DNA from: Burkholderiales bacterium PBB1
Lineage (GTDB): Bacteria > Pseudomonadota > Gammaproteobacteria > Burkholderiales > Burkholderiaceae_C
Direction: 5' to 3'
Assembly: GCA_002255905.1 (NCBI GenBank)
Contig: NKIN01000001.1
Span: 682,001-746,000, forward strand
Length of the DNA: 64,000 nucleotides
Part shown: piece after piece, positions 1 to 64,000 of the stretch
Position numbering within the stretch: the first letter of the stretch is position 1
How the letters are laid out: every line of letters begins with the position of its first letter
Notes under the pieces: generated by a model
What the model saw: the letters and a program-made list of their open reading frames with translations, nothing else
Database searches by the model: none
Told to the model about the DNA's origin: nothing
Program-made: the position numbers and the translations under genes

Positions 1-1347
1 TTCCTCGACACGCCAGGTCACGCCGCTTTCACGGCGATGCGCGCCCGCGGCGCCAAGGCCACCGATCTGGTGATCCTGGTGGTGGCGGCCGACGATGGTG
101 TGATGCCACAGACCAAGGAAGCGATCTCGCACGCCAAGGCGGCAGGCGTTCCGCTGGTGGTCGCGATGAACAAGATCGACAAGCCCGGTGCGAACCTGGA
201 GCGCCTGAAGAGCGAGCTGGTCGCCGAAGAGGTCGTGCCCGAAGAGTTCGGGGGGCCATCGCCATTCGTTCCGGTGTCGGCCAAGACCGGCGCTGGCATC
301 GACGATCTGCTGGAGCAGGTGTTGCTGCAGGCCGAGGTGCTCGAGTTGAAGGCGCCCAAGGACAGCATGGCCAAGGGCCTGGTCATCGAAGCCAAGCTCG
401 ACAAGGGCCGCGGTCCGGTGGCCACCGTGCTGGTGCAATCCGGCACGTTGCGGCGCGGCGACGTGGTGCTGGCCGGCTCGACCTATGGCCGCGTGCGCGC
501 CATGCTCGACGAGAACGGCAAGCCGGCCACCGAAGCCGGCCCGTCAATCCCTGTCGAAATCCAGGGTCTGACCGAGGTGCCGCAAGCCGGTGACGAGTTC
601 ATGGTGCTGGCCGACGAGCGCCGCGCCCGCGAGATTTCGACCTTCCGCTCCGGCAAGTACCGCGACGTCAAGTTGGCCAAGCAGCAGGCCGCGAAGCTGG
701 AGAACATGTTCGATAACGTGGGCGAGGGCGCGGCACAGACGCTGGCCCTGATCATCAAGGCCGACGTTCAGGGCTCGCAGGAGGCGCTCGCGCAGTCGCT
801 GCTCAAGCTCAGCACGGCCGAGGTCAAGGTGCAGGTGGTGCACGGAGCGGTGGGTGGCATCAGCGAAAGCGATGTGAACCTGGCCATCGCGTCGAAGGCC
901 GTGATCATCGGCTTCAATGTGCGGGCCGACGCCGGTGCGCGCAAGTTGGCCGAGCACAATGGTGTCGATCTGCGTTACTACAACATCATTTACGACGCGG
1001 TCGACGAGATCAAGGCCGCCATGACCGGCATGCTGGCGCCGGAACAGCGCGAGGAAACCATCGGCACGGCCGAGATCCGCACGGTGTTCGTGGCGTCGAA
1101 GATCGGTACCGTGGCCGGTTCGATGGTCACTGCCGGTCTGGTGCGCCGTGGCGCGAAGTTCCGCCTGCTGCGCGACAACGTGGTCGTCTACACCGGCGAG
1201 ATCGAATCGGTGCGCCGCCTGAAGGACGACGTGAAGGAAGTGGCCGCCGGCTTCGAGTGCGGTATCAAGCTGAAGAACTACAACGACATCGCCGAGGGCG
1301 ATCAGCTGGAGTTCTTCGAGGTCAAGGAAGTGGCTCGAACGTTGTAA
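1..1347 (+). CDS. infB: Translation initiation factor IF-2, C-terminal part (5' truncated)
   Basis: IF-2 is the GTPase that places initiator fMet-tRNA on the 30S subunit and promotes subunit joining. The frame is open from base 1 and enters inside the G domain: the G3 motif DTPGH lies at the very start and the G4 motif NKID follows about 55 residues later. After these come the two beta-barrel domains and the IF2-type C-terminal domain, ending [13 protein letters not shown]. The N-terminal half lies outside the window. The gene leads the conserved infB-rbfA-truB block. Identification is firm; only the true start is missing. Confidence 0.97.
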
Positions 1348-1367
1348 ATCTCCTCGATCGGCAAGAC

Positions 1368-1402
1368 AACCCCGCCTTGCGGTTCAGGCGGGGTTTGTTT
1401 TT
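1368..1402 (+). terminator. Hairpin with T-rich tail after infB
   Basis: A 9-bp perfect stem (AACCCCGCC / GGCGGGGTT) with a 10-nt loop is followed by TGTTTTT. It has the form of an intrinsic terminator between infB and rbfA. As rbfA starts only 16 bases later and is usually cotranscribed with infB, it may be a partial terminator or attenuator. Confidence 0.7.
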
Positions 1403-1417
1403 CCCGGGGGCTGACCC

Positions 1418-1783
1418 ATGAAACACAAGCGCTCCATTCCCAACCGCGGTTTCCGCGTGGCCGACCAGATCCAGCGGGATGTGGCGGTGCTCATCCGCGA
1501 TCTGAAAGATCCGCGCATCGGCATGGTCACGCTGCACGCGGTGGAGGTCACGCCCGACTATGCGCATGCGAAGGTGTTCTTCTCGGTGCTGGTCGGTGAC
1601 CCGCAGGAGTGCGAGACCGCGCTGAACGAAGCCGCCGGCTTCATCCGCAATGGCCTGTTCAAGCGCCTGCAGATCCACACCGTGCCGACGCTGCACTTTC
1701 ATTTCGACCGCACCACCGAGCGCGCAGCCGAACTGAGCCTGCTGATTGCGCAGGCGAACGCCACGCGGGCGAAGGACGACTGA
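1418..1783 (+). CDS. rbfA: 30S ribosome-binding factor A
   Basis: RbfA is a small KH-fold protein that binds the 30S subunit and is needed for late 16S rRNA 5'-end maturation and cold adaptation. The 121-residue product has the usual family size and signature: an [14 protein letters not shown]-type start, DPRIGMVT near residue 30, and the conserved [10 protein letters not shown] stretch near the C terminus. The ATG follows the infB hairpin. Its stop codon overlaps the truB start (TGATG), which indicates translational coupling. Confidence 0.96.
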
Positions 1784-2808
1784 TGTCGGTCGGAAACTCG
1801 ATTGTCCGATCAGCACCTGCAGGGCAGGCCCCGCGGGTCAAAGTCCCGCGCCGTGCCGTCCATGGCGTGCTGCTGCTCGACAAGCCCCTGGGGCTGTCGA
1901 GCAATGACGCGCTGATGAAGGTCAAGCGCCTGTACCGCGCTGAAAAGGCCGGCCACACCGGCACGCTCGACCCGCTGGCCACCGGCCTGTTGCCTCTGTG
2001 CTTTGGCGCGGCCACGAAGTTCTCGCAGACAGGGCTCGACGCCGACAAGACCTACCGCGCGACGCTGAAGCTGGGCATCACCACCGCCACCGGCGATGCC
2101 GAAGGTGAGGTGCTGCAACGCGCCGAAGTGAACGTCACCCGCGCGCAATTCGAAGCCGCTTGCGCGGCATTCACCGGCGACATCGCCCAAGTGCCGCCGA
2201 TGCATTCAGCGCTGAAGCACGATGGCAAGCCGCTGTATGCCTACGCCCGTGCCGGCATCGAGATCGAGCGTGATGCGCGCCCAGTGACGATTCATCGCAT
2301 CGACATCACGGCGCTGCAGCATCAGGGCCTGACCAACGGTACCGAGGACGCCTGGACGATCGACGTGCGTTGCAGCAAAGGCACCTACATCCGCACGCTG
2401 GCCGAGGACATCGGTCGCACGCTCGGCTGCGGCGCCCATCTGGTGGCATTGCGGCGCATCGCGAGCGGAACGCTGACGCTGGAGGGCGCGCAGACATTGG
2501 AGGCGCTGGCGGCGATGACCGAGGCCGAGCGCGATGCGCAACTGCACGATGCCGACAGCCTGATCGCCGACTGGCCGGTGGTGCGCCTCGACGATGAAGG
2601 TGCCGGTCGATTCTTGAGCGGCGTGCGCCGCCGCCTGCCGCTGCCGGATGCGCCCCACGTGCGCGTCTACGGCCCGCAGGAGAAAGCATTCCTGGGCAGC
2701 GGCCACATCACCGCTGGCGAACTGATTTCAAACAGGCTGCTGAGCCCGGTGGAGGTGCAAGGCCTTCTTGCCCCGATCCGAGAGACAAACGAAGTGATTA
2801 CGACATGA
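1783..2808 (+). CDS. truB: tRNA pseudouridine(55) synthase
   Basis: TruB makes pseudouridine-55 in the T-loop of tRNAs. From the ATG at 1783 the product is 341 residues. The catalytic motif [12 protein letters not shown] is at about residues 58-69 with nucleophile Asp63, and the [16 protein letters not shown]-like TruB motif occurs later. The open frame extends further upstream into rbfA, but 1783 is chosen because it overlaps the rbfA stop and gives the normal family N terminus. The C-terminal part resembles the TruB second domain. The end overlaps typA by 4 bases. Confidence 0.95.
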
Positions 2809-4634
2809 CCCAACAGATCCGCAACATCGCCATCATTGCCCACGTCGACCATGGCAAGACCACGATGGTCGACCAGTTGCTGCGCCAGAGCGGCACCTTC
2901 GCCGACCACGAGAAGGTGGTCGATACCGTGATGGACAGCAACGCCATCGAGCGCGAGCGCGGCATCACCATCCTGGCCAAGAACTGCGCGGTCAGCTGGA
3001 AGGACACGCACATCAACATCGTCGACACCCCGGGCCACGCCGACTTCGGTGGCGAGGTGGAGCGGGCCTTGTCGATGGTCGATGGGGTGCTGCTGCTGAT
3101 CGACGCGCAGGAAGGCCCGATGCCTCAGACGCGCTTCGTCACCAAGAAGGCGCTGGCGCTGGGCCTGAAGCCGATCGTGGTGGTGAACAAGGTGGACAAG
3201 CCGGGCGCCAAGCCCGACGCGGTGATCAACGCCGCCTTCGACCTGTTCGACAAGCTTGGCGCCAACGACGAGCAGCTCGATTTCCCGGTGGTCTATGCCT
3301 CGGGCATCAACGGTTGGTCGTCGCTGACCGAGGGTGCGCCCGGTGAACAATGGGGGCCCGACATGTCGGCGCTGTTCGACACCATCCTGAAGCACGTGCC
3401 GGCGCAGAGCGGCGATGCAAGCGCTCCGCTGCAACTGCAGATCTCGGCGCTGGATTTCTCGACCTTTGTCGGGCGCATCGGCGTGGGACGCATCAGCCAG
3501 GGCACCATCAAGCCAGGCATGCAGGTCGCCGTGATGGAAGGCCCGGGCGGCAAGTCGATCAATGGCCGCATCAACCAGGTGCTCACCTTCCAGGGACTGG
3601 ACCGTGTACAGGTCACCGAGGCAACGCCCGGCAACATCGTGCTGATCAACGGCATCGACGAGATCGGCATCGGCGTCACCGTGACCGATCCGTCGAATCC
3701 GGCGCCGCTGCCGATGCTCAAGGTCGACGAGCCGACGCTGACAATGAATTTCTGCGTCAACACCAGCCCGCTGGCCGGCCGCGAAGGCAAGTACGTCACC
3801 AGCCGCCAGATCTGGGACCGGCTGCAGAAGGAGCTCCAGTCGAACGTGGCGCTGCGCGTTGCCGAGACCGACGAGGACGGCATCTTCGAAGTGTGTGGCC
3901 GCGGCGAACTGCACCTGACCATCCTGCTGGAAAACATGCGCCGCGAAGGTTATGAGCTCGCCGTTTCCAAGCCGCGCGTGATGTTCAAGGACATCGACGG
4001 CGTGAAGAGCGAGCCGATGGAGCTCGTGACCGCCGACGTCGAAGAAATCCACCAGGGCGGCGTCATGCAGGCCCTGGGTCTGCGCAAGGGTGAAATGCTC
4101 AACATGGAACCCGATGGGCGCGGCCGCGTGCGGTTGGAATACCGTATTCCGGCGCGTGGCCTGATCGGCTTCGCCAATGAGTTCATGAACCTCACGCGCG
4201 GCTCGGGTCTGATCTCGTCGATCTTCGACGGCTACGAAGCCTACAAGGGCGAGATCGGTGGCCGCAAGAACGGTGTGCTGATCTCGATGGACGACGGCGA
4301 GATCTTCACTTACGCCCTGGGCAAGCTCGACGACCGTGGCCGCATGTTCGTCAAGCCGAACGATCCGGTCTACGAGGGCATGATCGTCGGCATCCACAGC
4401 CGGGACAACGATCTGGTGGTGAACGCCACCCGCACCAAGCAGCTGACCAACTTCCGCGTGAGCGGCAAGGAAGACGCGATCAAGATCACGCCACCGATCG
4501 AGCTGACGCTGGAGTACGGGGTCGACTTCATCGACGACGACGAACTGGTCGAGATCACGCCGAAGTCGATCCGGGTGCGCAAGCGCTTCTTGAAGGAACA
4601 CGAGCGCAAGAAGGCCTCGCGCGACATCGCCTGA
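2805..4634 (+). CDS. typA: Ribosome-associated GTPase TypA/BipA
   Basis: TypA/BipA is an EF-G-like GTPase acting in ribosome assembly and stress responses. The 609-residue length is typical. The P-loop AHVDHGKTT is at residues 12-20, the switch region ERERGITI near 50 and DTPGH at 74-78. NKVDKPGA is the G4 motif, and the BipA C-terminal domain contains the [10 protein letters not shown] stretch. The ATG overlaps the truB stop by 4 bases, so it is the last gene of the infB-rbfA-truB-typA run. Two hairpins follow it before the convergent puhE gene. Confidence 0.97.
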
Positions 4635-4642
4635 CGTACGAA

Positions 4643-4670
4643 GGCGGCCGCGAACCGGCCGCCTGTTTGC
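4643..4670 (+). terminator. Hairpin after typA
   Basis: A 7-bp stem GGCGGCC / GGCCGCC with loop GCGAACC is followed by TGTTTGC. It is a plausible factor-independent terminator for the infB-typA operon, placed 9 bases after the stop. Confidence 0.65.
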
Positions 4671-4691
4671 ACCGCATCGTCCGATGCGGTG
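4670..4691. terminator. Inverted repeat between convergent typA and puhE
   Basis: The sequence CACCGCATCG-TC-CGATGCGGTG is a near-perfect inverted repeat immediately before the puhE stop codon. It probably ends the photosynthesis superoperon on the minus strand, although no strong T-run follows on either strand. Confidence 0.5.
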
Positions 4692-4694
4692 TGC

Positions 4695-5603
4695 TCAGTA
4701 GCTGATGCAGCCCGTGCCGGTGATGCCGGCGGCCACGGACTTCATGGCATTCGCCTCGGTCTTGCTGACCTCTTCAGGCACGGTCATGGCCGCAGGCATG
4801 CCGATGTCCGCGTCGTCCGTTGTCCTGCGGGCCACGGCGTGCTGTGCGCGAGAGCGCAGGCCCCAGTTCCACAAGGCCTCGAACGGCAATGGCAGGACCA
4901 GGAACCAGTGCTCGAGCACGGCCAGGGTCAGCAAGGTGGCGGCAAAGGTCAGCGCGGTGATGTCGAACGCATCCTTGTCTGCCGCGTTCGCCTCTTGCCA
5001 GATCATCGCCGAGACCACGGTCGAAGCAATCACCGAGATCGGGAACAGGCGGTTCATCGGACGCCGGGTGAAATAGGTCTGCAGGTACTTCAGGTGATCT
5101 GGCAGGAACCCTTCGTTCAGATTGCGCACGCCGAGGAACACGTTGAGTTTGGCGCTCTGGCGCATCACCCACAGGATCAGGAAGGTCCACATGCCGGTCT
5201 GGTTCGCGCCCCCCCAGGTGGCCGCCAGCACCGCAGCGCCCAGGATCACCAGCGCCAGTTCATGGTGCATCACAGCCATAAAGGCATACCTTGCTCGCCG
5301 CCAGCCGGTGGACTCGGGCGGGCACTCGACGCGACGTGGTCCGGTGACGTAACCGAGCAGGAACGCCACTTCCTGCCAGGCCCATACCAGCAGCCCGAAA
5401 GTGAAGGCGAGGTACGCGCCGGTGATTCGGGTGTCGTCCCGCGTGGCGCCGAGGCCCACCAGAGCCATCAGCAGCACGAATGTTGCGCCGCACATCGTCC
5501 ACTTGAACGTCCAGCGGGGCAGGCCGTTGAGGTACAGGATGACACCGGTGCTGAACCACCAGATGAACAAGGTGTACGCGATGGGCCAGAGGTACTGGGA
5601 CAT
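4695..5603 (-). CDS. puhE: Photosynthetic complex assembly protein PuhE (DUF3623)
   Basis: PuhE is a membrane protein encoded at the end of puh operons in purple bacteria and needed for normal reaction-centre/LH1 accumulation. The product (302 residues) has about seven hydrophobic segments, an N-terminal YLWPIAYTLFIWWFSTG stretch, and the family's conserved FLPDHLKYLQTYF and RRPMNRLFP motifs in its second half. It is the last gene of the bchF-to-puhE superoperon, 37 bases after acsF. The C-terminal 40 residues are polar and variable. The exact biochemical role of the family is unsettled. Confidence 0.9.
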   Translation of the reverse strand: MSQYLWPIAYTLFIWWFSTGVILYLNGLPRWTFKWTMCGATFVLLMALVGLGATRDDTRITGAYLAFTFGLLVWAWQEVAFLLGYVTGPRRVECPPESTGWRRARYAFMAVMHHELALVILGAAVLAATWGGANQTGMWTFLILWVMRQSAKLNVFLGVRNLNEGFLPDHLKYLQTYFTRRPMNRLFPISVIASTVVSAMIWQEANAADKDAFDITALTFAATLLTLAVLEHWFLVLPLPFEALWNWGLRSRAQHAVARRTTDDADIGMPAAMTVPEEVSKTEANAMKSVAAGITGTGCISY

Positions 5604-5640
5604 GAGGCGCTAGGGCAGGGGCCGAATGCTGTTCAGCGTT

Positions 5641-6708
5641 TCACCAGGCCGGCGCCACGCGGGCGTCGACAGGCAACTCGTTGGGCTGAGCGGGCAGGCA
5701 ATACAGCCGCACAAAGGTTGCGCCGGCCGCGATGGCGTAACCAGCGCGCTTCACCGCGCCGACGATGCCGCCTTGTGCACGCGCAGCCTCGGTGGCCACC
5801 GACAGCTTGCGCAGACGCTCCAGCCCATGGCGGAAACGCGGATCGTCGATGTTGAGGGTCAGCGGGAACACCTGCTTGGTGATTTCCGAGGTGATGCGGA
5901 ACACGTGGTAGTCGTACTCGGTGGGGTTCAGGCCCATGGCTGCGTGCATTTCCGGCCGCTGGTGATCCCGCACATACATGGTGGCGTAGACCGCCAGCAC
6001 GAAGAAGCGAATCCAGAGTTTGTTGACGCCCGACAGCAACTTGGGGTTTGCGCGCATCAGCAGCGCGAACGCTTCGCCATGCCGAAATTCATCGTTGCAC
6101 CAGAGCTCGAACCATTTGAAGATCGGATGGAAGCACAGCTCGGGGTGACGTTCGACCTGGCGGTAGATGGCGATGTAGCGCGCGTAGCCGATCTTTTCGG
6201 AGAGGTAGGTCGCATAGAAGATGAACTTCGGGCGGAAGTAGGTGTACTTCTTCGCCTTCACCAGGAAGCCGAGATCGACCCCGATGCCGAAGTCCTTCAG
6301 CCATTGATTGATGAAGCCGGCATGGCGGCTTTCGTCGCGCGCCATCAATGCCATCAACTCCTTGATGTCAGGGTTGGTGACGCGCTTCTTCATCTCGGTG
6401 TACAGCACGCAGCCGGAAAACTCGGAGGTGACCGAGCTGATCAGGAACTCACTGAACTCCTTGTAGAGCGCGGTAGGCAGCGTGGATGAATAGTCCTGCC
6501 CGACCATCTCGGCAGGCCGCTGGAAGTGGTCGGTATTCGAGTCGGCACGGAACTCTTCCATCAGCACGTCCCACTCCGCCCGCACTGAACTGACATCCAT
6601 CCGGTCCATGGCGTCGAAATCGGTCGTGTAGAAACGTGGCGTCAGCACCGTGTTCTGCAGTGCGGTGGTGGTGGCGTCGTTGGGGGCGCGTACGGTGGTC
6701 GTGTTCAT
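5641..6708 (-). CDS. acsF: Mg-protoporphyrin IX monomethyl ester (oxidative) cyclase
   Basis: AcsF is the O2-dependent diiron cyclase that closes the fifth ring to give divinyl-protochlorophyllide. The protein has 355 residues, the family length, with carboxylate/histidine diiron motifs: SEFSG near residue 95, DESRH at 125-129 and DEFRH at 206-210. It sits between puhC (32 bases upstream) and puhE (37 bases downstream), the arrangement known from Rubrivivax-type PGCs. Its presence means bacteriochlorophyll can be made with oxygen. No anaerobic BchE cyclase gene is in the window. Confidence 0.97.
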
Positions 6709-6740
6709 TTACTGCTCCGAGCTGAGTGGAGGATACGGGC

Positions 6741-7193
6741 TCAATGGGACGATGGCGAGTCGTTCATGAAACGGGCAAACACAGCTGCGTTGGTCGGGCC
6801 GAACGATTCGAGATCGATGCGCTGGCCGGTGGCGGGGTCTACCAGCGTCAGCCGGCCATCGGCGCGGCCTATCAACTGAAACGGCTGCTCAGATCCCAGG
6901 CCGCTGCGGCGACGTTCACGTGCCAGGCCGCGCAGTGCACCCCGGAAGAAACCATTCTCGCCGGTCATGGTGTGGATCACCGCACGGGTGCTGGCGTCAA
7001 TCACGACCACGCTGCCGTCCGGGCGATCTTCAAAGCGCAATTCGCGCACGGCGACAGCCGCCTCGTCGGGGACCGTGATGCTGGTGCCTGAGAGCCGAAC
7101 CGCAGCCACTGCGATCAGGGTGCCGAGCAGTACCACGCCGATCGACAGCAAGACGCGACGCGGCATCATGTTGTTGGCAGTCAGCGCCACCAT
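6741..7193 (-). CDS. puhC: Photosynthetic complex assembly protein PuhC
   Basis: PuhC is a single-span membrane protein that aids reaction-centre/LH1 core assembly. The product is 150 residues with one N-terminal transmembrane helix (about 12-32) followed by a soluble domain. That domain carries the family pattern: a strand-rich segment with RFEDRPDGSVVV, GENGFFRGALRGLARER at about 80-95, and a DPATGQRIDLESFGPTN-like end. It begins 1 base after the puhB stop, so the two are translationally linked. Confidence 0.93.
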   Translation of the reverse strand: MVALTANNMMPRRVLLSIGVVLLGTLIAVAAVRLSGTSITVPDEAAVAVRELRFEDRPDGSVVVIDASTRAVIHTMTGENGFFRGALRGLARERRRSGLGSEQPFQLIGRADGRLTLVDPATGQRIDLESFGPTNAAVFARFMNDSPSSH

Positions 7194-7194
7194 C

Positions 7195-7893
7195 TCAAGC
7201 CCCTTGTGTCAGGTGAGGTTCACCGCCCGCGGTGTAGCGGCGTCGACGGGGAGCTTCGGGTTCGCTTTGCGCGATCGCGGCAACTTCCAGCCCGCGTGAT
7301 TGCGACCACGCTTGCCCGAGGATCCGCGCCACTTCTTGACCGTGCGGGACGCAACGCAGCATCGGTTCGGCCTTCGCGATGCGCCAGGGTCTTGCATGCG
7401 GCCACAGGTGCAGGAATGCGATCTGGTCTGTTCCCGCCAGGGTCAGTGGAATGTCGCCTGCGTCTTTGCCGATCTTGCGGAACCCTGCGGCAGCAATGCG
7501 TGCGAACGGCAGGTTGAAGGTCAGGTTGAGCACGATGCCCACGCGCATCGTGACGCGCTTGTCGGTGATGGTGTAGACCGTTGTGCGGGCGCACAGCACG
7601 GCCAGGCCGAGGGCAATGCCCAACGCCATCAACACCAGTGGCAGCGTCATGGCCACTGCCTTGATGGCCGCTGCCGTGGTACCGCCATCGCTCAGCACGA
7701 AAGCGCCTCTGATGATCAGGATGGCAGCAAAGTACAGCGCCAACGTTCGCACATGGAACACATGACGGGCCAGCACGCGCCAGTCCGGCGAGCCTTGCCA
7801 CAGGACGCGCTCCCCGGCGGGCAGCGGCTCCGGCAGACCGTACTCGGGCTCGAACTCGTGTTCGTGCGTGTGGCCGTCATAGTTCACTTTCAT
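7195..7893 (-). CDS. puhB: Photosynthetic complex assembly protein PuhB
   Basis: PuhB is a membrane protein that assists reaction-centre assembly. From the ATG at 7893 it has 232 residues. The N terminus is histidine/glutamate rich (HTHEHEFEPEYG), followed by the conserved LPAGERVLWQGSPDW motif and three hydrophobic helices with a bacterial PH-like fold (YTITDKRVTMRVGI). The frame is open upstream through puhA, but the ATG overlapping the puhA stop (ATGA) matches the family start. It is cotranscribed with puhA and puhC. Confidence 0.94.
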   Translation of the reverse strand: MKVNYDGHTHEHEFEPEYGLPEPLPAGERVLWQGSPDWRVLARHVFHVRTLALYFAAILIIRGAFVLSDGGTTAAAIKAVAMTLPLVLMALGIALGLAVLCARTTVYTITDKRVTMRVGIVLNLTFNLPFARIAAAGFRKIGKDAGDIPLTLAGTDQIAFLHLWPHARPWRIAKAEPMLRCVPHGQEVARILGQAWSQSRGLEVAAIAQSEPEAPRRRRYTAGGEPHLTQGA

Positions 7894-8666
7894 ACCAGCG
7901 GCTCCTGGCGGTCGGGGGTGGCGTACAGCGTTCCGCCGCCGTAGTAGGCCATGATCTTTTCTTCTTCGAGCAGCGTGATCTGCTCGGCGCTCTTGGTGCC
8001 GGGGACCTGCGCGAACTGGTGGCTGAGGATCGATGCGACCTTCACATGATCGGCCTTGATGCGGGCGAAGTTGATCGGCAGCAGGACATTGCGCGTGGCG
8101 CCTCCGGCCGGCACCGTGACTTCGATGTAGCGGAACATCATCTCTGACTTGTCGACCCACAGGTCATGCACCGTGCCTGCGACTTCGCCATCGGCACCGA
8201 TCACTTCCAGGCCACGCGGATCGCGGTCGTTGGAGGCCACGCCGAAGTCAGCCGCCAAGCGCAGCGGCACGATCTTCGCGTCGCCTTCCCAGGTGTAGTC
8301 GGGCACATCGGCGCGGTCGGCGTAAGCGCCAGGGCCTACGCCATCGAGCATCGGGTTGCCGGTCGGCACCAGCGGTGCGCCGATCATGCGGTGCAGCTGC
8401 TCCGCATGCAGCGTCTGGGGCGAGACCTTGTCGTTGGGCACGGTGACGGATTCACCATGCGGCAGCAGGTAGGTCTTGGGCCGCGGCATGCCGACGAATC
8501 CGGGTGTCTGTCGCATTTCGCCGGACGGATACACCGTCTCCAGCGGGAAGCCCTCGCGCTTGCTTTCCTGCTGGAGGTAATAGACCAGACCAAAAAAGAA
8601 GATCCAGAAAGCGTAGAGCACGAGTTGTGCGACGTCGATGTACCCGGTGATGGCTCCAGTGCCCAT
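7890..8666 (-). CDS. puhA: Photosynthetic reaction centre H subunit
   Basis: PuhA is the H subunit that caps the cytoplasmic side of the L-M reaction centre and shapes proton delivery to QB. The protein has 258 residues with a single N-terminal transmembrane helix (about 11-31) and a PRC-barrel cytoplasmic domain. Family motifs include YYLQQESKREGFPLE after the helix, PKTYLLPHG, and GEVAGTVHDLWVDKSE in the barrel. An AAGGAG ribosome site precedes the ATG. It follows lhaA after 31 bases. pufL and pufM, which encode its partners, are not in the window. Confidence 0.98.
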   Translation of the reverse strand: MGTGAITGYIDVAQLVLYAFWIFFFGLVYYLQQESKREGFPLETVYPSGEMRQTPGFVGMPRPKTYLLPHGESVTVPNDKVSPQTLHAEQLHRMIGAPLVPTGNPMLDGVGPGAYADRADVPDYTWEGDAKIVPLRLAADFGVASNDRDPRGLEVIGADGEVAGTVHDLWVDKSEMMFRYIEVTVPAGGATRNVLLPINFARIKADHVKVASILSHQFAQVPGTKSAEQITLLEEEKIMAYYGGGTLYATPDRQEPLV

Positions 8667-8697
8667 GATGTGATCTCCTTCTTGCCCGCAAAAATAA

Positions 8698-10137
8698 TCA
8701 GCCTGGAAATTCGGTCAATCCGAATTTCTGGCCATGACGTGAACGTGGTTCGGGCGACATGCGCACCAGCGGACCGATGGCGATCAGCGTGGCGAACAGC
8801 AGCCCGATTTCAAGGTGGTAAACAACGCTGTAACCCACCGAAGGGTCGGACAGGCCGGCGCCCAGCATTCCATGCGATGCCAGGCTGGTGAAGATGTCGC
8901 GCAGCGCGCCCCCGGTGGCGATCGCCACACCGCCGGCGGTGGCCTGAACTGCGCCCCAGGCGCCGAGTGCCAGTCCGATCTGGCCTGGCTTCTCGAGACT
9001 CATCGCCACCGTGAGGGTGCTGACTGCAAACAACCCGCCTCCGAAGCCGATCAGCGCTGCGCCGACACGGAAGAGGGCGGCGGAGCTCAACGGCGCCGCG
9101 AAGATCACGGCCGAGAAAGCAACGATCCCGACCAAGATGCCGAAGGACGCAAGCCGCAAGGCGTCGATGCCTTGGCTCAGCCAGCGTGCGGCCAGCCCGA
9201 ACGCCAGCAGGGCACCGCCGGCCAGCAAGGCTGTCAGTACCGTGGTGGCGCCAACGGTGAGCTTGAGAATCTCACCGCCGTAGGGCTCCAGGATGATGTC
9301 TTGCATGTTGAAGGCTGCGGTACCCAGGCCCACCGCCACCAGGAACCGCAGCGTGCGCCCCTGGCGCACGAAGGATTGCCAGCTGGCGTTGAAATCGGGC
9401 CGGGGCAGGTGCTTCGCGGTGGCCGCCGGGTTGCGGGCCTCTTGCTTCCAAAGCGCGATCAGGTTCAGTGCGAGTGTCACTGCCGCGGCGCCTTGAACCA
9501 CCTTGATCAGGCGCAGTTGGCTGAAGTCTGCCAGCAGCAGCCCGAACACCAGCCCGCTGAACACCATGCCCACCAGCAGCATCACGTACATCAATGCCAC
9601 CACACGGGGTCGGGCGCTTTCTGGTGCGATGTCGGTGGCCAGTGCCAGGCCCGCGGTCTGTGTGATCTGCGATCCGGCGCCCACCATCAAAAACGCCAGG
9701 GCCGAACTGGCGTGGCCGAGCCATGGGCCGGCGCGCGAATCGCCCGACAGCAGGATCAGGGCGAACGGCATGATGGCGAAGCCACCGAACTGCAGCCAGG
9801 TGCCCATCCAGATGTAGGGGACACGCTTCCAGCCCAGTACCGATCGGTGCGTATCCGACTTGAAACCAATCAGCGCCCGGAAGGGCGCGAACACCAGAGG
9901 CAGCGCCACCATCAGCGAGACCAGCCAGGCGGCCATGCCCATCTCGACGATCATCACCCGGTTCAGCGTGCCGATCAGCAGCACGGTGGCCATGCCGACG
10001 GTCACCTGGAACAACGACAGCCGCATCAGGCGGGCGAGCGGCAACTCGGTGGTGGCGGCGTCGGCAAACGGAAGAAAGCGCGGCGCGATATCGAGCCATT
10101 GCCTGGCCCGCAACACGAGCAGCGAGGGCCTTTTCAT
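8698..10137 (-). CDS. lhaA: LH1 assembly protein LhaA (PucC-type MFS)
   Basis: LhaA is a PucC-family major-facilitator-like membrane protein, thought to deliver bacteriochlorophyll during light-harvesting-1 assembly. It has 479 residues and about twelve transmembrane segments. The family markers RLSLFQVTVGMATVLLIGTLNRVMI and the charged FRALIGFKSDTHRS loop are both present. It lies between bchM and puhA exactly as in Rubrivivax and Rhodobacter and overlaps bchM by 4 bases. A paralogue is present downstream of bchG at 29192-30664. Confidence 0.93.
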   Translation of the reverse strand: MKRPSLLVLRARQWLDIAPRFLPFADAATTELPLARLMRLSLFQVTVGMATVLLIGTLNRVMIVEMGMAAWLVSLMVALPLVFAPFRALIGFKSDTHRSVLGWKRVPYIWMGTWLQFGGFAIMPFALILLSGDSRAGPWLGHASSALAFLMVGAGSQITQTAGLALATDIAPESARPRVVALMYVMLLVGMVFSGLVFGLLLADFSQLRLIKVVQGAAAVTLALNLIALWKQEARNPAATAKHLPRPDFNASWQSFVRQGRTLRFLVAVGLGTAAFNMQDIILEPYGGEILKLTVGATTVLTALLAGGALLAFGLAARWLSQGIDALRLASFGILVGIVAFSAVIFAAPLSSAALFRVGAALIGFGGGLFAVSTLTVAMSLEKPGQIGLALGAWGAVQATAGGVAIATGGALRDIFTSLASHGMLGAGLSDPSVGYSVVYHLEIGLLFATLIAIGPLVRMSPEPRSRHGQKFGLTEFPG

Positions 10138-10847
10138 CGCCGTACCAACTCCAGGGCCTGGGAGGTGTAGAAACCGCTGGAAATGCGCTGCGTGCGGCCG
10201 CGCTGCCAGTCTTGAAGCGCAGCGTCTGCTGCCAGCAAACGGTGCAACGTGGATTCGGCCACCGGCTCGATCCAGGGCGCACGATCGCTGCGCGGCAACA
10301 TCCGTCCGACGGCTCTGAAGACGATCAGCGCCGGGTTGCTGGGGGCGTAGGTGAACAGCAATCCACAGCGGGTGCGCTGGGCCAGTCCGGCCACGACGCG
10401 CACGGCATCGGCGGTGCGGTAATGGATCAGCGAGTCCATGCCAACCACGTAGTCGAACTCGCCGAGTGCCGGGTCGAGCATGTCGCCGGAGCGGAAATCG
10501 ATCCTGCCGAGGCTGTGCTCGCTGGTCAGCTCGGCGGGCTGTCTGTCGCGCGCCAGATCGACCAGCGTCGGTGAGAGGTCGATCGCCAGCACATGCGCGC
10601 CACGGCGAGCGGCCTCCACGGCGAGCGCGCCGGTGCCGCAGCCGGCATCCAGCACGCGCATGCCGCTGAGGTCACTCGGCAGCCAGTCGAGCAGCGTCGC
10701 GCGCATGCGGTCGCGCCCCGCGCGCACGGTGGCGCGTATGCGCCCGACCGGCGCATCGGACGTGAGGCGTGCCCATGCCTGCACGGCGGTGCGATCGAAA
10801 TAATCTTCGATCTTGGTGCGGCGTTCGAGGTAGCTGATCGGGTTCAT
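10134..10847 (-). CDS. bchM: Magnesium protoporphyrin IX O-methyltransferase
   Basis: BchM transfers a methyl group from S-adenosylmethionine to Mg-protoporphyrin IX, making the substrate of AcsF. The 237-residue protein has the methyltransferase motif I VLDAGCGTGALA at about 65-76 and the family segment MDSLIHYRTADAV. The N terminus (YLERRTKIEDYFDRTAVQAW) is typical of BchM/ChlM. It follows bchL after 48 bases and overlaps lhaA by 4. Confidence 0.96.
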   Translation of the reverse strand: MNPISYLERRTKIEDYFDRTAVQAWARLTSDAPVGRIRATVRAGRDRMRATLLDWLPSDLSGMRVLDAGCGTGALAVEAARRGAHVLAIDLSPTLVDLARDRQPAELTSEHSLGRIDFRSGDMLDPALGEFDYVVGMDSLIHYRTADAVRVVAGLAQRTRCGLLFTYAPSNPALIVFRAVGRMLPRSDRAPWIEPVAESTLHRLLAADAALQDWQRGRTQRISSGFYTSQALELVRR

Positions 10848-10895
10848 GCGAGCGTCATCGGGTGGGGTGTCGAGGCAGGAAGATGGCGGCCGGTG

Positions 10896-15632
<4,737 letters not shown>

Positions 15633-15661
<29 letters not shown>

Positions 15662-17264
15662 AGAGGGTCTCGACGGTGATCACCGGCACGCGATGTTCCA
15701 GCGCGTACTGCTCTGTGTTGCGGCGTGCCTTGCCTCGCACGAAAAAGGGAATCTTCTTCAGTTCTTTTTCTGCATCGGGGGCCCACGACGCCGGGCCGGT
15801 CACGGGTTCGGCTTCAAGGGCTTGAGGGGCGGATGAGTCCGCAGTCACATCGGCATCCGGGACGACAGCCGCAACGGCCGTCGCGGTGGTTTCAGGCTTG
15901 CTTTTCGCTGCACTGCCGTGTCCACCCAGATGCGAAGGCGCAGCGTCTTCGTGGAACTCGGCGTCACCGCGGAACATGCCGATGAGGTGCTCTTCCAGGC
16001 CCATCATCAGCGGATGCACCCAGGTGTCGAACAGCACGTTGGCGCCTTCGAAGCCCATCTGCGGTGAGTAGCGTGCCGGGAAATCCTGCACGTGCACCGG
16101 TGCGGAAATCACCGCGCATGGAATGCCCAGGCGCTTGGCGATGTGACGCTCCATCTGTGTGCCCAGCACCAGCTCGGGCTGGAGTTCAGCAACCTTGGCT
16201 TCGATTTCCAGGTAGTCGTCGCAGATCAGCGCCTCGACGCCATACAGCTTCGCTGCCTCGCGCACTTCGCGGGCAAATTCCCGGCTGTAGGTGCCGATGC
16301 CCACGACCTGGAAGCCCAGCTCCTGGCTCGCTACGCGGGCGGCGGCCACGGCATGGGTCGCATCGCCGAACACGAACACCCGCTTGTTGGTCAGGTAGGT
16401 GGAGTCGACCGATTTGGCATACCAGGGCGAGCGTGAGTCGGCATCGGCCAGCACGCCGCTCGGATCGATGTCGGCGAGCTGCGCGACCTCTTTGATGAAC
16501 TCGCGGGTCGCGCCGGCCCCGATCGGGATGGTCTTGGTGGCGGGCTGACCGAAGGTGCGGGTCAGCCAAGAGGCGGTCAGCGACGCGATCTCGGGGTAAA
16601 GAACCACGTTGAACTCGGCATCGCCCAGACGCGACAGATCGTCGGCGGTGGCGCCGAGCGGGGCCACGACATTGATGTCGATGCCCAGCTTCGTCAGCAG
16701 ATCGGAGATCTCGCGCAGATCGTCGCGGTGCCGGAAACCCAAAGCGGCCGGGCCCAGGATGTTGCAGCGAGGGCGAGCGCCTGCGGCTCGGCCGGGCTTG
16801 GTCGCGCCGGGCGCTGGGGCATTCGGGCCGGCCAGTGCACGCACCATCTGATAGAACGTTTCGGAGGCGCCCCAGTTTTCCTTGCGCTGGTACGACGGAA
16901 GCTCCAGCGCCACCACCGGCACCGGCAGATTCAATGCCTTGCAGAGGCCGCCCGGGTCGTCCTGGATCAATTCGGCAGTGCATGAAGCACCGACCATCAT
17001 GGCCTTGGGCTGAAAGCGCTCGTAGGCCTCGCGCGCGGCGGTCTTGAACAGCTCGGCCGTGTCACCGCCCAGGTCGCGGGCCTGGAACGTGGTGTAGGTG
17101 ACCGGCGGGCGCTTGGGCAGCCGCTCGATCATCGTGAACAGCAAGTCGGCGTAGGTGTCGCCCTGAGGCGCGTGCAGCACGTAATGCACGTCCTTCAGCG
17201 CGGTGGCGATCCGCATCGCGCCCACGTGGGGTGGGCCTTCGTAGGTCCAGAGCGTCAACTGCAT
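15633..17264 (-). CDS. bchB: Light-independent protochlorophyllide reductase subunit B
   Basis: BchB pairs with BchN to form the catalytic NB protein that reduces ring D of protochlorophyllide without light. The 543-residue product begins [20 protein letters not shown]. It keeps Asp36 (in APQGDTYAD), the residue known from Rhodobacter to be the unusual aspartate ligand of the NB cluster. Cys94 lies in [16 protein letters not shown] low-complexity Ala/Glu/Pro linker at about 445-485 precedes the small C-terminal domain ([19 protein letters not shown]). Confidence 0.97.
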
Positions 17265-17295
17265 GGTCTGGTGTCTTTGGAAGAGGGTTGGGTCG

Positions 17296-19715
<2,420 letters not shown>

Positions 19716-20654
19716 ATGACCCGAACGACGCCTCAAGCGTTGTCCGCTGACGCCCAAAATGCTGCTGTACCCAATGAAGCTGACACCGATGCCTGGCCCG
19801 AGGTCCACCGGCTTCCCTTCAACACCGACTCGCCCACGTGGCTGCAGCAGCGGCTGGGGCGGCCGGAAGCCGAAGAACGAATGAGTCGCCTTGTCAAAAC
19901 ACTCGAAGTCGAGGTGATTCCTCGGCTGGTCGAGGCCCATCGCGCCGCGCCCATGGGCGAAGTGCTCGTCGCAGTGGTGAGTCCCCTGCCCACGCCTTCG
20001 GAGGTGGAGGCGTTTGTTCAGTTGCTGCTGCACCGCGACGATGCGTCCATCACGGCATTCATCGCGGCCTTGCGCAGCAAAGGGATGTCCGTCGAAGTGG
20101 TGTTTCTTGAATTGCTGGCCACGGCAGCCAACCGGTTGGGCGTTCTCTGGGAAGACGATCGCTGTGATTTCACCGACGTCACCATCGCGCTCGGCCGGTT
20201 GCAACAGTTGTTGCAACAGCTGAGCCCGCTGCTGGCTGCCGAATCGGAGATTTCCGCCAATGCGCGTCGTGTGCTGCTGATCCCGTCCCCGGGCGAGCAG
20301 CACACCTTCGGGCTCTCGATGGTCGCCGAATTTTTCGTGCACGCAGGCTGGGAAGTCGCGAGCGGGCAGGGGGCCTATCGGGACGAAGCGGTCGACATGG
20401 TGAGCCGCGACTGGTTCGACGTGATCGGGTTCTCTGTCGGCAGTGATGCCCGGCTCGACTGGTTGACGGCATGCATCGCATCGGTTCGCAAGATGTCGCG
20501 CAACCCGGCAATCGTGATCCTTGTCGGGGGCCCAGTCTTCACCATCAATCCCGAGTACGTCGCGATCATTGGCGCGGACGCGACCAGCAAGGACGGCAAG
20601 CAGGCCCTCATCGTGGCCGAAGCATTGGTTTCAAACCGTGTCCCTAGTCGCTGA
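19716..20654 (+). CDS. aerR: Cobalamin-binding photosynthesis regulator AerR/PpaA
   Basis: AerR (PpaA) is a B12-binding antirepressor that modulates PpsR/CrtJ. From the ATG at 19716 it has 312 residues. A helical MerR-associated-type cap (about 90-175, with LGVLWEDDRCDFTDVTIALG) is followed by a Rossmann-like B12-binding domain. The cobalamin-ligand-type motif ExHxxG is seen as GEQHTFG, His196. A GGAG site lies 7 bases upstream of the start. It stands directly before ppsR, the conserved arrangement. Long and short forms of AerR are known in Rhodobacter capsulatus, and the frame here is also open upstream. Confidence 0.9.
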   Translation: MTRTTPQALSADAQNAAVPNEADTDAWPEVHRLPFNTDSPTWLQQRLGRPEAEERMSRLVKTLEVEVIPRLVEAHRAAPMGEVLVAVVSPLPTPSEVEAFVQLLLHRDDASITAFIAALRSKGMSVEVVFLELLATAANRLGVLWEDDRCDFTDVTIALGRLQQLLQQLSPLLAAESEISANARRVLLIPSPGEQHTFGLSMVAEFFVHAGWEVASGQGAYRDEAVDMVSRDWFDVIGFSVGSDARLDWLTACIASVRKMSRNPAIVILVGGPVFTINPEYVAIIGADATSKDGKQALIVAEALVSNRVPSR

Positions 20655-20720
20655 CAATACCAGGGTACTTCGGACCTGCCTCATGAGCTTTGCCCGCTTC
20701 TCCTTCCCAGGTGACCCCCG

Positions 20721-22157
20721 ATGATCGGGTTTGCGCAGCCGTCGCAGTCCATAGGGCACCTGACGACCGAGTCGGTCGGTAAGCTGATTGCCGCGGCTGC
20801 AGACGTTTCATTGGTCGTTGATGCCAACGGCGTGATTTGCGACATGGCCTTCGGCAGTGACAGCCTGAAGAACCTGGGCTACGACCGATGGATCGGGCAA
20901 CCCTGGATTCAAACCGTCACCAAGGAGAGCCGGCCCAAGATCGAAGCCCTGCTGCGCGATGCCGACTCTCAGGTGACACCACGCTGGAGGCAGGTCAATC
21001 ACCCCTCCGACTCCGGAGCCGACTTGCCGCTGTCCTATTGCGCGGTCAGGGTGGAGAGCGACTCAGCGGACGTGTCGCCCGGGCGCTCGGTGGTCTACGG
21101 GCGGGATTTGCGGGCCGTGGCGGCCATGCAGCAGAGCCTGATTGACGCGCAACAGGCCTCTTTGCACGAGCATTGGCGGCTGCGTGATGCGCAATCGCGT
21201 TATCGGCACCTGTTCGACGGATCCAGCGAAGGCATGCTGATCATTGACGGCATGAGCCAGAAAATCACCGAGGCGAATCCTGCCGCCCACTCGCTGCTGG
21301 CCGACGTCACGCGCAAGCTGGTTGGTGCGTCCTTTCCGCTCGGCCTGGATGACCCGGGCACTGAGGCGGTCCAGGGCATGCTGGGCAGCCTGCGTGCCAC
21401 GGGCAAAGCCGATGACGTTCGCGTGCATCTGGCAGACAGTGGTGCCGAACTGTGGGTGTGTGGCTCGATGCTTCGGCAGGAGAGCGGCATGGTGACGGTG
21501 CTGCGCCTGTCACGCGTGGTACCCGACGGCGCCGTGTTGTCCCGGCCCGGCGCGCATTCGCTGCTGGTCAAGCTGATGCAGAGTGCACCCGATGCCATGG
21601 TGATCACCGACCTAGATGGTGCTGTTGTCTCTGCCAATGAGTCGTTTGTTCAACTGGTGCAGTTGGCCTCGGAAGAGCAGGTGCGCGGTGAATCACTCGG
21701 GCGCTGGCTGGGGCGCACCGGTGTCGAGCTCAATGTGCTCATTTCCACGTTGCGGCAGCGCGGCTCCGTGCGGCTGTTTCCAACCACGCTCCGAAGTGAC
21801 CAAGGCACGCCCAACGATGTCGAGATCTCGGCTGCGATGGTCGCCGATGGCGAGCAGTCCTGTCTTGGGTTCACCATCCGGGACGTCAGTCGACGCCTGA
21901 GCGACGATGTCCGTGCCGCCAAGGAACTGCCGCGCTCGGTCGGGCAGCTTTCGGAGCTGGTCGGGCGTGTCCCGATGAAGGACATCGTCGGCGAAACCAC
22001 CGACCTGATCGAACAGCTGTGCATCGAGGCCGCCCTCGAATTGACGCGTGACAACCGCGCCGCAGCTGCAGAGATGCTGGGCTTGTCCCGCCAGAGTCTT
22101 TACGTCAAGCTGCGCCGCTATGGCTTGAGCGACACGACCTCCGAAGGTGACAAATAG
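20721..22157 (+). CDS. ppsR: Redox-responsive transcriptional regulator PpsR/CrtJ
   Basis: PpsR is the PAS-domain repressor (and in some betaproteobacteria also activator) of bch, crt and puc genes. The 478-residue protein has an N-terminal region and PAS domains at about 20-130, 155-270 and 285-395. A Fis-type helix-turn-helix follows at the C terminus (NRAAAAEMLGLSRQSLYVKL). Cys434, just before IEAALELTRDN, is in the position of the redox-active cysteine described for CrtJ. It lies 66 bases after aerR, and crtA overlaps its end by 11 bases. Confidence 0.95.
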   Translation: MIGFAQPSQSIGHLTTESVGKLIAAAADVSLVVDANGVICDMAFGSDSLKNLGYDRWIGQPWIQTVTKESRPKIEALLRDADSQVTPRWRQVNHPSDSGADLPLSYCAVRVESDSADVSPGRSVVYGRDLRAVAAMQQSLIDAQQASLHEHWRLRDAQSRYRHLFDGSSEGMLIIDGMSQKITEANPAAHSLLADVTRKLVGASFPLGLDDPGTEAVQGMLGSLRATGKADDVRVHLADSGAELWVCGSMLRQESGMVTVLRLSRVVPDGAVLSRPGAHSLLVKLMQSAPDAMVITDLDGAVVSANESFVQLVQLASEEQVRGESLGRWLGRTGVELNVLISTLRQRGSVRLFPTTLRSDQGTPNDVEISAAMVADGEQSCLGFTIRDVSRRLSDDVRAAKELPRSVGQLSELVGRVPMKDIVGETTDLIEQLCIEAALELTRDNRAAAAEMLGLSRQSLYVKLRRYGLSDTTSEGDK

Positions 22158-22848
22158 GGTGGATCGTGGCGCGGTTGCCGTGCTGGTGCTGGTGGACATC
22201 GCACCCGGTTCCAGGGCATGGGGCTTCGGCCGATTCGTCGTCGGGCGTTTTGACCTCTATCGCGTCCCCGGTTTGCGCTTCTTCAAGGTCCTGGGCAGCG
22301 GCTACGAATCCGGCTTCGGGTTGCGCCCGAGCGTGTCTCGTCAGGGCCTGTTCTGCCTGTTCGACGATGAACCTGCGGCCGACGCCTTCCTGGCCGAGTC
22401 GACGCTGGCGGCCCGCTACCGTTCGCACGCGCGGGAGTTCTTTGCCGTCAAGCTGAAGGCATTCAGCTGCCGTGGCAGCTGGGCGGGCATGAGTTTCCCG
22501 GTCAATGCGCAAGCGCCCGCGAGTGGCCCCATCGCGGCGTTGACCCGTGCATCGATCCGGTTGCCGAAGGCCGCAGCGTTCTGGCGCCAGGCCCCGCTGA
22601 CCCAGCGTTCACTCGACGGTGCGCAAGGCTGTCTGTTCTCGGCGGGGGTGGGCGAGGCGCCGCTGCTGCGGCAGGCCACCTTCACCATGTGGGACAGCGT
22701 GGCGCACATGGATGCCTATGCCCGCAGCGGCGCGCACCTGGAGGCCATCAAGGCAGCTCAACGCCACGGTTATTTCTCCGAGTCGATGTTCGTGCGCTTC
22801 GTGCCCAGTGGGGCGCAAGGAACCTGGCTCGGGCGCCGCTATGGCTGA
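22147..22848 (+). CDS. crtA: Spheroidene monooxygenase
   Basis: CrtA adds the keto group at C-2 of spheroidene and hydroxyspheroidene, giving spheroidenone-type carotenoids under oxygen. The 233-residue product matches the family in the GFGRFVVGRFDLYRVPGLRF-like start, GPIAALTRASIRLPKAAAFW in the middle and the SGAHLEAIKAAQRHGYFSESM segment near the end. The start given is a GTG inside the end of ppsR; another GTG at 22159 is possible. It overlaps crtD by 8 bases. Confidence 0.9.
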   Translation: MTNRVDRGAVAVLVLVDIAPGSRAWGFGRFVVGRFDLYRVPGLRFFKVLGSGYESGFGLRPSVSRQGLFCLFDDEPAADAFLAESTLAARYRSHAREFFAVKLKAFSCRGSWAGMSFPVNAQAPASGPIAALTRASIRLPKAAAFWRQAPLTQRSLDGAQGCLFSAGVGEAPLLRQATFTMWDSVAHMDAYARSGAHLEAIKAAQRHGYFSESMFVRFVPSGAQGTWLGRRYG

Positions 22849-24439
22849 GGCTTTGCGCGAGCACCGGGTGGTGGTGATCGGTGCGGGCGTCGCTGGCCTG
22901 GTCAGCGCGCTGATGCTGGCCTGCCGCGGGTTGAAGGTCACGCTGGTCGAACGCGCAGACACTCCCGGCGGCAAGATGAGGCAGGTGGTGGTGGATGGTG
23001 CCGGCATTGATTCCGGCCCCACGGTGTTCACCATGCGCTGGGTGTTCGAGCAGATCTTCGCGGCGGCCGGTTCGTCGCTGGCAGAGCGCCTGCGTCTGCA
23101 GCCACTGGGGGTGTTGGCGCGGCACGCCTGGCGTGCCGACGAGCGGCTCGATCTGTATGCCGATGCCGGGCGCTCCGCCGAGGCGATCGGGCAGTTTGCC
23201 GGGCCGAACGAGGCGCGGCGCTTCATGCAGTTCTGTGCTCAGGCGCGGACCGTGTACGACACCCTCGAAGGGCCCTACATCCGCTCGCAGCGGCCGACGC
23301 TGCTGGGCATGGCGCGCGACCTGGGCCCCAGTGGCCTGGGCGTGCTGGCGGGTCTCGGGCCATTTGCATCGCTGTGGCGCTCGCTCGCCAGGCACTTTCA
23401 CGATCCGCGGCTGCAGCAGCTGTTCGGCCGCTACGCGACCTACTGCGGCTCGTCGCCGTTTGCCGCACCCGCCACGCTGATGCTGGTCGCGCAAGTCGAG
23501 ATGGATGGCGTGTGGGCCGTCGAGGGCGGCATGCTGGCCGTGGCCACCGCGCTGGCCGGCCTGGCCCAGGAGCAAGGCGCCACGATCCGCTACGGACAGG
23601 CCTGCTCGCAGGTGCTGGTGCGTGGCGGGCGCGCCTGTGGCGTGCAACTGGCCAGCGGCGAATGCATCGATGCGGATTCGGTGGTGTTCAACGGGGACGC
23701 CGCGGCACTGCCGCTGGGCTTGCTCGGTGCAGATTGTTCCGGCGCCGTGCCGCCGGTGCCTGCGTCAGCGCGGTCGCTGTCGGCGATGACCTGGTCGATG
23801 AACGCACGCACGTCCGGCTTTCCGCTGGTGCGGCACAACGTGTTCTTCAACACCGACTATGCGTCGGAGTTCAGAGACATCTTTCAGCACGGCCGTTTGC
23901 CGCGCGAAGGCACGGTCTATGTCTGCGCGCAGGACCGTGACGACAGTGGTTGCTTGCCAGCCCGCGACGGCGATCCGGATGGCAGCAGGCCGGAGCGGCT
24001 GCTGTGCCTGGTCAATGCGCCAGCGAATGGCGATGCAGCCCCCCTTGAACCTTCGGAGATCGACGCATGCGAGCAGACCCACTTCGCGCTGATGCAGCGC
24101 AGCGGACTGACCATCCATCGGACGCCGCACAACACCGTGCTGACGACACCTGCCGATTTCCATCGGCTGTTCCCGGCGACGGGCGGGGCGCTGTACGGCC
24201 AGGCGGCGAACGGCTGGATGGGGGTGTTCAAGCGGCCCGCGTCGCAGAGCCGTCTGCCGGGGCTGTACCTGGCGGGGGGCAGCGTGCACCCAGGGCCGGG
24301 CGTGCCGATGGCAGCGATGTCCGGGCGACTGGCGGCCGAGACGCTGCTGGGGCACCTCGATTCGACCAGCCGGTCCCGCCCAACGGTTATCTCTGGTGGT
24401 ATGTCGACGCGATCAGCAACGACGGGCAACACGCACTGA
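22841..24439 (+). CDS. crtD: 1-hydroxycarotenoid 3,4-desaturase (methoxyneurosporene dehydrogenase)
   Basis: CrtD is a phytoene-desaturase-family flavoprotein that introduces the C3,4 double bond in the spheroidene route. The FAD-binding motif VVIGAGVAGLVSALMLA is at about 10-26, and a second dinucleotide-binding motif GLYLAGGSVHPGPGVPMAAMSG is near the C terminus. From the ATG at 22841 it is 532 residues. The last 26 residues (from about 24362) are read through DNA that also encodes the start of CrtC in the -1 frame, so this tail is probably not conserved by its own function. Confidence 0.93.
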   Translation: MAEALREHRVVVIGAGVAGLVSALMLACRGLKVTLVERADTPGGKMRQVVVDGAGIDSGPTVFTMRWVFEQIFAAAGSSLAERLRLQPLGVLARHAWRADERLDLYADAGRSAEAIGQFAGPNEARRFMQFCAQARTVYDTLEGPYIRSQRPTLLGMARDLGPSGLGVLAGLGPFASLWRSLARHFHDPRLQQLFGRYATYCGSSPFAAPATLMLVAQVEMDGVWAVEGGMLAVATALAGLAQEQGATIRYGQACSQVLVRGGRACGVQLASGECIDADSVVFNGDAAALPLGLLGADCSGAVPPVPASARSLSAMTWSMNARTSGFPLVRHNVFFNTDYASEFRDIFQHGRLPREGTVYVCAQDRDDSGCLPARDGDPDGSRPERLLCLVNAPANGDAAPLEPSEIDACEQTHFALMQRSGLTIHRTPHNTVLTTPADFHRLFPATGGALYGQAANGWMGVFKRPASQSRLPGLYLAGGSVHPGPGVPMAAMSGRLAAETLLGHLDSTSRSRPTVISGGMSTRSATTGNTH

Positions 24440-25281
24440 GCATCATTGCCTTCGTCGGCAGCGTCTTCTCGCCTTACTACGCCTGGGCGCGCCGCAGTGG
24501 TGCCGCCGACCCCGAGAACCACTGCGCCATCAACGTGGCGCTGTACGGCAAGGCCGGCAAGCGCTGGACGATGACCGAGCGCAGCCGCGCCAGCATGACG
24601 CGCGATGCCAGCCGCCTGGTGGTCGGGCCGAGCCAGGTGCACTGGAACGGCGAGTGCCTGACCATCGACATCGACGAGGTCACCGTGCCGATCCCCCAGC
24701 GCGTGCGTGGCCAGGTGCGTGTCTACCCGCAGGGTTTGTGCCGTTTTGTGGCGTCCCTTGACGATGGGGGCCGGCACCGCTGGGGGCCGATTGCACCGTG
24801 CTCGCGGGTCGAGGTCGAGTTCGCGGCGCCTGCCATGAGCTGGTCCGGCCACGCCTACCTGGATTCGAACGAGGGCGACGAGCCGATCGACCGGCCATTC
24901 ACTGAATGGGACTGGTCACGCGGGTCGCTGTCTGACGGCAGCACTGGCGTGATCTACGACGTGCGCCAGAAGCAGGGCGGCGATCGAGTGATCGCGGTGC
25001 GCTTTCAGCCTTCGGGCGATTTCGAGCATTTCACGCCACCCGAGCGTCAGCCCTTGCCACGCACCGCCTGGCGCATCGGTCGCACGATGCGCACCGAGGC
25101 GCACCAGCCGGCGGTCGTCACGCAGACACTGGAAGACACGCCGTTCTACGTGCGCTCGATGTTGTCGTCAGGGCTGCTCGGCGAGGCCGTGGCCTCGGTA
25201 CACGAGACGCTGAACGTGCCGCGCCTGGTCTCCGCGGCGGTGCAACTGATGCTGCCATGGCGGATGCCGCGGGTGCGCTGA
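24067..25281 (+). CDS. crtC: Carotenoid 1,2-hydratase (hydroxyneurosporene synthase), start uncertain
   Basis: CrtC adds water across the C1,2 bond of neurosporene and related acyclic carotenoids. Recognisable homology starts at about 24361 with FDQPVPPNGYLWWYVDA and continues through VGSVFSPYYAWAR and the C-terminal half of the family. In this frame there is no ATG, GTG or TTG between the ATG at 24067 and the homologous region. The coordinates therefore use that distant ATG, which would add about 98 residues and overlap crtD by 373 bases. A non-standard start or an indel are alternatives. Confidence 0.88.
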   Translation: MRADPLRADAAQRTDHPSDAAQHRADDTCRFPSAVPGDGRGAVRPGGERLDGGVQAARVAEPSAGAVPGGGQRAPRAGRADGSDVRATGGRDAAGAPRFDQPVPPNGYLWWYVDAISNDGQHALSIIAFVGSVFSPYYAWARRSGAADPENHCAINVALYGKAGKRWTMTERSRASMTRDASRLVVGPSQVHWNGECLTIDIDEVTVPIPQRVRGQVRVYPQGLCRFVASLDDGGRHRWGPIAPCSRVEVEFAAPAMSWSGHAYLDSNEGDEPIDRPFTEWDWSRGSLSDGSTGVIYDVRQKQGGDRVIAVRFQPSGDFEHFTPPERQPLPRTAWRIGRTMRTEAHQPAVVTQTLEDTPFYVRSMLSSGLLGEAVASVHETLNVPRLVSAAVQLMLPWRMPRVR

Positions 25282-25312
25282 CGCCAGGGGCCGGCGCCCC
25301 GAGCGCACGCCG

Positions 25313-26536
25313 TCAACCGCTGAAGACCGAAGGCGCTTGCCGACCCGCGCCGGCAAAGGAGTTGCTCGCCAGCTGACGCTCTTCGAGGCGCTCGAACAGC
25401 CCGATCGCCCACAGCAGGCGCTGATCGAACCGCTGCTTGCCAGGTCGGGTCTCTGACGTCGGACTGATGCTGGTCTCTGGCGCAACCGGCACGACGGCTG
25501 ACGGGGTTGCCGCCACATCGACCAGGTACTGGATGGCCGGCACCGGAGCCGGAGCGTTGGCGTCGCCGCGCTGGCGCCGTGCCGGGGACATGGCTGCGGC
25601 ACCGAAGGCCACCGCCATCAAGCCGAGCTTGCGCTGCGACGACACGCAGGCACGGCGCGACACCGAGTCGAAGCCTGCGCGCTCCACCTCGCGCCCGATG
25701 TCGGCGTACACCAGGCGCGCGGCCTGAATCGCCGGCCTGCAGTCGCGTGGCAACGCCGGGATGCCCAATGCGGCGCGTTCGTACAGCGTGTCGGCTTCGG
25801 CCAGCAGGCGTGACACCACCGAACCCAGTGCCGGGCTGAAGGTGGGCGAGCGCAGCCATTCGTCAGGGTCGAGCCCGGCCTCGCGCATCCACTCGCGTGG
25901 CAGGTAAAGGCGCCCGTTGCGAGCGTCTTCGCCCACATCGCGTGCGATGTTGGTCAACTGCATCGCCAGGCCCAGCTCGCAAGCCCGTGCCTGCGCCTGT
26001 GGGCTGCGCGCCCCCATGATGATGGCCATCATCGAGCCGACGGTCCCTGCAACCCGCGCGCCGTAATCGTGCAGCTGCGCGATGGTCTCGTAGCGGCGAG
26101 ATTGCAAATCCCACTCGAAGCCTTCCAGCAAAGCGTCGAGCAGCGCCTTCGGGATGTCGAACTGCGCCACCACGGCCGACAAGGCCCGATCCGCTGGCAC
26201 CGGCGAGGGGCAGCCGTCGTAGATGCGCTGCAGGCGGTGTTGCAGGTGATGCAGCGCCCCCATCGGCCCGCCATGCAGATGGCTTTCCAGGTCGATGGTG
26301 TCGTCGGCCAGGCGGCAGAAGGCATACAGCGCAGTGGCCGGTGCCCGCACCCGGCTGGGCAGCACCAGTGACGCGGCGAAGAACGTCTTGGAGCCGCTGC
26401 GCATCAGCGATTCGCAGTCGTGCAGGTCCATGTCGTGCCGGGCTTCGGTGTTTCCGCGGTGGCCGGAGACCAAGGTCAGCGCAGGTGGGAGCGCGTGATC
26501 AATAGGGCGATCGGCCAAGGCTTGTTGGGACTGCAT
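25313..26536 (-). CDS. crtB: Phytoene synthase
   Basis: CrtB condenses two geranylgeranyl diphosphates to phytoene, the first carotenoid step. The prenyl-diphosphate motifs are LADDTID (DDTID at 78-82) and DVGEDARNGR (DVGED at 200-204). The ATG at 26536 gives 407 residues; family members usually start near the internal Met36 (MDLHDCESLM), so about 35 N-terminal residues may be extra. The C-terminal part after residue 320 is a low-complexity, Ala/Pro-rich linker ending in a short conserved RFDQRLLWAIGLFERLE segment. It is downstream of crtI with a 29-base gap. Confidence 0.93.
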   Translation of the reverse strand: MQSQQALADRPIDHALPPALTLVSGHRGNTEARHDMDLHDCESLMRSGSKTFFAASLVLPSRVRAPATALYAFCRLADDTIDLESHLHGGPMGALHHLQHRLQRIYDGCPSPVPADRALSAVVAQFDIPKALLDALLEGFEWDLQSRRYETIAQLHDYGARVAGTVGSMMAIIMGARSPQAQARACELGLAMQLTNIARDVGEDARNGRLYLPREWMREAGLDPDEWLRSPTFSPALGSVVSRLLAEADTLYERAALGIPALPRDCRPAIQAARLVYADIGREVERAGFDSVSRRACVSSQRKLGLMAVAFGAAAMSPARRQRGDANAPAPVPAIQYLVDVAATPSAVVPVAPETSISPTSETRPGKQRFDQRLLWAIGLFERLEERQLASNSFAGAGRQAPSVFSG

Positions 26537-26565
26537 GACGCTCCTTGTGTTTGTCTGGGATGGGA

Positions 26566-28167
26566 TCAGGCCTGCGCCAGGATCGTTGAGACGGGTGAGA
26601 CGAACGCGGCGGCATCCGGCACCACCGTTTCGAGCGCCTTGGCCGAAGCCAACACGCCAGGCACCCCGGCGCCGGGGTGGGTGCTGGCACCGACCATGAA
26701 CAGGCCGGTGATGTCTTCGCTGCGGTTGTGCGGCCGAAACCAGGCGCTTTGCAGCAGCACCGGCTCCAGCCCGAATGCCGCGCCCTTGAAGGACAGCAGC
26801 CGGTCGTGGAAGTCTTGTGGCGTGGTGATGCGCGAAGTGGCGATGTGCTTCTGGAATCCCGGCATCACCTTGCGGTCGAGCACGTCGGCAATGGCCTGCC
26901 GGTAGGGCTCGGCCTGGGCTTGCCAATCGGTGCCGCTGTCGAGGTGCGGCACGGGTGCCAGCACATAGAACGCATCGCAGCCAGCGGGCGCCATCGACGG
27001 GTCGGAGGCCGTTGGGCGATGCAGGTAAAGGCTGAAGTCTTCGGCCAGCACATGTGCCTTGAAGATGTCGTCGAGCAGCTCGCGGTAGCGCGGGCCCATC
27101 ACCATCATGTGGTGTGGCACGTCCGGGTACTGGCGATCGGTGCCGAAGTACCAGACGAACAGGCTCATCGAGTAGCGGCCCTTGTCGATCTTGCGGTCGG
27201 TCCAATGGCGCCGGAACTCGGGCCGGATCAGGTGTCGGTAGGTCCAAGCAGTGTCGGCGTTCGACACCACGATGTCGGCCGCCAGGTGTTCGCCGCTTGT
27301 CAGCGTGACGCCGGTGGCCCGTGGCTGGCCGCCAGGCGTGGCTGCGCAGGTGATTTCGCGCACCTCGGCATTCAACCGCAAGCGTGCACCGCTGCCCTCC
27401 AGCAGGCTGACCAGCCCCTGAACCAGGGCACCCGTGCCCCCCATGGCCCAGTGCACGCCGAACTTGCGTTCGAGCGCTGTGATCAGGCTGTAGACGCAGG
27501 TGCAGGCAAACGGGTTGCCGCCGATCAGCAGCGGGTGGAAGCTGAACACGATGCGCAGCTTCGGGTCGCGCAGATGCCGCGCGGTCATGGCGTACAGCGT
27601 CTGCCAAGCCTTCATCTTCATCATCGACGGCACGGCAGCCAGCAGGTCGCCCACGGTGTCGAATGCCACCGTGGCCAGCTCCTCGAAGCCCAGCTTGTAG
27701 CAACGCTCGGACTCCGCCATGAAGCCATCGAAACCGGGCAGGTCCGAGGGTGCAAAGCGGGCGACTTCGGCGCGCATCGCGGCCAGATCACCGCTGTAGT
27801 CGAAGTAGGTGCCGTCGTCGAACTGGATGCGATAGAACGGGTCCAGCGGGCGCAAATCGATGTCGTCCGACATCTTCCGCCCGCACAGCGCCCACAACTC
27901 TTCGAGCATGAAGGGCACAGTGATGATGGTCGGCCCGGCATCGAAGGTGTAGCCGTCTTGCCGGTGGACGTAGGCGCGGCCACCCGGGGCATCGAGCTTC
28001 TCCAGCACGGTCACCTGGTAGCCACGGGCGCGCAGCCGGATGGCCGCAGCCAGACCGCCGAATCCGCTGCCGATCACCAGGGCGGTGGGCCCTGAATCGG
28101 CGCGGCCTGCCGAGTCAGCGTCGGCAGGGGCGGGAAAACCGTGTTCAAAGAATGTGCCGGGCTTCAT
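26566..28167 (-). CDS. crtI: Phytoene desaturase
   Basis: CrtI is the FAD-dependent desaturase that converts phytoene to neurosporene and/or lycopene. The 533-residue protein has the FAD motif VIGSGFGGLAAAIRLRARGY at 31-50, the bacterial CrtI signature near the C terminus (GLFMVGASTHPGAGVPGVL), and a TFDAGPTIITVPFMLEELW stretch near 75. It heads the crtI-crtB minus-strand operon, divergent from bchG across a 113-base gap that carries a palindrome and a PpsR-type site. crtE, which supplies the substrate route, is not in the window. Confidence 0.96.
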   Translation of the reverse strand: MKPGTFFEHGFPAPADADSAGRADSGPTALVIGSGFGGLAAAIRLRARGYQVTVLEKLDAPGGRAYVHRQDGYTFDAGPTIITVPFMLEELWALCGRKMSDDIDLRPLDPFYRIQFDDGTYFDYSGDLAAMRAEVARFAPSDLPGFDGFMAESERCYKLGFEELATVAFDTVGDLLAAVPSMMKMKAWQTLYAMTARHLRDPKLRIVFSFHPLLIGGNPFACTCVYSLITALERKFGVHWAMGGTGALVQGLVSLLEGSGARLRLNAEVREITCAATPGGQPRATGVTLTSGEHLAADIVVSNADTAWTYRHLIRPEFRRHWTDRKIDKGRYSMSLFVWYFGTDRQYPDVPHHMMVMGPRYRELLDDIFKAHVLAEDFSLYLHRPTASDPSMAPAGCDAFYVLAPVPHLDSGTDWQAQAEPYRQAIADVLDRKVMPGFQKHIATSRITTPQDFHDRLLSFKGAAFGLEPVLLQSAWFRPHNRSEDITGLFMVGASTHPGAGVPGVLASAKALETVVPDAAAFVSPVSTILAQA

Positions 28168-28232
28168 CGGTCGGGTGACCCTCGAAATACTGCATGGCCA
28201 GTGTCTTCACGATAGAAGGGAGCCGCAATAAG

Positions 28233-28273
28233 TGTAAGTTTAGATTGACACTCACAAGTGTCAATCCCAGAAT
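28233..28273. promoter_or_regulatory. Divergent crtI/bchG control region: PpsR-type site and palindrome
   Basis: An exact TGT-N12-ACA site (TGTAAGTTTAGATTGACA) lies at 28233-28250. It runs into a perfect palindrome ATTGACACT-CACA-AGTGTCAAT at 28244-28265. On the plus strand TTGACA (28245-28250), 17 bases and CAGAAT (28268-28273) form a promoter for bchG. On the minus strand TTGACA (plus-strand 28259-28264) with TAAACT 16 bases on could serve crtI. PpsR binding here is inferred from the motif. Confidence 0.75.
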
Positions 28274-28280
28274 CGTTGCC

Positions 28281-29195
28281 ATGTCATCCCGTACCCTGCC
28301 TGCTCCCTCATCGGTTCCCGCGTGGCCCGTCGTGGCAGAACTGCTGAAGCCGATCACCTGGTTTCCGCCGATGTGGGCGTTCTGCTGCGGCGTCATTGCG
28401 TCAGGCGTGTCGCCCGACGGCCGCTGGTTCCTGATCGTCACTGGGGTGCTGCTGGCCGGTCCGCTGGTGTGCGCCAGCAGTCAGGCGGTGAACGACTGGT
28501 TCGATCGGCATGTCGATGCCATCAACGAACCCCACCGCCCGATTCCTTCGGGGCGGATGCCCGGTCGTTGGGGTCTGTACATCGCCATCGCCTGGACCGC
28601 ACTGTCGCTGGGTGTCGCGACGACGCTCGGCACCTGGGGTTTCGCGGCGGGTGCTGCAGGCCTGCTGCTGGCTTGGGCCTACAGCGCGCCACCGCTGCGC
28701 CTGAAGCAGAACGGTTGGTGGGGCAATGCAGCCTGTGGCCTTTGCTACGAGGGTCTGGCCTGGGTCACCGGTGCGGCCGTGATGGCGGGTGGTGCGATGC
28801 CCGACGGTCGCACGCTGGTGCTGGCTGCGCTCTACAGCGCAGGCGCGCACGGGATCATGACGCTGAATGATTTCAAGGCGGTCGAAGGCGACAAGCGCAT
28901 GGGAATTGCCTCGCTGCCCGTGCAACTGGGGGTGCAAGGGGCTGCCCGCACTGCCTGCCTGATGATGCTGGCGCCGCAGTTTGTGGTCGTGCTGCTGCTG
29001 ATCTTCTGGGGTGCCCCGATGCACGCCATCACCGTGGGCGCGCTGATGCTGCTGCAAGCGCTGCTGATGGACTATTTCCTGGACAAGCCGGTCGATCGCG
29101 CCTTGCTCTACAGCGGCTTCGGCGTCCCATTGTTCGTCGCTGGGATGATGGTCAGCGCATTTGCGCTGCGCACCCTCGGTCAGGGGGGGGCATGA
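28281..29195 (+). CDS. bchG: Bacteriochlorophyll synthase (geranylgeranyl transferase)
   Basis: BchG attaches the geranylgeranyl tail to bacteriochlorophyllide a. It is a UbiA-type polytopic membrane prenyltransferase of 304 residues. The Asp-rich substrate motif NDWFDRHVD is at 71-79 followed by the family's AINEPHRPIPSGRMPG, and a second motif, NDFKAVEGDKRMGI, comes later. The ATG at 28281 gives the normal start, but no clear ribosome site precedes it. The proposed -10 ends only 7 bases upstream, so the mRNA could be leaderless. It overlaps the next gene by 4 bases. Confidence 0.96.
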   Translation: MSSRTLPAPSSVPAWPVVAELLKPITWFPPMWAFCCGVIASGVSPDGRWFLIVTGVLLAGPLVCASSQAVNDWFDRHVDAINEPHRPIPSGRMPGRWGLYIAIAWTALSLGVATTLGTWGFAAGAAGLLLAWAYSAPPLRLKQNGWWGNAACGLCYEGLAWVTGAAVMAGGAMPDGRTLVLAALYSAGAHGIMTLNDFKAVEGDKRMGIASLPVQLGVQGAARTACLMMLAPQFVVVLLLIFWGAPMHAITVGALMLLQALLMDYFLDKPVDRALLYSGFGVPLFVAGMMVSAFALRTLGQGGA

Positions 29196-30664
29196 CCCGG
29201 TCGTTCGGCTGGAGCGGCATCGCCCGGCTCGGTTTGGTGCAGGCCTGCATGGGCGCGGTCGTGGTGCTCACCACCTCCACGCTGAACCGCATCATGGTGG
29301 TTGAACTGGCGTTGCCGGCGCTGCTGCCCGGCATATTGGTGGCGTTCCATTACCTGATACAGGTGGTCCGGCCGCGCATGGGCCACGGCTCCGACGTGGG
29401 CGGACGCCGCACCCCCTGGCTGATCGGCGGCATGGGTGTGCTGTCGGTTGGCGGCGTCACCTCGGCCGTGGCCGTGGTGTGGATGGCGACACAGCCAGCG
29501 GCGGGCATTGCGCTCGCCGTGGTGGGCTTCGGGATGATCGGCCTGGGCGTCAGCGCCTGTGGCACCTCTTTGCTGGTGCTGCTTGCCAAGCGGGTGCCGG
29601 CCGAGCGTCGGGCCGCCGCGGCCACCATCGTCTGGATGATGATGATCGTCGGCTTTGCCGTCACGGCCGGTACGGCCGGCAAGTTGCTCGATCCTTACTC
29701 ACCGCAGCGTTTGCTGGCGATCACCAGTGCCGTGTCGCTGATGGCCATCGTGATCACCACGTTGGCCTTGCGCGGGCTCGAAGGGGCCGCCGACGCGGCA
29801 CCGGCCGAAGCTGCCAGCGCGGCCGCGGCATCGCCCGGCTTTCGGATCGCGCTGTCGCAAGTCTGGGCGGAGCCCACGGCTCGGCGTTTCACGATCTTCG
29901 TTTTCGTCTCGATGCTGGCCTACAGCTCGCAAGACCTGATCCTCGAGCCCTTTGCCGGATCGGTGTTCGGTTACACGCCCGGCGAGTCGACGCAGTTGTC
30001 GGGTGTGCAGCACAGCGGCGTCTTGCTGGGCATGGTGCTGGTGGCGGTGGCCGGCAGCGGCGTGCTGGGGCGCTGGCTAGCTCGGTTGACCGGGCGTCAT
30101 GTGGAAGCGGCTGCTCCGGCCGTCAGTCGCAGTGCCTCGCTGCGCGCCTGGACGGTCGGTGGCTGCCTCGCCTCGGCCCTCGCGCTGCTCGGTCTGGTGG
30201 TCGCAGGCCTGAGCAACGGTGCCTGGCCATTCAAGGCGACGGTGTTCGTCATGGGGGTCGCCAACGGCGCGTTCTCGATCGCTGCGATCGGCTCGATGAT
30301 GAGTCTGGCCAGCCAGGGTCGCGAGTCTCGAGAAGGCGTGCGCATGGGCCTCTGGGGCGCCGCGCAGGCCGTCGCGTTCGGCATCGGTGGGCTGGTCGGC
30401 ACCGGTGCCAGTGATCTGGCTCGCTGGTGGTTCGGTACCCCCGGCGTGGCGTACTCCGCTGTCTTCGCGTTTGAAGCCACGCTGTTCGTACTGGCGGCGT
30501 GGCTGGCATTGCGTGCGGTCGGCAGTGCCGGCGCAGCGCCGATGCGCTCCGACATCCCTTTCGAGGCGCCGCACCGCGGCGCCACCCTGGTCTCGACGCC
30601 TCGCCTGGCTGCACGAGATCCTCAAGCCGGTGACGTCCCTGTCGCCATCATCAAGTCGAGTTGA
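29192..30664 (+). CDS. PucC/LhaA-family MFS protein between bchG and bchP
   Basis: This is a twelve-helix major-facilitator-type membrane protein of 490 residues belonging to the PucC/LhaA/Bch2 family. It has the family's start (IARLGLVQACMGAVVVLTTSTLNRIMV) and the loop RMGHGSDVGGRRTPW. The same position between bchG and bchP is occupied by a PucC homologue (orf428/bch2) in Rhodobacter. A role in handling bacteriochlorophyll or light-harvesting assembly is inferred from family and context. It is translationally coupled to bchG (4-base overlap). Confidence 0.88.
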   Translation: MTRSFGWSGIARLGLVQACMGAVVVLTTSTLNRIMVVELALPALLPGILVAFHYLIQVVRPRMGHGSDVGGRRTPWLIGGMGVLSVGGVTSAVAVVWMATQPAAGIALAVVGFGMIGLGVSACGTSLLVLLAKRVPAERRAAAATIVWMMMIVGFAVTAGTAGKLLDPYSPQRLLAITSAVSLMAIVITTLALRGLEGAADAAPAEAASAAAASPGFRIALSQVWAEPTARRFTIFVFVSMLAYSSQDLILEPFAGSVFGYTPGESTQLSGVQHSGVLLGMVLVAVAGSGVLGRWLARLTGRHVEAAAPAVSRSASLRAWTVGGCLASALALLGLVVAGLSNGAWPFKATVFVMGVANGAFSIAAIGSMMSLASQGRESREGVRMGLWGAAQAVAFGIGGLVGTGASDLARWWFGTPGVAYSAVFAFEATLFVLAAWLALRAVGSAGAAPMRSDIPFEAPHRGATLVSTPRLAARDPQAGDVPVAIIKSS

Positions 30665-30680
30665 ACGCGAGGTGAATGAC

Positions 30681-31910
30681 ATGAGCACGCCCGAAATTTT
30701 CGATGTCGTTGTCGTCGGTGGCGGCCCTGCCGGTGCAACGGCCGCGCACGACCTCGCGCGGCAGGGCCGGTCGGTACTGTTGCTGGACCGCGTCGGTCGC
30801 ATCAAGCCCTGTGGCGGGGCCATTCCGCCCAGGCTGATCAAGGACTTTGCGATCCCCGACGAGCTGCTGGTCGCCAAGGCGCGTTCAGCGCGGATGATTT
30901 CGCCCAAGGACAAGCGGGTCGACATTCCGATCGAAGACGGGTTCGTCGGCATGGTCGATCGTGATGTGTTCGATGAGTGGCTGCGCGAGCGCGCAGCGTC
31001 CAGCGGTGCGGTGCGGCGCAGCGGCACTTTCGACAAGCTGACGCGCGACGACGATGGCGTCAGCGTCGTCCACTACACCGCGCGCGACGGCCGCGAGCGG
31101 CGCAGCGCCAGACCGGGTGAATTGACCGAAGGCGTACCCACCCGTGTGCGCGCGCGGACGGTGATCGGTGCCGACGGTGCGCGCTCCAAGGTCGCCAGCC
31201 AGGCGGTGCCCGGCGCCGAAGACACCCAGTATGTGTTCGCGTACCACGAGATCGTCCGTGCGCCTGAGGTCAAGCCGGCGGGCTACGACGGCTCGCGCTG
31301 CGACGTGATCTATCGGGGCTCGATATCGCCCGATTTCTACGGCTGGGTGTTCCCGCACGGAGACACGCTGAGCATCGGCACCGGCAGTGCCGACAAGGGC
31401 TTTTCGCTTCGGGGCGCGGTCGGTACCTTGCGCGAAGAAGCCGGGCTGGGCGGCACCGAAACGCTGCGGCGTGAGGGCGCGCCGCTGCCCATGAAGCCGC
31501 TGAAGCGCTGGGACAACGGCCGCGATGTCGTGGTCGCAGGCGACGCGGCAGGTGTGGTCGCCCCGGCGTCTGGCGAGGGCATCTACTACGCCATGGTCGG
31601 GGGCCGGCTGGCTGCCGAATCGGTCGATGCGTTGCTGCGAACCGGTGATGTCAAGTCACTGAAGCTGGCTCGCAAGCGCTTCATGAAAGCCCACGGCACG
31701 GTGTTCCGAGTGCTCGGCATCATGCAGTGGTTCTGGTACGCCACCGACAAGCGGCGCGAGAGCTTCGTCAAGATCTGCGAAGACAAGGACGTGCAGCAAC
31801 TCACCTTCGAGTCCTACATGAACAAGGAACTGGCGCGCAAGAAGCCCATGGCGCATGTGCGCATCTTCCTCAAGGACATGGCGCACCTGATGGGCTTTGC
31901 CCGCGCCTGA
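30681..31910 (+). CDS. bchP: Geranylgeranyl-bacteriochlorophyll reductase
   Basis: BchP reduces the geranylgeranyl tail of bacteriochlorophyll to phytyl in three steps. From the ATG at 30681 it has 409 residues. An FAD-binding motif VVVGGGPAGATAAHDLA is at about 9-25, followed by KPCGGAIPPRLIKDF. The ChlP/BchP signature with VVVAGDAAGVVAPASGEGIYYAM lies in the second half. The longer open frame into the preceding gene is not used. It completes the bchG-pucC-like-bchP operon; a small membrane-protein gene begins next to its stop. Confidence 0.97.
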   Translation: MSTPEIFDVVVVGGGPAGATAAHDLARQGRSVLLLDRVGRIKPCGGAIPPRLIKDFAIPDELLVAKARSARMISPKDKRVDIPIEDGFVGMVDRDVFDEWLRERAASSGAVRRSGTFDKLTRDDDGVSVVHYTARDGRERRSARPGELTEGVPTRVRARTVIGADGARSKVASQAVPGAEDTQYVFAYHEIVRAPEVKPAGYDGSRCDVIYRGSISPDFYGWVFPHGDTLSIGTGSADKGFSLRGAVGTLREEAGLGGTETLRREGAPLPMKPLKRWDNGRDVVVAGDAAGVVAPASGEGIYYAMVGGRLAAESVDALLRTGDVKSLKLARKRFMKAHGTVFRVLGIMQWFWYATDKRRESFVKICEDKDVQQLTFESYMNKELARKKPMAHVRIFLKDMAHLMGFARA

Positions 31911-31923
31911 GGCGCATATCTCG

Positions 31924-32193
31924 GTGGTGACTGAATGGCTGTCGCCCCAGGGGCTCATCACCGTGGTCATCGGCGTCACCCTGCTCGAGGGGATGGCCTT
32001 GTGGGTTTACCGGTGGCGCACTGGCAAGGGCGTGGCAGCGAAGGATTTCGTCGCCAACTGGGTGTCGGGCTTGTGCCTGATGTTCGCACTGCGCAGCGCA
32101 CTCACCGGCACGTGGTGGGCGTGGGTGGCGATGTGGTTGCTGGCTTCAGGGCTGGTTCATGCCAGCGATGTGTGGTCGCGCTGGCAACGTTGA
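31924..32193 (+). CDS. Small membrane protein downstream of bchP, unknown function
   Basis: I do not recognise this family with certainty. From a GTG at 31924 it encodes 89 residues with about three hydrophobic segments (near 8-28, 44-58 and 62-80) and a tryptophan-rich C-terminal half (GTWWAWVAMWLLASG). The frame is open back to a TTG at 31897 that overlaps bchP. It follows bchP by 13 bases on the same strand, so it is probably cotranscribed with the bacteriochlorophyll genes; a link to photosynthesis is inferred only from position. Confidence 0.65.
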   Translation: MVTEWLSPQGLITVVIGVTLLEGMALWVYRWRTGKGVAAKDFVANWVSGLCLMFALRSALTGTWWAWVAMWLLASGLVHASDVWSRWQR

Positions 32194-32240
32194 AATGATT
32201 CAACCCGATGCCCTCGGAGGCAGGGCATGGCCTGGAAAGC

Positions 32241-32265
32241 GGAGCGGCGCGAATGGCGCCGCTCC
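32241..32265. terminator. 10-bp perfect hairpin between convergent bchP-side gene and hip
   Basis: GGAGCGGCGC and its exact complement flank a 5-nt loop (GAATG). On the minus strand GCTTTCC follows the stem 20 bases after the hip stop, which suits a terminator for hip; it can also block read-through from the bchP side. There is no strong T-run on either strand. Confidence 0.6.
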
Positions 32266-32284
32266 GGCTCCTGAAAGACCGAGA

Positions 32285-32602
32285 TCAGGCAGCCTTGGGT
32301 TGGTAGGCGGAACACCAGCCCTTGGAAGACACCTGCTTGCCGGGGAACAGCGGGCAGGGGCCTGCAGCGTCAGTCGCCTTGCCCTGGAACAGGGCGCAGT
32401 TGCCGCAATGCTGAGTGGCCTTGTGGGCAGGGTACTTCTTGGCGTCCACTTTGCTCGCGTCCGATTTGTACCCAAGCGACACGGCGTTGGCATCGGTGTC
32501 AGCGACCTGCGGAGCGGCCTGTGCCATGGCCTTGGTGGCAGCGATGGCGCTGCCACCGACCACGACTTGCAACATGAAGGTGCGGCGATTGGTAATGCTC
32601 AT
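32285..32602 (-). CDS. hip: High-potential iron-sulfur protein (HiPIP)
   Basis: HiPIP is a small periplasmic [4Fe-4S] electron carrier, known in Rubrivivax and related bacteria to re-reduce the photo-oxidised reaction-centre cytochrome. The 105-residue precursor has a twin-arginine signal (NRRTFM at 5-10) with likely cleavage after AMA near residue 27. The four cluster cysteines are Cys66 and Cys69 (CGNC), Cys83 (GPCPLF) and Cys97 (GWCSAY). A GGAGA ribosome site precedes the ATG. It is convergent with the bchG-bchP operon and is transcribed alone. Confidence 0.95.
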   Translation of the reverse strand: MSITNRRTFMLQVVVGGSAIAATKAMAQAAPQVADTDANAVSLGYKSDASKVDAKKYPAHKATQHCGNCALFQGKATDAAGPCPLFPGKQVSSKGWCSAYQPKAA

Positions 32603-32761
32603 GGGGGAATCTCCGTTGTTGGGAAACCATGTAACGGCCGGCAGCGCCGTTGGATGACAGAATTTTGCACGATGAAAACTCCTGGGTCATTCGGTGAACT
32701 ACGGCGTTCGAATGTCGACAGGCTTAAGCTGCCCTTCATCTTTCTACGCGGGTAAATCCGT

Positions 32762-32791
32762 TTGAGCGCTCGCATCTCCGCCGCCTAAAAT
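32762..32791 (+). promoter_or_regulatory. Probable phaR promoter
   Basis: TTGAGC (32762-32767) and TAAAAT (32786-32791) are 18 bases apart, in an AT-richer stretch 38 bases before the phaR ATG. The fit to the sigma-70 consensus is moderate. Confidence 0.5.
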
Positions 32792-32828
32792 TTTTGCTGC
32801 AACTGCACAATCCACGGTCACCGCCCCG

Positions 32829-33431
32829 ATGCCATCCACTCGACGACCTGCCCAGCCCTCTGCCGCCGACAGCAAAGCACCGGAATCGGGTGCGCCCGCG
32901 AGCCATGTCAGGGTGCTGAAAAAATACCCGAATCGGCGGCTCTACGACACGACGGCCAGCAGTTACATCACGCTGGCAGATGTCAAGAAGATGGTGATGG
33001 CGGGCGACGACTTCGTCGTGCGCGATGCCAAGACGTCGGAAGACCTGACCCGCAGCATCCTGCTGCAGATCATCCTGGAAGAAGAAAGCGGCGGGGTGCC
33101 GATGTTTTCCAGCCAGATGCTGGCCCAGATCATCCGCTTCTACGGCCATGCGATGCAGGGCATGATGGGTTCGTACCTGGAAAAGAACCTGCAGACCTTC
33201 ACCGAGATTCAAGGCAGGCTGGCCGATCCGGCGCTCGGCTTGTACGACACCGCGGCCCACTCTCCGGAGTTGTGGACCCAGTTCCTCAACGGGCAGGCGC
33301 CTGCGGTGCAAGGTCTGATGAGCACCTACCTCGAGCAATCGAAATCGATGTTCACCCAGATGCAGGAACAGATGGCCAAGCAAGCCGGCACGCTGTTCCC
33401 TGGCGTACCCGGGTTCCCGCCGAAGCGCTGA
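32829..33431 (+). CDS. phaR: Polyhydroxyalkanoate synthesis repressor PhaR
   Basis: PhaR binds PHA granules and DNA and represses phasin and PHA genes until polymer forms. The 200-residue protein has the PHB/PHA-accumulation regulator DNA-binding domain (LKKYPNRRLYDTTASSYITLADVK at about 30-55). It then has the PHB_acc domain with the SQMLAQIIRFYG and MMGSYLEKN repeats. Its C-terminal tail has MSTYLEQSKSMFTQMQEQM, typical of betaproteobacterial members. No phaCAB genes are adjacent; rimO begins 47 bases after it. Confidence 0.93.
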   Translation: MPSTRRPAQPSAADSKAPESGAPASHVRVLKKYPNRRLYDTTASSYITLADVKKMVMAGDDFVVRDAKTSEDLTRSILLQIILEEESGGVPMFSSQMLAQIIRFYGHAMQGMMGSYLEKNLQTFTEIQGRLADPALGLYDTAAHSPELWTQFLNGQAPAVQGLMSTYLEQSKSMFTQMQEQMAKQAGTLFPGVPGFPPKR

Positions 33432-33478
33432 TGCCGGGCTTGCCCGGTCGTCTCGTGCTTTGAGGCGAAAATGGCGAG

Positions 33479-34900
33479 ATGACCTCTGACGCCAGCACTG
33501 CCGAACGCACCCACCCCGTGGGCCCCGGCGCCCCCAAGATTGGTTTCGTGTCGCTCGGTTGTCCGAAGGCGCTGACCGACTCCGAGCTGATCCTCACGCA
33601 GCTGCGAGCCGAGGGCTACGACACCTCGAAAACCTTTGCCGGTGCCGATCTGGTGATCGTCAACACCTGCGGCTTCATCGATGACGCGGTGAAGGAGAGC
33701 CTGGACACCATAGGCGAAGCGCTCGCCGAGAACGGCAAGGTCATCGTCACCGGCTGCCTCGGGGCCAAGGCTGATGACGCAGGTGGAAACCTGGTGCGCC
33801 AGATGCACCCGAGCGTGCTGGCCGTGACTGGCCCGCATGCCACCCACGAGGTGATGGACGCGGTGCATCGCCATGCCCCGAAGCAGCACGACCCCTTCAC
33901 CGATCTGGTCCCCGTTGCTGCGGCACCCAACGACATCGGCGTCAAACTGACGCCGCGCCACTACGCGTACCTCAAGATCAGCGAAGGCTGCAACCACCGT
34001 TGCACCTTCTGCATCATCCCGAGCATGCGCGGCGATCTGGTGTCGCGCCCGATTGGCGACGTGCTTGGTGAGGCGCAGCGCTTGTTCGAGTCTGGCGTCA
34101 AGGAGTTGCTGGTGATCAGCCAGGACACCAGCGCCTACGGTGTCGATATCAAGTACCGCACCGGTTTCTGGGACGGCAAGCCGGTGAAGACGCGCATGCT
34201 CGATCTGTGCGAGAAGCTCGGCGAGCTCGCCGCCCCGCACGGCGCCTGGGTGCGGCTGCACTACGTCTATCCGTACCCGCATGTTGACGAGGTGTTGCCG
34301 CTGATGGCGCAGGGCCTGGTGCTGCCGTACCTCGATGTGCCGCTGCAGCATTCGCACCCCGATGTGCTCAAGCGCATGAAGCGCCCGGCCAGCGGCGAGC
34401 GCAACCTCGAACGCATCCAGCGCTGGCGTGAGGTGTGTCCCGAGATCGTGATCCGCAGCACCTTCATCGCGGGCTTTCCGGGCGAGACCGAGGCCGAGTT
34501 CGAACACTTGCTCGATTTCATGCGTGCGGCCGAGATCGATCGCGCCGGCTGCTTTGCGTATTCCCCAGTGGCTGGCGCGACGGCCAACGAGTTGCCAGGC
34601 GCGCTGGCTGCTGCGGTGCGCGAGGAGCGCCGCGCGCGCTTCATGGAAGTGGCCGAAGCGGTCTCTGCCGCGAAGCTGGCACGCCGCGTGGGAGCGACGA
34701 TGCAGGTGCTGGTCGATGCCGCACCGGCACTCGGCCGCCGCGGCGGTACGGGTCGCAGCTATGCCGATGCGCCGGAGATCGATGGCGTGGTGAGGCTGCT
34801 GCCGCCCGAGAAAGCATCGAAGACCCTGAAGGTCGGTGAATTCACCCGAGCGCGCATCGTCGGCACGCAAGGGCACGACCTCGTCGCGCTGCCGGTTTGA
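33479..34900 (+). CDS. rimO: Ribosomal protein S12 methylthiotransferase RimO
   Basis: RimO is a radical-SAM enzyme that adds a methylthio group to Asp88 of ribosomal protein S12. The 473-residue protein has the MTTase-domain cysteines Cys28 (SLGCPK), Cys64 (NTCGF) and Cys93 (TGCLGA). The radical-SAM CxxxCxxC at 171-178 is in the sequence [17 protein letters not shown], the RimO-specific pattern. A C-terminal TRAM domain follows. phaR is upstream, and a PLP lyase starts within bases of its end. Confidence 0.95.
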
Positions 34901-34902
34901 CG

Positions 34903-36099
34903 ATGACCGATCGTCCGTCAGACGGGGATGCCGTCGGCCCGACCGCGCTGATTCACCACGGCTACACGCCGCCGGATGGGTTCGCAGCGGTGCAGCCTCC
35001 CGTGCACAAGGCATCGACAGTGATCTTCGCCAACACCCAGGCGCTGCACGCCCGTCAGTGGAAGGACAAGACCGGCTACACCTACGGACTGCACGGTACG
35101 CCGACCACCTTCACGCTGGAAGAGCGCATCGCCACACTGGAAGGCGGCCTGCAGACACTGCTGCTGCCCAGCGGCTTGGCGGCCATCGCGCTGGTCGACA
35201 TGGCGCTGCTGCGCGCAGGCGACGAGGTGCTGATTCCCGACAACGCCTATGGCCCGAACAAGGAGCTGGCGCGCGGTGAACTCGCGCGCTGGGGCATCAC
35301 GCACCGCGTCTACGACGCGATGGATCCTTCGTCCCTGGCGGCGGCCCTGAGCCCGGCGACCAAGCTCGTGTGGCTCGAAGCCGCCGGGTCGGTCACGATG
35401 GAGTTCCCTGATCTGGCCGCATTGATCCGGCTGGTGCGCGCGCACGGCGCGCTGATTGCCCTCGACAACACCTGGGGCGCCGGTATCGCGTTCAACGCAT
35501 TCGGGATCGAATCGGGGCAGGGCGTTGATGTATCAGTGCACGCGCTGACCAAGTACCCGTCCGGCGGTGCCGATGTGATGATGGGCTCGGTCACCACGCG
35601 CGACGAATCACTGCACCTGCGGCTGAAGGCCACGCACATGCGCATGGGCTGGGGCATCGGCGCCAACGATGCCGAACTGATGCTGCGCTCGCTGCCGACG
35701 CTGTCACTGCGCTATCACGCACAAGACACCATCGGCCGCGATTTGGCGCAGTGGTGGAGCGCGCGTTCCGAGGTGGTACAGGTGCTGCATCCTGCGCTGG
35801 CTGGATCGCCCGGACACGCAGCCTGGCAAAGGCTGTGCAGTGCGTCCGCCGGGTTGTTCTCGGTGGTGTTCGATGCGCGTTACAGCGCTGCGCAGGTGCA
35901 TGCCTTCGTCGATGCGCTGCGGCTGTTCAAGATCGGATATTCCTGGGCCGGGCCTGTCAGCCTGGTGGTTCCTTACCAGCTGAGTGCGATGCGCAGCCAG
36001 CCTGCCTGGCCCGGCACACTCGTGCGCTTTTCCGTCGGTCTGGAATCCGTGATCGACCTGATCGCAGACTGCGAACAGGCGCTGGCGGTGCTGCGGTGA
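34903..36099 (+). CDS. metC: Cystathionine beta-lyase (PLP-dependent)
   Basis: This enzyme cleaves cystathionine to homocysteine, pyruvate and ammonia in methionine synthesis. The ATG at 34903 gives 398 residues; a TTG at 34897 that overlaps the rimO stop is possible. Cys/Met-metabolism PLP family marks are TYGLHGTPTTFTLEERIA near 60, PSGLAAIAL, and the PLP lysine in the sequence SVHALTKYPSGGADVMMG (about Lys217). The TPTTF and ALTKY patterns fit the MetC rather than the MetB branch. It overlaps the acyltransferase gene by 4 bases. Confidence 0.9.
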   Translation: MTDRPSDGDAVGPTALIHHGYTPPDGFAAVQPPVHKASTVIFANTQALHARQWKDKTGYTYGLHGTPTTFTLEERIATLEGGLQTLLLPSGLAAIALVDMALLRAGDEVLIPDNAYGPNKELARGELARWGITHRVYDAMDPSSLAAALSPATKLVWLEAAGSVTMEFPDLAALIRLVRAHGALIALDNTWGAGIAFNAFGIESGQGVDVSVHALTKYPSGGADVMMGSVTTRDESLHLRLKATHMRMGWGIGANDAELMLRSLPTLSLRYHAQDTIGRDLAQWWSARSEVVQVLHPALAGSPGHAAWQRLCSASAGLFSVVFDARYSAAQVHAFVDALRLFKIGYSWAGPVSLVVPYQLSAMRSQPAWPGTLVRFSVGLESVIDLIADCEQALAVLR

Positions 36100-37229
36100 G
36101 CGCAGCCGGTCATTCCCAGCGTCTGCCGCTGATCGATCTGCTGAAGGTCTTGGCCTCGCAGCTCATCGTGCTGCACCACCTGGCTTTCTATGGGCCCATG
36201 GCCGACCGCGCGGCGCCGTTGATGCCTCGGGTGATCGACTGGCTGGCCGATCCGGCGCGCATGGCGGTGCAGGTTTTCCTGGTGGTGGGTGGGTATCTGG
36301 CGGCACTCAGCCTGGCACCCGATGGCCGTGTGCGAACCCCCACCCAGGTGCGTTCACGATTGTTCGAGCGCTACCTGCGCCTGGCTCTGCCGCTGGCGCT
36401 GGCCCTGTTGCTGGCGATCGTTGCCGCGGCGCTGGCGCGCAGTTGGATGGAACACCCATCGGTGCCCTTGGCGCCGAGTCCGATGCAGTTCGCCGTGCAT
36501 CTGTTGCTGCTGCAGGACGTGGTGGGTGTCGAGGCACTGTCGGCTGGCGTCTGGTATGTCGCCATCGACTTGCAGCTCTACGCGGCCCTGGTGCTGTGGC
36601 TGGCGCTGGTCTCCACGTTGCTGAAGGGTTCGGAGAAGATCCGCCGTGTCCTGCCCTGGGGCGTGGTGATGGCCGTGGCATGGTCTGCTTGGTGCGTGAA
36701 CCGGGATTCGACCTGGGATGTGTTTGCGCCGTATTTTTTCGCAGCACACGGTCTCGGCGCGTTGGCTGCCTGGGCGCGTGGAAGCCGCACGGCGCGCGCA
36801 GCGTTCGCGTTGGCGTTGCTCGGTGTGCTGATGGGCCTGTGGCTGGAATGGCGTGGGCGGCTGGCCCTGGCGGCGGCGTTGGCCGTGCTGTTGTGGGCTG
36901 CGCATGAATTTCGGATTCGGCTTGCAGCCAGGCCACCCTTGTCACGCCCAGCAGGGCTGAATGCGCTGCACGCCCTGGGTCAGATCAGCTACGCGACCTT
37001 TCTGGTGCACTTCCCGGTCTGCCTGGTGGTCAATGCGGCGTTCACCGCGTTTGTGCCGCCGCATGCGTGGCTGCAGGCGATCGGTGTGCTGACGGCCTGG
37101 GCAGGCAGCATCGCTGCGGGAGCGCTGTTCCACCACGTTGCGGAGGCGCCGTTGATGAGGCTGGTCTCGCGCTGCAAAGCTGCCGGTTGGTCCGTGGGTC
37201 CGCGAGGGCGGCGTGCGGTGTCTGGCTGA
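36096..37229 (+). CDS. Acyltransferase 3 family membrane protein
   Basis: The product (377 residues from a GTG at 36096) is an integral membrane protein with about ten hydrophobic helices. The family's catalytic-type histidine lies in QLIVLHHLAFYGP near residue 26. Acyltransferase 3 proteins move acyl groups onto sugars or lipids of the cell envelope; the substrate cannot be told from sequence. The frame is open into metC, but the GTG overlapping the metC stop by 4 bases is the natural start. The HALGQISYATFLVHFPVCLVVN segment near the end is also typical. Confidence 0.82.
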   Translation: MSAAGHSQRLPLIDLLKVLASQLIVLHHLAFYGPMADRAAPLMPRVIDWLADPARMAVQVFLVVGGYLAALSLAPDGRVRTPTQVRSRLFERYLRLALPLALALLLAIVAAALARSWMEHPSVPLAPSPMQFAVHLLLLQDVVGVEALSAGVWYVAIDLQLYAALVLWLALVSTLLKGSEKIRRVLPWGVVMAVAWSAWCVNRDSTWDVFAPYFFAAHGLGALAAWARGSRTARAAFALALLGVLMGLWLEWRGRLALAAALAVLLWAAHEFRIRLAARPPLSRPAGLNALHALGQISYATFLVHFPVCLVVNAAFTAFVPPHAWLQAIGVLTAWAGSIAAGALFHHVAEAPLMRLVSRCKAAGWSVGPRGRRAVSG

Positions 37230-37253
37230 GCAATTCCCCTCGGGCCACAGGAC

Positions 37254-37712
37254 TCACGTCTTGGACGAGACCTTGTGTCTCATCAGGCGACCCTTCTCCC
37301 GATCCCAGTCACGCTTCTTTTCGGTGTCGCGCTTGTCGTGCTCGGCCTTGCCCTTGGCCAGTGCGATCTCGGCCTTCACCAGCCCGCCCTTGTAGTGCAG
37401 GTTCAGCGGCACCAGCGTGAAGCCCTTCTGCTCGACCTTGCCCACCAGCCGCTTGATCTCTTCCTTGTGCAGCAACAGCTTTTTCGTGCGGTCGGCTTCG
37501 GGGTGGATGTGGGTCGAGGCGCTGCGCAGCGCATTGATGCGGCACCCGATGAGGAACAGCTCACCGTCGCGGATGACCACATAGCCATCGGTCAACTGGA
37601 CCTGTCCAGCGCGGATCGCCTTGATCTCCCAGCCCTGCAGCATCATGCCGGCTTCGTAGCGTTCTTCGATGTGATAGTCGAACCGCGCGCGTCGGTTCTC
37701 GGCAATAGACAT
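37254..37712 (-). CDS. smpB: SsrA-binding protein SmpB
   Basis: SmpB binds tmRNA and brings it to stalled ribosomes for trans-translation. The 152-residue protein is of normal length, with the conserved N-terminal segment [32 protein letters not shown] near 30, and the basic C-terminal tail ([18 protein letters not shown]). It is transcribed away from ratA, 47 bases apart, in the arrangement common in proteobacteria. The ssrA (tmRNA) gene was not found in the window. Confidence 0.96.
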
Positions 37713-37759
37713 GAGCGGGCAATCGCGCGGGCAACGCGTCCATAGAATCGTGGCATTGT

Positions 37760-38203
37760 ATGAAGCACGTCAAAAAGTCAGTGCTGCTGTGGTACTCGCC
37801 GCACGAGATGTACGAGTTGGTCACGGCAGTGAACGACTACCCGAAGTTCCTGCCGTGGTGTGCGAGCGCCGAGGTGCTCGAACACACCGACAGCACGATG
37901 ACAGCGCGGCTGCATCTGGCGATCGCCGGTCTGCGTCACGCCTTCACCACCCGCAACGAACACGACACCGACCGCGCGGTGCGACTGGCGCTGGTCGATG
38001 GGCCGTTCTCCGTGCTCGAAGGCCAGTGGCTGTTTCTGCCGGTCGGCTCGGAAACGCAGGCCTGCAAGGTCGAGTTCGAGTTGCGCTATGCCTTTGCCAG
38101 TGCGGCACTGGAGGCGGTCGTCAGCCCGGTGTTCGACCGCATTGCCAGCACCTTCGTCGATTCCTTCGTCAAGCGCGCGGCCCAGGTCTATGGCGACCGC
38201 TGA
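37760..38203 (+). CDS. ratA: Type II toxin-antitoxin/COQ10-like protein RatA (SRPBCC)
   Basis: RatA is a START/SRPBCC-fold protein. In Escherichia coli it blocks 70S subunit association, while homologues act as ubiquinone-binding COQ10-type proteins. The 147-residue protein has the family pattern: [23 protein letters not shown] near the start, LDGPF-like (here [13 protein letters not shown]) in the middle and an F-rich C-terminal helix ending KRAAQVYG. Its end overlaps the rnfH start by 14 bases, the usual ratA-rnfH pair opposite smpB. Confidence 0.92.
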
Positions 38204-38495
38204 ACACACTGACTTCATCTCGGTGGTGGTGGTGAGCAGCCCGGCTCCGGGGCAGGTTCAACAGCGGGACTTGCAACTGCCGCGGGGCGCCTGTGTCCGC
38301 GATGCCCTGCAAGACGGCGGCATGCTTGCCGCGAGCGGCGACGCGCCATGGAAGGTCGGCGTGTGGGGGCAGCTGCGTGCGCTCGATCACGTGCTGCGTG
38401 ATCGGGATCGGGTCGAGGTCTATCGCCCGCTGATGATCGATCCGAAAGATGCCCGGCGCCTGCGACACCGACAACAACGCCGCGATCGACGCTGA
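38190..38495 (+). CDS. rnfH: RnfH family protein (RatB)
   Basis: RnfH/UPF0125 is a small ubiquitin-like-fold protein of unclear role that is commonly linked with ratA. The ATG at 38190 gives 101 residues. The family signature is in the second half (DHVLRDRDRVEVYRPLMIDPKDARRLR), and a basic tail closes the protein. The open frame further upstream lies inside ratA and is ignored. The pair overlaps, so they are likely cotranslated. Confidence 0.9.
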   Translation: MATAEHTDFISVVVVSSPAPGQVQQRDLQLPRGACVRDALQDGGMLAASGDAPWKVGVWGQLRALDHVLRDRDRVEVYRPLMIDPKDARRLRHRQQRRDRR

Positions 38496-38519
38496 CGGCC
38501 TGGCTCAGAGCACCGCGCG

Positions 38520-39029
38520 CTACTTGCAGTCGGCGCTGATCGTTTCCCGTGTGCGGGCCACCTCTTCGGCACGCCCCTTGTCGTCGAGCAGCTCGCGCTC
38601 GCCCTTCTGATTCACACGGGCGACTCGCAGCCCGTCTTCCAGCCCGCGCAACTGGAGGCGGGCGCGGTTGCAGTTGTCGGCTTTCTGGGCCGCGAGCTTC
38701 TCGGCCTCTGCCTTCGCCTTGGCGGCCTTGTCCTGCTCGTCCTTGCGCAGCTTGGCTTCGAGTTCGGGCTCCACGGCCTTCGCGGGCGCCAGTCCGGATG
38801 CCGCCGAGGCCGCAGCCTGCGCCGACGATGCCGCCACGGCCGGCAGTGCACGCCGGCTCGCTGCTGGAGGGCGCTGCAGGATGCTGGAATCAGGAACCCC
38901 CTGCGGGGGCGGCAGATCGCTGTACTGGACCTGGTTGTTCTTGTCGCGCCATTTCCATTGCGCCAGCGCCGGCGTGGACAGGCTGGCGATGAGCACCGCT
39001 CCGCAGATCGCGACGAACCCTGTACGCAT
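38520..39029 (-). CDS. Secreted DUF4124-domain protein
   Basis: The 169-residue product has a Sec signal peptide (MRTGFVAICGAVLIASLSTPALA) with a likely cleavage site after residue 23. It is followed by a DUF4124 motif (QWKWRDKNNQVQYSDLPPP at 24-42), a short beta-hairpin often found at the start of betaproteobacterial periplasmic proteins. The rest is an Ala/Lys/Glu-rich coiled-coil-like segment with two cysteines (about 119 and 168). The function of the family is unknown. It is convergent with rnfH and divergent from guaB. Confidence 0.85.
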   Translation of the reverse strand: MRTGFVAICGAVLIASLSTPALAQWKWRDKNNQVQYSDLPPPQGVPDSSILQRPPAASRRALPAVAASSAQAAASAASGLAPAKAVEPELEAKLRKDEQDKAAKAKAEAEKLAAQKADNCNRARLQLRGLEDGLRVARVNQKGERELLDDKGRAEEVARTRETISADCK

Positions 39030-39131
39030 GGTGGTGACCCTTCAAGCCGGACTGCCGAAAAGTGTACCCGTGGTGCCGATCCCGGGGACGGTCAGGCAAC
39101 GGTCAAAAGCGTGCGTCTGTTGCGGCATCCC

Positions 39132-41955
<2,824 letters not shown>

Positions 41956-41995
41956 CGCTGTTCCCGGGACGCCCCTCTCTTCATTGCCCACTGCC

Positions 41996-43597
41996 ATGCA
42001 CGACAAGATCCTCATCCTCGACTTCGGTTCGCAGGTCACGCAGCTGATCGCCCGCCGCGTGCGTGAAGCGCAGGTCTACTGCGAGATCCATCCCAACGAT
42101 GTGTCCGACGACTTCATCCGCGGCTTCGGGGCCAAGGGCATCATCCTGTCGGGCAGCCATGCCAGCACCTACGAAGACCACCAGCTGCGCGCACCGGCCG
42201 CCGTGTGGGATGCGAAGGTGCCGGTGCTGGGCATCTGCTACGGCATGCAGACGATGGCGGTGCAGCAGGGCGGCACGGTCTCGTGGAGCGATCAGCGTGA
42301 GTTCGGCTATGCCGAGGTGCGCGCGCACGGCCACACCCGGCTGCTGAACGACATCGCCGACTTCACCACCGCCGACGGCCACGGCATGCTCAAGGTGTGG
42401 ATGAGCCACGGTGACAAGGTCACCGCGCTGCCACCGGGCTTCAAGCTGATGGCCAGCACGCCCAGCTGCCCGATCGCCGGCATGGCCGACGAGGCCCGCG
42501 GCTACTACGCAGTGCAATTCCATCCCGAGGTCACGCACACGGTGCAGGGCATGGCGATGCTGACGCGTTTCGTGCGCGACATCGCCAGGTGTCGCGGTGA
42601 CTGGGTGATGGGCAACTACGTCGACGAAGCGGTGGCACGCATCCGCGAGCAGGTGGGCGACGAGGAAGTGATCCTCGGCCTGTCCGGCGGTGTCGACAGC
42701 AGCGTGGCCGCGGCCCTGATCCACCGTGCCATCGGTGATCAGCTGACCTGCGTGTTCGTCGATCACGGCCTGCTTCGCCTGAACGAGGGCGCGATGGTGA
42801 TGGACATGTTCGCCGGCCGGCTGCACGCCAAGGTGATCCATGTGCAGGCGCAGGAACAGTTCCTGGGCCATTTGAAGGGAGTGACCGACCCTGAGGCCAA
42901 GCGCAAGATCATCGGCCGCGAGTTCGTCGAGGTGTTCCAGGCCGAGGCGGCAAAGTTGAAGGCCGCAGGGCAGGGTGCCAAAGGGGCGAAGTGGTTAGCC
43001 CAGGGCACGATCTACCCCGACGTGGTCGAGAGCGGCGGCACCGCCAGCAAGAAGGCCACCATCAAGAGCCACCACAACGTGGGCGGCCTGCCCGAGACGC
43101 TGGGTCTGAAGCTGCTGGAGCCACTGCGCGAGCTGTTCAAGGACGAAGTGCGTGCCTTGGGCGTGGCGCTGGGCCTGCCGCACGACATGGTCTACCGCCA
43201 CCCGTTCCCCGGACCTGGTCTGGGTGTGCGCATCCTGGGCGAGGTGAAGCCGGAGTACGCCGCGCTGCTGCAGCGAGCCGATGCGATCTTCATCGACGAG
43301 TTGCGTGCCGCCATCGACCCTTCCACCGGCAAGAGCTGGTACGACCTCACCAGCCAGGCCTTTGCCGTGTTCCTGCCGGTCAAGAGCGTGGGGGTGATGG
43401 GCGATGGCCGCACCTACGACTACGTGGTGGCGTTGCGTGCCGTGCAGACCAGTGACTTCATGACCGCCGACTGGGCCGAGCTGCCGTATTCCTTGCTGAA
43501 GAAGGTCAGCAGCCGCATCATCAACGAGGTGCGCGGCATCAACCGCGTGACCTACGACGTCAGCAGCAAACCACCCGCGACGATCGAGTGGGAGTGA
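41996..43597 (+). CDS. guaA: GMP synthase (glutamine-hydrolysing)
   Basis: GuaA aminates XMP to GMP using glutamine and ATP. The ATG at 41996 gives 533 residues; a TTG 12 bases earlier is less likely. The class I amidotransferase triad is visible: Cys81 in [10 protein letters not shown], His176 and Glu178 in FHPEVTHT. The PP-loop [12 protein letters not shown] is at 229-240. The C-terminal dimerisation domain with the [14 protein letters not shown] stretch is complete. Confidence 0.97.
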
Positions 43598-43618
43598 CGT
43601 CGCCGCTTGACAGCCGGG

Positions 43619-43649
43619 CAGTCTGCGCCGGTTGCCGTGCAGCAGACTG
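43619..43649. repeat. Inverted repeat in the guaA-lctP gap
   Basis: CAGTCTGC and GCAGACTG are separated by 15 bases. They may form a long-loop hairpin after guaA or mark an operator for the lactate genes; no match to a known operator was recognised. Confidence 0.4.
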
Positions 43650-43701
43650 TCGCGGATGTCCTGAGCCGACGGGCGCGCCCTGCATCAAGTACCCACGAAA
43701 G

Positions 43702-43719
43702 GCCGATGCTCGCATCGGC
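43702..43719 (+). terminator. Weak hairpin before the lactate genes
   Basis: The stem GCCGATG / CATCGGC with loop CTCG is followed by TTGTTA. It may end guaA transcription. The remaining 120 bases to the permease start show no clear promoter. Confidence 0.45.
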
Positions 43720-43846
43720 TTGTTATGAGGGTAATCCCGTACTGAAACTTGTTCGTGGACGGTGGTGAGGATCATTCGTTTGCCGTCGCGCAGCCAATTC
43801 ACGACCATCGCGGGCGGCTTCTCACTCGAACAACCGGAGACCGGTG

Positions 43847-45508
43847 ATGGCGTGGCAACAGGTATACGACCCGATGGGCAGCATGGCGCTGTCGACGCTG
43901 CTGGCTGCCGTGCCGGTGGTGGTGATGCTGGTGGCGCTCGGCTTCCTGCACATCAAGGCGCACATTGCGGCCGGTATGGGTCTCATCGCGGCCATCGCCG
44001 TGGCGGTGTTGGCCTACGGCATGCCAGCCGACATGGCTGGCCGCGCGGCGGTCTTCGGTGGTCTGACCGGTCTGTTGCCGATCGGCTGGATCGTGCTCAA
44101 CATCATCTTCCTGCAGCAACTCGCCGAGCAGAACGGCAGCTTCAAGATCCTGCAGGACTCGCTGTCGGGCATCACCGAAGACCGTCGCCTGCAACTGCTG
44201 CTGATTGCCTTCTGCTTCGGCGCGTTCTTCGAGGGCGCGGCCGGCTTCGGCACCCCGGTGGCGGTGACGGCCGGCATCCTGATCGGCCTGGGCTTTTCGC
44301 CGCTGGCGGCCTCGGGTCTGTCGCTGATTGCCAATACGGCACCGGTGGCGTTCGGGGCACTCGGCACGCCCGTGATCACGCTGGCCAAGGTGCATGGCTA
44401 CGACGTGATGGAGGTCACCGCGATGATCGGGCGGCAGTTGCCGTTCTTCAGTCTGCTGGTGCCGTTCTGGCTGATCTGGGCCTTCGCCGGGCGCAAGGCG
44501 ATGGTGGAGATCTGGCCTGCGATCCTGGTCACGGGCCTGAGCTTCGCGATCCCGCAGTTCCTGGTCAGCAATTTCATCGGACCGGAGCTGGTGGACATCA
44601 TCGCCGCGCTCGTGTCGATGGTCTCGCTGTTGGCCTTCCTGCGTTTCTGGCAGCCGAAGAAGGTCTGGACCTCACCGACACTCAAGGGCCACGAGCACGA
44701 TGGTGGCGAGGCCAGGGTCCCGACGCCGGCTGTGCGCCACTCGCGTGCCGACCTGATCGCTGCCTGGATGCCCTGGCTGATCCTGACGATCTTCGTGTTC
44801 GTCTGGGGGCTGCCGTCGGTCAAGACCTTCCTGAACGGCTTGTGGGCGCCGAAATTCGAGATGGCCGGGCTGCACAACCTGATCGAGAAGGTGCCACCGG
44901 TGGTGACCACGCCGCACAAGGAGGCGGCCGTCTACGTGTTCAACTTCTTGTCGACCACCGGCACCGGCATCCTGCTGTCGGCCATCCTCGGTGCGGTGGC
45001 GATGAAGTACAACCCGGTCGAGATCGTGCGGACCTGGTTGCGCACGCTGTGGCTGGTGCGCTATTCGCTGCTGACCATCGTGCTGATGCTGGCGCTGGGC
45101 ACGCTGACGCGGTTCTCGGGCACCGACACCACGCTGGGACTGGCCTTCGCCAACACGGGCGTTTTCTATCCGTTCTTCGGCACGCTGATGGGCTGGATCG
45201 GCGTGGCCATGACCGGGTCGGACACCGCGAGCAACGTGCTGTTCGGCGGCATGCAGAAGGTGGCGGCGGAACAACTCGGACTGAGCCCCAACCTGATGGG
45301 GGCGGCCAACAGCTCGGGCGGCGTGATGGGCAAGATGATCGACGCGCAGAGCATCGTGGTGGCCTCCACCGCTACGCGCTGGTTCAACCACGAAGGTGAC
45401 ATCCTGCGCTATGTGTTCTTCCACTCGATCGCGCTGGCGTGCCTGGTGGGCCTGTTCGTGACCATGCAGGCCTATGTGTGGCCCTTCACCCTGATGGTGG
45501 TCCATTGA
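43847..45508 (+). CDS. lldP: L-lactate permease
   Basis: LldP/LctP carries L-lactate (and glycolate) into the cell with protons. The 553-residue protein has about thirteen transmembrane helices and the family's FFEGAAGFGTPVAV and GVMGKMIDAQSIVVA segments, both diagnostic for lactate permeases. The ATG at 43847 is chosen over a GTG one codon upstream because a CGGAGA site lies 6-7 bases before it. A lactate dehydrogenase follows 22 bases downstream, so the two make a lactate-use operon. Confidence 0.94.
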   Translation: MAWQQVYDPMGSMALSTLLAAVPVVVMLVALGFLHIKAHIAAGMGLIAAIAVAVLAYGMPADMAGRAAVFGGLTGLLPIGWIVLNIIFLQQLAEQNGSFKILQDSLSGITEDRRLQLLLIAFCFGAFFEGAAGFGTPVAVTAGILIGLGFSPLAASGLSLIANTAPVAFGALGTPVITLAKVHGYDVMEVTAMIGRQLPFFSLLVPFWLIWAFAGRKAMVEIWPAILVTGLSFAIPQFLVSNFIGPELVDIIAALVSMVSLLAFLRFWQPKKVWTSPTLKGHEHDGGEARVPTPAVRHSRADLIAAWMPWLILTIFVFVWGLPSVKTFLNGLWAPKFEMAGLHNLIEKVPPVVTTPHKEAAVYVFNFLSTTGTGILLSAILGAVAMKYNPVEIVRTWLRTLWLVRYSLLTIVLMLALGTLTRFSGTDTTLGLAFANTGVFYPFFGTLMGWIGVAMTGSDTASNVLFGGMQKVAAEQLGLSPNLMGAANSSGGVMGKMIDAQSIVVASTATRWFNHEGDILRYVFFHSIALACLVGLFVTMQAYVWPFTLMVVH

Positions 45509-45530
45509 AGCCTACGCACACGGAGTTGTC

Positions 45531-46676
45531 ATGAGACTGAGCGACTGCCACAACCACCACGACTTCCGCCGGCTCGCCCAGAGACGCCTGCCAGGGCCCA
45601 TCTTCAACTACATCGACGGTGCGGCCGACGACGAGACCACGCATCGGCGCAACACCTCGAGCTTCGAGCAGTGCGACCTGGTGCCCAACATCCTGCGCGG
45701 TGCGCAGGAGGTGGACACGTCCGTCACCGTGATGGGGCAGAAGCTCAGCGTGCCGTTCTATTGCTCGCCCACTGCCTTGCAGCGACTTTTTCATCATCGC
45801 GGCGAACACGCGGTGGCAGCCGCTGCGGCCGGGCTGGGCACGATGTTCGGGGTGTCGTCGTTGGGCACCGTGAGCCTGGAGGAGCTGCGCCGCAAGCACG
45901 CGACGCCGCAGGTTTACCAGTTCTACTTCCACAAGGACCGCGGCCTCAACCGCGCGATGATGCAGCGCGCCAAGGCGGCAGGCGTCGAGGTGATGATGCT
46001 GACGGTCGACAGCATCACCGGCGGCAACCGCGAGCGTGACAAGCGCACCGGTTTCTCGATCCCGTTCCGCCTGACGCTGGGCGGCATGATGCAGTTCGCG
46101 ATGAAGCCGATGTGGGGCATCAACTACGTCACGCACGAGCGCTTCCGCCTGCCGCAACTCGAAGAACACGTCGACATGGGCAACAGCACGATGTCGATCG
46201 GCCGCTACTTCACCGACATGCTCGACCCGTCGATGAACTGGGACGACGTGTCCCGGATGGTGCAGGAATGGGGTGGACCGTTCTGCCTGAAGGGGGTGAT
46301 GTCGGCCGAAGACGCGCGCCAAGCGGCAGACATCGGTTGCGCCGGCGTGATCCTGTCCAACCACGGAGGCCGTCAGCTCGATGGCAGCCGCTCGGCCTTC
46401 GACCAGCTGGCCGAGGTGGTCGACGCGGCGGGCGATCGGCTCGACGTGATGATGGACGGTGGCGTGCAGCGCGGCACGCATGTGCTGAAGGCGCTGTCGC
46501 TCGGCGCCAAGGCGGTGGGCCTTGGTCGCTACTACCTGTACCCGCTGGCGGCCGCTGGTCAGCCAGGCGTGGAGCGAGCGTTGGGGTTGATGCGCGACGA
46601 GGTGGTGCGTGGCATGAAGCTGATGGGCTGCACGTCGATCGACCAGTTGTCGCGCAGCAATCTGCGGCAGCGATAG
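45531..46676 (+). CDS. lldD: L-lactate dehydrogenase (FMN, quinone-linked)
   Basis: LldD oxidises L-lactate to pyruvate and passes electrons to quinone. The 381-residue protein has the FMN-dependent alpha-hydroxy-acid dehydrogenase fold: RRLPGPIFNYIDGAADDE near residue 20, FYCSPTALQRLFH near 80, and the active-site His278 in ILSNHGGRQLDGS. The GGVQRGTHVLKALSLGAKAVGLGR stretch binds the FMN phosphate. It is the second gene of the lactate operon. Related family enzymes (glycolate or mandelate oxidases) are less likely given the adjacent permease. Confidence 0.92.
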   Translation: MRLSDCHNHHDFRRLAQRRLPGPIFNYIDGAADDETTHRRNTSSFEQCDLVPNILRGAQEVDTSVTVMGQKLSVPFYCSPTALQRLFHHRGEHAVAAAAAGLGTMFGVSSLGTVSLEELRRKHATPQVYQFYFHKDRGLNRAMMQRAKAAGVEVMMLTVDSITGGNRERDKRTGFSIPFRLTLGGMMQFAMKPMWGINYVTHERFRLPQLEEHVDMGNSTMSIGRYFTDMLDPSMNWDDVSRMVQEWGGPFCLKGVMSAEDARQAADIGCAGVILSNHGGRQLDGSRSAFDQLAEVVDAAGDRLDVMMDGGVQRGTHVLKALSLGAKAVGLGRYYLYPLAAAGQPGVERALGLMRDEVVRGMKLMGCTSIDQLSRSNLRQR

Positions 46677-46683
46677 CGGGAGT

Positions 46684-47556
46684 TCAGGCGAAGGTTGCGC
46701 CCAGCCACTCGACGAACGCGGCCACCTCCGTGCGCTGCATCTGGTCGGGTTGCACCAGCGTGTAGTAGGTGCTGGAGGCCGGCACCGCGAGGCCGAACAG
46801 CGGTACCAGGCTTCCGCTCGCGATCCAGCGTTCGGCAATGCGCCGCGGACACACGGCCACGCCCAGGCCGCTCGCCGCAGCTTCGAGCAGGATGCCGAGG
46901 TCGGTGAAGCTCTGTCCGCGCGCAGGCTCGGGCCAGTCCAGCCCCGCGGCGGCGAACCACGGCCGCCACGCCACGAGCGGGGTGCGCAGCAATTCGATAC
47001 CTTTCAGATCGGCGGGTTGTTGCAAGGCACGCGCCTTGACGACCGCAGGCGCTGCGAGCACCACCTCCAAGTCGTCGAACAGCTTGACCGGCGTGCGATC
47101 GTCGAACCGCCCGCGGCCGAAGCGGATGTCGATCTCGTGGCGCTCGGGCTTTTCCTGCATCGGCGCCTCCACCGCGACCTCGATCTCGATGTCGGGCCAC
47201 TGACGATAGAAGTCAGGCAGGCTCGGAATGAGCAGGTTGCGCGCGAAGGTGGGCGGTGCACCCACGCGCAGCCGCAGCGGCGGTGGCTCGTCGTCGCGCG
47301 CGAGTTGGGAGAGCTTGTCGAAAGCCTCGCGCACATGGCCGAGGTATCGCTGGCCGGCATCGCTCAGGCGAACACCTGTGGGTGATCGATCGAACAAGCT
47401 CTCGCCCAGCTGCGACTCCAACTGGCGGATGCGGTGGCTGACCGCACTGGGTGTGACGCACAACTCGGCAGCCGCCTGCGCAAAGCCTCCCAGGCGCGCC
47501 GCACTCTCGAAGGCGGCCAGCGCGTGGATCGAAGGCAGCCGGTTCGGTCGAGCCAT
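46684..47556 (-). CDS. LysR-type transcriptional regulator
   Basis: The 290-residue product has an N-terminal LysR helix-turn-helix (LAAFESAARLGGFAQAAAEL and PSAVSHRIRQLE, about residues 8-55) and a type-2 periplasmic-fold effector domain. It is closest in pattern to the GcvA/AmpR subgroup (LRVGAPPTFARNLLIPSLPDF). The ATG at 47556 is preferred; a GTG six codons upstream also reads. It is convergent with lldD, 7 bases apart, so it could regulate the lactate genes, but this is only positional. Confidence 0.88.
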   Translation of the reverse strand: MARPNRLPSIHALAAFESAARLGGFAQAAAELCVTPSAVSHRIRQLESQLGESLFDRSPTGVRLSDAGQRYLGHVREAFDKLSQLARDDEPPPLRLRVGAPPTFARNLLIPSLPDFYRQWPDIEIEVAVEAPMQEKPERHEIDIRFGRGRFDDRTPVKLFDDLEVVLAAPAVVKARALQQPADLKGIELLRTPLVAWRPWFAAAGLDWPEPARGQSFTDLGILLEAAASGLGVAVCPRRIAERWIASGSLVPLFGLAVPASSTYYTLVQPDQMQRTEVAAFVEWLGATFA

Positions 47557-47624
47557 GGGTGATGGCGACGGCACGGATGTGAGGGGGTGACTGCCGCCAG
47601 CCGATGGCTGGCAGCGGGCTCGCG

Positions 47625-48347
47625 CTAGGCCACACGGCGGCGTCGGTGCGCCGCCGTCATCAGCCCCAACCCTGCGATCAGCAACGCTGCTGTGTGCGGT
47701 TCAGGCACAGGCGTCGCGGGTATCACATCGCCAGTGCGGACGGCCAAGGCGTACACCAGATTGGCCTTTGCAATGTTCGCCTGCAGACCGTAGTTGCTGT
47801 AGAACGACCAGGCGTTCTGGTTACCGCTCACGGTAGCTGTCGGCGCGTATTCCGTGCCGGACCAGTACACACCGGCGGTGACGTTGCTGAACAGCTTCAG
47901 GTTCGCAATTTGCTGGGGTGTGTCGCCGGTGGGGTCTGTCACGGACGAGGCGAAATTGTTGGTGTTGTGCGAGGAGTTGCCGAGTTCCGCCACGAACAGG
48001 TGGCTCAACTCGCCGCCCATGCAGTTGTAGCCAAAGTACTGCGTTGGAAATCCGGCTGGAGTGGTGCTGGAATTGCAACTGGTGTCGGACGCGTTCAGCG
48101 TCGGCAGACGCCAGTCGCTGAATCCACCAAACACCAGGTTGTCTGCCCAGGTCTGCGCCTGGCTCCAGGTCATGAGCCCGTCAGCGTCATACCCGGTGGT
48201 CTTTGCGTAGTTCATGTCCGACAGCCAGGTGACGTTCAGGTCGCTGTCGTAGATCAGCCCGCCACCGCGGTCGATCAGTGCCGCTTGGGCCGAACCCGCC
48301 ATTGCCATGCCTGCAACCAGGCCCGCTAACCACTGCCTTGACTTCAA
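47625..48347 (-). CDS. DUF1566 protein with PEP-CTERM sorting signal
   Basis: The start is probably TTG at 48347, preceded by an AGAGGA site; no ATG fits. The 240-residue product has a Sec signal peptide (LAGLVAGMAMAGSAQA), a DUF1566/Lcl-type domain with the diagnostic DWRLPT motif near residue 78, and a C-terminal PEP-CTERM signal. That signal is VPEP near 214, then a hydrophobic helix and RRRR. PEP-CTERM proteins are processed by exosortase and exported with exopolysaccharide or biofilm matrix. No exosortase gene is in this window. Confidence 0.82.
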   Translation of the reverse strand: MKSRQWLAGLVAGMAMAGSAQAALIDRGGGLIYDSDLNVTWLSDMNYAKTTGYDADGLMTWSQAQTWADNLVFGGFSDWRLPTLNASDTSCNSSTTPAGFPTQYFGYNCMGGELSHLFVAELGNSSHNTNNFASSVTDPTGDTPQQIANLKLFSNVTAGVYWSGTEYAPTATVSGNQNAWSFYSNYGLQANIAKANLVYALAVRTGDVIPATPVPEPHTAALLIAGLGLMTAAHRRRRVA

Positions 48348-48738
48348 TTGCTGTCCTCTCTTGTGGGTCAAAGTTGAAAAACACGCCGCGTCATGCGGCC
48401 TCGCGCGGCGAGGCGTAAGCGAGATTTGCGCCAACTCGGTTCGACGCCGCAAGGCCTTGTTGCAGCACAACTTGTGGACTCGGCAGCCATGGCGGACCTC
48501 AGTACCTGTAAAGCCAATCGACATTCTCATGACGCGATCAGCCGGGTGCGCTGATCGCGCCGGTTGAACGTGGCATTTCGGCATTCACTCCCGTCCGCGA
48601 GCACGCTGGACACTGGCGTATGCAGCGCAGATTCTGTGGGATGCTCGCTGCCTGAACGCCGCAACCTCTGGAAAGGCCAGCTGTGAGCACTGACGCGCAA
48701 TTGAGTTGGGTTGAAGGGCAGCCAGGGAGCGCTCTGCG
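48348..48738. other. Intergenic region upstream of the PEP-CTERM and cytochrome b561 genes
   Basis: This 391-base gap has no convincing gene. On the minus strand two close hairpins lie in the leader of the PEP-CTERM gene: GCCTCGC-N3-GCGAGGC at 48398-48414 and GCCGC-N5-GCGGC at 48385-48399. They overlap by two bases and are followed by GTGTTTTTC, an attenuator- or terminator-like layout. On the plus strand a 19-codon GTG frame (48683-48742) with a GGAAAGG site ends overlapping the cytochrome b561 ATG. Confidence 0.45.
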
Positions 48739-49287
48739 ATGAGTTGGCGCAATACCGAAGTTCGCTATGGATGGCTGTCCGTCGGGCTCCACTGGGTGAT
48801 GCTGCTGCTGCTGGTGGCGGTGTATGCCTGCATGGAGTTGCGCAGCAGTTTTCCGAAGGGCAGCGGCCTGCGTGAAGGCTTGAAGACGTGGCATTTCATG
48901 CTGGGGCTGTCCGTGCTCGTGCTGGTCTCGGTCAGGTTGGTGGCCCGTTTCATGGGCACCACGCCGATCGAGCAGGCAGGCACGCCCCAGTGGCAGAAGC
49001 TGCTTGCCCGTTTGACCTACTTTGCCCTGTACGCGCTGATGATCGGCATGCCGATCCTGGGGTGGGTGATCCTCAGTGCGGACGGCCGACCGATCCCGTT
49101 CTTTGGCCTGCACTTGCCGCCGCTGGTCGGTGAAAGCGAGACGGTTGCCGAGTGGGCCGAAGAGATCCATGAGACTGCGGGCACGGCTGGCTACTTCCTC
49201 GTTGGGCTGCACGCCGCGGCGGCGTTGTTTCACCACTACGTGATGCGCGACAACACGCTGCGACGCATGCTTCCTGAGCGCCGGTGA
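48739..49287 (+). CDS. Cytochrome b561 family membrane protein
   Basis: Cytochrome b561 proteins carry two b hemes across the membrane and can oxidise ubiquinol or reduce superoxide. The 182-residue protein has four transmembrane helices. Histidines in the positions of heme ligands are seen in GLHWVM (residue 18), TWHFML (53), EIHETAG and GLHAAAALFHHYVM. The start ATG is preceded by an AGGGAG site. It stands alone, downstream of a long gap. Confidence 0.92.
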   Translation: MSWRNTEVRYGWLSVGLHWVMLLLLVAVYACMELRSSFPKGSGLREGLKTWHFMLGLSVLVLVSVRLVARFMGTTPIEQAGTPQWQKLLARLTYFALYALMIGMPILGWVILSADGRPIPFFGLHLPPLVGESETVAEWAEEIHETAGTAGYFLVGLHAAAALFHHYVMRDNTLRRMLPERR

Positions 49288-49342
49288 CGTTGCGCCTCTG
49301 ACGACTCCGGCCGTTGGTGTCTGCGGCTCTGCGCGCTGTTGG

Positions 49343-49386
49343 TTACAAATTAACGCAATTGGCGGTTTAAATGTGCAAACTGCACA
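49343..49386 (+). promoter_or_regulatory. Promoter and palindrome before the DUF6502 gene
   Basis: TTACAA (49343-49348) and TTAAAT (49367-49372) lie 18 bases apart. A perfect palindrome TGTGCA-AAC-TGCACA at 49372-49386 covers the likely transcription start, 15 bases before the ATG. The region is clearly AT-richer than its surroundings. The palindrome may be an operator. Confidence 0.6.
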
Positions 49387-49401
49387 CTTACACTTTGCGC
49401 C

Positions 49402-50310
49402 ATGCGTTCTCCCGCCGACATCGTCGATTCCGTTCCGCCCACGGTTGATACGACGCAGGCCGAGGCCTTGTTGCAGGCTGTCGACCGGATCGCGTTGCCG
49501 CTGGCCCGTCTGGCGGTTTCCAAGGGCCTGCCGTTCGCGGTGGTCGAAGCGCAGCTGAAGCAGGCGTTCGTGCAGGCCGCTCGCGAAGCGCACCCGCAGC
49601 TGCCTCCGCATCGCGCGGTCAGCCGCATTGCCACCACGACGGGCCTCAATCGCCGCGAGGTCACGCGACTGACGCAGGTGAGCGCGCCACCGCCGCAGCG
49701 CCGTCCGGTGGCCGCCGAACTCTTTGCGCACTGGGCGAACGATCCAGCCTACAAGGATGCCGATGGTCGGCCCTGCGTGCTCCCTCGACAGGGCGCCACG
49801 CTGAGCTTCGAATCACTGGCCCAGTCCGTGACGCGCGATGTCCATCCGCGCAGTCTCCTCGACGAGCTGCTGCGCCTGGGGCTGGCGGTACACAACACTG
49901 AGCTCGATTCGGTGTCGCTGGTGCAGGACGCCTTCGTGCCACGCGGCGACGTCGAACGGATGCTGGGCTTCCTCAGCGACAACGTGGGCGACCACCTCAG
50001 TGCCGCCGTCGCCAACGTGTTGAGCGATGGTCGCGAGCATTTCGAGCAGGCGGTCTTCGCCGACGAGCTTTCCGCGGAGTCCATCGCGCAACTGCGCAGC
50101 CTGGTCAGCGCGAAGTGGCGCAATGTCACCGCCGCCCTGGTCCCCGCGATCGAGGCGTTGATCGAACAAGACCGTGAGGCAGGACGGTTGCAGGACCGTC
50201 GACTGCGCGTTGGCCTGTACAGCTACACCGACAGCATGGATGGCACGGCGCCACCCGCGCCAGTAGGCCCCTTGACGCCGGCGCCTGCTGGCAATGATTC
50301 AAAAACCTGA
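49402..50310 (+). CDS. DUF6502 family protein, putative DNA-binding
   Basis: The 302-residue product matches the DUF6502 family, whose function is not established. Near residues 70-95 the segment RAVSRIATTTGLNRREVTRLT has the look of a helix-turn-helix. The middle part (PSFESLAQSVT-like, residues 130-170) and a C-terminal amphipathic segment ending in QDRRLRVGLYSYTD are typical of the family. It is followed after 11 bases by a DUF5666 lipoprotein gene, a pairing I know from other betaproteobacteria. A regulatory role is inferred. Confidence 0.75.
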   Translation: MRSPADIVDSVPPTVDTTQAEALLQAVDRIALPLARLAVSKGLPFAVVEAQLKQAFVQAAREAHPQLPPHRAVSRIATTTGLNRREVTRLTQVSAPPPQRRPVAAELFAHWANDPAYKDADGRPCVLPRQGATLSFESLAQSVTRDVHPRSLLDELLRLGLAVHNTELDSVSLVQDAFVPRGDVERMLGFLSDNVGDHLSAAVANVLSDGREHFEQAVFADELSAESIAQLRSLVSAKWRNVTAALVPAIEALIEQDREAGRLQDRRLRVGLYSYTDSMDGTAPPAPVGPLTPAPAGNDSKT

Positions 50311-50321
50311 GGAGAACCTCC

Positions 50322-51599
50322 ATGCCGACAAAACCTGATTCCATGCCCCCGCAACATGAGGGCACCCCACGTTCCTGGTGGACACCGGTCGCGGGCCTGC
50401 TTGCCGCAGGCCTGGTGACCGCGCTCGTCGCTTGTGGCGGCGGCGGTGGCAGCAGCGCGGGGGTTGGTACCGGCGGTACCGGCGCGTTTGCCGTCGGCAC
50501 CATCAGCGGCTTCGGCTCTGTCATCGTCAATGGCGTGCGCTATGATGACAGTGGCGCGACCATCGACGACGACGACGACGGCGGCAAGAGCTCGAGCTCG
50601 CTGGCCATCGGGCAGGTGGTCGAGATTCGTGGCTCGGTGAACAGCGATGGCCTCACCGGCACAGCGAGCAGCATCTCCTACTACTCCGCCTTGAAGGGAC
50701 CGGTCACGGCCGTCAACGCGGGTGCAGGCACCTTGACGGTCTTTGGTCAGGTGGTGAATGTCACGCCAACCACGCTGTTCGCGAACGTTGCTGACCTGAG
50801 CGCAATCGCCATCGGCAACGTGGTCGAGGTCTATGGTCTGCCGGACGCCAGCGGTGGTGTCACCGCCACGCGCATCGAGCGGGAGGCACTCACCATCGGT
50901 GCCTTCAGCGGCGACTTCCGCATCCGCGGTGTCGTCTCCGGGCTGGTGGCCACGTCGCCGGGGCAGCGTTTCACCGTCGGCACGGTCACCGTGCAGACCG
51001 ACAACGCCACGCAGACTGAAGGCACCGTCATCGACGGCGCGTTCGTCAAGGTGCGTCTGAACAAGACGGTCGCCGGTGACGGCAGCTACCTGGCCACGCG
51101 CGTCAAGGTCAAGAACCGCGAGTACGAGAGCGGCGTCAACAAGGCTGAAGTGCAGGGTCTGATCAGCGAGTTCACCTCGTCGTCGGCCCCGTTCAAGGTC
51201 AATGGCTATCCGGTCCAGCTCGACACCACGGTGACGTATGAGCACGGTGCGGTCGGCGATCTGGCCAACAACGTGCGCATCGAGGCCAAGGGTGTCGTGA
51301 CCAACGGTGTGCTGGTGGTCACCAAGGTGGAGTTCGACAACGAAGACAACGACGGTGGTGCCGACGGCAGCGACGCACCGTACGAGTTCCATGGTGTGGC
51401 CACCTGTACCGCTTGCGGCAGCACGACGGGCTCGTTCGAGGTGCGCGGCGTGACGGTGCAATACGACACAACGACCCGCTTCGAGAACAGCCTGACCCCG
51501 GGCACCCTGAATGGCGCGCGGGTCGAGGTCAAGGCCATCGCCCAGACGGGCTCCAGCGGCACCACCCTGTTGGCGACCCGCATCGAGCTCGACAACTGA
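50322..51599 (+). CDS. DUF5666-repeat putative lipoprotein
   Basis: The 425-residue protein has a lipoprotein signal peptide with a lipobox ending at Cys38 (TALVAC), followed by a Gly-rich linker. The rest consists of several beta-rich DUF5666 repeats with alternating VEVRG/VEVKA-type strands (for example IGQVVEIRGSV, GNVVEVYGLP, GARVEVKAIA), each about 60-70 residues. An Asp-rich stretch (IDDDDDGG near 86) might bind metal. It is likely anchored in the outer membrane facing the periplasm or outside. Its function is unknown. Confidence 0.8.
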   Translation: MPTKPDSMPPQHEGTPRSWWTPVAGLLAAGLVTALVACGGGGGSSAGVGTGGTGAFAVGTISGFGSVIVNGVRYDDSGATIDDDDDGGKSSSSLAIGQVVEIRGSVNSDGLTGTASSISYYSALKGPVTAVNAGAGTLTVFGQVVNVTPTTLFANVADLSAIAIGNVVEVYGLPDASGGVTATRIEREALTIGAFSGDFRIRGVVSGLVATSPGQRFTVGTVTVQTDNATQTEGTVIDGAFVKVRLNKTVAGDGSYLATRVKVKNREYESGVNKAEVQGLISEFTSSSAPFKVNGYPVQLDTTVTYEHGAVGDLANNVRIEAKGVVTNGVLVVTKVEFDNEDNDGGADGSDAPYEFHGVATCTACGSTTGSFEVRGVTVQYDTTTRFENSLTPGTLNGARVEVKAIAQTGSSGTTLLATRIELDN

Positions 51600-51609
51600 T
51601 GACGTGCAG

Positions 51610-51629
51610 TCACCGGCCTGTGCCGGTGA
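51610..51629 (+). repeat. Perfect 8-bp hairpin after the DUF5666 gene
   Basis: TCACCGGC-CTGT-GCCGGTGA directly follows the stop codon and precedes the larger terminator, possibly protecting the mRNA end. Confidence 0.5.
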
Positions 51630-51635
51630 CCTCGA

Positions 51636-51678
51636 CCCCAGGTCGCCTGCTCCCGCAGGCCCCTGGGGGTTTTTCTTT
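51636..51678 (+). terminator. Strong nested terminator after the DUF5666 gene
   Basis: An outer stem CCCCAGG / CCTGGGG encloses an inner GCCTGC-TCCC-GCAGGC hairpin and is followed by TTTTTCTTT. It is a good factor-independent terminator for the DUF6502-DUF5666 operon. Confidence 0.85.
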
Positions 51679-51798
51679 GCGGCAAATCTCGAGACGTACC
51701 GTACCGCTTCGCGGCGACAATTTTGGGTGGAGGCTGGTCGAGGAGCTCAGTGCAGCCGCCGGGTTCCATCCGAATTCACATCACAGGGAGACACCGCC

Positions 51799-52809
51799 AT
51801 GACACAAAACAGCAATCGGCAATGGATCTTGAAGAAGCGGCCGGTCGGTGACATTGCCGACGACGACCTGGTGATCGAGATCTCGCCGATCCCGAAAGCC
51901 AGCGACGGCGAGGTCGTGCTGCGCACGCACTACCTCTCTCTCGATCCGACCAACCGCATCTGGATGAGTGACATGGTCCAGTACATGCCGCCCGTGGCGT
52001 TGAACACGGCGATGCGCGGCGCGGTGATGGGCGAGGTGGTCGAAAGCCGCAGCCCGGCCTACCAGGTCGGCGATCAGGTGATGGGCCTGGCCACGTGGAG
52101 CGACTACTGCTGTGTGCCGGCTGCGAACCTGCAGCTGTGCCCACAGCTGCCCGGCATTCCGGTGAAGGAGGTGTTCGGCATCTACACCATCGTGGGGCCC
52201 ACCGCGTACTTCGGCGTGGTCGACATCGGCCAGCCGAAGGTCGGCGAGACCCTGGTCGTGTCCGGCGCAGCGGGTGCCGTCGGTGCCTTGGTCGGGCAGA
52301 TCGCGAAGACCATGGGCTGCAGGGTGGTCGGCATCGCCGGCGGCAAGGACAAGTGCAAGATGATCGTCGACGAGTTGGGCTTCGACGCGGCCATCGACTA
52401 CAAGGCGCAAGACGTCGATGCCCAGCTGCGCACGCTGTGCCCTGGTGGTGTCGATATCTATTTCGACAATGTCGGCGGCGACATCCTCGACGCCGTGCTG
52501 GGGCAGATGAACCTGTTCGGCCGCGTGATCGTCTGCGGCTTGATCTCCGGCTACAACGCCGACGGTCGCGTGCCGGGCCCCAAGAACTACGGCAACATTT
52601 TGATGAAGCGCTTGAAGGTGCAGGGCTTCATCGTGCTGGACTACATCCCGCGTTTTGCCGAGGCCTATCGAGCGCTGACCCAGTTGCACGGTCAGGGAAA
52701 GCTGAAGTGGCACCTGCATGAAGTCGGGGGCCTGGAGAACGCGGTCAAGGCCGTGCGCATGCTCTACACCGGCGGCAACCACGGCAAGCTGATGGTCAAG
52801 GTCGCGTGA
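51799..52809 (+). CDS. NADP-dependent MDR oxidoreductase (CurA/LTB4DH type)
   Basis: A zinc-independent medium-chain reductase of 336 residues, similar to leukotriene B4 dehydrogenase and CurA enoyl reductases. It has WILKKRPVGDIADDDL near the start, the NADPH-binding motif SGAAGAVGALVGQIAK near 153, and the family's YFDNVGGDILDAVLGQMN segment. Such enzymes reduce double bonds of enals and enones with NADPH. Its stop overlaps the GTG of bciA by 4 bases, so the two are cotranslated. The substrate is not known. Confidence 0.9.
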   Translation: MTQNSNRQWILKKRPVGDIADDDLVIEISPIPKASDGEVVLRTHYLSLDPTNRIWMSDMVQYMPPVALNTAMRGAVMGEVVESRSPAYQVGDQVMGLATWSDYCCVPAANLQLCPQLPGIPVKEVFGIYTIVGPTAYFGVVDIGQPKVGETLVVSGAAGAVGALVGQIAKTMGCRVVGIAGGKDKCKMIVDELGFDAAIDYKAQDVDAQLRTLCPGGVDIYFDNVGGDILDAVLGQMNLFGRVIVCGLISGYNADGRVPGPKNYGNILMKRLKVQGFIVLDYIPRFAEAYRALTQLHGQGKLKWHLHEVGGLENAVKAVRMLYTGGNHGKLMVKVA

Positions 52810-53834
52810 CACCAGCCAGCCTGGATCAAACCCGGCGTTCGCCCCAGCCTCGGCGCGTTTTCATGCTCGGTGCCACCGGCACCATCGGCCGGGCCACGGT
52901 GCATGCGCTGGTCGCGCGTGGCCATGAGGTGGTGTGCTTCGTTCGCCCGCGCGCCGGCGTCGGCGGCACTCTGGCAGCCGACGACAGCGTTCGGCTGCTG
53001 GCCGGTGCGTCGGTTCGGTTCGGCGATGTCAGCGACCCGGCCTCGCTCGCGCGCGACGGCTTTCGAGGCGAGCACTTCGACGTGCTGGTGTCCTGCCTCG
53101 CGTCACGCACGGGCGCACCCAGGGACGCCTGGGCCATCGATCACCAGGCGCATCTGCAGGCTCTGGCCGCAGCGCGGCAGGCGGGTGTCACGCAGGTCGT
53201 GTTGCTCTCGGCCATCTGTGTGCAAAAGCCGCTGCTCGCCTTCCAGCATGCCAAGCTGGCGTTCGAGAAGGTGCTGATCGAGTCGGGCCTGAACTACTCG
53301 ATCGTGCGGCCCACCGCATTCTTCAAGTCGTTGTCCGGTCAGATCGATCGCCTCAGGAAGGGCAAGCCCTTCCTGGTGTTTGGCGACGGCACGCTGACGG
53401 CGTGCAAGCCCATCAGCGACGCGGATCTCGGCGCGTACCTGGCCGAGTGCCTCGATGACCCCCGCCGACATCGCCAGGTGCTGCCGATCGGCGGGCCAGG
53501 AGAGGCGATCACACCGCGCCAGCAAGGCGAGCACCTGTTCGCCTTGCTGGGCCAGCCGCCCCGTTTCAAGCAGGTGCCGGTCGCATGGCTCGATGCCATC
53601 ATCGCGGTGCTGAGCACGCTGGGGCGGGTGGTCCCTGCGCTCGCAGCCAAGGCCGAACTGGCACGCATCGGCCGCTACTACGCCACGGAATCGATGCTGG
53701 TGCTGGATGCGGCCACCGGACGCTACGACGCGGCCGCCACGCCATCCACCGGCAGGGACACGCTGTTCGACCATTACGCACGACTCCTGCGGGGCGAAAC
53801 CCGCGACGAGCGCGGCGACCACGCGGTGTTCTGA
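52806..53834 (+). CDS. bciA: Divinyl (proto)chlorophyllide a 8-vinyl reductase BciA
   Basis: BciA is the NADPH-dependent atypical short-chain reductase that converts the C8 vinyl of (proto)chlorophyllide to ethyl. The 342-residue protein has the Rossmann motif LGATGTIGRATVHAL near 20-33. It shares the plant DVR/BciA core: YSIVRPTAFFKSLSGQ near 162, FGDGTLTACKPISDADL near 195, QVLPIGGPGEAITPRQQGE and RIGRYYATESMLVLDAATG. The GTG start overlaps the previous stop. It belongs to bacteriochlorophyll synthesis but sits about 20 kb from the rest of the cluster. Confidence 0.93.
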   Translation: MTPASLDQTRRSPQPRRVFMLGATGTIGRATVHALVARGHEVVCFVRPRAGVGGTLAADDSVRLLAGASVRFGDVSDPASLARDGFRGEHFDVLVSCLASRTGAPRDAWAIDHQAHLQALAAARQAGVTQVVLLSAICVQKPLLAFQHAKLAFEKVLIESGLNYSIVRPTAFFKSLSGQIDRLRKGKPFLVFGDGTLTACKPISDADLGAYLAECLDDPRRHRQVLPIGGPGEAITPRQQGEHLFALLGQPPRFKQVPVAWLDAIIAVLSTLGRVVPALAAKAELARIGRYYATESMLVLDAATGRYDAAATPSTGRDTLFDHYARLLRGETRDERGDHAVF

Positions 53835-53864
53835 GCCTGCGACCTCGGCAACGGCCGCGTCAGG

Positions 53865-55580
53865 TCAGACCGTCGGTGGCGAGGCGAATCGGAACCCTCC
53901 GCTGCCCTCGGCCTTGACGGCGTACATCGCGTGATCGGCGGTGGCCAGCAACTCGCTGACGCTCTGCCCGTCCTGCGGGTAGCGGCTGATGCCGATGCTG
54001 GCGCCGACCTTCATCTCGACACCGAACACGTCGATCGGCAGGTTGATGCCGGTGAGCATTTTTTCAGCCACGGCGATCAACTGCGGATGCGTGGTCGATG
54101 CGCCCAGCATCACCACGAACTCATCGCCGCCGATGCGCGCCACCGTGTCGCCTTCGCGCATCATGGCCAGCAGGCGCTGAGCCACTGCCTTCAGCACCAG
54201 ATCTCCGGTGTCGTGACCGTAGCGGTCGTTGATGTCCTTGAAATCATCGAGGTCGATGAACAGCACGCTGATCTCGCCGCCGTAGCGGCGCGCGTGGATC
54301 ATCGCCTTTTCGAGCTGCGACACGAACAGGCGGCGGTTCGGCAGGCCGGTCAGCACGTCGTGCAGCGCCATGTGCTCCAGCGCCTGCTGGTTGTTCTGCA
54401 GCTGCGACAGGTTGTGGTTGATCTGCTGCTGCATCTGCTGGAGGCTGCGTGCCAGTGCGCCGATCTCGTCATGTCGCTCGACGGGCAGATCGCCTGAAGG
54501 CTGGCCGTTGGCGAAATTGGCGGCCGCGGCGCTCATCGCGTTGATGGGCTGTGTGAAGGCGCGGGCCAGCATCGCCGCCAGGACCAGGCACCCCAGACAC
54601 AGCCCGAGCACCAGCTGCAAGATGGTCACGCCGAGCCGATGCGCCTGCGCGACGACCACCGCCAGCGGCTGCGCCAGGCCCAGCACCAGGCGCTGTTCGT
54701 GCGACGGCACGTCGATCGGCTGCCCGATGAATGCAGCCACCACCGGCTCGCTGCCCAAGGCGTTGTCGTTGGCGTCGAAAACCACATGCTCGCGCTTGCC
54801 TTGAACGATGTCGCGCGTCAACGGGAACTCTTCGTCGATCAGCATGCGCCGCCCCCGGTCGAAGCCGAAGGTGCGGGTCGGGTCCGGGTGGATCAGGATG
54901 TCGCCATCGTCGTTGGCAAGAAACAGCTTGAAGTTCGCGGGCAGGTCGGCGGCCAGCAGCGCGAACATGCCGTTCAGGTCGACGTTGATCACCACCACGC
55001 CCACCGCAGTGCCCAGGCCATCGATGACGGGTGTGGCCAGTTGCAAGGCAGGCTGGTCCAGCCCGGCGTAGGTGCCGCGTTCGTGATTGACCGTGATTTC
55101 CGACAGGTAGAACTCGCCTGCCTTCAGCATCAAGGTCTCGGCGACGTACGGGTAGTGGCCTTTCTCCTGCAGATCGTCACCGAGTACCTCGACAGGCAGG
55201 TCGCCTTGTCGATCGACACGCACCCGTTCCAGGCCATGGTCGCTGGCCGAAATCAGTCGAATCTGGAAGTACGACGGGTTGGCCGACATCATCCGCTCGA
55301 ACAGCGTGGCGAGCTGCCTGGCCTGCGCGACGTCGGCACGCTGCAGCACGGCCAGCGCACCAGGCAAACGGGCGAGCACTTCGAGGTTGCGGGTGATTTC
55401 CTGGCGCGACAACGTGATGCGCCTCGCCAGCACCTGGGTCGAGGTCAGCAGCCGCTCCTGCGCCGACTCCACCAGCAGCTGCCGGCTGGTCTGGTACGCA
55501 TACAGCCCGGTCAGGCCGGAGGCGAGCACGCCAACGGCCGCCAGCAGCAGAGCGAGCTTGCGGGCGATGCCCAGCTTCAC
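53865..55580 (-). CDS. Membrane diguanylate cyclase with dCACHE-type sensor
   Basis: The 571-residue protein makes c-di-GMP in response to a periplasmic signal. It has an N-terminal transmembrane helix (about 8-28), a large periplasmic double-CACHE/PDC-like sensor (about 40-300), a second helix, a HAMP domain and a C-terminal GGDEF domain. The catalytic motif is intact (IGGDEFVVML, GGDEF at 484-488) and an inhibitory-site RxxD (REGD) stands five residues before it. The GTG start overlaps the stop of the upstream substrate-binding gene (GTGA). No EAL domain is present. Confidence 0.92.
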   Translation of the reverse strand: MKLGIARKLALLLAAVGVLASGLTGLYAYQTSRQLLVESAQERLLTSTQVLARRITLSRQEITRNLEVLARLPGALAVLQRADVAQARQLATLFERMMSANPSYFQIRLISASDHGLERVRVDRQGDLPVEVLGDDLQEKGHYPYVAETLMLKAGEFYLSEITVNHERGTYAGLDQPALQLATPVIDGLGTAVGVVVINVDLNGMFALLAADLPANFKLFLANDDGDILIHPDPTRTFGFDRGRRMLIDEEFPLTRDIVQGKREHVVFDANDNALGSEPVVAAFIGQPIDVPSHEQRLVLGLAQPLAVVVAQAHRLGVTILQLVLGLCLGCLVLAAMLARAFTQPINAMSAAAANFANGQPSGDLPVERHDEIGALARSLQQMQQQINHNLSQLQNNQQALEHMALHDVLTGLPNRRLFVSQLEKAMIHARRYGGEISVLFIDLDDFKDINDRYGHDTGDLVLKAVAQRLLAMMREGDTVARIGGDEFVVMLGASTTHPQLIAVAEKMLTGINLPIDVFGVEMKVGASIGISRYPQDGQSVSELLATADHAMYAVKAEGSGGFRFASPPTV

Positions 55581-56629
55581 GATGCCAATACCTTGCTCGC
55601 GCGATCGCCCGACACGATGCGGCTCCACAGCTGGTTGCGGTGTTCTTCGCTTTCCACCGGTTGAAGCCACCTCAGCATGTCATTGGTCGCGTCGTCCGGC
55701 TCGGGGGAGGTGGTGTTGCTCAGGCCCTGGCGGCTCGTCAGCACCTGACCGGGCTCGTTTTCCAGCAAATAGTTGATCCAGGCCGTGGCGAGGTTCAGGT
55801 TGCGCGCACTGCGCGTGATGACCCAGCAGTCCAGCCAGGCCAGCGCGCCTTCCTTGGGCAGCGCGTAGCCCACATTCAGCCCGGCGGCCTTGCACAGTTG
55901 CAGCTGCTGCTTGCCGAAATTGGCAAACATCAGCGCGGCCTGTCGGTGCTTGAACAATTCGACGGATTCATCGGGTCGGGTGTAGAAGCCGGTGACGTTG
56001 CGGCGCAGGGCAATCAGGCGATCGACCATGCGCGGCCAATCCCGGTCGTCCAGCCTGAATGGCGACTTCAGCCCGAGTGACAGGGCGGCCAGCGAGAAAT
56101 TGTGCGTGCCGCCGTTGTAGGCGACCACCTTGCCGCGGTAACGCTCGTCCCACAAGGCAGACAGCGAATCCGGCGCCTTGGGCACCTGCCTTCGGTCGTA
56201 GATCAGCCCCATCTCGGAGTAGGTGTACGGAATGGCATAGGCGACCCCATCGTGAACGATGCCCGGGATCGATTTCAAATTGCGGAACCGCGCTCGCTGA
56301 CGCGCGAGGTTCGGCAAGGTCTCGGTGGCGATGCCGACCACCAGGCCCTTGCGGATGTATCGCTGCAGCTCGGCGGTGTTGACTGCAAAGACGTCGAAGT
56401 CCTGCGCGCCGTTGGCGATGATCTTGTTCCACAGGTCCAGATCGGAATCGATGACCGTGACCTCCACCCGGCTGCCATGACGCCGCTCAAAGGTTTGAAC
56501 GATGTCGGGATCGGCGTAACCGGGCCAAGCCAGCACGCGCAGGGTGTCGCCAGCCGCTCGCGCGTAACTTGCGGCGCTCGCCGCCAGGGCGCCGATGCAG
56601 AACTGCCGGCGATCAGGGTGCAGGAACAT
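55577..56629 (-). CDS. Periplasmic polyamine-type (PotD/NspS-like) binding protein
   Basis: The 350-residue protein resembles spermidine/putrescine-binding proteins of ABC importers: LRVLAWPGYADPDIVQTFERRHG near the start, DFDVFAVNTAELQRYI and the conserved YAIPYTYSEMGLIYDRRQVP. The N terminus has a twin-arginine-like signal (DRRQFCIGALAASAAS). No ABC permease or ATPase genes are adjacent. Instead the gene overlaps a membrane GGDEF gene by 4 bases, which suggests a sensor partner like NspS with MbaA in Vibrio rather than uptake. The ligand is unproven. Confidence 0.85.
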   Translation of the reverse strand: MFLHPDRRQFCIGALAASAASYARAAGDTLRVLAWPGYADPDIVQTFERRHGSRVEVTVIDSDLDLWNKIIANGAQDFDVFAVNTAELQRYIRKGLVVGIATETLPNLARQRARFRNLKSIPGIVHDGVAYAIPYTYSEMGLIYDRRQVPKAPDSLSALWDERYRGKVVAYNGGTHNFSLAALSLGLKSPFRLDDRDWPRMVDRLIALRRNVTGFYTRPDESVELFKHRQAALMFANFGKQQLQLCKAAGLNVGYALPKEGALAWLDCWVITRSARNLNLATAWINYLLENEPGQVLTSRQGLSNTTSPEPDDATNDMLRWLQPVESEEHRNQLWSRIVSGDRASKVLAS

Positions 56630-56979
56630 ATTCAGGGAAGACTGTAAGGCGTCGCGGGCTGCCGCATCGGTGTTATCGGCCGCGCTCGTACATTCTTGCG
56701 CTGCCCGGCGCGCTTCTCACTGACGATTCTCAAGTGGCGTAGCCACGCGGTGCGGTTCACCGATCATGGTGCCGCTGCGTTCGAGCAGCTGTTCGAAGCC
56801 GTCGAGCAGGCGGACACACCTACCGCGCGCCGTTGTGGCAGCGCAGGCCTCGGGCTGGCGCTTGCCAGCTTGCCGTGCCCCGGGTTGCCGACGTCGGCGC
56901 CGCACCGCACGCATTCGACTGCGAGCGCGCGTTGCGGGCCTAGGAGCTCCGCTGACTCCTCGGCCCGTGGGTCGGTGTG
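56630..56979. other. Intergenic region upstream of the binding-protein gene
   Basis: This 350-base gap separates the divergently placed binding-protein gene from the end of the S8 protease. It contains no intact gene. Its middle part holds a degraded histidine-kinase-like fragment, listed separately. A possible start region for the binding-protein gene lies within the first 80 bases, but no clear promoter was identified. Confidence 0.5.
56720..56878 (+). pseudogene. Remnant of a histidine kinase ATPase domain
   Basis: Translation of the plus strand from about 56720 gives an N-box-like stretch, ILKWRSHAVRFTDHG (compare the family's LNLLSNAVKFTDHG). It is followed after only a few residues by FEQLFEAVEQADTPTARR and CGSAGLGLALA, which resemble the F-box and G2 box FEQADTSTTRRYGGTGLGLAI. 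The intervening G1 box is missing, and no phosphorylation domain or receiver is present. The fragment is therefore a decayed kinase, not a working gene. Confidence 0.6.
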
Positions 56980-58863
56980 TCAGTACGACATCGCGAGGCT
57001 GTAGTTGCCGGCATTGCCGGTACTGCGCATCACCCGCAGCGCGAGCGTGACGGGGACCGTTCCACCGTTGGTCAGCGCCACCCGTTGCTGCCGACCATTG
57101 ACCCCAGGCACCATCAGCAGCTGCTGACCATTGCTGCGGTAGATGACCAGACCGAAGCCCGAGGTGGACCCTGCCGTCAGCGTGACCGTCACCGTCTTGC
57201 CGGCGGCAACGGCGAACTGGTAGAAATCGGTGTCGATGGTGCTGCTGAGCGAGCCGGAAACGAGGCTCGGCAGGGCGCTGATCTTCTGAGCGGCGGCCAG
57301 CGTGTTGTTGGGTTCAGCCTCTTTCACCTGTGTCACGCTGGGTGTCGGGGCAGGCGCAGGTGTGGGAGCGGGTGTTGGCGTCGGTGTGGGTGTGGGTGTG
57401 GGTGTGGGTGTCGGCGCGGGGGCGGTTGTCGTCGTTCCCTTGGCAGCCAGTGCGGCCACCACGGCGGCGTTCGCGTCGACGATGCCCGTGCCGCATCCCG
57501 TGCATGCCACCGGGAAAGCCCGTGCGGTGGACTTCAGCAGCGACGCGATCTGGTCGGGCGTCAAGGCGGGGTTCGCCGACAGCATCAGCGCCGCCACGCC
57601 GCTCACCACGGGTGTGGCCATCGAGGTGCCCATGTACGACGCGTAGCTGTCGGCCCCTGGCGTGGTCGTGCCGGCGTTCAGCGTGGACAACATGCCCGCG
57701 CCCGAATCGCCGCCGGGCGCTGCCAGCGCGACGTTGGTTCCGAAGTTGGAATACGACGCCTTGCCACCCGCCTTGCTGGTCGCGGCCACCGCGATGACGC
57801 CGCTGCAGTTGGCAGGTGAACTGCCGGTCGCGTTCGTGTTCGAGTTGCCGGCCGCGACGATGACCGAAGCTCCCCGTGCACGTGCTGCGTTGACGGCGTT
57901 CTGCGAGGTGATGTCGCAGGCGCCGCTGCCACCCAGTGACAGGTTGATCACCTTGGCCGGAGTCGGGTTCTGTGGCAAGCCGGTCACCGTACCGCCAGCC
58001 GCCCACACGATCGCATCCGCAATGTCCGAGGTGTAGCCGCCGCAACGGCCCAGTGCACGCAACGGCAGGATGCGTGCACCAAAAGCCACGCCGGTCACGC
58101 CGATGCCGTTGCCGCCCGCCGCGGCAGCCAGCCCCGCCACATGGGTGCCGTGCCAGGAGCTGTTGCGCGCGGCAGAGCCCGTGCCGCATGCGCCAGCCGG
58201 GGCATAGTCGCCAGGGTCGGTGGCGTCGGCATCGCGGCCTCCGCCGTCGACCGAGATCGCCGGGTTGACGATGAAGTCATAGCCCGGCAGCAGGTTGGCG
58301 GTCAGATCGGCATGCGGGCGCACGCCGGTGTCGATGACGGCAATCGTCACGCCGGCGCCCGTGGCGCGGTTCCACGCGTCTGGCGCGCCGATGCCACCGG
58401 TGGCATCCGAGAGCGCCCATTGCTGCGGGAACAGGGTGTCGTTGGGCACGTACATCGGCTGCAGGATGCGGTCGGGCTCGACGTACTCGATGGATGAGTC
58501 CCCGCTGCGCAGGCTCTGCATCAGGTTGCTGAGTTCGTCGCGGTTCATGCGCCGGCTGATCTGCATCACCTGGCTGCCGTTGTGCATCCGCCGCAGCGTC
58601 GAGACGCGCACGCCCTGCCGATTACCCGCCACCGTGATCGCGTTGCGCGAGCGCGCCGACAGCACATTGGTGCTGCCGTCGCGGTACTTCACGATCAGGC
58701 GATCGGTGGTCGTCAGCGATTCAGCAGACACCAGCCCAGCCGAGGGCGGCGTGGCGAACCGGGGCGCCTCGGGTCGGCTCGACCATGCTTGCGCGGGGGG
58801 GGTGAAGATGGCCACCGAGGTCGCCAGGACCAAGGGTGTCACGAAAACTCGGTGCAATTTCAT
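56980..58863 (-). CDS. Secreted S8 (subtilisin-like) serine protease with PPC domain
   Basis: The 627-residue protein has a Sec signal peptide (about 1-26) and a pro-region. The S8 catalytic domain carries triad residues Asp178 (IAVIDTGVRPH), His238 (SSWHGTHVAG) and Ser414 (GTSMATPVVSG), with oxyanion Asn340 (AAGNSN). A Thr-Pro/Ala-Pro linker follows at about 477-510, then a C-terminal PPC domain that often aids secretion (EAEPNNTLAAAQKI, DTDFYQFAV). The ATG at 58863 lies just behind a c-di-GMP riboswitch. It is presumably an exported protease. Confidence 0.93.
   Translation of the reverse strand: MKLHRVFVTPLVLATSVAIFTPPAQAWSSRPEAPRFATPPSAGLVSAESLTTTDRLIVKYRDGSTNVLSARSRNAITVAGNRQGVRVSTLRRMHNGSQVMQISRRMNRDELSNLMQSLRSGDSSIEYVEPDRILQPMYVPNDTLFPQQWALSDATGGIGAPDAWNRATGAGVTIAVIDTGVRPHADLTANLLPGYDFIVNPAISVDGGGRDADATDPGDYAPAGACGTGSAARNSSWHGTHVAGLAAAAGGNGIGVTGVAFGARILPLRALGRCGGYTSDIADAIVWAAGGTVTGLPQNPTPAKVINLSLGGSGACDITSQNAVNAARARGASVIVAAGNSNTNATGSSPANCSGVIAVAATSKAGGKASYSNFGTNVALAAPGGDSGAGMLSTLNAGTTTPGADSYASYMGTSMATPVVSGVAALMLSANPALTPDQIASLLKSTARAFPVACTGCGTGIVDANAAVVAALAAKGTTTTAPAPTPTPTPTPTPTPTPAPTPAPAPTPSVTQVKEAEPNNTLAAAQKISALPSLVSGSLSSTIDTDFYQFAVAAGKTVTVTLTAGSTSGFGLVIYRSNGQQLLMVPGVNGRQQRVALTNGGTVPVTLALRVMRSTGNAGNYSLAMSY
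57383..57411 (+). repeat. (GGTGTG)n tandem repeat coding the Thr-Pro linker
   Basis: Four perfect GGTGTG units plus a partial fifth run through the linker of the S8 protease. On the coding strand they read as alternating Thr-Pro codons. The array can change length by slippage in steps of two residues without a frameshift. Confidence 0.85.
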
Positions 58864-58869
58864 CGGCTG

Positions 58870-58907
58870 CCTCGTTGAGTCCGAGGCCAACCCGTGGAGC
58901 GGGTTGG
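58870..58907 (-). promoter_or_regulatory. Expression platform between c-di-GMP aptamer and S8 protease start
   Basis: On the minus strand two hairpins follow the aptamer: an 8-bp stem CCAACCCG-N5-CGGGTTGG (plus 58887-58907) and CCTCG-N7-CGAGG (plus 58870-58886). The second arm, CGAGG, is the likely ribosome site, 6 bases from the ATG. Pairing would hide it, so control of translation initiation is suggested. The first stem shares bases with the aptamer's 3' side. Confidence 0.65.
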
Positions 58908-58990
58908 CAGCCCCGCTACCGTGGCGCTGTGCGCTGTAGGCCGGAGGCTTTGCGTCCCATGCTTTCGCATGGTTTGCGGGAAATACCGTC
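58904..58990 (-). ncRNA. Cyclic-di-GMP-I (GEMM-I) riboswitch aptamer
   Basis: On the minus strand the leader of the S8 protease gene contains the GEMM-I consensus in order: CGCAAACC; a GNRA-capped hairpin (CATGCGAAAGCATG); GGGACGCAAAGCCTCCGG; CCTA; then GGTAGCGGGGCTGCC. These elements are the conserved core of class I c-di-GMP riboswitches, including the tetraloop (GAAA) and its receptor region (CCTA...GG). The aptamer ends only 40 bases from the start codon. Confidence 0.93.
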
Positions 58991-59136
58991 GACAGGTTAA
59001 TCGCACCGAGTGTGCCCAGCCAGGGTGCGGACCTGCCGATCACGGCCCGAGCGAGACATCCTGCTCGAATCGTCCACGCCGGCGTGCACCTCCGATGCCG
59101 CATTGCGTTGTTTTCGCACCCTGCACAATCTCGCCC

Positions 59137-60531
59137 ATGAGTCCTGCGCCGATGTTCCTGGATCCGACGCATCGGCTCGAACCCGCCGAATGTGCGCCCG
59201 CGGCGGTGGGCTACGCCCAGGCGCTGCGTTTCTGGCTGAAGCTCGGTTTCATCAGCTTCGGCGGGCCGGCCGGGCAGATCGCCATCATGCACACCGAGCT
59301 GGTCGAGCGCCGCCGCTGGATCAGCGAGAAGCGCTTTCTGCACGCACTGAACTACTGCATGGTGTTGCCGGGCCCCGAAGCCCAGCAGCTCGCCACCTAC
59401 ATCGGCTGGCTGATGCACCGCACCGCAGGCGGCATCGCGGCAGGCCTGCTGTTCGTGCTGCCGTCGCTGTTCATCCTGATCGGCCTGTCGTGGGTGTATC
59501 TGCGCTTTGGAGACGTGCCGCTGGTCGCTGGCGTCTTCTACGGCATCAAGCCGGCGGTCACCGCGCTGGTCGTGCATGCGGCCTACCGCATCGGCGGCCG
59601 GGCGTTGAAGAACGGGTGGATGTGGGGCATCGCCGCGGCCGCGTTCGTGGCTATCTTCGCGCTCCACGTTCCCTTCCCGGCCATCGTTCTGGTGGCGGCT
59701 TTGATCGGCCACGTCGGTGCGAAAGTCGCACCCCAGGTGTTCGCGCCGGTCGGTGGGCATGGCAGCTCGCAGAAGAACTACGGCCGCGCATTGATCGACG
59801 ACGACACGCCGCCGCCGGACCATGCGCTGTTCAAGCGCCGTCGCTTGCTGACGGTGCTGTCCATCGGCTTGAGCCTCTGGGCTGGTGCGATGGCCGTGCT
59901 GCTGGTGACCCAAGGCATGCAGGGCACGTTGACGCAGATGGGTTGGTTCTTCACCAAGGCCGCGCTGCTGACCTTTGGTGGCGCCTATGCGGTGTTGCCC
60001 TATGTGGTCCAGGGCGCGGTCGAGCAGCACCAGTGGCTGAGCGGCGCCCAGATGATCGACGGTCTGGCGCTTGGAGAGACCACGCCCGGCCCGCTCATCA
60101 TGGTGGTGGCCTTCGTTGGCTTCGTCGGCGGCTGGCTGAAACCGATGTTCGGGCCCGAGGCGCTGTTCACCGCCGGCGCGGTCGCTGCGTCGGTGGTGAC
60201 CTTCTTCATCTTTCTGCCGTCGTTCATCTTCATCCTGGCCGGTGGCCCGTTGATCGAGGCCACGCACGGCCGGCTTGGCTACACCGCGCCGCTGTCGGCC
60301 ATCACCGCCGCGGTGGTGGGTGTGATCCTGAACCTGGCGCTGTTCTTCGCGCACCACGTGCTGTGGCCGCAGGGCTTTGGCGGGCACTTCGATGCGGTGT
60401 CGGCACTGATCGCGGTGGCGGCCGTGCTGGCGCTGTTTCGCCTCAAGGTGGGTGTGATGCCGCTGCTGGCGGTGTGCGCGGCGGTGGGTCTGGCCGTCAC
60501 GCTGCTTGCCCCCGGCTGGCGCTCAGGCTGA
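59137..60531 (+). CDS. chrA: Chromate transporter-family protein (ChrA)
   Basis: ChrA/CHR proteins export chromate. The 464-residue product is the long form with two CHR domains. The first has [29 protein letters not shown] near 25-50 and the second has the partner motif [20 protein letters not shown] near 275, followed by the [21 protein letters not shown] segment. About twelve transmembrane helices are predicted. The ATG at 59137 gives the family start. The next gene begins 7 bases downstream. Chromate specificity is assumed from family membership. Confidence 0.9.
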
Positions 60532-60538
60532 GGTCGCG

Positions 60539-61696
60539 ATGGACCGCGTGGATTGCATCGTGATCGGGGCGGGTGTCGTCGGGCTGGCGTGCGCGCGAGC
60601 GATCGCGCAGAGCGGCCTGGAGGTGGTCATCGTCGAGCGGGAAGCCGCCTATGGCACCGGGGTCTCGGCGCGCAACAGCGAGGTGATCCATGCCGGGCTC
60701 TATTACCCGACCGGCAGCCGCAAGGCGCTGCTGTGCGTGCGTGGCGCGCAGCTGCTGTACGCGTACTGCGCCGAACGCGGCATCTCGCATCGCCGGTGCG
60801 GCAAGCTGGTGGTGGCCACACGCGATGCCGATCTGCCAGCGCTCGAAGCGTTGCACGCCAAGGGGGTGGCCAACGGCGTCACGGCGCTTCAGTGGTTGAC
60901 GCGTGCCGAGGCGTTGGCGCTCGAGCCCGAACTGCGCTGCGAGGGCGCGCTGTGGTCACCGGCCAGCGGCATCGTGGACAGCCACGGCCTGATGACGTCG
61001 TTGCTCGGTGACGCGGAATCTGCAGGCGCGGTGTTGGCGGTGGGCAGCGCCCTGGTCGGCGCGGTGCGCGACGGCGAGGGCTGGCGGGTCACGGTGCGGG
61101 AGGCCAGTGCCAGCGGCCCTGCGGATGCGGGCGACTTCGTGCTGCAAGCGCGTTGGATCATCAACGCGGGTGGGCTCGATGCGCAGGCTGTCGCAGCCTC
61201 GATGGAGGGCTTTCCAGCGGCCGCCATTCCACCGCGGCATCTGGCCCGAGGGCATTACTTCTCGCTGTCAGGGCGCGCACCGTTCTCGCGTTTGATCTAC
61301 CCGTTGCCCACCGATGGCGGGCTCGGCGTGCACCTGACGCTCGACCTGGGCGGCCAGGCCAAGTTCGGGCCGGATGTGGAGTGGATCGACGACACGACCA
61401 CGGCCACCGACCTGGGTCGCGACCTCGACTACAGCGTCGACGCGCGCCGCGCCGATGCCTTTGCCGCCGAAGTTCGCCGCTATTGGCCTCGGCTGCCGGA
61501 GGGGGCGCTGTCGCCCGCCTACAGTGGCATCCGGCCCAAACTCAGTGGTCCCGGCGAGCATGCGGCCGACTTCCGCATCGATGGGCCGGCCGAACACGGC
61601 TGTGCCGGCGTGGTCCAGTTGTTCGGCATCGAATCGCCCGGCCTCACCGCGTCGCTGGCCATTGGTGAGGTGGTGGCCGGCATCGTCAGCGCCTAG
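60539..61696 (+). CDS. FAD-dependent oxidoreductase, L-2-hydroxyglutarate dehydrogenase-like
   Basis: The 385-residue flavoprotein is of the DAO/LhgO type. It has the FAD motif [19 protein letters not shown] near residues 8-26, [19 protein letters not shown] near 40-57 (the L-2-hydroxyglutarate oxidase signature), [14 protein letters not shown], and a C-terminal [17 protein letters not shown]. LhgO oxidises L-2-hydroxyglutarate to 2-oxoglutarate with quinone as acceptor; a related 2-hydroxyacid is possible. It follows chrA by 7 bases and is probably in the same operon. Confidence 0.85.
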
Positions 61697-61871
61697 CCGC
61701 TCGATCGCTGCCACCCCCACTCTGCGCCCCGGAAAGCACCCGGTTTTGCCCGCATTCGGATCGACTGCAGCGGGGGCTCGCCGCTAACATCGGAGCCGAG
61801 TTCCACGAGCGTCGCATGACACCTCATCCACCCGCTGCCGCTTGTTCCGGCTTACGACGGAGCACCTGCCG

Positions 61872-62972
61872 ATGACGGCACTGCTCCCCGGACTGTCTGG
61901 CAGTGAGGCGACGCTCTCTGCTGACACCGCCGCGCCATTTGCCCGTCGCCGCAGCGACGCCGCACAGTTGCTCAACCCGGGCGCAACGCCGACGATTCCT
62001 GCCGCAGCGCCCGTCGTGGTGCCTACCTTGTCGCTGCTGCTCATCGATGACGACCCAGGCATCGTGCAGGTGCTGGGCCGCATGCTTTGCGGACTGGGTC
62101 ATCTGCGCTTCGCGCTGTCGGGCCAGGATGCGCTGCGCCTGGCCCGTGAGTCGGCGCCCGATGTGGTGCTGGTCGATGCCGACATGCCCGGCATGAGCGG
62201 CTTCGAGTTCTGCGCGCTGATGAAGGCCGATCCGCAACTGGCCGAAGTGCCGGTGATCTTCGTGTCCAGCCATGGCGAGGTCGAGACCGAGGTCGCTGCC
62301 TTTGCCGCCGGCGCGGCCGACTTCATCCGCAAGCCGCCGGCCGCCGAGGTGGTGATGGTGCGGGTGCGCACACAGTTGCGCCTGAAGGCCTTGGCCGATG
62401 CATTGCGCCGCGCGGCCTTGGTGGACGGGCTCACGGGCGTCGCGAACCGGCGCCGCTTCGACGAGCAGCTGCAGAGCGAATGCGAACGCGCGTTGCGCAA
62501 CGGCGAACCGTTGTCGCTGCTGATGATCGACGTCGACCACTTCAAGCGTTACAACGACCGATACGGCCATCCCGCTGGCGATCTCTGTCTGCAGGAAGTG
62601 GCCACCGCCGTCCAAGGCCTGGTGCGCCGCCCGGCTGACCAGGTTGCTCGCTACGGCGGCGAGGAGTTCGCGATGCTGTTGCCGCAGACCGATCTGACCG
62701 GTGCGAGCCATCTGGCGGAGCGCGTTGTCGCAGCGGTGGAAGCACTGTGCATCCCGCACGAAGGTTCGCCACCGCGCCGCGTGGTCACCGTCTCGGTCGG
62801 TGTGGCATCTGCGAGCCGCATGCCCGCTGCGAATCACACCGCGCTGTCTGCCGAGGCGCTGATCCGCGCTGCCGATCAGGCGCTTTATGCCGCCAAGGCC
62901 GCCGGCCGATGCCAAAGTCAGACCTACCGGCCTCCGATCGCCACCGGTGAATTCGGCGGCGCCATCGACTGA
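61872..62972 (+). CDS. Response regulator diguanylate cyclase (REC-GGDEF)
   Basis: The 366-residue protein is a WspR/PleD-type output regulator. An N-terminal low-complexity segment of about 55 residues precedes a receiver domain with phospho-acceptor Asp102 (VLVDADMPGMSG) and a GGDEF domain with GGEEF at 262-266, in the sequence RYGGEEFAML. An RxxD inhibitory-site match (RPAD) stands five residues before it. The ATG at 61872 is preferred; a TTG 30 bases upstream also reads. The likely output is c-di-GMP. The paired sensor kinase is not in the window. Confidence 0.9.
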   Translation: MTALLPGLSGSEATLSADTAAPFARRRSDAAQLLNPGATPTIPAAAPVVVPTLSLLLIDDDPGIVQVLGRMLCGLGHLRFALSGQDALRLARESAPDVVLVDADMPGMSGFEFCALMKADPQLAEVPVIFVSSHGEVETEVAAFAAGAADFIRKPPAAEVVMVRVRTQLRLKALADALRRAALVDGLTGVANRRRFDEQLQSECERALRNGEPLSLLMIDVDHFKRYNDRYGHPAGDLCLQEVATAVQGLVRRPADQVARYGGEEFAMLLPQTDLTGASHLAERVVAAVEALCIPHEGSPPRRVVTVSVGVASASRMPAANHTALSAEALIRAADQALYAAKAAGRCQSQTYRPPIATGEFGGAID

Positions 62973-63107
62973 AAAATGGTGCGGCCGATCTGTGATGACA
63001 GGGCCGGCCAATTCATCCCGCGGTTGGCCGCCTCCGAGCTGCTGGCCGGCGTTGTGCGCCGACCTTCAGGCGCTGGAACTGATCCAACACGCCACTGAGG
63101 TGACACC

Positions 63108-63941
63108 ATGACCGAGATCCACGCTGCCCACGAGCCCACCATCCTGATCGTCGATGACGATGCGGGAGCGATCCAGGTGCTTGGCCGGATGCTGGCTGGC
63201 TTCGGTCGTCTGCGCTTTGCGACGCGCGGGGAGGACGCGCTGGTCCTGTCTCGTCAGGCAGTGCCCGATCTGGTGCTGCTCGACGAGGGAATGCCGGGCC
63301 TCAGCGGCTTCGACGTGTGCCGAGCGATGAAGGCCGACCCCGCGCTGGCTCATGTGCCGGTGATCTTCATCACCAGCTTCGACCAGCCTGACTTCGAGGT
63401 GCAGGCGCTGCGCCTGGGCGCGGTCGACTTCATCACCAAGCCCTGTGTCGCCACCGTGCTGCAGGACCGTGTGCGCGCAGTGCTGCGCGTACAGCGTCAG
63501 GCCGATGCCGCCTTGCGTGCTCAGCGCGAACAGTGGCAGCCGCTGGGCAACAGCCGCATCGCAGATATCGTCGCCGCGGCCGCCGATGCGGTCGTCAGCG
63601 TCGACGCCGCTGGCCACATCGTGCTGATCAATGCAGCTGCCTGCCGCCTGCTGAGCGTCTCGCCCGAGCAGGCCCTCGGCGCCCCGGCGCGACAACGGGT
63701 GCCTTTTCTCGACACGCTGCTGGCGCGGGCCGCGACAGACCCCGCCGCGTTCGATCGCGACACATGGGCGCTGGAGCAGGCCGGCGGTCGTGCGTGTGCG
63801 GTGGAGGCGTCGCTGTCGTGTCTGGGTGAGGGCGCAGAGCAGATCACCACGCTGATCTTGCGCGAGGTCACGCGGCGATTTCGTCTGGCACCCGCACGCG
63901 CCAACGCGCCAGGCCAGCACCCGCCGGAGCACCAGGCATGA
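63108..63941 (+). CDS. Response regulator with PAS-like domain (REC-PAS)
   Basis: The 277-residue protein has a receiver domain with phospho-acceptor Asp59 (VLLDEGMPGLSG) and the switch lysine region FITKPC. A PAS-like domain follows at about 150-265 (IVAAAADAVVSVDAAGHIVLINAAACRLL). No output or kinase domain follows. The receiver is close in sequence to that of the REC-GGDEF protein just upstream, including the DDDxGxxQVLGRMLxGxGxLRFA pattern, which suggests duplication. A good ribosome site (GAGGTG) precedes the ATG. The next gene overlaps by 4 bases. Confidence 0.88.
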   Translation: MTEIHAAHEPTILIVDDDAGAIQVLGRMLAGFGRLRFATRGEDALVLSRQAVPDLVLLDEGMPGLSGFDVCRAMKADPALAHVPVIFITSFDQPDFEVQALRLGAVDFITKPCVATVLQDRVRAVLRVQRQADAALRAQREQWQPLGNSRIADIVAAAADAVVSVDAAGHIVLINAAACRLLSVSPEQALGAPARQRVPFLDTLLARAATDPAAFDRDTWALEQAGGRACAVEASLSCLGEGAEQITTLILREVTRRFRLAPARANAPGQHPPEHQA

Positions 63942-64000
63942 ACACGCTGATCTGCCACGCCGCCATGGCGTTGTCCACGCGCTGTCGTTCCTTGCACGGG
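63938..64000 (+). CDS. Start of a gene cut by the window end
   Basis: An ATG at 63938 overlaps the stop of the REC-PAS gene (ATGA) and opens a frame that continues past base 64000. Only 21 codons (MNTLICHAAMALSTRCRSLHG) are visible, so nothing can be said about function. The overlap suggests it is cotranslated with the response regulator and may be a signalling partner. Confidence 0.45.
   Translation, partial: MNTLICHAAMALSTRCRSLHG

Follow-up and report, generated by a model that had tools for sequence, protein, structure and literature searches.

A GEMM-I aptamer variant with cytosine at the selectivity position in the leaders of orthologous S8 protease genes of Burkholderiales

The protease locus and its leader

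The 64-kb window considered here, by which we mean the whole stretch of DNA that was analysed, carries on its minus strand (56980–58863) a gene for an S8 subtilase of 627 residues (Pfam PF00082, E 2.4e-57), whose nearest solved relative is 5yl7 (E 1.5e-121). Reading of the protein sequence identifies a signal peptide and a Thr-Pro-rich linker, and the C-terminus is PPC-like, its PPC match of 22.6 bits lying below the gathering score of 25.9. The protease gene is flanked by a divergent chromate transporter gene and is followed by one for a solute-binding protein, and at about 3 kb on each side stands a gene for a GGDEF protein (53865–55670, minus strand; 61842–62972, plus strand). Upstream of the protease, the Rfam c-di-GMP-I model RF01051 matches 58988–58903 of the minus strand with 71.4 bits (gathering threshold 35; E 5.2e-12) over model positions 1–87, ending 39 bases from the protease reading frame. 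This is the sole Rfam match at or above the gathering threshold within the window, and the one RF01051 match in the whole 3.25 Mb genome. The original prediction had placed a class I c-di-GMP aptamer core in the minus-strand leader of the protease and had proposed the Rfam search that returns this significant match. Its two GGDEF proteins were likewise found, and its pairing of aptamer with protease recurs across 26 distinct leaders, whose proteases form one clade; of the protein features that it named, the S8 domain and, by reading, the Thr-Pro linker stand, and the PPC domain falls short of its gathering score.

The 26 S8-linked leaders compared throughout comprise 24 distinct sequences, obtained by merging 37 entries, together with two more (L180 and L206) from an exact-pattern search whose other 10 aptamers were repeats. 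P2 and P3 with the GAAA loop, A47 and C92, which mark membership in RF01051, are present in all 26. The C92 equivalent, a ligand contact of GEMM-I, lies at 58907 (minus strand) and is C in every leader, its place being set by a search word common to all 26. Model positions 12–18, 23–26, 31–33 and 35–40 (A47 falling within the last of these) are identical throughout, unlike positions 1–8, which vary; that the core is kept while positions 1–8 vary indicates that something still selects this fold. The RNA at 58903–58988 is thus a member of the GEMM-I sequence and structure family. It shares with Vc2-type c-di-GMP-I aptamers the P2/P3 scaffold, the GAAA tetraloop, A47, C92, the P2 closing pairs and a full-length model match, and it differs from them in that position 20 is C rather than G, A18 is missing, J1/2 is pyrimidine, P1 is not detectable, and the C92 strand is complementary to a conserved downstream arm.

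Selectivity base and junction J1/2

Selectivity among cyclic dinucleotides depends in part on the base directly 5′ of P2, which is G20 in Vc2, G11 in Cd1 and A14 in the cGAMP riboswitch (PMC9262584, PMC6274999); a G20A change allows GEMM-I to bind cGAMP (PMC7288161, PMC6274999). In the window aptamer the canonical G is absent and this base, at 58978 on the minus strand, is C (C20, in Vc2 numbering). The A20 that marks cGAMP-type (GEMM-Ib) aptamers is likewise absent, C standing at this position in the window and in 25 of the 26 S8-linked leaders after merging. To place these counts, we read 99 Burkholderiales aptamers, made up of 70 of 98 RF01051 places (including all 20 of the window's genus) and 29 from across the order, 28 of which were the best-scoring of those listed. 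C20 was present in 17 of the 18 that precede an S8 orthologue and in one of the 81 others, 80 of which have G (Fisher p 6e-17, relatedness ignored). Within the window's genus, RF01051 occurs in 14 of 15 genomes, each of the 14 having a C20 copy before the protease (two copies in G004); the five second copies in this genus are all G20. Four of these five (L142, L145, L148 and L150) precede a gene that, judged by its CxxCH motifs, resembles a di-haem cytochrome peroxidase. The sole C20 aptamer among the 99 without an S8 orthologue, L166 (G089:C1:4962507-4962596), is followed by a frame that resembles a chemoreceptor.

The change at position 20 extends into its surroundings. Junction J1/2 (58978–58983, minus strand; model positions 6–11) is pyrimidine-rich: at positions 9–11, 23 of the 26 S8-linked leaders lack purines altogether, and 61 of the 81 other aptamers have three. 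Position 9, which corresponds to A18 of Vc2, is A in 65 of those 81 and in none of the 26, and A18 is among the ligand contacts listed for Vc2 (PMC7288161). The junction in protease-linked leaders has changed from purine to pyrimidine.

Distribution and clade

RF01051 was present in 60 of 149 relatives and in 149 of 399 genomes of the order, both counts including the window's own genome. A protease search kept 80 loci, of which 19 had the aptamer directly upstream by a custom model; these belong to metagenome-assembled genomes (MAGs) of the window's kind, Inhella, Paucibacter, Piscinibacter, and Rubrivivax- and Rhizobacter-named MAGs. No aptamer was found at the other 61 loci, from Massilia, Leptothrix, Xanthomonas and others, where the best candidates were two opposite-strand matches with E values of 0.4–1. 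In a protein tree, the 26 riboswitch-linked proteases, which fall to 62% identity over their aligned part, form one clade with support of 100/100 against 20 sampled from the 61 aptamer-less loci; five of six distant proteases, each shorter than 250 residues, were dropped from this tree. Since the C20 leaders form one clade, the association of C20 with the protease counts as one event that has been retained, and not as many independent ones. The sole G20 aptamer before an S8 orthologue, L168, lies inside the C20 clade (93/91) and may represent a return to G.

Pattern searches point the same way. An exact C20 pattern gave 36 matches in 399 family genomes, of which 12 were GEMM aptamers, all 12 before an S8 orthologue; the remaining 24 were rejected as aptamers by script where a locus existed, and by eye for the six that had none. 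This pattern misses aptamers with CACACC or GGCGCAAA, for example L166 and L146. A looser pattern, run on 399 order genomes and 398 phylum genomes, recovered as aptamers only those of the window's genome (G000) and of G352, both already counted, with six of eight and four of six matches rejected by eye. One 28-base stretch among the loose C20 matches is identical in three genomes from two families of the phylum (L239, L240 and L241); its P2 stem does not pair, and it was discarded as a GEMM aptamer. At two other places, G445:C60:384-2251 and G235:C1:2668763-2670637, three GEMM-I matches lie within 2 kb, and these may be tandem riboswitches.

P1 and the 5′ end of the leader

Stem P1 is not detectable in the 26 S8-linked leaders: outward pairing in the expected register averaged 0.35 pairs, compared with 0.33 ± 0.09 in shuffled sequences. 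In 80 G20 controls the same measure gave 1.54 pairs against 0.99 ± 0.10 shuffled. At least three P1 pairs in strict register were present in two of the 26 leaders, and in only 20 of the 80 controls. A possible −10 element, TAACCT, lies at 58994–58999 (minus strand), and a TAnnnT word stands near the aptamer in most leaders, starting no more than about 18 bases upstream of it in 18 of 26, compared with at most 30 of the 80 G20 controls. Such a placement is compatible with a transcript that would start at or within J1/2. A consensus promoter scanner called no promoter in the protease leader. In the fold of the window leader, 59011–58999, upstream of the aptamer, also pairs with 58859–58847 at the start of the protease gene through 13 pairs, one of them G-U; this complementarity was noticed in the window leader alone and not in the other 25, and we set it aside as a shared element.

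Because G20 is C and both J1/2 and P1 are rewritten, c-di-GMP sensing by this RNA comes into question. The original prediction implies an ordinary c-di-GMP-I riboswitch, whose hairpin over the ribosome site would be opened or shut by c-di-GMP; on such a reading C20 would be neutral. The high Rfam score of 71.4 bits fits such a view, as do the presence of G20 in the same kind of leader (L168) and the observation that Cd1 still bound c-di-GMP after mutation of the equivalent base, the base acting as a selectivity factor and not as a hard filter (PMC9262584). Neutrality sits poorly, however, with a C that is kept in 25 of 26 leaders while positions 1–8 vary, with the loss of A at position 9 from all 26, and with a P1 that escapes detection, and we regard an unmodified riboswitch of this type as very unlikely.

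Hairpins over the ribosome site

Two hairpins separate the aptamer from the protease gene. Hairpin 1 (58887–58907, minus strand; 8 pairs) begins exactly at the C92 equivalent, so that it would compete with the ligand pocket for this base. Its pairs 3–4 are formed in all 26 leaders and its pairs 5–8 in 21–24, with compensatory exchanges among A-U, G-C, C-G and G-U, and its own arms pair at −14.6 kcal/mol, against −9.6 ± 0.63 kcal/mol when arms from different leaders are combined. Hairpin 2 (58870–58886, minus strand) follows flush with hairpin 1, and its 3′ arm contains GAGG (58873–58870), 6 nt from the ATG at 58863. The words GGCCTC and then GAGG, used as anchors, occur in all 26 leaders, GAGG facing CCTC by sequence, and the fifth pair of hairpin 2, which is unanchored, is G-C, U-A or A-U in 23. 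Anchoring by search words covers hairpin 1 pairs 1–2, hairpin 2 pairs 1–4 and the gapless junction between them, and no leader was dropped for missing words; since these anchors hold in all 26 leaders by the choice of words, the innermost evidence for the hairpins lies in the unanchored pairs. Modelled pair probabilities reach at least 0.5 in 23 of 26 leaders for hairpin 1 (low in L168, 0.00; L077, 0.11; and L180, 0.49) and in 21 of 26 for hairpin 2 (low in L025, L104, L179, L074 and L149). J1/2 was also examined as a possible partner of the 3′ arm of hairpin 1 in a new closing helix: own partners paired more strongly than swapped ones in the full set of 26 leaders (p 0.0016 to 0.015), an excess that was lost when the set was thinned to 14 representatives (p 0.065 to 0.15).

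The original prediction of two hairpins, the second placed over the ribosome site 6 bases before the ATG, agrees with this comparison; its translational mechanism does not emerge from folding. The C at position 20, the undetectable P1 and the start of hairpin 1 at C92 formed no part of that prediction. Modelled accessibility of GAGG is at or below 0.20 in 24 of the 26 leaders, with L104 (0.49) and L179 (0.33) fairly open, and its mean is 0.075 in the free RNA, 0.028 when the pocket bases are held open and 0.006 when the arm of hairpin 1 is blocked. Across the 26 leaders a clear translational switch is thus not predicted, GAGG being largely inaccessible in all the modelled states, with the pocket held open or not. 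Holding the pocket bases open lowers accessibility in 19 of 26 leaders, raises it in six and leaves it the same in one, a pattern that hints that ligand might favour tighter burial of the ribosome site. The base following GAGG is C in all 26 leaders. A possible partner for it is the last G of hairpin 1, a base otherwise matched with C92, and through this pair the length of hairpin 2 may be coupled both to hairpin 1 and to ligand binding. Two other arrangements were considered and rejected. A transcription terminator after the aptamer lacks a T run following hairpin 1 and was not called by the scanner, and an alternative hairpin that would free the ribosome site, by joining the 3′ arm of hairpin 1 to the 5′ arm of hairpin 2, was seen by eye in some leaders and is not conserved.

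These results bear on whether the pocket still functions. The P2/P3 fold might be kept as a structural or protein-binding element around a dead pocket, with hairpins 1 and 2 alone holding translation low. Half of the pocket, J1/2 and P1, is indeed rewritten, C92 is able to pair into hairpin 1, and folding yields no clear switch. Against a dead pocket, A47, the GAAA loop and the remaining core are unchanged in all 26 leaders, across proteins that fall to 62% identity and next to variable positions 1–8, and 25 of 26 have retained C20. We therefore consider loss of ligand binding unlikely.

Ligand and proposed mechanism

Cytosine and adenine at position 20 present the same donor–acceptor edge, an amino group plus a ring nitrogen, and since C20 shares these groups with A20, cGAMP or another ligand could conceivably be read. 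The C20 variant might then recognise A or another base at the alpha position, as in 3′,3′-cGAMP or an as yet undescribed cyclic dinucleotide. The ability of the G20A change to admit cGAMP (PMC7288161, PMC6274999) speaks for such a shift, as do the designation of the equivalent base as a selectivity factor (PMC9262584) and the combination of a changed selectivity base with a gene context of its own, which recalls the c-AMP-GMP variants (PMC7266159). Like the GEMM-Ib riboswitches of Geobacter, the RNA described here keeps the GEMM-I scaffold, is changed at the same selectivity base and has a distinct gene context; it differs from them in having C and not A at position 20, in the lack of a detectable P1, and in the lack of a candidate cGAMP synthase among the GGDEF loci read.

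Among the enzymes read in the window's genome, the evidence leans towards c-di-GMP. Among GGDEF proteins, Asp marks c-di-GMP makers, and Ser or Thr marks the cGAMP makers known as Hypr GGDEF (PMC6456294). The genome has 27 GGDEF matches; 21 loci could be read by motif, giving 19 distinct motifs, all with Asp and none with Ser or Thr. Six of the 27 loci gave no motif and L229 showed that of its neighbour, so that at least seven domains are unread in this count. A search of the same genome for a SMODS cyclase found none. The Asp in all motifs read and the lack of a SMODS cyclase match together favour c-di-GMP as the ligand. Also weighing against an altered ligand are the undetectable P1, a stem that is present in the cGAMP riboswitch (PMC6274999), the G20 of L168, and a base that acts as a selectivity factor rather than a hard filter (PMC9262584). 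We accordingly hold a change of ligand to be somewhat unlikely, and c-di-GMP bound in a different manner appears the most likely arrangement.

Our preferred explanation is a clade-specific GEMM-I variant that controls an orthologous secreted S8 protease, would bind c-di-GMP through C20, and would lower synthesis of the protease when ligand is bound. We put its probability at roughly 0.4, and within it we infer the ligand, the mode of binding and the direction of control. The P2/P3 scaffold, A47 and C92 are retained, while J1/2, the strand by which one ligand base is read, is rewritten by the change of G20 to C and the loss of A18. In place of a detectable P1, the C92 strand would pair into hairpin 1. 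A cyclic dinucleotide would most likely still be bound, the first candidate being c-di-GMP, whose G-alpha would pair with C20; binding might be weaker than in a canonical aptamer. Binding would withdraw C92 from hairpin 1, and the freed last G of that hairpin could then pair with the C after GAGG, lengthening hairpin 2 by one pair and burying the ribosome site more firmly. High ligand would thus mean less protease synthesis, as reported for ZmpI of Clostridioides difficile.

For a secreted protease under a class I riboswitch, this enzyme is a precedent: ZmpI (PPEP-1) of C. difficile is repressed by c-di-GMP through such a riboswitch (PMC6366702). It differs from the S8 protease described here in being a metalloprotease, an unrelated protein from an unrelated lineage. 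The retention of C20 together with the lack of a detectable P1 appears, to our knowledge, to be new; outside the 2015 c-AMP-GMP riboswitch papers and the 2017 variant survey, a literature search for a G20C riboswitch found none. A change at position 20 of the GEMM-I scaffold is what marks the cGAMP riboswitches and led to a new signalling pathway (PMC7266159, PMC6456294). Here a third base, C, has been kept there across several genera and is linked to a single gene. Either cytosine reads c-di-GMP without P1, or another cyclic dinucleotide is used, or a dead aptamer is conserved for other reasons. A bolder proposal is that the P1-less C20 GEMM-I elements form a natural riboswitch class of their own, which would serve a single secreted protease family of Sphaerotilaceae-type Burkholderiales and would either bind something other than c-di-GMP and cGAMP or read both guanines in a new way, by cytosines; this we regard as speculative and rather doubtful. 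In this group of Burkholderiales, the association points to a connection of extracellular proteolysis with second-messenger state.

Canonical GEMM-I aptamers also stand before distant S8 subtilases of the order, in eight of the 99 aptamers read, and resemble the present system in the RNA family and in the broad protease family. They differ from it in having G20 in all eight and proteases that are 32–37% identical to that of the window over the aligned part. With these eight (L003, L009, L017, L018, L033, L169, L173 and L174), the pairing of GEMM-I with S8 proteases recurs in Burkholderiales.
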